Shown: positions 1 through 35,436 of the stretch, piece by piece
Layout: each line of letters starts with the position of its first letter
How positions within the stretch are numbered: the stretch's first letter is position 1
Assembly: GCA_022865355.1 (NCBI GenBank)
Contig: JALHST010000110.1
Location: forward strand, 1 to 35,436
Length of the DNA: 35,436 bases
From: Maribacter sp.
GTDB lineage: Bacteria; Bacteroidota; Bacteroidia; Flavobacteriales; Flavobacteriaceae
Reading direction: 5' to 3'
Program-made: the position numbers and the translations under genes
Notes under the pieces: model-generated
Told to the model about the DNA's origin: nothing
Seen by the model: the letters and a program-made list of their open reading frames with translations, nothing else
The model's database searches: none

Positions 1-284
1 AAAGGCTTATTTTCCCAGATGATAGGGATCCTTTTGGTAATATAGTCGGGGGAGGAAATGTTTAGGATATGGTCGCCCCCTTGATCGATGAATAGGCTAA
101 AGGCGCCATCAATGCCGATCTTTTCAGAGATATTCAATCCTTCAATGCGCACAATACCATCCGTAATGGCTTTTTTAGACCTACTGTCTAAGACGGTTCC
201 CTCAACATGGGCTGCTTCCTGGGCCACAAGTCCGGGAATTGTCAAGAAGAAACCAATAGAAAGAAGCAAAAACCGAAGTGACAT
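1..284 (-). CDS. Secreted protein with CarboxypepD_reg-like domain, N-terminal part only
   Basis: The gene runs off the left edge; about 94 N-terminal residues are visible. It starts MSLRFLLLSIGFF and has a signal peptide probably cut after VAQ (residues 20-22). A beta-sandwich stretch of the CarboxypepD_reg-like/DUF4480 kind follows: HVEGTVLD, then GIDGAFSLFI, then SSPDYITKRI. In Bacteroidota this domain usually sits at the front of TonB-dependent receptors or other envelope proteins, so a receptor is plausible, but the part that would decide lies outside the window. It is divergent from the nuclease gene starting at 403. A perfect TAnnTTTG box lies about 25 bases upstream of the ATG, which supports this start. 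Confidence 0.75.
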   Translation of the reverse strand, partial: MSLRFLLLSIGFFLTIPGLVAQEAAHVEGTVLDSRSKKAITDGIVRIEGLNISEKIGIDGAFSLFIDQGGDHILNISSPDYITKRIPIIWENKP

Positions 285-308
285 GAATACGATTTGAAAT
301 CTGATTTT

Positions 309-316
309 CAAATGTA
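309..316 (-). promoter_or_regulatory. Candidate -7 promoter box (TAnnTTTG) for the gene ending at the left edge
   Basis: Read on the minus strand this is TACATTTG, a perfect match to the Bacteroidota -7 consensus, about 25 bases before the ATG at 284. The -33 element (TTTG about 20 bases further up) is not convincing. An 8-bp inverted repeat (292-313) overlaps the box. Confidence 0.45.
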
Positions 317-402
317 ATCGGGTATGCTGCACACTCCTTGCAGGCTTGGAAGTTACCTTGGCAGAATTATCATATTTTGTTTATTTACCTCAATATTTCG
401 GG

Positions 403-1461
403 ATGGCCCTAAAAATAATCCTACCTCTTCTATTTTTTTCGACCGCAACGGCCTTATGCCAAACACAATTTAAAATTCGCACTTTTGCGTTTTACAATAT
501 CGAAAACCTCTTCGATACCGAAAACGATTCCCTGACATTTGATGACGACCGGACGCCAGAGGGAAAAGATCATTGGACACCGGAGCGGTTTCATCAAAAA
601 ATTACGAACATCGCCAAAGTTTTATCTGAAATCGGTGCCGATGTAACCCGAACATCCCCGGATCTTATAGGCTTGTGTGAGGTTGAAAATAGTGAGGTTC
701 TCGAATGTTTGGTAAATCATCCATATTTACAAGACAAGCATTATGGTATAATTCATTTCGATTCCCCCGACGAACGTGGCATCGATGTCGCACTTCTCTA
801 TAAAAAGGAGGCCTTTTTGCCAATTTTCTTTAGAAGTCACAGGCTGTTACTTTTCAATATTGAAGGGGAAAGGGATTTTACCAGGGATCAATTAGTCGTC
901 AGTGGACTACTCGATACTGAATATATTCATATTATCGTCAACCATTGGCCTTCGAGGAGTGGCGGAGAAGCACGCAGTAAACCGAATCGTCTGGCGGCGG
1001 CCCAATTGAACAAGCGAATTATAGATTCAATAACTGCGACAGATCCGGAATCGAAAATTATCGGGATGGGCGATTTAAATGATGACCCTATCAGTGATAG
1101 CCTTAAAAAGGTCTTGAAAACCAAAGGGAATAAACGCAGCCTAACTGAGAGCGACCTCTTCAATCCCATGGAAAAATTGTTCAAAAAAGGAGTGGGTACT
1201 TTGGCATATCGTGATCACTGGAACCTATTCGATCAGATTTTTATGACCGCGAATTTGGTCGATCCCAATTCACAGGAATATCGATTTTGGAAAGCCGGCA
1301 TCTTTAAGCCGCCCTATCTTGTTACCCAAAGCGGACCCTACAAGGGCTATCCCTTTAGAACCTATTCGGCAGGCAACTATACGGGTGGGTATAGCGATCA
1401 TTTTCCGGTATATATTTATTTAGTGAAAGCCGCTCCCGTCAAATCCAACATAAGAAATTGA
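403..1461 (+). CDS. Secreted endonuclease/exonuclease/phosphatase family protein
   Basis: A 352-residue protein of the DNase I-like metal-dependent phosphoesterase fold. The reading frame is open from 346, but the ATG at 403 is preferred because it begins a clean signal peptide (MALKIILPLLFF, cut near ALCQ). Fold motifs appear in the expected order: FYNIENLF, LCEVEN (metal-binding Glu), VNHWPSRSGGE (catalytic His), GDLNDDP (Asp/Asn) and SDHFPVYI (C-terminal Asp-His). Secreted members of this group in flavobacteria cleave nucleic acids or phosphodiesters; the exact substrate cannot be read from sequence. It faces a DUF1080 gene across a 127-base gap with no clear terminator. With the endonuclease I remnant and TonB receptor nearby it may belong to a nucleic-acid scavenging locus (inference). 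Confidence 0.88.
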   Translation: MALKIILPLLFFSTATALCQTQFKIRTFAFYNIENLFDTENDSLTFDDDRTPEGKDHWTPERFHQKITNIAKVLSEIGADVTRTSPDLIGLCEVENSEVLECLVNHPYLQDKHYGIIHFDSPDERGIDVALLYKKEAFLPIFFRSHRLLLFNIEGERDFTRDQLVVSGLLDTEYIHIIVNHWPSRSGGEARSKPNRLAAAQLNKRIIDSITATDPESKIIGMGDLNDDPISDSLKKVLKTKGNKRSLTESDLFNPMEKLFKKGVGTLAYRDHWNLFDQIFMTANLVDPNSQEYRFWKAGIFKPPYLVTQSGPYKGYPFRTYSAGNYTGGYSDHFPVYIYLVKAAPVKSNIRN

Positions 1462-1588
1462 AAAAACGAGTAGGGCGACCACGTGGGCCTCAGGAAGCAT
1501 TTTGCCAAGGCGAATCGATTGCACAGCCAGAAGCCCAATAAACATGTTGAAATGATTGTTTAAAAAGAGATACCATCCCTTTCGGAGT

Positions 1589-2185
1589 TCAATCCAGCAC
1601 CGTCAGTTTAATATCCTTCCACTTCACCTTTATGCCCCCCCCGTCATGTATCTGAAGCGCAATTGAGCCTTCCCCTGCCCCAATTTTTTCATCGGTCAGG
1701 GTGACCATTTCAACACCGTTCAGCCACGAAGTCAGCGTGTCGCCTACAACACGTATTTTCATATGGTTCCATTGCCCTTCTTTTAGTACGTCATCTTTTT
1801 CAGGTGATGGTTTTATGAGCCATCCACGGCCATACGATTCATAAACACCTCCGGTATCATGTCCTTTGGGGGCGACCTCTACCTGCCAGCCACTTACTTT
1901 CGTACCTTCTATGGTCGAGCGTATGAATACGCCACTATTGCCATCGGCTTCCTGTTTGAAATCAAGGTCAAGCTCAAAATTTTTGTAATGTTGATTGGTA
2001 GCAAAATAACCATATTGTTTGTCCGGACCACTTTCACAGACTAAGAGTCCGTCTTCTACATACCACTTTTCAGTACCATAAATGGTCCAACCCGTTAGGT
2101 CCTTTCCATTGAAGAGTGCCTTTTCTTGGGCGCTAATAACAAATGGCAAAATTACGATGGCAATCAGGAGAATTCTATTTTTCAT
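1589..2185 (-). CDS. Secreted DUF1080 / 3-keto-disaccharide hydrolase-type protein
   Basis: A 198-residue single-domain protein. A signal peptide (MKNRILLIAIVILPF, cut after SAQ) is followed directly by a DUF1080 concanavalin-like domain. The family pattern is visible: LFNGKDLTGW at residues 24-33, GYFATNQHYKNFELDLDF, GNSGVFIRS, KGHDTGGVYE, WNHMKIRVVGD, and LQIHDGGGIKVKWKDI at the C-terminus. Family members are linked to breakdown of 3-keto-glycosides and are abundant in Bacteroidota. The length is that of a lone domain. No sugar-oxidising partner gene is visible nearby, so the substrate is unknown. The gene stands apart, convergent with the nuclease gene and downstream of a four-helix membrane protein gene on the same strand. 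Confidence 0.85.
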   Translation of the reverse strand: MKNRILLIAIVILPFVISAQEKALFNGKDLTGWTIYGTEKWYVEDGLLVCESGPDKQYGYFATNQHYKNFELDLDFKQEADGNSGVFIRSTIEGTKVSGWQVEVAPKGHDTGGVYESYGRGWLIKPSPEKDDVLKEGQWNHMKIRVVGDTLTSWLNGVEMVTLTDEKIGAGEGSIALQIHDGGGIKVKWKDIKLTVLD

Positions 2186-2311
2186 TTTTTTGGTTTTAAT
2201 TTTATATTCATACTATTTAGGTGTTGATGTCCTTTGTTGCACATAGGCGAACCAAAGTAACTTAAGCCTACCTTTTTCCCTTGAAAAAGATGAGGGGTGT
2301 TCTTCGAGGCC

Positions 2312-2770
2312 TCAATTAAACCACTGCGTCCATGGGATTCTACTTAAAATGAGGATCAATCCGAGTCCGTAGAATATGGTGATGCTTTTAAATTTTTTAG
2401 TGCCCTCCATAAATTTCTTGTGCCGTGACCAGCCAATGGTTATGAATATCACCGCCAAGATATTAACAAACGGGTGTTCAACGGCCAATAACCTTGCAGG
2501 GGCGTTCAAACCTCCCATCCCCAAGGTTTGTACCGCTTTAAATCCGTTGGCGGAAACAAAATAGAGTATCAAGCCTATGAGCAATTGTAGATGGGCCAAA
2601 ATCAAGGCCATTAGACTAATTCTAAAATCTTTTTGTGGCAAAAACATTTTGTTGCTTAGCCAACCTATTAGGGCATTGGCTACCGCAAAAATAAGAATGG
2701 CCAAAACCGCATAGGCCAAATAGGAATGTAATTCAAGTATCCATTGGTACGCCAGTGAGTTGTCTTGCAT
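2312..2770 (-). CDS. Four-helix membrane protein, cytochrome b-like family
   Basis: A 152-residue integral membrane protein with four hydrophobic segments, roughly residues 14-36, 47-69, 98-115 and 128-145. Histidines lie in or beside helices: ELHSYLAY near residue 15, LAHLQLLIGLILYF near residue 60, and VEHPF near residue 98. This resembles small flavobacterial proteins often labelled cytochrome B, in which such histidines might bind heme. I recognise the family by pattern only, and heme binding is inference. The last residues (RIPWTQWFN) form a conserved-looking aromatic tail. It has no operon partner; the nuclease pseudogene on the same strand ends 73 bases upstream. A short inverted repeat (CTTTTTC/GAAAAAG, 2272-2289) lies just downstream but lacks a T-run. 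Confidence 0.65.
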   Translation of the reverse strand: MQDNSLAYQWILELHSYLAYAVLAILIFAVANALIGWLSNKMFLPQKDFRISLMALILAHLQLLIGLILYFVSANGFKAVQTLGMGGLNAPARLLAVEHPFVNILAVIFITIGWSRHKKFMEGTKKFKSITIFYGLGLILILSRIPWTQWFN

Positions 2771-2843
2771 AATTTATAGTTTAATTTTCCTAAAAGTAAT
2801 GAATTTTGGTTATACTAAAACCTTCATCATAAGGTCGCTCAAT

Positions 2844-3635
2844 TTACTCCCATTTATTTTCTGCCGCTGCACCTCCCCAAACGATGGTAGCCAAAAACGG
2901 ATTATCAATGAAGGGGTTTCTATTCCCCTGGGCAGATTCAATGACCCTATTGCGCTGTATTTCAAAGTCTGAAACGGGATCCGCAACATTCCATTGCAGA
3001 AATAACTCCAAACTGCCTACTTTTTCGAAAGTTTCCTGATATCGAATGTTCAAGTACAAGACCATTCTTGCGACATCGCCTCGCCAATCGTCACCTGGAT
3101 ACCATGAATTGCCATTGATCAATTTATAAGTTCCATTCCCTGCTGTGAAGGGATAATTAAGCCGTTCTTCATTTACGACAGCATCACAAACCCTTAAATG
3201 ATGAAGGTCACTGACCGCTTCCTCTGATGTGAGCCGGGATTGTGGATAAATGTGCTCGGTATTAAAGGTCTGGGGGGTATAGGGGTTATTTGTTGAAGTA
3301 TATTCTTGCCAAAACCTACTTTCCCCGGAATACATCAAAATGACATTTTCTGGATTGTCAACAGCTTCATCGGCAGCATAGAGGTAATCATGTCTTTGGC
3401 TATAATACAAAATGACTTGGTGCTTCTCCTTTGTCAATGTGGAAAGTGTTCGATAATTCAAATCGGCATCATCGGTAAACGAAATGTTCGCATAATAATA
3501 GTTCAGATCTGCTGGTATATTGAATGAAATCGTCTTCGAACTAGCGCTATCAACCGTGCTGACATTCAAGGAATTATCCTTACTTCAGGAAACGAAGAAC
3601 CCTCCTAGGACCATTAAAAATAATATTCTTTTCAT
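2844..3635 (-). pseudogene. Endonuclease I-family lipoprotein gene with TGA at the lipobox cysteine
   Basis: From the ATG at 3633-3635 the frame reads MKRILFLMVLGGFFVS, then TGA (3585-3587), then SKDNS and a 241-codon open frame ending at 2844. The stop sits exactly where a Bacteroidota lipoprotein would carry its lipidated Cys (FVS-C-SKD); one base change from TGC or TGT would give it. Downstream, the endonuclease I-type core is intact: RHDYLYA, FNTEHIYPQS (catalytic Glu-His), SDLHHLRVCDAVVNEERLNYPF split across metal-ligand positions, and GDDWRGDVARMVLY. Without the stop the protein would be 263 residues. A TTG at 3569 could restart translation but would lack a signal peptide, and the first internal ATG lies inside the domain. 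Nonsense mutation, readthrough or a base-call error are the options. It is separated by a terminator from the lipoprotein gene upstream. Confidence 0.8.
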
Positions 3636-3701
3636 AGGTAACCTCGTTGTCGAAAGATTCTTGGATACACTACTAAATGCACTAGGATACCAAAGAATAA
3701 A

Positions 3702-3739
3702 AAACCTTTCAGCAGTTGAGTAAAGTTGCTGAAAGGTTT
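3702..3739 (-). terminator. Rho-independent terminator of the lipoprotein/TonB receptor operon
   Basis: A 13-bp perfect stem (AAACCTTTCAGCA paired with TGCTGAAAGGTTT) with a 12-base loop, followed on the minus strand by a T-rich tract at 3690-3701. It lies 24 bases past the stop of the lipoprotein gene ending at 3763 and separates it from the nuclease pseudogene. Confidence 0.85.
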
Positions 3740-3762
3740 CGAATCGTATTAAATAATTCCTA

Positions 3763-5421
3763 TTAGTTAAGTACCCAAGCTCCCCCGGATTTAATTAAAC
3801 TGATATTTTCGAAACCAGCGGCCCCATTATAAATGGCATAGGTTATCACATATTTTTGACCTTCTGCGGCACCCGGATCTTTACTATCCAAAAGTATATT
3901 AAAGGCCTCTACAAGCATATCATCGCTCCAGTAGGCGGCATTTCCTTCCCTTCTGTCGAAATTACCATAATTTCCTGCACTTCCTGCCGGTCCTGGATAA
4001 GTACCTACCAAGGCATCAGCAATCAGTGTGTAATCGGAAGCGACCAAGGCATATTTTATGGTATTGTCAGGTACCCATACCCCATTATCAAAACCAAATT
4101 GCAGTTCCGTAGCGACGACCGATTGATTTCCAACCCAAACTGCATCTAGGAATTTGTATAGATTTCCACGTATTTGGGCACCACTAGAACTTGAATAATA
4201 ATCATAAATCACATATAATTCGTCTTCTTCCTGGGCATAGGGATATTTTATCCTTAAAAAATTGGGCAAATAGGCGTCAGGCGAAATCGAACTACTAAAG
4301 TTATTATATTGTCCTGGTTGTCCAGAGCCTGTGCCCATAGAATCAAAATCTGCGGAACTTAGGTAATAAACACCGGCAACCGGTTCCCAAGTACCACTTG
4401 TATATATATAGTAGTCTCCTTTCGAATTAGTAGCCCCGGAAATACCTTGGGCTTTTACAAGCACTTGATCGACTTCCCAAGTGGCCGCCTCGGCGTCGGT
4501 AGACTCATATTTGAAGGCTAGGTTCACCACTTGCCCCTCATAGGCCGAAAAATCATAGTTTTCAGACAGTACGAAATTAAAGTTGGTACCATCGGGGGTA
4601 GATGTCAAGACAATGGGATCCCACGTTGCCGTGGCTACATCGCCACTATAATCGGTAGAAACCAAAATTGAGAGTACGTTTAAATCGGTTGCATAGTTTA
4701 TTGCCTGATTAATTTGAAAATTCAAGTCGGTTTCACCACTTAGGTCGATCTGTGGGGATACCAACCAATCTTCGTTGGCGAGTGCAGCACCCGAATAACC
4801 TGACATTTTAGCATATTCGACACCTCCAAAGGAACTTGCCTCCCAAAATTGATCACCGACTACGCTGATCGCTGTCCAATCATCTAGGCTTCCATTAAAA
4901 TTTGCCTCATAAATATTCGATAAGCCGATAACCGGGTTTTCAAAATACTGCTTGTATTTGGCCAATACCACTTGGCCTTCTGTCGCAGCTGTAATGTTTG
5001 CGGCCAATATATCCGAAGTATAATCGGCCGGATTGGCATCTGGATAGAATCCGTATGCATCGCTTCCCGCACTGGCATAATCGCCATTGGTAAGTGAATA
5101 GATATCAGCGACCGTAAAATCGCTAACCCCTTCTGCAGTACCAACGTACAGGTCAAAGCCGATCAAGGCGGATGAACCTTGTCCCCAAACGGGATATTTT
5201 TCCTTTAAATAAGGCGGGAGCATGGTCTTGGCATCGTCCAAGGAGCTAAAATTGCCAAAATCGAGCCCCAAGGCCGTATAGTCTTCATCGGTTAAGGTGA
5301 ACACCGCATCTCCGGAAATTACCTCTTTTTGGGCATCCAACTCTGTGTAAATGTCGTCCAATGGATTACAGGCCGTAAACGTTAGGCCGAGTATCGCGAA
5401 TAAATAAAAATACTTTTTCAT
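3763..5421 (-). CDS. Choice-of-anchor-J domain lipoprotein, partner of a TonB-dependent receptor
   Basis: A 552-residue lipoprotein: signal MKKYFYLFAILGL with lipobox TFTAC and Cys18. Residues about 165-325 look like a choice-of-anchor-J beta-sandwich: IYEANFNGSLDDW, FWEASSF, ANEDWLVSPQIDLSG, NLAFKYESTD and TWEVDQVLVKA. Around it are weakly repeated modules of the form (Y/F)xL(T/S)xxDY followed by a YP or a glycine-rich stretch and an aromatic strand: residues about 41-95, 107-135, 352-410 and 456-532 (for example LPPYLKEKYP against LPNFLRIKYP). It lies 17 bases downstream of a TonB-dependent receptor gene, the usual arrangement of a receptor with its surface ligand-binding lipoprotein, although it is not SusD-like. 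The ligand is unknown. A strong terminator follows. Confidence 0.82.
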   Translation of the reverse strand: MKKYFYLFAILGLTFTACNPLDDIYTELDAQKEVISGDAVFTLTDEDYTALGLDFGNFSSLDDAKTMLPPYLKEKYPVWGQGSSALIGFDLYVGTAEGVSDFTVADIYSLTNGDYASAGSDAYGFYPDANPADYTSDILAANITAATEGQVVLAKYKQYFENPVIGLSNIYEANFNGSLDDWTAISVVGDQFWEASSFGGVEYAKMSGYSGAALANEDWLVSPQIDLSGETDLNFQINQAINYATDLNVLSILVSTDYSGDVATATWDPIVLTSTPDGTNFNFVLSENYDFSAYEGQVVNLAFKYESTDAEAATWEVDQVLVKAQGISGATNSKGDYYIYTSGTWEPVAGVYYLSSADFDSMGTGSGQPGQYNNFSSSISPDAYLPNFLRIKYPYAQEEDELYVIYDYYSSSSGAQIRGNLYKFLDAVWVGNQSVVATELQFGFDNGVWVPDNTIKYALVASDYTLIADALVGTYPGPAGSAGNYGNFDRREGNAAYWSDDMLVEAFNILLDSKDPGAAEGQKYVITYAIYNGAAGFENISLIKSGGAWVLN

Positions 5422-5438
5422 TTTTACTATTTTTTTAA

Positions 5439-7967
5439 TTAAAATGTAATTTTTGCGCCCAGGCTGAACGTCCTACCGAAGCCATACCAAACCAAGGCAC
5501 TCAAGGCATCATGGCTGCCACCGTCTAGTGCATCGGCAATATATTCGGTATTGAACACATTGTTCATGCGGGCAATAATGGTAGCGTCAAAGCCGCCCAT
5601 GTCGAACCCATGACTAATACCGGCATCCAAGAGGCCATACGACGGGGCTTTCCAGGATTGAGGTATTCCTTGTGAAGTTCTACCGGTCGGTTCAAAATCG
5701 GCATAATAATTATCATAGTAATTGTAATCCAAAAGTAAACGGGTACGATCGAAAAACTCATAATTCAAGCCCAAGGCCATAGTGGTTTGTGCAGCATCGC
5801 CCACTTTTAAGCCATCGATAAATATGTTGATAGGGTTTCCTACAGGTTGGTTGGCATTATCATATACTTGCGCATTTTCAACGTTGTTCGTCCATTTCCA
5901 ATTTCCCAATGACAACATACCTGTCAATGAAAGTTTATTAATAGGCCGATAAACAAAATCAACCTCTATACCTTGGTGAAGGGCATTTACCCCCAATAGG
6001 TTTACAAAGTAATCGACGCCTCCGACCGAAAAATTGTCGGTGAAGGTACGGTCGTTCCAAGCAGTCCTATAAATATTGACATTGGCTGATAACACGTTAC
6101 TTCGGTACCCATAGCCTATTTCAGTACTAAATATTTTTTCATTTGCGGCATCGGCATTGATATGTTCATTATCAAAATTAAGGAAGACCGCATCAAAACC
6201 GGGTGCTCTTTCAAGATAGCCAATATTGACAAAAACATTGTTATTTGCATCCAAGTTGTAGTTCGCACCCCCTTTTATACCATAACTGGGGAAATTGTAA
6301 CGATCGGTTTCCTGTAAAGGGTCACTATTCAAATAAAGAAAATAATCGATTCGTCGGTACGAAGTATTTGCAAAATTGGCGGCTACAAAAGCCGATAATT
6401 TATTCTTAGTATATTCCAATTGGGTGAACAATCCTTGCCAGCCAACTTTTCCTTCGTCGTGATAATCCCTTTTATCGCCTACCTTAATAGTTCTATTGGG
6501 ATTATTGATATCACTGTTATCGATGACATATGCGCCACCCAAAAGATCGGTCAATTCAGAAAAATGTTTCCCGGTATAGGTGCGTAAATCAACTCCTGCC
6601 ATAAGAGCAAGGTTATCGGTTAGATCGTTCTTATAGGTAGACAAGACGCCATACCACTCATGGTCATTCCTTGAAGCCCTTAAATAGGCTGCCGCTTCAA
6701 GGCCTTGGGCCCCGCGGTCTCTATTGATGGACACGATATTATCAAGATCGACGGGCTGATCGTCGCCCCCTAATCTAACATTGAACAAGCTATAATCTCC
6801 TGCGGTACCACCACCCCCCCCGGTTCCTGAAGAGGCATAGACTGCAGTGGATAAAAATGACTTATCATTGATATTCCAATAATGGTTCAGGGAAGTTTGC
6901 GGCTTAAAATAGAAATTGTCTTCAATATTGACCACTTGTCCATTTTTTATACCCCAATCAGGATTAAATTTTATACCGCTTTCAGCGTCCCGATATTTTG
7001 CTATGGAGCTTCTATTTTGTCGTTGTCCGTGGCGTTGGGGTGCCCCAAATGAACTTAAGGATATCGTATGATGGTCGTTGATTCGCTTTGAAATATTTAC
7101 GAAATAGTTATATCCCTCAAATTCAGTGCCATCCACATAGCCATTTCCTTTTGTTTTGGAAGCGGAAACAGTAGCCGCAAAGCCATTGTCCATGAGCCCG
7201 GTCGAAAGTGTAAATCCATATTTTTGATACCCATCATTCCCCACTCCGGTATAGACATTTCCACCTTTTTCAACATCGGTCGTTTTGGTCAGAATATTAA
7301 TGGTTCCACCAACCGATGGCACAGCCACTTTGGAAGCTCCCAAACCTCTTTGCACCTGCATCGAACTGGTCACATCGGCCAAACCGGCCCAATTACTCCA
7401 ATATACCCGACCATTTTCCATGTCGTTAACGGGGACCCCATTGATCATCACGGCAACGTTTACCGAGTTGAAGCCCCTTATGTTGATCCGGCCATCCCCA
7501 AAGCCACCGCCAGATTTAGTGGCATATACACCTGGTGTTGATTTCAAAATCTCTGGAAATTCCTGTGTCCCTAATTTCAATTCGATGTCCGCAGCCTTAA
7601 CCGTTGACACGGCAACCGGTGTTTGACGGTCGACCGCTATAGAGGAGATTAGGACAACCCCTTCCAATTCCTGTGAATCGGATTGCAAGCTTATGGTACC
7701 CAGATTACCTACCTTGGTATAATTGACGTTTTGGGTCGTATACCCAATATATGATATCACCAAAGTACCCGTATTACTAGAAACTTCAATACTGAAATTG
7801 CCATCAAAGTTCGTGGCGACCCCAGTGGTAGTTCCTTCGACCACTATGCTAGCCCCGGGTAATGGGTCTCCCGAATCGCCATCCAAGACTGTACCAGTCA
7901 GGGTTCCCTGTGAAAATACAAATGCGGAGCATAATAGCGCCGCCAAAACAAAGTAAATTTTTCTCAT
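5439..7967 (-). CDS. TonB-dependent outer-membrane receptor with CarboxypepD_reg-like domain
   Basis: An 842-residue outer-membrane transporter. Signal peptide 1-19 (VFSQ end), a CarboxypepD_reg-like/DUF4480 domain at about 21-100 (GTVLDGDSGDPLPGA, TNFDGNFSI, VISYIGYT), a plug at about 105-235 (ELKLGTQEFPEILKSTPGVY, INIRGFNSVNVAVMINGVPV, GGTINILTK) and a 22-strand-type barrel ending in a C-terminal phenylalanine (SLGAKITF). It imports a substrate using TonB energy; the substrate is not evident. The gene starts a two-gene unit with the choice-of-anchor-J lipoprotein. The pgi gene ends 168 bases upstream on the same strand; the spacer carries a near-match -7 box (CACTTTTG) about 35 bases before the ATG, so the pair probably has its own promoter. 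Confidence 0.93.
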   Translation of the reverse strand: MRKIYFVLAALLCSAFVFSQGTLTGTVLDGDSGDPLPGASIVVEGTTTGVATNFDGNFSIEVSSNTGTLVISYIGYTTQNVNYTKVGNLGTISLQSDSQELEGVVLISSIAVDRQTPVAVSTVKAADIELKLGTQEFPEILKSTPGVYATKSGGGFGDGRINIRGFNSVNVAVMINGVPVNDMENGRVYWSNWAGLADVTSSMQVQRGLGASKVAVPSVGGTINILTKTTDVEKGGNVYTGVGNDGYQKYGFTLSTGLMDNGFAATVSASKTKGNGYVDGTEFEGYNYFVNISKRINDHHTISLSSFGAPQRHGQRQNRSSIAKYRDAESGIKFNPDWGIKNGQVVNIEDNFYFKPQTSLNHYWNINDKSFLSTAVYASSGTGGGGGTAGDYSLFNVRLGGDDQPVDLDNIVSINRDRGAQGLEAAAYLRASRNDHEWYGVLSTYKNDLTDNLALMAGVDLRTYTGKHFSELTDLLGGAYVIDNSDINNPNRTIKVGDKRDYHDEGKVGWQGLFTQLEYTKNKLSAFVAANFANTSYRRIDYFLYLNSDPLQETDRYNFPSYGIKGGANYNLDANNNVFVNIGYLERAPGFDAVFLNFDNEHINADAANEKIFSTEIGYGYRSNVLSANVNIYRTAWNDRTFTDNFSVGGVDYFVNLLGVNALHQGIEVDFVYRPINKLSLTGMLSLGNWKWTNNVENAQVYDNANQPVGNPINIFIDGLKVGDAAQTTMALGLNYEFFDRTRLLLDYNYYDNYYADFEPTGRTSQGIPQSWKAPSYGLLDAGISHGFDMGGFDATIIARMNNVFNTEYIADALDGGSHDALSALVWYGFGRTFSLGAKITF

Positions 7968-8135
7968 TGTTTTTAGTATTTAGTTTTGTGTTTGCCGCAA
8001 AAGTGAGGTATTTTTCACTTGCACTGATTAAGAGAACGTTAATTAACGCCTGTACAATTTAACACAAAATTGGCATAAAAAAGCGAGAAAAATAACAAGT
8101 CATGAAGTTTTATAAAGAATATCGAAAGTGATAAT

Positions 8136-9773
8136 TTAACTCTTAAATGCCTGCAAGAGTCGCATTGTGGATCCATCATGATCGGCGATTTCTGAATTTT
8201 GAAGATCTTTCAAAATAGTGCCAGCCAGGTGTTTTCCGAGCTCTACGCCCCATTGGTCATAACTGAAGATATTCCAGATTACGCCTTGGACGAAAATTTT
8301 ATGCTCGTATAAGGCGATTAGTGCTCCTAAACTTTTCGGGGTAAGTTGTTCTATCAAAATTGTATTGGTAGGTTTGTTTCCTTCAAATACTTTAAATGGA
8401 AGTAATTTCTGAATTTGTTCCTCCGACAATTTTAGGCCTTCCAGTTCTTTGTAAACCTCCTCGGGGGTTTTACCATTCATTAAAGCCTCGGTCTGTGCAA
8501 AAAAATTGGCCATTAATTTGTTGTGATGTTCGACATCGCCGTGCAATGACTTTTTAAAACCTATAAAATCAACGGGGATCAACTTGGTGCCCTGGTGGAT
8601 CAACTGAAAAAAAGCGTGTTGGGAGTTTGTTCCCGGTTCGCCCCAAATTATAGTGCCGGTCTGATAGTCGACCCGCTGGCCGCTGCGGTCAACGCTTTTG
8701 CCATTACTTTCCATAATGCCCTGTTGCAAATAGGCCGAGAACCTACTAAGATATTGGGAATACGGTATAATTGCCTCTGTTTCGGCATTGTAGAAGTTAT
8801 TATACCAAATGCTAAGAAGGGCCAGGACTACTGGAATATTTTTATCGAATTCGGCGGTCCTAAAATGTTCGTCCATTTGTTGGGCTCCGCTTAACATGGT
8901 ATCAAAATTGTCATATCCTACGGCCAAGGCAATCGATAGGCCGACGGCGCTCCATAATGAAAATCTTCCCCCGACCCAGTCCCACATGGGGAATACGTTT
9001 TCTGCAGCGATTCCGAATTCGGCGATTTTTTTTGTGTTTGTAGAGACCGCAGCAAAATGGTCGGCAATATCTTTGTGCTGTGCCTGCTTTAAGAACCATT
9101 TTTTAATGGTTGTCGCATTGGTGAGCGTTTCTTGTGTCGTAAACGTTTTCGAAACGATCACGAATAAGGTAGTTTCGGGATTCAATTCCTGAAGTACCTC
9201 ATGAACTAGATCTCCGTCGACATTACTTATGAAATGGATCTTTAGGTGATTTTTATAGAACTGTAGGGCCTTTATGACCATTTCAGGGCCGAGATCGGAA
9301 CCTCCGATACCGATATTGACCACATCGGTAAAGGGTTTTCCCGTATAGCCTTTTTTCTTTCCTGAAATAATGGCCTCCGAAAAAGTCTTGATATGCTCTT
9401 TTACCTCGTATACCTCCGGAATTACATTTTCCCCATCAACAAGTACGGTTGCCGTTTTTTTGGCACGCAGGGCCGTATGCTGTACCGCCCGGTTTTCGGT
9501 CACATTGATACGATCCCCGCTAAAATATTTTTGAACGGCATCCTTCAAATCGACTTCATCGGCCAACTGAAGCAATAAGGCAAGGGTTTCCTTGGTGATC
9601 CTATTTTTTGAAAAGTCGACTAGAAAATCGTTCCATTGCAAACTAAAGGCGATCGCTCTGTTCGGATCGGCAGCAAAAAGATCCCTTAGGTGATTTCCTT
9701 TGCTGTTTTCATAATTCTTGCGTAGGTTTTTCCATGCTTTGGTCGATGTTGGATCAATGCTCTGTAATGCCAT
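8136..9773 (-). CDS. pgi: Glucose-6-phosphate isomerase
   Basis: A 545-residue full-length PGI interconverting glucose-6-phosphate and fructose-6-phosphate in the cytoplasm. Family signatures are clear: [17 protein letters not shown], and near the C-terminus [13 protein letters not shown] with the conserved Gln and Lys. The phosphate-binding [13 protein letters not shown] and [13 protein letters not shown] segments and the active-site Glu region [11 protein letters not shown] are present. Its ATG lies inside the end of the upstream M23 peptidase gene (20-base overlap), so the two are probably translated in a coupled way. It is the last gene of a four-gene minus-strand run starting at the DUF3108 gene. 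No clear terminator is seen after its stop. Confidence 0.97.
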
Positions 9774-11058
9774 TTTCTTGATTGAGCGTTAGCAGTTGTT
9801 TATCAATTGGCGGATTCGGATATTCTACACAATCCAATTGTGCCTTTATGGGATTTATATAAACGAAGTAATCAGGTTGTAATGCTTCAGCAAGCGGTTC
9901 GGCAACGGGAAGTTCCTCCTTTAGGGGATCTACCTGCTTGCCATTTCTCCAAAAACGATAGCAAACATGGGGGCCACCGGTATTACCCGTCATACCGACC
10001 CAACCGATAACATCGCCTTGTCGCACGAATTGGCCATTCTTGACATTCTGTTTTTTCATGTGAAGATATTGGGTATCGTAGGTGCCATTATGTCGGATCT
10101 TTACATAGTTGCCGTTGCCTCCCTTTCGCCTTGATTCAATGACGGTGCCATCGGCCGTGGCCATAATAGGCGTCCCGACAGGAGCTGCGTAGTCGGTTCC
10201 TTTATGTGGTCTTACTTTATAACCATAATACCGAATCCTTCTCGTTAGATTGTAACGTGAGGAAATTCTACTAAATTTTACTGGGGCCCTCAAAAAAGTA
10301 CGTCGCAGGTTGTTGGCGTCCTCGTCAAAATAATCGATAATGTTCTTTAGGGAATCATTTTCATACGCAAAAGCATAGATAGGCCTGCCATTATGCTCAA
10401 AATAAGCTGCCTCGATGGGACCTGCCCCCGCGTAAATAGAATCATTTATGTATTTCTCTTTATATATTACCTTGAACTTATCACCTGCATCTAGTTTAAA
10501 GAAATCGATGGTCCAGGCATATATTTCCGACAAGTTGTTCGTCACGTTATAGTCAATTCCCTGCTCCTGAATCACTTGGGAAATTGAAGAGCCATTTTCA
10601 ATTATCCCGGAAGCTTCTCGCTCGACATACTTGACCTGCTTTTTCTTTTTATAGGCCACCACACTGTCGCGAAAATCGACCACGGTATAATTGATCGGGT
10701 CATTTTCATAGATGAATACCTGGGCGGTTTCCGAGGTGTCCTTCGATTTCAGGATCAAATAGGGTTTCCCGACGCGAATCTTCCGCACATCGAAGGTATC
10801 GCGATACGCTTCCGATAATTTCGCAATTTTGGGATAATCGACCTTATTTTCGATCATCAATTCCCCAAAACTGTCACCTCTACGCACGGTATCGTGCTCT
10901 ACCTTGAAATCGTCTAAATTAAATCCGAACTGTATTACCGGCACGGTCTCCTTCAAAGGTAGGGCCTCGGTAATTGGTTCTTCTTTTACAAATGATGGGT
11001 CTTCCTTGCAGGAAAACATAAAGGTCAATGATAAAACTATGCCCCAGTATTTATTCAT
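9754..11058 (-). CDS. M23-family peptidoglycan metallopeptidase lipoprotein
   Basis: A 434-residue protein beginning with a lipoprotein signal ([17 protein letters not shown], Cys17). Residues about 50-270 hold two segments like the OapA/LysM-like and linker regions of DD-endopeptidases ([29 protein letters not shown]). The LytM/M23 domain follows with the zinc motif [11 protein letters not shown] (His and Asp ligands), TQYLHMKK, and GPHVCYRF where most M23 enzymes have His-x-His; here the second His is Cys. I believe this His-x-Cys form is common in Bacteroidota, so activity is still likely. The predicted role is cleavage of peptidoglycan cross-links from the periplasmic side. It overlaps pgi by 20 bases and begins 2 bases after kynA. 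Confidence 0.9.
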
Positions 11059-11060
11059 TT

Positions 11061-12029
11061 TTATTTTACTTTTTTCTTAGGGTTAAAGATATGGTCTACC
11101 CATTGCTTTCCCCAATTATTTAACTCTTGTTTTGAATAAAGTAGCGGATAAAATATGATTTTTTGAAAGCTTGGCGGAAGGTAATCCTTCCAATTGGTTC
11201 CCCCGGTAGCCTCTATTTGACTTTTATCCTTACCGAGATACCTATGGGCAGAACCCATATGCATCAATGGCCAATTAACGTTGGCATTTAAATCCATTAT
11301 CTTTAACGCTTTAACCAGCTCTTTAGTATGCCTTTTATCTTCAGGCAATTGTAAATATTTGTGATATATGGTATTGTTGTGTACCTGTTTGGCGATTCGT
11401 ATCAGACGCGGGGTATAGCGATATTCAAATTGCTTCAAGGTCAATGTTTTTTCTCCGGTTATGGCATCGGTGGCACCCTTTTTCCAATAGATATTTTCAT
11501 AGAGTTCCTCTAGGTCGTTTTCTGCTGAAAATTGATTTCTTTTATCACGGTGTACCAAATTTTCCATTGGGGTCGCATAAATTTCGATCATTCTGTATTG
11601 GGCCGATTGAAATCCGCTGGCAGGTAGCAGGGCCATACGGTATTGAAGGAATTGTTCGCGCTCCATACCCTTGATCATAATACTAAAGGAAGAGATCAAT
11701 GCCTGGTAGTAACTATTGATCCTTCTAATTTTCTCAATGAAAAAATCAGTGTCTTGTGATTTATCATCAACGACCTGCTTTTGTTCATGCAGGATAAGCT
11801 TGAAATACAATTCGGTAATTTGATGGTACATGATGAAGATCTCCTCATCTGGGAAATAGGTCCTTGGAATCTGAAGGCTAAGCAGGGTGTCTAAATGGAT
11901 GTAATCCCAATAGGTGAGATATCGCTGGTAGAGAAGACCGTCTAGGTAAGAGCTGAGATCTTGGCCTGAATTTTTATATTTTTCTTCAAGTTTGGCAATT
12001 TGGGAATCGATCTGCTCCTTGTTCTTCAT
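11061..12029 (-). CDS. kynA: Tryptophan 2,3-dioxygenase
   Basis: A 322-residue cytosolic heme enzyme that opens the indole ring of L-tryptophan to N-formylkynurenine, the first step of the kynurenine route. The core is unmistakable: TYWDYIHLDTLLSLQ, then DEEIFIMYHQITELYFKL with substrate-facing His69, the conserved FQSAQYRMIE segment, proximal heme His262 in GSAHRYLGK, and ATGGTNW near residue 275 that closes over the substrate. It is 7 bases downstream of the DUF3108 gene and 2 bases upstream of the M23 gene, so it is co-transcribed with cell-envelope genes rather than with other kynurenine genes, none of which is in this window. Confidence 0.95.
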   Translation of the reverse strand: MKNKEQIDSQIAKLEEKYKNSGQDLSSYLDGLLYQRYLTYWDYIHLDTLLSLQIPRTYFPDEEIFIMYHQITELYFKLILHEQKQVVDDKSQDTDFFIEKIRRINSYYQALISSFSIMIKGMEREQFLQYRMALLPASGFQSAQYRMIEIYATPMENLVHRDKRNQFSAENDLEELYENIYWKKGATDAITGEKTLTLKQFEYRYTPRLIRIAKQVHNNTIYHKYLQLPEDKRHTKELVKALKIMDLNANVNWPLMHMGSAHRYLGKDKSQIEATGGTNWKDYLPPSFQKIIFYPLLYSKQELNNWGKQWVDHIFNPKKKVK

Positions 12030-12036
12030 TCTAATC

Positions 12037-12816
12037 TCAATCCATTATAATTTTAAATTGATGTTTAAGTCCGTTATACCCGTCCAAATCAGCCTTAATC
12101 GAACCTACGGCCAAGTCTGCCTTGATGCGAATTGGTATCTTGTTCTCGTCATTCGACACCCAAAGTGAAAGGCTTTCCTGTTCCTTGAATACCCTACCTG
12201 ACTGCACATAAGGTCTAAATTTAAGGCATTCGACTTTCCCAAACTTGGTTCGCAACACTTCTTTTCCCAAATATTTTAGTTTAAAAGGAAAAATGCCATC
12301 ATCGTCGTATAGCATATTCAACTTAATGGATTCACCCAGCACCAGGTCTTTAAATCCATAATTGTTCCTAAGATAGTAAAATGCCGAAAGCAAGTCCTGC
12401 ACACTGTCCTGCAATGTAAAATTAATCTTTTTATTGTTTTTTTTGTCATTGAGGACCGCGATGTCGTTCTTGTGATCAAAATTGATCTCGACATCCTTGG
12501 TATACCCACCTTCATCTATCTTGCGAATAAACCGAAAGGGTAAACCATCTTTTTTTCCAAAATAACTCTCATAGGTGTCATCGACTTTGAAGAAAACGCT
12601 CGCCAATCCGGTAGTTTGGCCTTTGCCCACGACGTGGTAGGCTGGTTCCCCATTGATATTGGCTGATTTTACCTGAAGGGTAGCTAGGCTAGCATTTAAC
12701 CATCCGTAATGCAAACGAAACTTTAGCCATTCGCCAGGGACAAAGACCGATTCCTTTTCCTGCGCATGCAATAGTAATCCAAAAGTCAACAAAAGAACTG
12801 TAAAAATTTTCTTCAT
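12037..12816 (-). CDS. DUF3108 domain-containing secreted protein
   Basis: A 259-residue exported protein with a signal peptide (MKKIFTVLLLTFGLLLHAQ). The rest matches DUF3108: GEWLKFRLHYGWLNAS, TGLASVFFKVDDTYESYF, RFIRKIDEGGYTKD, and a long beta-rich tail ending HQFKIIMD. The function of this domain is not established; family members are periplasmic or outer-membrane-associated and predicted to be beta-rich. As first gene of the run with kynA, the M23 peptidase and pgi, it would carry the promoter. The leader at 12817-12949 has no perfect TAnnTTTG box. A terminator for the upstream hppD gene lies in the same spacer. Confidence 0.88.
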   Translation of the reverse strand: MKKIFTVLLLTFGLLLHAQEKESVFVPGEWLKFRLHYGWLNASLATLQVKSANINGEPAYHVVGKGQTTGLASVFFKVDDTYESYFGKKDGLPFRFIRKIDEGGYTKDVEINFDHKNDIAVLNDKKNNKKINFTLQDSVQDLLSAFYYLRNNYGFKDLVLGESIKLNMLYDDDGIFPFKLKYLGKEVLRTKFGKVECLKFRPYVQSGRVFKEQESLSLWVSNDENKIPIRIKADLAVGSIKADLDGYNGLKHQFKIIMD

Positions 12817-12949
12817 AGTCGTATTGTGGCCATAAAATTAGTAAAAGCACCCTAAATTTTCTTGCACTTACAATAACTTAAACAAGATTTATTCCAAAGT
12901 ATTGCACGAAGTGATGTACTCAGGGGAAAACGTTCATGTCGTGATAAAA

Positions 12950-12979
12950 AAAAGCCCTGACGAAAACGTCAGGGCTTTT
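12950..12979 (-). terminator. Rho-independent terminator downstream of the HPPD gene
   Basis: A 13-bp perfect stem AAAAGCCCTGACG/CGTCAGGGCTTTT with an AAAA loop (TTTT on the minus strand), followed on the minus strand by a run of T (12942-12950). The stem flanks are A/T runs on both sides, so it could stop transcription in both directions. It lies 190 bases past the hppD stop. Confidence 0.88.
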
Positions 12980-12980
12980 C

Positions 12981-13049
12981 CTAAATAACCAACCAAACTT
13001 TAAATTATGAAAAACCAATACTTAAAGCTGTAAGGGAACCACCCCTTAC
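12981..13049 (+). other. Leader-like sequence with an 8-codon ORF and hairpin
   Basis: On the plus strand, just past the terminator, there is an AACCAACCAAACTTTAAATT stretch of the kind seen before genes for secreted proteins in flavobacteria, then ATGAAAAACCAA starting an 8-codon frame (MKNQYLKL, 13008-13034), then a 7-bp hairpin GTAAGGG/CCCTTAC (13030-13049). No gene follows on that strand; hppD lies antisense. It may be a decayed gene start or a small RNA. The rest of the 353-base spacer (12817-13169) shows only the terminator and AT-rich sequence. Confidence 0.3.
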
Positions 13050-13169
13050 TTGTACAAATTTACTATATAAAATATATGATGTAAACAGTTTTAACGTACT
13101 TTAACTATTCCCTTAACAGTACTTTATAATTGATCTCAAGAAATTGGCAAATTATTATGAAAAACGGTT

Positions 13170-14333
13170 TCAAAGTGTACCCCTGGCGGCCTGTTCCCTT
13201 TCAATAGCCTCAAAAAGAGCCTTAAAGTTTCCCACTCCAAAAGATTGTGCCCCTTTGCGCTGAATGATTTCGATAAAGAGCGTCGGTCGGTCAACGATCG
13301 TCTTTGTAAACAACTGCAGCAAATAGCCTTCTTCATCGCGATCGATGAGAATACCATGATTTTTAAGTGTTTCAACATCTTCATCGATTTCTCCTACCCG
13401 TTCCAAGAGATCATCATAATAGGCTTCAGGAACATAGAGAAACTCAATACCCCTTTCACGCATAGCCGATACGGTCGTGACGATATCATCGGTGGCGAGG
13501 GCCATATGCTGTACCCCGGGGCCATTATAAAAATCGAGATACTCTTCAATTTGTGACTTTTTCTTTCCTTTTGCAGGTTCGTTGATAGGAAATTTTACCC
13601 GCCCATTTCCATTGCTCATTACCTTGCTCATAAGCGCGGTATATTCTGTAGCAATATCATCGTCGACAAAGGATACGATTTGTGCAAATCCCATTACTTC
13701 TCCATAGAACTTGCACCAGGTGTTCATTTCGTTCCAACCCACATTTCCGACCATATGATCAATAAATTTTAAACCTACCGACTCCGGATTATAGTGGGAT
13801 TCCCACTTTTTGAAGCCTGGTAAGAAAATTCCGTTATAATTCTTGCGTTCCACAAAGAGGTGAACGGTTTCCCCATAGGTATAGATTCCGGACCGCACGA
13901 CGTGGCCATTGTCATCCTCTTCCCTTTTTGGTTGCATATAGGGTTTTGCCCCCCGTATGGTTGTCTCCTCAAAGGCCTTCGTGGCATCATCGACCCAAAG
14001 CGCAATGACCTTTACCCCATCACCATGCTCATTAATGTGTCGATTAATATCACCACCTTTTTGCAATGGGGTCGTAAGGACTATGCGAATCTTTCCCTGA
14101 CGCAATACGTATGACACCCTATCTTTCAAACCAGTCTCTAGACCGGCGTATGCTTCCGATTGAAATCCTAAGGCCGTTTTATAAAAGTGGGCCGACTGCT
14201 TGGCATTGCCGACATAAAGTTCGACATAGTCGGTACCCAGTAAGGGAAGAAAGTCTTCCGCTTCGCTGAATAATTTTTTCAGTGAATACTCCGTATTTTT
14301 TAAGTCCTTTAGATTTTTTATTTCTGCTGCCAT
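13170..14333 (-). CDS. hppD: 4-hydroxyphenylpyruvate dioxygenase
   Basis: A 387-residue Fe(II) enzyme converting 4-hydroxyphenylpyruvate to homogentisate in tyrosine breakdown. It has two vicinal-oxygen-chelate halves. The N-terminal half contains GTDYVELYVGNAKQSAHFY and YVLRQGKIRIVL. The catalytic C-terminal half contains the metal ligands: His in FIDHMVGNVG, His in GVQHMALATDDI, and Glu in LFIEIIQRKGAQSFG. The length fits the family. It is separated from the DUF3108-kynA run by a strong terminator, and from the patatin-like gene upstream by 174 bases holding an inverted repeat (AACCTT-8-AAGGTT, 14373-14392). No homogentisate dioxygenase gene is in the window. Confidence 0.95.
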   Translation of the reverse strand: MAAEIKNLKDLKNTEYSLKKLFSEAEDFLPLLGTDYVELYVGNAKQSAHFYKTALGFQSEAYAGLETGLKDRVSYVLRQGKIRIVLTTPLQKGGDINRHINEHGDGVKVIALWVDDATKAFEETTIRGAKPYMQPKREEDDNGHVVRSGIYTYGETVHLFVERKNYNGIFLPGFKKWESHYNPESVGLKFIDHMVGNVGWNEMNTWCKFYGEVMGFAQIVSFVDDDIATEYTALMSKVMSNGNGRVKFPINEPAKGKKKSQIEEYLDFYNGPGVQHMALATDDIVTTVSAMRERGIEFLYVPEAYYDDLLERVGEIDEDVETLKNHGILIDRDEEGYLLQLFTKTIVDRPTLFIEIIQRKGAQSFGVGNFKALFEAIEREQAARGTL

Positions 14334-14507
14334 AGTATTTAGATTAATTGTGTGGAATACTGTAAATAGAATAACCTTCGTAGATTAAGGTTGTTTCACC
14401 ACATGGCCCTCAAATGCGAAGTAATGTCTACACGCAGTTGTAGCATATTAGATAGATTGTCTATGCAAATATCGGAAAAAAAGTGGTGAATTCCGGACTT
14501 TTAGACC

Positions 14508-16772
14508 CTAAAACCAGTAGCCGATACTAAAGAAGAAATTGCTGCTCTTTATATCTGGGGACCATGAATACATTACTTGCACAGGGCCTAAAAACGATTC
14601 CCAGCCATACCCGAACCCGTAGCCGGAGTATTTAGGTTCAGTGAACCAATCGCCGGTACGAAAAAGATCATCATCGACATTCGCGAAATTGGCCGCGAAC
14701 ATGGCATGGTTTTTCGGGGCAAATTCATAATCAAGCCTACCATAGGCCTTAACATAACTATTTCCAGGAAGGCTTAGAAAATCGTATCCATAAAACGGGA
14801 TAAAATTATTGATCAAATTCGTTCCGAAACCCCCAAGAATGAAATCGAAGGAGGTTATGCCGGAGGTCCCAAGTTTAAAACCGCCTTCGGTCTCGAGGTT
14901 CATAGACAACTTCTTAAAAATTGGGAAAGCTCCTCCCATTCTGGCCTTGGCGATTGAAAATTCCTTAAAATTATTGTTGTAATCGGAGGAAAGTAGATAT
15001 AAGTGAAAATCCCCGTCAAAATATAATCCTTTGCTGGGAAAATATTTATCGTCATAGGTATCAAGAGTAAGCTGTCCGAAGGCACTGTAATAATTGCTGC
15101 TTTCAAATACCGTTCGACCGGCCGAATTAGTAGGAGGCGCCGTAACCAGCGTATCAATAGGCCTACTTAATGTATTTGTGCTATATTTTAGGTACTTGTG
15201 TTCAAGCCCAAGGCTAAACGAAAATTCTTCCTTTAAAACGGTCTGCGCATATATCTGATTGGTTAGGTCTGTGACGTCGATATTTATGGTATTGACATTC
15301 GTGGCATTCAATATATTATAATTCGATCGAATAAGATCGAAGTTGATTTCCTTAGAAAAGTCATTAAATCTTGAGTTGATACCAAAACTCCAATAGGCCC
15401 CTTTATCTACAAAGTATTGAAGATCGTATCGTAGATTATCGCCAAATATAAAATCTACAGATCCCACATCATCTTTCATCATTAAATTCCTACGGGTCAT
15501 ATTGATCAGTGCGGCCGTTTTATACAGGTCATCATAATGGGCGGCCAATCGAATATAGGTCTTTGTCTGTTTTTCATGAAGGTTCAACACCAAATCGACG
15601 CCATCGCCATCTGACAATAATTCATATCGTATGGTTTTAAAGTTTCCGGTAGCCGATAGATTATTGATTCCCTGTTGTAATTTTTCGAAAGTGATTTTTT
15701 TACCAAGTTCAAAACGAAGTTTTCCTTTGATATAACCACGCGTATAATTTTCTATCCCATTGAGCATCAGTTTTTCTATGATCAGCGAATCCTTAATCGC
15801 CACATATTTATGAAAGGTTTTAGACCTATCCTGTTTTGAGGAAATCGCCTTTAATGCATCAAACTTTTGTCTTGCCGCGATTTCGCCGCTTTCAATGATC
15901 GATTTCCCGGAATTGAAATCGATAACCGAGTAATTATCCATATCAGGTTTAATATAGATGTCGGTTTGTTTGGCCTTTTCGACCATATCCATAGCTGTCC
16001 TATAGTTGTTGATTTGCAGAAGAATCTCTGTGGCCGATAACAAGGCATCACGTTCCCTAAGGCCGTGTTGCACATCGACCCCGATAATAATATCGGCTCC
16101 CATATTCCGAACTTCCTGAATGGGATAATTGTTTACCACCCCGCCATCAATCAACACCTCTTCTCCCAAGGTAGCAGGCTCAAAAAGTGATGGAAGAGTC
16201 CCGCTTGCCATTATTGCCTCGGGTAGATAGCCCTTGTTCAACAATACCTCCTTCCCTGTTTCAACATTGGTCGCTATGCAGAGAAAAGGAATAGAAAGTT
16301 TGCTGAAATCATTGACGTTCCTGACATGGTACAGTACCCTGACCAATTCATTATAAATGTTCTGTCCTCCAGAGTAGGCCGGTGGAAAGGAAATTTTAAA
16401 ATTGTTGAAAGGCAAGGTCAACGCATACTTTTCGGAGGCCTCCTTTTCATAAAACGATTTTGCGCCCCTCGGCAGATTGTCATTGATCAAATCGTTAAAA
16501 TCGGTCTTACTAAAAAGCGAATCCAACTCCTTGGCCGAATATCCTGAAGCATACAAGCCTCCGACGATGGCTCCCATACTTGTACCCCCGATATAATCGA
16601 TCTTTACCCCGGCTTCCTCGATTACTTTAAGGACACCGATGTGCGCCAATCCCTTGGCCCCGCCACCGCTGAGTACGAGTCCGACCTTTAAATGTTTTTC
16701 AGGGGAATCTTGTTGCCCTAGGAGCAGGGTCGTACAAAAAAGTAACAAAAAAATCAGCGCTATTTTTTGCAT
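14508..16772 (-). CDS. Patatin-like phospholipase with C-terminal outer-membrane barrel (type Vd autotransporter-like)
   Basis: A 754-residue protein with a signal peptide (MQKIALIFLLLFC, cut near LLGQ). The patatin domain spans about 28-300: oxyanion loop GGGAKG at 36-41, nucleophile Ser65 in GTSMG, and Asp209 of the dyad in IDGGVVNNYP. A POTRA-like stretch (about 320-400, IEKLMLNGIENYTRGYIKGKL split by strands) is followed by a long beta-rich region ending with aromatic Phe (FFFSIGYWF), as in Omp85/BamA-type barrels. This is the layout of PlpD-type autotransporters, which display or release a phospholipase A1. All catalytic residues are present. It begins 15 bases after uvrC and is probably co-transcribed. 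Confidence 0.9.
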   Translation of the reverse strand: MQKIALIFLLLFCTTLLLGQQDSPEKHLKVGLVLSGGGAKGLAHIGVLKVIEEAGVKIDYIGGTSMGAIVGGLYASGYSAKELDSLFSKTDFNDLINDNLPRGAKSFYEKEASEKYALTLPFNNFKISFPPAYSGGQNIYNELVRVLYHVRNVNDFSKLSIPFLCIATNVETGKEVLLNKGYLPEAIMASGTLPSLFEPATLGEEVLIDGGVVNNYPIQEVRNMGADIIIGVDVQHGLRERDALLSATEILLQINNYRTAMDMVEKAKQTDIYIKPDMDNYSVIDFNSGKSIIESGEIAARQKFDALKAISSKQDRSKTFHKYVAIKDSLIIEKLMLNGIENYTRGYIKGKLRFELGKKITFEKLQQGINNLSATGNFKTIRYELLSDGDGVDLVLNLHEKQTKTYIRLAAHYDDLYKTAALINMTRRNLMMKDDVGSVDFIFGDNLRYDLQYFVDKGAYWSFGINSRFNDFSKEINFDLIRSNYNILNATNVNTINIDVTDLTNQIYAQTVLKEEFSFSLGLEHKYLKYSTNTLSRPIDTLVTAPPTNSAGRTVFESSNYYSAFGQLTLDTYDDKYFPSKGLYFDGDFHLYLLSSDYNNNFKEFSIAKARMGGAFPIFKKLSMNLETEGGFKLGTSGITSFDFILGGFGTNLINNFIPFYGYDFLSLPGNSYVKAYGRLDYEFAPKNHAMFAANFANVDDDLFRTGDWFTEPKYSGYGFGYGWESFLGPVQVMYSWSPDIKSSNFFFSIGYWF

Positions 16773-16787
16773 ATAAATTATTGGTCG

Positions 16788-18581
16788 TTAATGCTGTTGA
16801 AATGTTTCAAAAATAATTTTTGCCTTGGTAGATCCTACTTTTTCGGCCAATGTATCAAAGGACGCCTCTTTGATCCGTTTTACTGATTTGAATGCTTTCA
16901 ATAAGCTTTCGATAGTTTTTTCCCCGATACCCTCGATGGCCGTTAATTCTGAATTAATAGCGGCCTTGCTCCTTTTATTACGATGGAAGGTTATCCCAAA
17001 TCGGTGTGCTTCGTTCCTTAATTGCTGTATTATCTTCAAACTTTCAGACTTTTTATCCAAATACAAGGGGATTGGATCTTCCGGAAAATAAATCTCCTCA
17101 AGACGTTTGGCGATACCAATAATGGCTATTTTACCTCGTAAACCAAGGATATCCAAACTTTTTAAAGCAGAAGATAGTTGCCCTTTGCCTCCATCGATAA
17201 CTATTAACTGTGGCAGAGCTTCGTCCTCTTCCAATAATCTTTTATACCGTCGTAACACAACTTCCTCCATCGATGCAAAATCGTCCGGACCATCAACGGT
17301 CTTGATATTGAAATGCCGATACTCGTTTTTGGAAGGTTTCCCATCCCTAAAAACAACACAGGCGGCAACAGGGTTACTCCCTTGAATATTGCTATTATCG
17401 AAGCATTCTATATGTCTCGGTTCGAAAGACAATCTAAGATCTTTCTTCATTTGGGCCATGATCCTATTCGTGTGTCTATCGGGGTCTAGAATCTTGATCT
17501 GATTGAGCCGCTCCTGCCGGTAAAACTTGGCGTTTCGTTCAGATAGTTCCAGGATTTTCTTTTTATCCCCTAGTTTTGGAATCGTTACCTTTAAATTCGT
17601 GGCTACTGTAATTGTAAAAGGCACGTATAATTCCTTGGATTCAGAATCGAATCGTTGCCTAATTTCGGTAACGGCAAGCTCTAAAAGATCTTCGTCGTTT
17701 TCATTTAATTTCTTTTTAATTTCCAAGGTATGCGAACGTACGATAGATCCATGTGAAAGTTGTAAAAAATTTACATAGGCGAAGGCTTCATCGGAAATAA
17801 TTGAAAAGACATCGACATTATTGATATTCGGATTCACGATGGTCGACTTCACCTGATAATTTTGCAATATCTCTATTTTATCCTTCACCCGCTGCGCTTC
17901 TTCAAATCTAGTTTCCTTCGCAAGAAAATTCATCCGATCTTTAAAATAATGAAGGGATGTCTTAAAATTACCTTTAATTATTTCGCGAATATCAGCTATT
18001 TGCTGGTTGTATTCAGCCTCTCCTTGCAAACCTTCGCAGGGACCTTTACAGTTGCCCAAATGATATTCAAGACAGACTTTGTACTTTCCGGAATCAATCT
18101 TTTCCTTTGAAAGATCATAGGCACAGGTTCTTAACGGATATACACTTTTTATAAGATCCAATAAGGTCTTGACCGTCCGCATACTGGTATAGGGGCCATA
18201 GTATGAAGAACCATCTTTTATGACCTTGCGTGTGGAGAAAATTCGGGGAAAACGCTCATTTTTGATACAGATAAACGGATACGATTTATCATCTTTGAGC
18301 AAAACATTATAGCGCGGACGATATTCTTTGATTAGGTTATTCTCTAATAAGAGCGCATCTGATTCGGTGGGGACTACAATGTGCTTTATTTTGGCAATTT
18401 TTTTTACAAGTACCCGCGTTTTACCATACTCGTGGTTCTTGGCAAAATAAGAGGAGACCCTCTTTTTTAGATTCTTTGCCTTGCCAACGTAGAGAATTTT
18501 TTCTTCGGTATCATAAAACTGATATACCCCTGGGCTTTCAGGGAGTGTACTCAACTGTATTTTTAAGGGAATTTGGGACAT
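16788..18581 (-). CDS. uvrC: Excinuclease ABC subunit C
   Basis: A 597-residue UvrC that makes the two incisions in nucleotide excision repair with UvrA and UvrB. The N-terminal GIY-YIG domain is clear (GVYQFYDTEEKILYVGKAKN, residues about 18-37), followed by the ENNLIKEYRPRYN and DDKSYPFICI segments, a cysteine cluster CAYDLS...CLEYHLGNCKGPC, the UVR motif around FEEAQRVKDKIEILQ, the RNase H-like endonuclease core (HIECFDNSNIQGS; VIDGGKGQLSSA; HRFGITFHR), and a C-terminal helix-hairpin-helix (IEGIGEKTIESLLKAF). The length is normal. It is the first gene of a unit with the patatin-like gene. Confidence 0.97.
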   Translation of the reverse strand: MSQIPLKIQLSTLPESPGVYQFYDTEEKILYVGKAKNLKKRVSSYFAKNHEYGKTRVLVKKIAKIKHIVVPTESDALLLENNLIKEYRPRYNVLLKDDKSYPFICIKNERFPRIFSTRKVIKDGSSYYGPYTSMRTVKTLLDLIKSVYPLRTCAYDLSKEKIDSGKYKVCLEYHLGNCKGPCEGLQGEAEYNQQIADIREIIKGNFKTSLHYFKDRMNFLAKETRFEEAQRVKDKIEILQNYQVKSTIVNPNINNVDVFSIISDEAFAYVNFLQLSHGSIVRSHTLEIKKKLNENDEDLLELAVTEIRQRFDSESKELYVPFTITVATNLKVTIPKLGDKKKILELSERNAKFYRQERLNQIKILDPDRHTNRIMAQMKKDLRLSFEPRHIECFDNSNIQGSNPVAACVVFRDGKPSKNEYRHFNIKTVDGPDDFASMEEVVLRRYKRLLEEDEALPQLIVIDGGKGQLSSALKSLDILGLRGKIAIIGIAKRLEEIYFPEDPIPLYLDKKSESLKIIQQLRNEAHRFGITFHRNKRSKAAINSELTAIEGIGEKTIESLLKAFKSVKRIKEASFDTLAEKVGSTKAKIIFETFQQH

Positions 18582-19022
18582 GAAATCAAACGGGCTTCCA
18601 TTTTTATGCCAGCTGGGTTAAATTACTATGTTTTTAGAAATCAGAAGGCGCTTTTTGCTTTTTTTAACGTTACCACCTTTTCAGTGTATGCATAATTTTT
18701 CAGTGCTGTTTATGAATGGATGTATGTTCAAAATATTCAAAATTCAATTTGATTTGGTTAAATAAATATAGGAGAGCGATACAAAAATTATATTCATAAT
18801 ATTCTTACGATGAAAGTCATACAACTCTCCGTGAAAAAGTAAAAAATACAATAATCTGTAAGTCAGTATTTTAGAATTAAGATAGCTTCAATACTATTTT
18901 TAAGAACTCATAAAAATGTTAATTTTACCCTAAAAATTGCATTTCATCGATAAAAAGTTACCATTGATAGAAATTAAATAAAATTTTTATTTATATTTAG
19001 CCAATCAAAACCTATTTCCCTC
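18582..19022. other. AT-rich non-coding spacer between divergent uvrC and the plus-strand genes
   Basis: About 440 bases with no credible gene. I see only very short frames (17 and 10 codons) without support, and a GGAGAG/CTCTCC inverted repeat (18771-18776 with 18825-18830) enclosing 48 AT-rich bases. Promoters for uvrC and for the small plus-strand ORF should lie here, but no perfect TAnnTTTG box at a sensible distance was found. Confidence 0.5.
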
Positions 19023-19106
19023 ATGGACAATTACATAATTACTTTAGGCACCTACTTAATATTGATGTTGTTTTTTAAAGTCTATTACGCTGTGGCTAAA
19101 GATTAG
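19023..19106 (+). CDS. Possible 27-residue single-pass membrane peptide
   Basis: ATG at 19023 to TAG at 19106 encodes MDNYIITLGTYLILMLFF followed by KVYYAVAKD. A hydrophobic stretch (about residues 5-18) is followed by positively charged residues, as expected for a tiny membrane protein with its C-terminus inside. It lies 43 bases before the 5-formyl-THF cyclo-ligase start on the same strand and follows a long AT-rich spacer. There is no recognisable family and no clear ribosome site, which is normal in Bacteroidota. It could also be chance. Confidence 0.4.
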   Translation: MDNYIITLGTYLILMLFFKVYYAVAKD

Positions 19107-19149
19107 ATTCTTGCCTATTCAAGGATTTTAAAATTTTAACCAACCTTGA

Positions 19150-19728
19150 ATGTTGAAAAAAGATTTACGTTCTCAATATTCAAAAGAAAGGGCTAAAATT
19201 ACTTCCGAACTTCTACTACACAATAGCCTTTGCATTGCGAATAAACTTCTTGAATTGCCAATTTGGTCTTTTGACTATTATCACATTTTTTTACCTATTT
19301 TAGAAAAGCATGAAGTTGATACTTCGTTCATACTCTCTATTCTTCAAGGAAAGGATAAAAATATCGTGCTGCCAAAAGTCGGTTCCCATGGTCAATTAAA
19401 ACACTTCTTATTGACCGACAATACACGTTTGCAAAAAAATGTCTGGGGTGTTCCCGAGCCTACTGATGGCATTGAGATTTCCCCTAAAAAACTCGATGTA
19501 GTATTTGTCCCGCTGCTAGCATTCGACAAAAAAGGCCATCGGGTAGGATATGGCAAAGGATTTTATGATCGTTTTCTAAGTCAATGTAGAAAAGAAGTGT
19601 TAAAAGTAGGGATTTCCTTGTTTGAACCTGAACAAGAAATCACCGATATCTCAAAAACCGACATTTCGCTGGATCATTGCGTAACCCCTTCTTATATTTA
19701 TTCGTTCGCGACTTCGGCCGGATCATGA
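19150..19728 (+). CDS. 5-formyltetrahydrofolate cyclo-ligase
   Basis: A 192-residue cytosolic enzyme converting 5-formyl-THF to 5,10-methenyl-THF with ATP. The N-terminal basic LKKDLRSQYSKER segment, LPILEKHEVDT, VWGVPEPTDG, DVVFVPLLAFDKKGHRVGYG and the nucleotide-binding GYGKGFYDRFL are all where the family has them. Its last 31 bases overlap the end of lspA on the opposite strand, so the two genes are convergent with no terminator between them. A possible 27-codon ORF lies just upstream on the same strand. Confidence 0.95.
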   Translation: MLKKDLRSQYSKERAKITSELLLHNSLCIANKLLELPIWSFDYYHIFLPILEKHEVDTSFILSILQGKDKNIVLPKVGSHGQLKHFLLTDNTRLQKNVWGVPEPTDGIEISPKKLDVVFVPLLAFDKKGHRVGYGKGFYDRFLSQCRKEVLKVGISLFEPEQEITDISKTDISLDHCVTPSYIYSFATSAGS

Positions 19729-20366
19729 TGGTCTTGATCCTCATTTGTCTTTTGACCAAAAGCCTTCTTGTTAAATACCAACAAAATGCCCACCCCAGTG
19801 CTGATGGCAGTATCGGCTATATTGAACACCGGTTCGAAAAATCGGAAATTAGAACCCCCGATATACGGAACCCATTCAGGCCAAGTGGCATCAATCAACG
19901 GAAAATACAGCATATCTACAACCTTACCGTAGAACAACTTCCCATACGGCTCATCGGCAAATACGCTGGCTACATGATTGTTGCTGCCATCAAAAAGTAT
20001 CCCATAAAATATAGAATCCAAAATATTACCACAGGCACCGGCAAAGATTAAAGAAACTGCGATTATTAAAATCTTGGACGACTTCTTTTTAATAACATCA
20101 AAAAGCCAATATCCGATACCTGCAATGGCCAACAAACGGAAGATTGTCAATAACAGTTTACCGACACTTTCCGAAATGGGTAGTAAATCACTAAGTTTTG
20201 CGCCCCAGGCCGCCCCCTCGTTTTCTATAAAAAGTATCTTGAACCAGGAAAATACGTCGACTGACTCGCCGAGTACAAAATGCGTTTTTATGTAAATTTT
20301 ACTCACCTGATCTACAATTAAAATTGCGATGATCAGCAGCATTGACTTCCTCAAATTCATAGGCAC
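19698..20366 (-). CDS. lspA: Lipoprotein signal peptidase (signal peptidase II)
   Basis: A 222-residue inner-membrane aspartyl protease that removes signal peptides from lipidated prolipoproteins. Conserved blocks are DQVSKIYIK near residue 19, IENEGAAWG at 47-55, the catalytic Asp117 in GNILDSIFYG, and catalytic Asp185 in FNIADTAIS. Four transmembrane segments are evident. A longer loop between the two catalytic blocks (residues about 125-175) is what I expect of Bacteroidota LspA. It serves the many lipoproteins of this organism. The C-terminus is hydrophilic (QDHHDPAEV) and its last codons overlap the convergent cyclo-ligase gene. The upstream secreted-protein gene is 27 bases away, so co-transcription is likely. 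Confidence 0.95.
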   Translation of the reverse strand: MPMNLRKSMLLIIAILIVDQVSKIYIKTHFVLGESVDVFSWFKILFIENEGAAWGAKLSDLLPISESVGKLLLTIFRLLAIAGIGYWLFDVIKKKSSKILIIAVSLIFAGACGNILDSIFYGILFDGSNNHVASVFADEPYGKLFYGKVVDMLYFPLIDATWPEWVPYIGGSNFRFFEPVFNIADTAISTGVGILLVFNKKAFGQKTNEDQDHHDPAEVANE

Positions 20367-20393
20367 CAGATATAAGGGGCAAAAATAGCGATA

Positions 20394-21014
20394 TTATTTG
20401 GTTTTATGTATGCTGATATTCCCGGTAGTCGATGTCAAGGAATAGTAGTTTTTGCCTTGTGGAATCGAATCTCTGTGAACGGTGCCATATTTGCTCAGGG
20501 CATTGATAGTGCCCTCGGCACAATTCGCGATAATATCACCGCTCTTCGTGCTAATCACGGCAGACCGTGACACTTGTTCAAGATAGCAGCGCCCATCATC
20601 CAAGACGACTTTTAAATTCTCGTAGGTACCGGTGATCCTCACTGTGCTGTTCGTTCCAAATACTTCTACATTCTTATCTTCCGGTAAACGTATCGTCAAT
20701 GAAATGGAAATCACTTTATGGGCACTTAATTTATCATTGGGAGCAATAAAATTAGGTTGAAACCCAGTTTCTATTAAAATTCCGGCACCCTGTTGCCGAA
20801 GACTCACCAACTGGTCTTTATTATATTCGCCATCTATAACCGCTTCAATCGATAATTCCTCTGACTTTGCTGTCTTAATGCGAATTTCATAGCAATTGTT
20901 GGCATCGATCTGTATAAGTGAAATGTTGGGATTTAAGATGGTCTTTTTTATAATCTTTTGCCCATGTAAGAAGTGAAGTGTTCCCAACAATACCCACAAA
21001 AAAATAGTTTTCAT
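20394..21014 (-). CDS. Secreted protein of unknown function, DUF4097-like beta-repeat character
   Basis: A 206-residue exported protein (signal MKTIFLWVLLGTLHFLHGQ). The mature part is beta-rich with alternating short strands: SIEAVIDGEYN, ISLTIRLPEDKNVEVFG, VRITGTYENLKVVLDDG, AVISTKSGDIIANCAEG and YSLTSTTGNISIHKT. Such stacked strand-turn units recall DUF4097/DUF2807 putative adhesin proteins, which have no settled function. The family call is tentative. It lies between the DksA-like gene and lspA, and is preceded by a strong hairpin, so it may be partly insulated from the ileS transcript. Confidence 0.65.
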   Translation of the reverse strand: MKTIFLWVLLGTLHFLHGQKIIKKTILNPNISLIQIDANNCYEIRIKTAKSEELSIEAVIDGEYNKDQLVSLRQQGAGILIETGFQPNFIAPNDKLSAHKVISISLTIRLPEDKNVEVFGTNSTVRITGTYENLKVVLDDGRCYLEQVSRSAVISTKSGDIIANCAEGTINALSKYGTVHRDSIPQGKNYYSLTSTTGNISIHKTK

Positions 21015-21028
21015 CGCTGTTGACTAAT

Positions 21029-21060
21029 AAAGAACATCCGCCAGCTGGCGGATGTTCTTT
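21029..21060 (-). terminator. 32-nt perfect palindrome at the stop of the DksA-like gene
   Basis: AAAGAACATCCGCCAG/CTGGCGGATGTTCTTT is a 16-bp perfect inverted repeat with no spacer; it overlaps the TAA of the DksA-like gene (21059-21061). The tract following on the minus strand is ATTAGT, a poor T-run, so termination is uncertain. It could also be an RNA-stabilising hairpin or a copy of a dispersed palindrome. Confidence 0.6.
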
Positions 21061-21442
21061 ATTTCTGCAAGTTTTTGGCCTCTATGCTCAAAGTTGCATG
21101 GGGCACTAATTTTAGGCGCTCCTTATTTATAAGTTTACCCGTAACACGACAAATGCCGTAGGTTTTATTTTCAATACGCATCAATGCATTTTTAAGGTCA
21201 CGGATAAATTTTTCCTGACGTATGGCCAATTGTGTGTTGGCCTCTTTGCTCATGGTTTCCGAACCTTCTTCAAAGGCCTTAAAGGTTGGCGATGTATCAT
21301 CAGTGCCATTATCCCCATCATTCATATACGAGCTTTTGAGCAACTCCAAATGGCTTTTGGCCTTTTCGATCTTATCTTCAATAAGCGCTTTAAACTCCGC
21401 CAAATCCTTGTCCGAATATCTTACTTTTAAATCTTCTGCCAT
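21059..21442 (-). CDS. TraR/DksA-family protein lacking the zinc-finger cysteines
   Basis: A 127-residue protein with a long N-terminal coiled-coil (KFIRDLKNALMRIENKTYG) and a C-terminal segment in the position of the DksA zinc finger. Where classic DksA has four Cys, only one remains (YGICRVTGKLI), and the second pair is replaced (VPHATLSIEAK). This shape is common in Bacteroidota as far as I recall. DksA-type proteins enter the RNA polymerase secondary channel and alter initiation with ppGpp; whether this variant does so is unknown. The frame is open from 21460, but the ATG at 21442 (MAEDLKVRYS) gives a 4-base gap to ileS instead of a 14-base overlap and matches the usual start. It is co-transcribed with ileS. 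Confidence 0.9.
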   Translation of the reverse strand: MAEDLKVRYSDKDLAEFKALIEDKIEKAKSHLELLKSSYMNDGDNGTDDTSPTFKAFEEGSETMSKEANTQLAIRQEKFIRDLKNALMRIENKTYGICRVTGKLINKERLKLVPHATLSIEAKNLQK

Positions 21443-21446
21443 GTCT

Positions 21447-24400
21447 TTAATGTTTTTCAATAAATAATTTAGTATTCACCTCATCAAATGTCACTTCCGT
21501 GCCATTTTCCAATTTTTCTTCAAAATCAAGTTCTGCTGTCAGCGTTTCGGCCTTGATGTACGTCAAATTATTTTCGACGGCCCTTTCGACCAGGCCATCT
21601 TTTAAAATTTTGACATCGATCCTATCGGTCACTTCCAAACCTGAATCCTTTCTCATATTCTGGATACGGTTCACAAGTTCCCTTGCGATTCCTTCATACC
21701 TCAAGCCATCGTTCATGGTAACATCCAAAGCAACTGTAATAGCCCCTGAACTGGCTACCAACCAGCCTTCAATATCTTGTGAGGAAATCTCTACATCCTG
21801 AAACTGTAAAATAATGATTTTATTTTCAATCGCAAGTGATATTTCGCCCTGTTGCTCAATTTTTTGGATATCGCGCGGTCCTAAGGTATCGATTGCTGCT
21901 GCAATTTGTTTCATATCCTTTCCAAACTTGGGGCCCAAAACCTTATAATTGGGCTTAATGTTTTTCACCAGGATACCCGATGCGTCGTCAAGAAGCTCAA
22001 TTTCCTTTACGTTCACTTCCGACTTGATTAGATCGGCGACCGCTTCGATTTCTTTTCGTTCTGTCGTATCCCGTACCGGGATCATTATTTTCTGCAAAGG
22101 CTGGCGTACCTTTATTTTCTCCTTTTGTCGTATCGAGAGCACCAGTGACGATATGGTCTGGGCCTTTTTCATTTTATTTTGAAGGTTTTGATCAACCATA
22201 CCCTTATCAAAGGTCGGAAAAATTGCCAGGTGTACACTTTCAAATGTTTCCTTTTTGGTTGTCCTGACCAGATCTTGATACAGCCTATCCATATAAAATG
22301 GTGCTACGGGGGCCGAAAGCTTGGCTACGGTCTCCAAACAGGTATAGAGCGTTTGATAGGCAGATATTTTGTCCTTCTGATAGTCGCCTTTCCAAAAACG
22401 ACGTCTACTTAAACGTACGTACCAATTGCTCAGATTTTCCTGTACATATTCCGAAATCGCCCGTGTAGCCTTGGTAGGTTCATAATCTGAATAGGCTTCG
22501 TCAACATACCTGATCAGACTGTTGAGTTCCGACAAGATCCATCGGTCTATCTCAGGGCGTTCGTTGATGGGTATTTCTTTCTCTGAATACGCAAACTGGT
22601 CAATGTTGGCATAGAGGGCAAAAAACGCATAGGTATTGTACAATGTGCCAAAAAACTTGCGTTTTACTTCGATAATACCATCCATATCAAACTTGAGGTT
22701 GTCCCAAGGATTTGCATTTGAAATCAGGTACCATCGTGTAGCGTCAGGGCCATGATCTTTCATGGTTTCGAAGGGATCTACAGCATTTCCCAGTCTTTTG
22801 GACATTTTTTTACCCTCTTTGTCGAGTACCAGACCATTGGAAACCACATTTTTATAGGCAACCGAATCGAATACCATGGTGGCAATAGCATGCAAGGTAT
22901 AGAACCAGCCCCGGGTCTGGTCGACCCCCTCCGCAATAAAATCTGCTGGGAAAGCCAGACCTTCATCAATCAGTTCCTTATTCTCAAAAGGGTAATGCCA
23001 TTGTGCATAAGGCATTGATCCACTATCGAACCACACATCGATCAAGTCGCTTTCACGCTTCATGGGCTTACCCGAATCGGAGAGCAGAACGATCTGATCT
23101 ACTATGTTCTTATGAAGGTCAATTCGATCATAATTTTCTTCGGACATATCGTCTACCACAAAATTATTAAAAATGTCCTTTTCCAAAACTCCGGCCGCTA
23201 CTGCCTTTGCCATTTCGGCTTTCAGCTCAGCGACCGAGCCAATCATTATTTCCTCCTTACCGTCCTCGGTACGCCATATGGGCAATGGGATGCCCCAATA
23301 CCTGGATCTTGAAAGATTCCAGTCATTCGCATTGGCCAGCCAATTTCCGAACCGGCCTTCCCCTGTGGCGGCAGGTTTCCAATTTATGGTCTGGTTCAAT
23401 TCGAACATGCGCTCTTTTACATCGGTAATCTTGATGAACCATGAATCCAACGGATAATAAAGAATCGGTTTATCGGTCCTCCAGCAATTGGGATAACTGT
23501 GAACGTATTTCTCTACTTTAAACGCCTTGTTCTCTTCTTTTAGCCTGATCGCTATTTCAACATCGACCGACTTTTCAGGAACTTGGTCATCGTCATAGTA
23601 TTCATTCTTGACATATTTTCCAGCCAATTCCTTCATTTCAGGACGAAACTTCCCTTGCAGGTCGACCAAGGGAACCAAGTTGCCAATCTCGTCCATAACC
23701 AGCATGGGTGGTACTTCGGGAACGGCTTGTTTAGCCACGAAGGCATCATCGGCACCAAAGGTCGGGGCCGTATGCACGATTCCCGTACCCTCTTCGGTAG
23801 TGACAAAATCGCCTGCAATGACCCTAAAGGCATTCTGCGCATTTTCGTAGGGCAAGGTGTACGGCATTAATTGTTCATATTGGATCCCGACCAAGTCTTT
23901 CCCCTTGAATTCCTTTACAAGATAGTACGGTATCATTTTGTCGCCCGAAACATACTTTAGGAGCTCGGGTTTGCTTGGTACACGTTCAAATTTTCCGGCG
24001 AATTGTTTGTCAACTAGGCTTTTTGCAAGTATGACGTTGATGGGTTCAAAAGTGTACTGATTGTAGGTCTCAATCAGCACATAATCGATTTTAGACCCGA
24101 CCGTTAAGGCCGTATTTGACGGAAGGGTCCAAGGGGTTGTGGTCCACGCCAAAAAGTATATGGTACCTTCGTTGCGTAAAAAATTCGGCAGCGTACTTTC
24201 TATGGCCTTGAATTGTGCCACCGCGGTAGTGTCGGTAACATCTTGATAGGTGCCGGGTTGGTTCAACTCATGCGAACTAAGTCCTGTTCCTGCTTTAGGG
24301 GAATAGGGTTGAATGGTATACCCTTTATAGATAAGGCCTTTGTCATAGATCTGTTTCAACAACCACCAAACAGATTCCATGTATTTCGATTTGTAGGTGA

Positions 24401-24845
24401 TATACGGATGCTCCATATCTACCCAATACCCGATTTTTTCTGTCAGGTCGTTCCAGACATCGGTATACCGCATGACCGCTTTTTTACAAGCCTCATTATA
24501 GGCCTCGATGGATATGGTCTTACCGATATCCTCCTTGGTAATTCCTAATTGTTTCTCAACCCCTAGTTCGATAGGGAGCCCATGTGTGTCCCAGCCTGCT
24601 TTGCGCTTTACCTGAAATCCCTTCATGGTCTTGTACCTGGGAAAGATATCCTTGATGGTTCGCGCCATCACGTGATGGATCCCTGGCATGCCATTGGCAG
24701 ATGGGGGCCCTTCATAGAAAACATAACTTGGGCTGCCTTCACGGGTGGCGATACTTTTCTCAAAGATGCCATGCTCCTTCCAGCGCTGAAGTATTTCCTC
24801 AGCCACCTTAGGTAAATCCAAACCATTGTATGCCGCAAATTTCAT
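21447..24845 (-). CDS. ileS: Isoleucine-tRNA ligase, long IleRS2-type form with GIHH signature
   Basis: A 1132-residue class I synthetase that charges tRNA-Ile and edits valine. The class signature is altered: PPSANGMPGIHH, so residues 55-58 are GIHH rather than HIGH. The second signature, KMSKR (22794-22808), is normal, and HGLPIELG, the CP1 editing domain (TTPWTLPSNTALTV; GTGIVHTAPTFGADD) and the anticodon-binding region are present. No C-terminal zinc finger is seen, and the long C-terminal region suggests the eukaryote-like IleRS2 clade. I recall published work describing IleRS2 enzymes with a GXHH signature that are extremely mupirocin resistant; by motif this gene belongs there. It heads the transcript with the DksA-like gene and probably later genes. 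A -7 box lies 30 bases upstream. Confidence 0.97.
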   Translation of the reverse strand: MKFAAYNGLDLPKVAEEILQRWKEHGIFEKSIATREGSPSYVFYEGPPSANGMPGIHHVMARTIKDIFPRYKTMKGFQVKRKAGWDTHGLPIELGVEKQLGITKEDIGKTISIEAYNEACKKAVMRYTDVWNDLTEKIGYWVDMEHPYITYKSKYMESVWWLLKQIYDKGLIYKGYTIQPYSPKAGTGLSSHELNQPGTYQDVTDTTAVAQFKAIESTLPNFLRNEGTIYFLAWTTTPWTLPSNTALTVGSKIDYVLIETYNQYTFEPINVILAKSLVDKQFAGKFERVPSKPELLKYVSGDKMIPYYLVKEFKGKDLVGIQYEQLMPYTLPYENAQNAFRVIAGDFVTTEEGTGIVHTAPTFGADDAFVAKQAVPEVPPMLVMDEIGNLVPLVDLQGKFRPEMKELAGKYVKNEYYDDDQVPEKSVDVEIAIRLKEENKAFKVEKYVHSYPNCWRTDKPILYYPLDSWFIKITDVKERMFELNQTINWKPAATGEGRFGNWLANANDWNLSRSRYWGIPLPIWRTEDGKEEIMIGSVAELKAEMAKAVAAGVLEKDIFNNFVVDDMSEENYDRIDLHKNIVDQIVLLSDSGKPMKRESDLIDVWFDSGSMPYAQWHYPFENKELIDEGLAFPADFIAEGVDQTRGWFYTLHAIATMVFDSVAYKNVVSNGLVLDKEGKKMSKRLGNAVDPFETMKDHGPDATRWYLISNANPWDNLKFDMDGIIEVKRKFFGTLYNTYAFFALYANIDQFAYSEKEIPINERPEIDRWILSELNSLIRYVDEAYSDYEPTKATRAISEYVQENLSNWYVRLSRRRFWKGDYQKDKISAYQTLYTCLETVAKLSAPVAPFYMDRLYQDLVRTTKKETFESVHLAIFPTFDKGMVDQNLQNKMKKAQTISSLVLSIRQKEKIKVRQPLQKIMIPVRDTTERKEIEAVADLIKSEVNVKEIELLDDASGILVKNIKPNYKVLGPKFGKDMKQIAAAIDTLGPRDIQKIEQQGEISLAIENKIIILQFQDVEISSQDIEGWLVASSGAITVALDVTMNDGLRYEGIARELVNRIQNMRKDSGLEVTDRIDVKILKDGLVERAVENNLTYIKAETLTAELDFEEKLENGTEVTFDEVNTKLFIEKH

Positions 24846-24874
24846 GGAATCCTATGCCTTATAAATCAAGGCAG

Positions 24875-24882
24875 CAAAATTA
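24875..24882 (-). promoter_or_regulatory. Candidate -7 promoter box (TAATTTTG) for ileS
   Basis: On the minus strand TAATTTTG is a perfect TAnnTTTG match about 30 bases before the ileS ATG. The -33 element is weak. The same extended string TATAATTTTGC occurs upstream of the glutamate dehydrogenase gene. Confidence 0.4.
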
Positions 24883-25031
24883 TAAATTTAGATTCAATAA
24901 TTGGGGATTATCGTGAAATGAAATCTTTGCTATCCTTTTTAAAGCTTAGATTTTCAGAAGGCAGCATCTGAATTTAGGATTTCCCCGTATATCTATTGAA
25001 AGAATAAAGTATATTCTAAAATGAAAATAAA

Positions 25032-25283
25032 ATGAAAAAAATAGTTCTAGGTTCAATATTAATGCTTGCCTTAAGTGTATCATTTGTTTCTTGTAGGGAA
25101 ACGGGTGATAAAACCAAAGAGTCCATGGATGATGCCGCTGGTACCATGCACGAAGTTGGGGATGATATGAAAGATATGGGCGAAGACGCCGCCGATAAAG
25201 CGAAAGAAGTAGGCGAAGATGTCAAGGAGGCTGGCAAAGAGGGCATTGAAAATGTAAAAGAAGCCGTAAAGGATAGCATTTAG
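25032..25283 (+). CDS. Small lipoprotein with charged amphipathic helix
   Basis: An 83-residue lipoprotein: signal MKKIVLGSILMLALSVSFVS and Cys21 followed by RETGDK. The mature 60 residues form one long charged helix with a repeating pattern of small or hydrophobic residues between acidic and basic ones (MKDMGEDAADKAKEVGEDV; KEAGKEGIENVKEAV). It has no known catalytic motif. Such proteins resemble small envelope or stress-related lipoproteins of the YtxH/LEA-like type, but I do not assign a function. It is a single-gene unit: divergent from ileS, with its own terminator 20 bases after the stop. Confidence 0.75.
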   Translation: MKKIVLGSILMLALSVSFVSCRETGDKTKESMDDAAGTMHEVGDDMKDMGEDAADKAKEVGEDVKEAGKEGIENVKEAVKDSI

Positions 25284-25303
25284 AAAGCAACGATAGCAAA
25301 GTT

Positions 25304-25338
25304 AAAGGCCCTGACAAAATCGTCGGGGCTTTTTTTTT
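25304..25338 (+). terminator. Rho-independent terminator of the small lipoprotein gene
   Basis: A 12-bp stem AAAGGCCCTGAC/GTCGGGGCTTTT with two G-U pairs and a short loop, followed by a run of T on the plus strand. It lies between convergent genes and may also serve the minus-strand TonB receptor gene only in a weak form. The core (GCCCTGAC) resembles that of the terminator at 12950-12979. Confidence 0.85.
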
Positions 25339-25385
25339 GTAACGACCCCATCAAGGCCCGCGATATTCGATAGCCCGGTCTTTCC

Positions 25386-27797
25386 CTAGAAATGGTAGCC
25401 AATTCCTAAAATAAGGTCAATCCCTGGCGCCACAATCCCCGAGGAGTAGGTGCGATAGCGCTGATCGGTAATGTTTTCTAAACTTAGGGTGGCTTTCCAT
25501 GAATTGGAAAGGGTGTACTGCGAACGCCAATTCAGCGTGTACCATGAAGGTGCATACGGATTCCCATTGTTATCAACGGCATAGATATACTCCTTGCTTC
25601 TTTCGGAAATAGCCAGATTTTCATAGGTTATTTCCCCATTATAGTTCATAAAAAGGTCGGTATGCAATTTTTGGTTCTTCCAAATGATGTGAAAATCGCC
25701 AAAAGTTGGCGCGGCATGTCTGGCAGGGGATTCAGTGCCATCGTCTTCTTCCTCGGTGCCTTTGGTAATGGTTAGGTTGGCTGCCAGTGAAAGATTTTCG
25801 GTTAAAAACACATCCGTTCCAAACTCGAAACCATACACATACGCCTTTGCAGCATTCTGAATGGCCTGCACATTGCTTAACTCGCCCCGATAATCGATCT
25901 GCGACTGCCCATTGTACAAAAAATCACGGCGAACCAAAGCATCCACCAAGTAGGTATAAAAAGTAGTCCCTCTCAAAACAAGTTTATCCTTAAAATTTTT
26001 TTGGACCCCTATTTCCGTATTATAAGCATACTCGGGTTCTAAATTAGGATTGGGAACCACCACCGATCCCGGTTCAGAATCGAAAATTTTTCCGACATCA
26101 TCAATATTTGGAGCCCTAAATCCGGTCGAACCATTCCACGTAATCTGCAGATTCTCTTTGGGAAACCAGCTAAATCCAAAGCTACCGGTTAAGGCACCCG
26201 TACTTAAATCGGCATTGTCAAAAGGAAAAGGATAATAGGTATTATCGAATACGGCATCGATCCATACATGGCTATACCGCAGACCGGATAATATAGTAAA
26301 ATTCGGTTTGGCCTTATATTCTCCGTTAACGTAGCCGGCCATGGTCTGCCAGGTCGAACCATTGGGATATCGGGAGGCCGTACCCGATTTCATCCCCGTC
26401 TCCATGTTTTTGACACTGCCACTTGAATGCACTTTGTTGAAAATATACTCGCCCCCGTAATACAGTCGAAGATCCCCTATTTTTTTATTTTCAAAATCAA
26501 TATTTGCCGAATACGCATCTACTTTCTCCATTGTAGAAAACAATTCGGGGTCCTGAAAAGCCCTATCGTGCCTGCTTTCCTCGAAATGCTGATATGCCGT
26601 TGTTATTTTGAGTCCGTCATAAAATTTTCCATTCCCCATTTTGTCGATTTGAAAATTTTCCATGAACCATTTTTGAGGGCCATAATACCACTGTGCGGAT
26701 CGCAATCCGTCACCGCCACCATTCGGGCGGATAAGCCGGTCATATCTCGAATAATCAGAGGTTTGAGAAAAGTAGGTTCCGAGCTGAAAACCCCAGGTAC
26801 GATTTGGTCTGAAGGCAATCTTTTGTAATAGGTTAACTTGATCATACCCGGTCGGCACTTGTTTTTTTGGATGATTGTTAACGATCAGTCGATCTATGCC
26901 ATTTTCGGTGCGTACGTAGTTCTTTCGCAAATACGATTCGGGTCCATGGGATCCCATCGTCAAATCCCCAAATCGGTTATAGGTCGCATTGGTTAAAAAG
27001 GCCCAATTTCTTTTCCCCAAATTAATATCGAGATGCAAGGTATTTTCAGAGTTGGCCGAAGAATAGCGATAATTTGCATTTCCTGAATAGGCCAGGCTAT
27101 CGGTATGGGAATAAAGGGCCTGTTTGGTATAGAAATTCATTACGCCCCCAATGGCATCGCTCCCGTAAATTACAGAACCGGGGCCAAAAATAATTTCGGT
27201 TTTCTTGACCGTATAGGGGTCAATGGAGATCACATTTTGCAGATTGCCCCCCCTGAAGATCGCATTATTCATGCGCACCCCATCGACCGAAAGTAATAAT
27301 CGGTTCGTAGCAAAGCCCCGGATCATGGGGCTACCACCTCCCAATTGACTTTTCTGTACAAAAACCTTTCCCGTATTTTGAAGTAAATCGGCAGCGGTCT
27401 GCGGATTGCTAAAGGCAATGGTACGGGCATCCACCGTGGCCATTTTATTCGGTATATCCTTTTTTTGCTGCTCCCATTTAGAGACCGACATGATTACTTC
27501 ATCCAGCTCTTCTGGTTTTTGTACTAAAAATACGCGAGGACCATTTCTTATGATCTGTAATTTAAGATTTTTGCGTAGTTCGTAGCTCAAGTGCTTAAAA
27601 GTGATTCGCTCGTTTCGATCGAAAATACTAAGATCACATTTACCATAGTCATCCGACAAGGTCATTTTAGATTTGTCATTGTTAAATACGGCCACATTGG
27701 CGATCGGGTCGTAGGTGTCAACATCCAAAATAGTGATTTCCTGGGCCGAAGTATATACAGAAATCAGTATTGAAACTATATAGATTAATCTTCGCAT
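25386..27797 (-). CDS. TonB-dependent receptor, heme/hemoprotein type
   Basis: An 803-residue outer-membrane receptor. Start chosen at the ATG at 27797 (MRRLIYIVSILISVYTSAQ is a clean signal peptide); an ATG six codons earlier would overlap recO. An N-terminal carboxypeptidase-regulatory-like domain (about 20-95) is followed by a plug with GGGSPMIRGFATNRLLLSVDG and RMNNAIFRGGNLQNV, the pattern I associate with hemoglobin/heme receptors. In the barrel, GFRAPNIDD and VPNPNLEPEY match the FRAP and NPNL boxes of heme receptors. The C-terminus ends in HF. Heme or hemoprotein uptake is therefore likely, but the ligand is inferred. It follows recO with a 1-base gap (27798) and lies downstream of it in one transcript. 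No heme-handling genes are beside it. Confidence 0.9.
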   Translation of the reverse strand: MRRLIYIVSILISVYTSAQEITILDVDTYDPIANVAVFNNDKSKMTLSDDYGKCDLSIFDRNERITFKHLSYELRKNLKLQIIRNGPRVFLVQKPEELDEVIMSVSKWEQQKKDIPNKMATVDARTIAFSNPQTAADLLQNTGKVFVQKSQLGGGSPMIRGFATNRLLLSVDGVRMNNAIFRGGNLQNVISIDPYTVKKTEIIFGPGSVIYGSDAIGGVMNFYTKQALYSHTDSLAYSGNANYRYSSANSENTLHLDINLGKRNWAFLTNATYNRFGDLTMGSHGPESYLRKNYVRTENGIDRLIVNNHPKKQVPTGYDQVNLLQKIAFRPNRTWGFQLGTYFSQTSDYSRYDRLIRPNGGGDGLRSAQWYYGPQKWFMENFQIDKMGNGKFYDGLKITTAYQHFEESRHDRAFQDPELFSTMEKVDAYSANIDFENKKIGDLRLYYGGEYIFNKVHSSGSVKNMETGMKSGTASRYPNGSTWQTMAGYVNGEYKAKPNFTILSGLRYSHVWIDAVFDNTYYPFPFDNADLSTGALTGSFGFSWFPKENLQITWNGSTGFRAPNIDDVGKIFDSEPGSVVVPNPNLEPEYAYNTEIGVQKNFKDKLVLRGTTFYTYLVDALVRRDFLYNGQSQIDYRGELSNVQAIQNAAKAYVYGFEFGTDVFLTENLSLAANLTITKGTEEEDDGTESPARHAAPTFGDFHIIWKNQKLHTDLFMNYNGEITYENLAISERSKEYIYAVDNNGNPYAPSWYTLNWRSQYTLSNSWKATLSLENITDQRYRTYSSGIVAPGIDLILGIGYHF

Positions 27798-27798
27798 A

Positions 27799-28518
27799 CT
27801 AGCTAAAAACTTCATTTAAAATGGCCAGTGACCTCGGTTTTCTGAATCCCTGTAAATGTAATTCAAAGTAGAGAATAATCGATTTGAGCAAGTCTTGCCG
27901 TATCTTTTTTTCAATCTTCACGGTATGTATTGCATCAAATTTTATGCCTAACATTTTCTTAAAATATTCTAAGTTCCTTCCGACCACTATAGGATTTAGG
28001 GAAGGCATGTCGATAAATTCCCCCTCCATTAGATCAAAATAATTTGCCTTTATATTTGACACATCCGGGAAGAATCCTAAATATTTGGTCAAGGACAACA
28101 GAAAAGAGAGATGAAAATTGGAGATTTCCGCATGGGTATCCAACCATTGGATCGAAGCTTGTATAAATCCGAACATTTCGGCATTAGGTTCTTCTTCATG
28201 GATGCTATTGGTGAGCATTTCAGCTAAAAATAAGGTAATGGCATTTTTCGGAATGTCGGTGTATAAGGTCGCACACGGATAGGTCAATCTTGCCTCACGG
28301 ATACTTTCCAATGTGCCCTTGTTCTTATGCATGGCCACAATTTCAAGTTGCGTCAAGGGTTGAAAATATGCTGCTTTGAGTTTCCCTTTTTTTGCGGTTA
28401 AAATACCTTTGAGCAAATAAGACTTTAACCCATCGGTTAGGGTAAAAACGCGTACAATAAGACTCGTGTCCCCATATTTTATGGATGAAAGAACGATGGC
28501 TTCTGTACTTACTAGCAT
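27799..28518 (-). CDS. recO: DNA repair protein RecO
   Basis: A 239-residue RecO that helps load RecA through RecFOR. The N-terminal OB-fold is visible (STEAIVLSSIKYGDTSLIVR; LKSYLLKGILT; YFQPLTQLEIV), followed by the helical domain (LFLAEMLTNSIHEEEPNAE; NFHLSFLLSLTKYLGFFPD). The zinc-finger cysteines of some RecO proteins are absent, as in many Bacteroidota. The end is 1 base from the TonB receptor start, so the two genes may be translated together. A perfect TAnnTTTG box lies 21 bases upstream of the ATG. Confidence 0.95.
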   Translation of the reverse strand: MLVSTEAIVLSSIKYGDTSLIVRVFTLTDGLKSYLLKGILTAKKGKLKAAYFQPLTQLEIVAMHKNKGTLESIREARLTYPCATLYTDIPKNAITLFLAEMLTNSIHEEEPNAEMFGFIQASIQWLDTHAEISNFHLSFLLSLTKYLGFFPDVSNIKANYFDLMEGEFIDMPSLNPIVVGRNLEYFKKMLGIKFDAIHTVKIEKKIRQDLLKSIILYFELHLQGFRKPRSLAILNEVFS

Positions 28519-28538
28519 TTTTTAATATTGGGTGTAGA

Positions 28539-28546
28539 CAAAAATA
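28539..28546 (-). promoter_or_regulatory. Candidate -7 promoter box (TATTTTTG) for recO
   Basis: On the minus strand TATTTTTG matches TAnnTTTG perfectly, 20 bases before the recO ATG, implying a short leader. No clear TTTG at the -33 position. Confidence 0.45.
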
Positions 28547-28705
28547 GCGGTTTGTATACGCTTTGGCAGCTATGCTTGCATTCGGTAGATTTTGCCAAAG
28601 GACACAAAAGTGTTTAATTTTCAGGCACCCGGCGCGACAAAACTTTAGATGAGTGCCCAAGTGCCATGTTACACTTGTGTGCTCAAAAGTCAAAAATATT
28701 AAAAA

Positions 28706-28737
28706 GGTGTGAAGCATTTATAAAAACACTTCACACC
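28706..28737 (-). terminator. Rho-independent terminator downstream of glutamate dehydrogenase gene
   Basis: A 9-bp perfect stem GGTGTGAAG/CTTCACACC around a 14-base loop, followed on the minus strand by TTTTTAATATTTTTG. It lies 21 bases past the stop of gdhA and separates it from recO. Confidence 0.85.
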
Positions 28738-28757
28738 CCTACTTTTTAGTGAGACCT

Positions 28758-30101
28758 TTAAATAACCCCTTGGGCGAGCATCGCGTCGGCAACCTTAACG
28801 AAACCTGCAATATTGGCCCCTTTTACATAATTGCAATAGCCGTCCTTTTCCATGCCATACTCAATACATGAATCGTGTATATCTTTCATAATGCCCTTTA
28901 ATCGATCATCGACTTCCTCACGTGTCCAACTGATGCGCAGTGAATTTTGCGACATTTCAAGCCCGGAAGTGGCCACACCACCGGCATTTGACGCCTTTCC
29001 GGGAGCGAACAATATCCGGGCATTGTGAAATTCATGTATGGCCTCTGGCGTAGAAGGCATGTTCGCCCCTTCCGCTACACAAACACAACCATTCTTTATC
29101 AGCTTCTTGGCATCATTGCCATCCAATTCATTTTGTGTTGCGCACGGTAAGGCGATATCACATTTAATTCCCCAGGGTTTTTTGCCTTTGTGAAACGTAG
29201 CCGAGGGATATTTCTTGACATACTCGGATATTCTGCCTCGTTTATTATTTTTTAAATCCATTACATAGTCCAATTTCTTGGCATCAATGCCGTCCTTGTC
29301 ATAAATAAAGCCTTCCGAGTCAGATAATGTCAGGACCTTGCCTCCTAGCTGAATGGTTTTTTCTGCAGCGAATTGTGCCACATTTCCAGAACCTGAAATA
29401 ACCACATCCTTACCTTTTACATCGTCCTTTCTGGTATTCAACATACTTTGCGCAAAATAAACGGTACCATATCCTGTTGCCTCGGGTCTGATTTTCGAAC
29501 CGCCCCAAGAAAGTCCTTTGCCCGTCAAAACGCCGGTAAACTCGTTTCGTATCTTTTTGTACATCCCGAATAAAAATCCGATTTCCCGGGCACCAACGCC
29601 AATATCCCCAGCGGGTACATCGGTGTTCGGGCCGATATGCCTGCAGAGTTCAGTCATAAACGCGTGACAAAATCTCATGACCTCATCATCTGACTTCCCT
29701 TTGGGATCAAAATCGGAACCCCCTTTTCCACCGCCCATCGGCAAGGTGGTCAAACTATTTTTGAATACCTGTTCAAAGGCCAGAAATTTTAAAATACTTG
29801 CATTGACCGACGGGTGAAATCGCAACCCGCCTTTGTAAGGCCCAATGGCAGAATTCATCTGTATGCGATACCCCCGGTTTACATGTATTTCACCTTTATC
29901 ATCGACCCACGCTACTCGAAATGAAATTAGTCTCTCAGGTTCTACCATGCGCAGCAAGATGTTTTTGCCACTATAAATTTTATGCTTTGCGATATAGGGA
30001 ATGACCGTTTCCGCTACCTCCTGTACCGCTTGAATAAATTCAGGTTCGTGTCCGTTGCGAGCACGCACCTCCTTCATAAAACCTTCGATTTTTGCTTCCA
30101 T
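28758..30101 (-). CDS. gdhA: NADP-dependent glutamate dehydrogenase
   Basis: A 447-residue cytosolic enzyme for reductive amination of 2-oxoglutarate. It shows the family blocks: YRIQMNSAIGPYKGGLRFHP, PMGGGKGGSDFDPKGKSDDE with the catalytic Lys, DVPAGDIGVGAREIGFLFG, the nucleotide-binding VISGSGNVAQFAAEK (GxGNVA type) and EGANMPSTPEA. The length is that of the hexameric NADP-type enzyme, so NADPH use and an ammonium-assimilation role are likely. The gene has its own candidate promoter and terminator and is a single-gene unit, downstream of the cystathionine synthase/lyase gene on the same strand. Confidence 0.97.
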   Translation of the reverse strand: MEAKIEGFMKEVRARNGHEPEFIQAVQEVAETVIPYIAKHKIYSGKNILLRMVEPERLISFRVAWVDDKGEIHVNRGYRIQMNSAIGPYKGGLRFHPSVNASILKFLAFEQVFKNSLTTLPMGGGKGGSDFDPKGKSDDEVMRFCHAFMTELCRHIGPNTDVPAGDIGVGAREIGFLFGMYKKIRNEFTGVLTGKGLSWGGSKIRPEATGYGTVYFAQSMLNTRKDDVKGKDVVISGSGNVAQFAAEKTIQLGGKVLTLSDSEGFIYDKDGIDAKKLDYVMDLKNNKRGRISEYVKKYPSATFHKGKKPWGIKCDIALPCATQNELDGNDAKKLIKNGCVCVAEGANMPSTPEAIHEFHNARILFAPGKASNAGGVATSGLEMSQNSLRISWTREEVDDRLKGIMKDIHDSCIEYGMEKDGYCNYVKGANIAGFVKVADAMLAQGVI

Positions 30102-30147
30102 AAAGAAATTGATGTGAGTTAAAGTTGATAAAAATTAAATATAATAG

Positions 30148-30155
30148 CAAAATTA
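30148..30155 (-). promoter_or_regulatory. Candidate -7 promoter box (TAATTTTG) for gdhA
   Basis: On the minus strand TAATTTTG matches TAnnTTTG perfectly about 46 bases before the gdhA ATG, within TATAATTTTGC shared with the ileS upstream region. The -33 element is not clear. Confidence 0.4.
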
Positions 30156-30205
30156 TAGTATTTCTACAATTTAGTCTTTGTTTTTTTAAATATTTGATAA
30201 CGCGA

Positions 30206-31360
30206 TTATGCGATGGCTTGTTCTAAATCGGCGATCAAATCAGTGACATCCTCGATACCCACGCTTAATCGAATCAAGGCGTCAACGACACCGCTTTTTT
30301 CGCGTTCCTCTTTTGGGATACTTGCGTGGGTCATGCTGGCCGGATGACCCGCCAAACTTTCAACACCCCCTAAGGATTCGGCCAGGGTGAATAATTTTAA
30401 TTTTTCAACTATTTTTATGGCGTCTTCATAGTTACTACCCTTGGTAATAAACGAAATCATCCCGCCAAAACCCTTCATTTGTTGTTTTGCTACCATATGA
30501 TTTGGATGATCGGCAAAACCGGGCCAATATACCTTTTCTATTTTAGGATGTTGCCTCAAATATTCGGCGATCGCTTTGCCATTTTCGCAATGCCTTTGCA
30601 TGCGAACATGAAGCGTCTTTATGCCACGGAGCACCAAAAAACTGTCCATAGGTCCACAAACCGCCCCGCTGGCATTCTGAATAAAATATAAGCGGTCCGC
30701 CAAATCCTTCTCCTTGACGACCAAGGCCCCTACGACGACATCACTATGGCCCCCGAGGTATTTTGTTGCTGAATGCATGACTATATCGGCACCCAAGTCT
30801 AAAGGTTGCTGCAAATAGGGGGTTGCAAAGGTACTATCGACCGCTAAAAGAAGGCCATGCTTTTTCGACAAGGCCGCTATTTTTTTTATATCAATAATAT
30901 TCATCATGGGATTGGTCGGAGTTTCGATCCAAATTAATTTTGTCTTGGGGTTGATATATTTTTCAACAACTCCCGGATCTTGCATCCCAATGAAATGAAA
31001 CGTTATTCCGAATTTCTCGAAAATCTTTTTGAATAATCGATAACTACCTCCGTACAGGTCGTTGGTCGAAATCACCTCATCCCCTGGGGACAATAATTTG
31101 ATGACCGCATCCATAGCCGCGAGACCGCTGGCAAAAGCTAAGCCATACGTGCCATTTTCAATGCTAGCCAATGAATTTTCCAAGGCCGTCCGCGTGGGAT
31201 TGGCACTCCGCGAATATTCATATCCCTGATGGCCGCCAGGTGTAGTCTGGGCATAGGTCGAGGTCTGATAAATCGGTGGCATTACCGCTCCGTAGGCCTT
31301 ATCGGGATGCTGGCCCCCATGAATCGTCTTACTGTTGAATTTTAGATGCTTCTCGCTCAT
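30206..31360 (-). CDS. metB: Cystathionine gamma-synthase or gamma-lyase (PLP enzyme)
   Basis: A 384-residue Cys/Met metabolism PLP enzyme. It has YGAVMPPIYQTSTYAQ and YEYSRSANPTRTALENSLA (phosphate-binding Tyr/Arg), FASGLAAMDAV, LYGGSYRLF, and the PLP-lysine segment SATKYLGGHSDVVVGALV, with ESLGGVESLAGHPASMTH near the C-terminus. These place it in the cystathionine gamma-synthase/gamma-lyase subgroup; the synthase is the commoner call in such flavobacteria, but sequence reading alone does not separate the two. It makes cystathionine for methionine, or breaks it for cysteine. A matched -33/-7 promoter pair lies directly upstream, overlapping a divergent promoter for the DUF3298 lipoprotein gene. 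Confidence 0.9.
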   Translation of the reverse strand: MSEKHLKFNSKTIHGGQHPDKAYGAVMPPIYQTSTYAQTTPGGHQGYEYSRSANPTRTALENSLASIENGTYGLAFASGLAAMDAVIKLLSPGDEVISTNDLYGGSYRLFKKIFEKFGITFHFIGMQDPGVVEKYINPKTKLIWIETPTNPMMNIIDIKKIAALSKKHGLLLAVDSTFATPYLQQPLDLGADIVMHSATKYLGGHSDVVVGALVVKEKDLADRLYFIQNASGAVCGPMDSFLVLRGIKTLHVRMQRHCENGKAIAEYLRQHPKIEKVYWPGFADHPNHMVAKQQMKGFGGMISFITKGSNYEDAIKIVEKLKLFTLAESLGGVESLAGHPASMTHASIPKEEREKSGVVDALIRLSVGIEDVTDLIADLEQAIA

Positions 31361-31378
31361 TATTTATAATTATTGACG

Positions 31379-31410
31379 CAAATGTATCGTTATCTTTTGG
31401 AGAATACAAT
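31379..31410 (-). promoter_or_regulatory. Bacteroidota-type promoter of the cystathionine synthase/lyase gene
   Basis: On the minus strand the -33-like ATTG (31407-31410) is followed after 20 bases by TACATTTG (31379-31386), a perfect TAnnTTTG, about 18 bases before the ATG at 31360. It overlaps the divergent promoter on the plus strand. Confidence 0.6.
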
Positions 31411-31425
31411 GGAGTCGTACTTTTG
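31396..31425 (+). promoter_or_regulatory. Bacteroidota-type promoter of the DUF3298 lipoprotein gene
   Basis: On the plus strand TTTG (31396-31399) is followed after 18 bases by TACTTTTG (31418-31425), a perfect TAnnTTTG, about 24 bases before the ATG at 31450. Its -33 element lies within the spacer of the opposing promoter. Confidence 0.6.
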
Positions 31426-31449
31426 TGTGAATCAATTAATAAAGCCCCT

Positions 31450-32193
31450 ATGAAAAGAACCAGCATCCTAACTTTTTGCTTTTTGGTACTTCTTGCCTGC
31501 AAGAAAAAAGAAGCACTTACCTTTAAAACCGTCAGCTATACCAGTGAAAGCTGTGAAGGGTGTCCTAGTGTCGCCATTAACATCCCCCTGGCGATGCAGA
31601 AAACAAAACTGGGTAATGCTATCAACAATTCGGTCCGGGAAGAAGTCATATTTCTGCTTTCCTATGATGATACGTTAGAAGTTTCGACCGTCGAGGATGC
31701 CATGAAATCGTTTACCAATGGCTATGAGGAATTGAAGGAACTTTATCCGGACGAAACTCCGGGATGGGAAGCGAAAATCGATGCAAGCGTATCCTATGAA
31801 GACCAGGATGTTATTACCATTCAATTGGAATCCTTTCTTTTTACAGGGGGAGCCCATGGATATGGCGCCAAGCATTTCCTGAATTTTGATGCCAAAAAAG
31901 GTATGGAACTCGAAAATTGGCAACTATTTAAGGATAGCCGGGAATTTGAAAAATTTGCGGAATCGAAATTTCGGTCCCAGGAAAAGGTACCAAACGATGC
32001 ACCGATCAATAGTACGGGATTTATGTTCGAAGGGGATGCCTTCTATCTTCCCGAAAATATCGGTTTTACGCAATCAGGATTGCAGTTATTATACAATCAG
32101 TATGAAGTTGCCTCCTATGCCGATGGGCCCATAGAAATTACACTCCCGTTTCAGGAAGTTCAAAAGTACCTCACCCAAAAAAAGAAATCCTAA
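31450..32193 (+). CDS. DUF3298 (RsiV-type) lipoprotein
   Basis: A 247-residue lipoprotein with signal MKRTSILTFCFLVLLAC (Cys17). The frame is open upstream to a TTG, but this ATG gives a proper lipoprotein signal and fits the promoter distance. The mature protein has a DUF4163-like first part (SYTSESCEGCPSVAINIPL) and a DUF3298 part with FTGGAHGYGAKHFLNFDAKK and NIGFTQSGLQLLYNQYEVA. Such proteins are extracytoplasmic and include lysozyme-binding RsiV-like and PdaC-like forms; no partner sigma factor or deacetylase domain is present here, so the role is unknown. It is a single-gene unit, divergent from the cystathionine synthase/lyase gene. Confidence 0.85.
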   Translation: MKRTSILTFCFLVLLACKKKEALTFKTVSYTSESCEGCPSVAINIPLAMQKTKLGNAINNSVREEVIFLLSYDDTLEVSTVEDAMKSFTNGYEELKELYPDETPGWEAKIDASVSYEDQDVITIQLESFLFTGGAHGYGAKHFLNFDAKKGMELENWQLFKDSREFEKFAESKFRSQEKVPNDAPINSTGFMFEGDAFYLPENIGFTQSGLQLLYNQYEVASYADGPIEITLPFQEVQKYLTQKKKS

Positions 32194-32567
32194 ACATTTT
32201 TATTTTGACAGGGGCTTATTTGGAGCCCATAAAGAAGCTAAGATCAAATACGCATGATTGCCATTGAATACCATGGTAGCTGCTACATTTTCATTAGTAA
32301 CGTTCACGACGCGCATAGCATTAAAATTTATCAAAATTCAATTGCCATGATTGCCCTTTAACCCTTTTAATTTAAAACCCTAAGATTTTTGAACGTCCTG
32401 AATTCTACCCTACTATTTTTTATCAGGTAAAGCCCGAAAACCACATTTTCGATTTTATGAATACGCCCCAAACTTTTAAAAGGATTTAAGTTTCTTTGCA
32501 ATGACTATTTTTGGGAACCTAACAAATCGGCTGCCTGAATGTAGCGGAAGATAAAATAATTAACACT
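32194..32567. other. Non-coding spacer before the ArsC-like gene
   Basis: About 370 bases with no credible gene. A small hairpin GGGCT/AGCCC (32212-32228) lacks a T-run. A 9-base string ATGATTGCC occurs twice (near 32252 and 32347) and a 36-codon frame starts at the first, without support. A near-match -7 box (TTTCTTTG) lies about 60 bases before the ArsC-like gene. Confidence 0.4.
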
Positions 32568-32921
32568 GTGAAAAAAATATACTACCTAAGCACTTGTTCT
32601 ACTTGCCAAAGAATTTTGAAAGAACTACAACCTTTAAACGGAGTAGAATTGCAGGATATAAAGACAGATGCCACTACCCCCTCCCAGTTAACTCAAATGA
32701 AAGAGCTTGCCGGAAGCTATGAGGCGCTTTTTAGCAGAAGGGCCCTACTCTACAAAGAACGCGGCTTAAATGCAAAAATTTTAACCGAATCCGAATACAA
32801 AGAACTGTTATTGGACCATTATACCTTTCTGAAACGGCCAGTTATCTTGATAAACGGGCACATCTTTATCGGAAATACCCGAAAAGTCGTCGACGCGGCA
32901 CAAAAAGCCTTACATCCTTGA
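32568..32921 (+). CDS. ArsC/Spx-family thioredoxin-fold protein
   Basis: A 117-residue protein of the arsenate reductase-like (ArsC/Spx) family. It starts at GTG (MKKIYYLSTCS) and carries a CxxC at the fold's active site (STCSTCQRI, Cys10 and Cys13), the basic FSRRALLYKERGL segment, and the C-terminal LKRPVILING with the conserved Arg before cis-Pro, followed by GNTRKVVDA. An arsenate reductase function is possible, but many such proteins are redox regulators or of unknown function, and no other arsenic genes are near. It overlaps the EamA transporter gene by 4 bases (TTGA), so the two are translationally coupled. Confidence 0.85.
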   Translation: MKKIYYLSTCSTCQRILKELQPLNGVELQDIKTDATTPSQLTQMKELAGSYEALFSRRALLYKERGLNAKILTESEYKELLLDHYTFLKRPVILINGHIFIGNTRKVVDAAQKALHP

Positions 32922-33811
32922 ACAAGCGAACCCTCGCCATATTCGCAGCTGTCGGAGCTACAATTATATACGGACTGAATCATACAATAGCCAAAGGGGT
33001 TATGCCTGATTATGTGAAACCCTTTGGTTTTATAATGCTTCGTGTGACCGGGGCGGCACTCCTTTTCTGGATCGTTTCCATTTTTGGTCCCAAGGAGAAA
33101 ATAGCTAAAAAGGATTACCTGCGAATGCTGGTTTGCGCCCTCCTGGGAATGGGATTGAACATGTTGGTATTTTTTAAGGGACTTTCCCTTTCGACCCCCA
33201 TCAACAGTTCGGTCCTGGTGACCACCACGCCCATTATCGTGCTAATTTTGTCGGCCCTTCTCATTAAGGAAAAAATAATCGCTCGAAAAGCCCTTGGGAT
33301 AGCCATCGGATTGCTGGGTGCCTTGGGCCTGATTTTATTCGGGGCCGAAATACGGTTGGATGCTCCCAATATTCCGATGGGAAATTTTTTGATTATGATG
33401 AATTCGGTATTTTATGGCACCTATCTTATTCTAGTGAAGTCGCTACTCGACAAATACCATCCATTTACCTTTATGAAGTGGCTTTTTACCTTGGGCATTG
33501 TAATCTGCTTGCCTTTCGGATATCAGGAATTAAGAGAAATACGCTTTACCGACTTGCCATTGGAAATGATAGGAAGCATCGTTTTTGTGGTTGTCGGGAC
33601 TACTTTCTGCACCTACCTCTTCAATATATTTGCGTTGACCCAGTTAAAGGCATCGACCCTTAGTGCCTTTGTATACATTCAACCCTTGATTGGGATTATT
33701 TTTGCCCTATTGACAGGACAGGACCGCCTAACCTTTATTAAGATCCTAGCGGCCGCCCTGGTTCTACTTGGGGTGTATCTCGCCAGCAAAAGGCCTATAC
33801 CAAATCCTTAG
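32918..33811 (+). CDS. EamA/DMT-superfamily transporter
   Basis: A 297-residue inner-membrane protein with ten hydrophobic segments in two EamA halves (about 8-138 and 155-290). The first half has the familiar WGLNH-like TIIYGLNHTIAK segment and LSTPINSSVLVTTTPIIVLILS; the second has FLIMMNSVFYGTYLILVKSL and LSAFVYIQPLIGIIFALL. Members export metabolites such as amino acids; the substrate is not predictable. The start codon is TTG, inside the end of the ArsC-like gene. Its last 17 bases overlap the end of a convergent thioesterase gene. Confidence 0.93.
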   Translation: MNKRTLAIFAAVGATIIYGLNHTIAKGVMPDYVKPFGFIMLRVTGAALLFWIVSIFGPKEKIAKKDYLRMLVCALLGMGLNMLVFFKGLSLSTPINSSVLVTTTPIIVLILSALLIKEKIIARKALGIAIGLLGALGLILFGAEIRLDAPNIPMGNFLIMMNSVFYGTYLILVKSLLDKYHPFTFMKWLFTLGIVICLPFGYQELREIRFTDLPLEMIGSIVFVVVGTTFCTYLFNIFALTQLKASTLSAFVYIQPLIGIIFALLTGQDRLTFIKILAAALVLLGVYLASKRPIPNP

Positions 33812-34271
33812 GAAACTTTGAAAATCTTCGTGTATCTTCCTTGGTAAGCTCGCGAAATCCGGTAGGTTTTTCTGCTGCCTTGAATTTTCGCAATAGATCA
33901 TCGGGCAGGTCAATAAGACTTCGCGATTGCAAACTGATCCAAGCTCCCATCATTTCACAATGGGCAACATTCCCACCCATGCCGTCATAAAAATTATGAT
34001 GAAACTCAAAGAATTTCCCTTCTTCACTCATCCCCATGACTTCCAATGAAACCTTAATCGGATTTCCTGGAAATATTTCTTTAAAATAATACATATGCTC
34101 ATAAAATGCGACTGGGCCAATCTGCCGCTCCGCCAAGATCTTCTGGTCAAAACCCAGTTCGAACAAATACGACATTCTTGTATGGGCCATAAAATTAAAG
34201 TAGGCCGAATTGGCCAAATGTCGATTGGCATCGAGATCACTCCAACGAATTTCAAATTCTTTTAGGTACAT
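33795..34271 (-). CDS. Acyl-CoA thioesterase, 4HBT hot-dog family (YbgC/FadM-like)
   Basis: A 158-residue single hot-dog domain. The N-terminal IRWSDLDANRHLANSAYFNF carries the catalytic Asp of the 4-hydroxybenzoyl-CoA thioesterase type, followed by the helix segment HTRMSYLFELGF and strands KVSLEVMGMSEEGKFFEF and AHCEMMGAWISL. It would hydrolyse an acyl-CoA in the cytoplasm; the acyl group is unknown. The gene is convergent with the EamA transporter gene (17-base overlap) and divergent from the nitronate monooxygenase gene; a palindrome sits 19 bases upstream of its ATG. Confidence 0.9.
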   Translation of the reverse strand: MYLKEFEIRWSDLDANRHLANSAYFNFMAHTRMSYLFELGFDQKILAERQIGPVAFYEHMYYFKEIFPGNPIKVSLEVMGMSEEGKFFEFHHNFYDGMGGNVAHCEMMGAWISLQSRSLIDLPDDLLRKFKAAEKPTGFRELTKEDTRRFSKFPKDLV

Positions 34272-34289
34272 TTCGATTCATTCTTTTAC

Positions 34290-34301
34290 TATGCGCGCAT
34301 A
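34290..34301. repeat. 12-bp palindrome in a divergent promoter region
   Basis: TATGCGCGCATA is a perfect palindrome. Flanking CATTCT (34278-34283) and AGAATG (34302-34307) extend the symmetry with a 5-base bulge on one side. It lies between the thioesterase and nitronate monooxygenase genes and could be an operator or a leader hairpin. Confidence 0.4.
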
Positions 34302-34391
34302 AGAATGATAAAAATACCATAGTTTTGAAAATTCTTGGGCAAGATCCCCAAAAATTTATAGTTATTTTTAAAGTTGTATAAAAAACAGTAC

Positions 34392-35366
34392 ATGAACCCA
34401 AAAGCACCCTTTATTAAAGACCTTGCCCTTCCTGTCATCGCAGCACCCATGTTCTTGATTTCAGGACCTCAATTAGTTATCGAATGTTGCAAGAATGGTA
34501 TTGTGGGCACATTTCCGGCCTTGAACCAGCGTACCAGTGAAGGTTTTGAGGAATGGTTGATCGAGATAAAGACGGCCCTGACGAAATTTGAAAAAGAAAC
34601 CGGCCAAAAACCGGCACCTTTTGGGGTCAACCTTATCGTGCATACCACCAACCCTAGATTGGAAGCTGATTTAAAACTCTGTATTAAACACAAGGTACCT
34701 CTGATTATCACCTCCCTAGGGGCCGTTTCGCAAGTCGTAGACGCCATTCATAGTTATGGCGGCCTGGTGTTTCACGATGTTATCAAAAAACGGCATGCCC
34801 AGAAAGCGGCAGGGGCCGGGGTCGATGGGCTAATACTTGTTGCAGCAGGTGCAGGAGGACATGCCGGGACCATCAATCCGATGACGCTGGTGGCCGAGAT
34901 CAAGAAATTTTATCACAAAACCGTCCTGCTATCAGGTTGTATCAGTACCGGACAGGATATTGCCTCCGCACTTCAGATGGGAGCGGATCTGGCCTATATG
35001 GGTACCCGATTTATCAATACGACCGAAAGTAGGGCCCCAGAGGATTACCGCAAAATGATTATCGATGCAGGCGCCAGTGATATTGTCTATACGGCGGCCA
35101 TTTCGGGGGTTCATGCCAATTTTTTAGGTGAAAGCCTAAAAGCGGCCGGCATTACAGAAGAAGATCTTCGGAAAGATGTAAAAATCGATTTCGGCAAGGA
35201 ACTCGACACAGAGGCAAAGGCTTGGAAGACCATTTGGTCGGCCGGACAAGGGGCCGCTCTAATCGATGATGTCGTTCCGGTGGAAACATTACTAGTGCAT
35301 TTGAAGGCCGAATTCAAAGCGGCGATAGAAGCACAATGCAAGTTTTTAGAAATCTATCCGAAATAG
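34392..35366 (+). CDS. Nitronate monooxygenase (2-nitropropane dioxygenase-like)
   Basis: A 324-residue FMN TIM-barrel enzyme. The frame is open from a TTG at 34374, but the ATG at 34392 (MNPKAPFIKDLALPVIAAPM) is the better start. Family motifs are LPVIAAPMFLISGPQLV, GTFPALNQRT, PFGVNLIV, the FMN/active-site segment AAGAGGHAGT with the catalytic-type His, LLSGCISTGQDIASALQMGADLAYMG split at the Gly-rich phosphate-binding loop, and GTRFINTTES. Such enzymes oxidise alkyl nitronates, although some members serve other FMN chemistry. It is divergent from the thioesterase gene. Its last 13 bases overlap the end of a convergent gene. Confidence 0.92.
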   Translation: MNPKAPFIKDLALPVIAAPMFLISGPQLVIECCKNGIVGTFPALNQRTSEGFEEWLIEIKTALTKFEKETGQKPAPFGVNLIVHTTNPRLEADLKLCIKHKVPLIITSLGAVSQVVDAIHSYGGLVFHDVIKKRHAQKAAGAGVDGLILVAAGAGGHAGTINPMTLVAEIKKFYHKTVLLSGCISTGQDIASALQMGADLAYMGTRFINTTESRAPEDYRKMIIDAGASDIVYTAAISGVHANFLGESLKAAGITEEDLRKDVKIDFGKELDTEAKAWKTIWSAGQGAALIDDVVPVETLLVHLKAEFKAAIEAQCKFLEIYPK

Positions 35367-35436
35367 TCCCAATGCGGAAGCATTTCACCTAACAACCAAT
35401 CCTCGAAACGAATGCCCTTACGCGAAGACACATATG
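35354..35436 (-). CDS. C-terminal end of an unrecognised protein
   Basis: The frame enters from the right edge and ends at TAG (35354-35356). The visible 26 residues read YVSSRKGIRFEDWL then LGEMLPHWDYFG. This is aromatic and charged like a real C-terminus and uses ordinary codons; the other two frames on that strand hit stops early. I do not recognise the family. The stop overlaps the convergent nitronate monooxygenase gene by 13 bases, the third such tail-to-tail overlap in the window. Confidence 0.55.
   Translation of the reverse strand, partial: YVSSRKGIRFEDWLLGEMLPHWDYFG

Follow-up and report, generated by a model that had tools for sequence, protein, structure and literature searches.

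The locus and its neighborhood

The window, meaning the whole stretch of DNA analyzed here, comprises 35,436 nucleotides of contig JALHST010000110.1 from Maribacter sp. Positions 346-7967 hold a conserved block made up of a receptor, a choice-of-anchor-J lipoprotein and a nuclease, often accompanied by a small protein and an opposite-strand exo/endonuclease-phosphatase. The receptor, a TonB-dependent receptor with a carboxypeptidase-regulatory-like domain recognized through family matches, occupies 5439..7967 on the minus strand. Downstream of it, at 3763..5421 (minus strand), family matches identify a choice-of-anchor J lipoprotein whose own lipobox cysteine is encoded by TGT; its match to DUF5017 is weak, below the Pfam cut-off, and it has no match to DUF5689. 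The nuclease gene follows on the same strand. Beyond it lie a protein of 152 residues (2312..2770, minus strand), picked out by neighborhood comparison and without a match in searches of Pfam and NCBIfam, and an endonuclease/exonuclease/phosphatase-family gene (346..1461, plus strand), assigned by its family match, which the neighborhoods compared often share, near the nuclease and on the opposite strand.

The gap that separates the nuclease gene from the lipoprotein gene upstream contains a perfect 13-bp inverted repeat with a T-run (3702..3739, minus strand), a putative terminator that probably ends the upstream transcript. The scan for consensus terminators does not list this element because its loop limit is 8 and the loop here is 12.

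The arrangement recurs in relatives. In 19 of 20 relatives' neighborhoods the nuclease is preceded, as in the window, by the TonB-dependent receptor and by a gene matching the choice-of-anchor-J lipoprotein; phosphoglucose isomerase and an M23 peptidase stand before the receptor/lipoprotein pair in 18 of the 20, and the 152-residue protein is found just 3' of the nuclease in 18. Among ten further loci, six show the receptor and lipoprotein matches and the other four the nuclease only. The window nuclease is therefore in its usual orthologous place and is not a stray copy.

An endonuclease I frame interrupted at the lipobox

Frame translation from a minus-strand ATG at 3635 gives MKRILFLMVLGGFFVS, then TGA, then SKDNS. 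The initial annotation had described a lipoprotein signal, a stop exactly at the cysteine and an otherwise intact endonuclease I frame, and each of these points was confirmed. MKRILFLMVLGGFFVS is a standard lipoprotein signal: the signal peptide, as read from the frame, runs for 16 codons from its ATG start and ends one residue short of the lipid-carrying cysteine (3588..3635, minus strand). The TGA at 3585..3587 (minus strand) takes the position expected for the lipobox cysteine, as judged from the frame and from comparison with homologs. It is followed in the same frame by 246 open codons, and the terminal stop lies at 2844-2846 on the minus strand; codons and stop together make up the endonuclease I body (2844..3584, minus strand), assigned by its PF04231 match. 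An in-frame TTG at 3569, 15 bases 3' of the TGA, would give 241 codons. The one alternative upstream frame that was read in detail has no signal peptide of its own and was set aside. The site lies 3.6 kb from the first base of the contig, away from its very end.

The body scores 110.4 bits for Pfam model Endonuclease_1 (PF04231), whose cut-off is 25, and 107.2 bits in a profile search of the draft genome, where the window gene is the only match to the family. Matches to sequences in PDB have E-values from 6e-8 to 2e-7. At the 40 alignment columns that are invariant in 60 homologs, the window gene shows no departure, nor does it at columns conserved in 95% or more; the test covered 60 of 61 homologous places, with one broken copy (G310b) left out. 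When each homolog was left out in turn and treated in the same manner, 9 of the 60 departed at one or two columns, some of them perhaps through early alignment ends. About 5% of single-base changes in the nuclease frame give a stop, and the absence of a second stop sets a loose bound, because up to about 57 neutral substitutions pass at the 5% level. There are 121 other single-base changes in the nuclease frame that make a stop; a random first nonsense change would fall at this codon about 1 time in 122, a figure that is descriptive only because the position was chosen after the fact. An undecayed body is expected both from a very recent change and from an error.

The lipobox cysteine in homologs

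A family search at E <= 1e-60 covered 397 genomes and found a homolog in 56 of them, this one included, at 61 places besides the window. The initial annotation had expected a cysteine at the site and proposed an alignment as a check. The N-termini bear it out, with a lipobox cysteine in 54 of the 61 places (50 called by script, and those of G217, G373, G322 and G314 by eye; in G322 an arginine stands directly before the cysteine). Six others (G047, G156, G389, G369b, G069b and G149) have a signal peptide without a lipobox cysteine, five of them reading ...AQLTP, and represent a differently exported paralog. The last, G310b, is a second copy in genome G310 and is broken, with three stops in the matched stretch. 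All 60 unbroken homologs start upstream with a signal peptide, and in none of their N-termini was a stop found at the signal-peptide junction.

The homolog nearest to the window gene has 67-68% identity to it, and named homologs from a separate search come mostly from flavobacteria. In most of the closest homologs some 200-320 residues separate the signal peptide from the nuclease, while a minority, for example G069, G043, G036, G190 and G406, are compact like the window gene. A paralogous endonuclease I gene in G369 (contig C11, L109 1247-1249) has a lone internal TGA in a frame that is otherwise open.

Searches for recoding and read-through

The features by which a bacterial selenoprotein is recognized, SelA, SelB and tRNA-Sec together with a SECIS-like hairpin after the UGA, were not found. 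In profile searches of this genome SelA had no match, and nothing scored above the cut-off for SelB, where the best frame, of 399 residues, reached 186 bits against 242.25; being about the size of EF-Tu, it is taken to be EF-Tu. No tRNA-Sec scored above its cut-off (best 41.3 against 47), and the best-scoring locus is a tRNA-Ser. No SECIS-like hairpin was seen, the 61-base stretch after the stop folding much like its shuffles (z -0.25). The tRNA survey yielded 30 matches among 150 scored of 210 first-look candidates, so that tRNAs elsewhere could be missed; ARAGORN reported no UCA anticodon at 26 of the 30 tRNA loci, and the other four lie inside scanned loci.

A strict signal-peptide scan was applied to 54 of 61 sequences of this genome (674,014 bases; the other seven were excluded because they contain runs of N). 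It recorded 36 cysteines, one TGG and a single stop, the window TGA, at the position of the lipobox cysteine. The same strict scan of 20 stretches from relatives (374,519 bases) gave 49 cysteines, one TGG and no stop. A loose scan of 250 kb of this genome, two masked contigs included, returned the window site and one more TGA candidate. This second site, in L124 (contig C5) at 1353 on the minus strand, is a weaker case of a signal peptide followed by TGA, with 153 open codons behind it; it appears in the loose scan only and fails the strict one.

Suppression or opal read-through, which the initial annotation had listed among its explanations, thus failed to find support: SelA is lacking, SelB and tRNA-Sec stay below cut-off, no UCA anticodon turned up among the tRNAs examined, and a single lipobox stop stands against 36 cysteines. 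A programmed reading of the window TGA is not supported, and there is no sign of a program. In the paper titles and abstract openings surveyed, nothing describes a lipobox cysteine replaced by a stop, or selenocysteine as the anchor of a lipoprotein.

Two adjacent tRNA-Cys genes with anticodon GCA occur in L133 (contig C14) at 4169-4241 and 4359-4430. The gene at 4169-4241 is the divergent one: at position 33, just before GCA, it carries C where T is usual. Counterparts with C33 beside a canonical tRNA-Cys were seen in G055, G056 and G032, that is, in 3 of the 19 relatives' loci fetched; their anticodon stems vary in sequence and keep five pairs, G-T counted.

Interior stops elsewhere in the genome

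Interior stops were scanned in 54 unmasked sequences of this genome and, for comparison, in the 20 relatives' stretches (374,519 bases) and 32 other loci (256,616 bases). This genome gave 14 candidates. Two were judged clear (L122 and L204), one (L192) is antisense to a transporter frame, and the other 11 look by eye like gene junctions or antisense frames. The controls gave 11 candidates, 10 in relatives' stretches and one in another locus; by eye these look like gene junctions, none was judged clear, and for six the same junction turns up in more than one genome.

In L122 (contig C3) an in-frame TAG at 9688-9690 splits a conserved cyclophilin-FKBP peptidyl-prolyl isomerase, the fragments of which match Pro_isomerase and FKBP_C. 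The gene has open frames of 337-411 codons in the 11 relatives fetched. The site was found in 8 of the 11, where the codon aligned to the TAG encodes tyrosine in three, the two closest relatives included, and isoleucine or valine in five. L204 (contig C46), a short contig, begins with a remnant of a zinc-binding dehydrogenase (2-541) that contains two in-frame stops.

Nature of the stop codon

We lean slightly toward reading the TGA as an ordinary, non-programmed single-base nonsense change, real and young, in a gene that is the genome's sole endonuclease I match. Before the change, the gene would have encoded a lipoprotein nuclease whose signal peptide suggests an envelope protein that cut DNA outside the cytoplasm. 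With the stop in place, translation would end after the 16-residue signal peptide, so that the nuclease would not be exported and most likely would not be made. The presence of this base in the living cell, the youth of the change, the location of the product and its DNA substrate are inferred; the rest of the frame would then be intact because the change is young. Losses within the family elsewhere, namely the G369 paralog with its one internal TGA and the second copy in G310 with its three stops, argue for a real loss. Chance is the likeliest reason for the stop to fall on the lipid-anchor codon.

A consensus or base-call error in the assembly, with a living strain that makes a normal lipoprotein endonuclease I, is a real possibility that falls somewhat short of probable. 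The assembly is a draft of 319 contigs with a contamination estimate of 2.61, and the undecayed body suits an error as well as it suits a young change. The second isolated stop, the TAG in the cyclophilin-FKBP gene, and the dehydrogenase frame with its two stops point the same way, as does the same scan's failure to yield any case that we considered clear across 631 kb of other genomes. Against this, two clear cases versus none over near-equal lengths would arise by chance about 1 time in 4; the controls come from neighborhoods of intact nuclease genes and are hence biased; the interior-stop scan has low sensitivity and depends in part on judgment by eye; single-stop genes occur in real genomes too; and 24 of the 26 window frames scanned have a Pfam match. 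The count of two versus none is weak, and fits consensus errors and a normal load of young nonsense alleles alike. Because the draft is in 319 contigs and holds at least one other isolated nonsense codon in a conserved gene, both a young allele and a consensus error must be counted as likely, and the initial annotation, which had proposed that the change is recent or a base-call error, stands on this point. The other readings fare less well. Continued expression in a changed form, by re-initiation at TTG 3569 to give a cytoplasmic nuclease or by low-level read-through of the TGA to give a little exported protein, is improbable. The in-frame TTG 15 bases downstream and the intact body would allow it, and the initial annotation's unexported product from that codon is possible to this extent, but nothing points to it and the 60 unbroken homologs start upstream with a signal peptide. 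A DNase in the cytoplasm would be harmful. There is also no hairpin signal, no suppressor tRNA among the tRNAs examined, and only one lipobox stop versus 36 lipobox cysteines. Low-level decoding of the TGA as cysteine, with the C33 tRNA-Cys as one conceivable reader, to yield a throttled surface nuclease near DNA-uptake-like genes, is very unlikely. Cysteine at UGA has a precedent of a different kind in some selC* tRNA-Cys with a UCA anticodon, as described in PMC7609411. Of the three other genomes with a C33 tRNA only G056 is among the nuclease matches, and because the G056 nuclease has cysteine at the lipobox as usual, the C33 tRNA-Cys is unlikely to bear on the TGA. Selenocysteine at the lipid-anchor position (3585-3587) deserves almost no credence. 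In its favor, selenocysteine is encoded by TGA and relatives have cysteine here. Against it, SelA has no match, SelB and tRNA-Sec fall short of their cut-offs, and the RNA behind the stop folds much as its shuffled versions do; as far as the near-complete draft reaches, the selA/selB/selC set was not found and the reading is rejected.

If the stop is real, as in our preferred reading of a young nonsense change, the strain is left without its single identified endonuclease I. The conserved block poses a testable question: whether an envelope nuclease feeds or limits DNA uptake in Flavobacteriaceae, or serves nutrition.

Comparison with known systems

The genome contains a ComEC-type frame of 677 codons. 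Dns of Vibrio cholerae belongs to the endonuclease I family. This extracellular nuclease is described as opposing DNA uptake and lowering transformation (PMC3380833). In Riemerella anatipestifer the adjacent genes RA0C_RS04915 and RA0C_RS04920 are described as required for natural transformation (PMC8459023). Their domain types, a carboxypeptidase-regulatory-like outer-membrane protein and a DUF5017/choice-of-anchor J protein, match those of the two genes upstream of the window nuclease, a likeness by domain type only; the window lipoprotein differs from the Riemerella pair in lacking the DUF5689 match and in having a DUF5017 score below the Pfam cut-off. In the main text of PMC8459023 the word "endonuclease" occurs only twice, both times for restriction enzymes. 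These links from the nuclease block to DNA uptake may serve as leads only.

As a member of the endonuclease I family (PF04231; solved members 1oup, 1ouo, 2g7e, 2vnd and 2pu3), the window gene keeps the residues that are invariant in homologs, including N-T-E-H-x-x-P. The homologs are mostly lipoproteins, many with 200-320 residues before the nuclease, whereas the window copy is compact and has its stop at the lipobox cysteine. Measured against a bacterial lipoprotein, its signal peptide has the basic start and the hydrophobic stretch, but the cysteine at the lipobox is replaced by TGA. Like a nonsense pseudogene, it has a premature stop within a frame that is open in homologs. It resembles a single-nonsense pseudogene or allele in having one in-frame stop, no frameshift seen and the rest intact, and differs from one in that the stop falls on the lipid-anchor codon. 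An isolated nonsense codon in an otherwise intact gene is an ordinary finding, and this one looks like a base-call error or a recent mutation rather than a hidden code.
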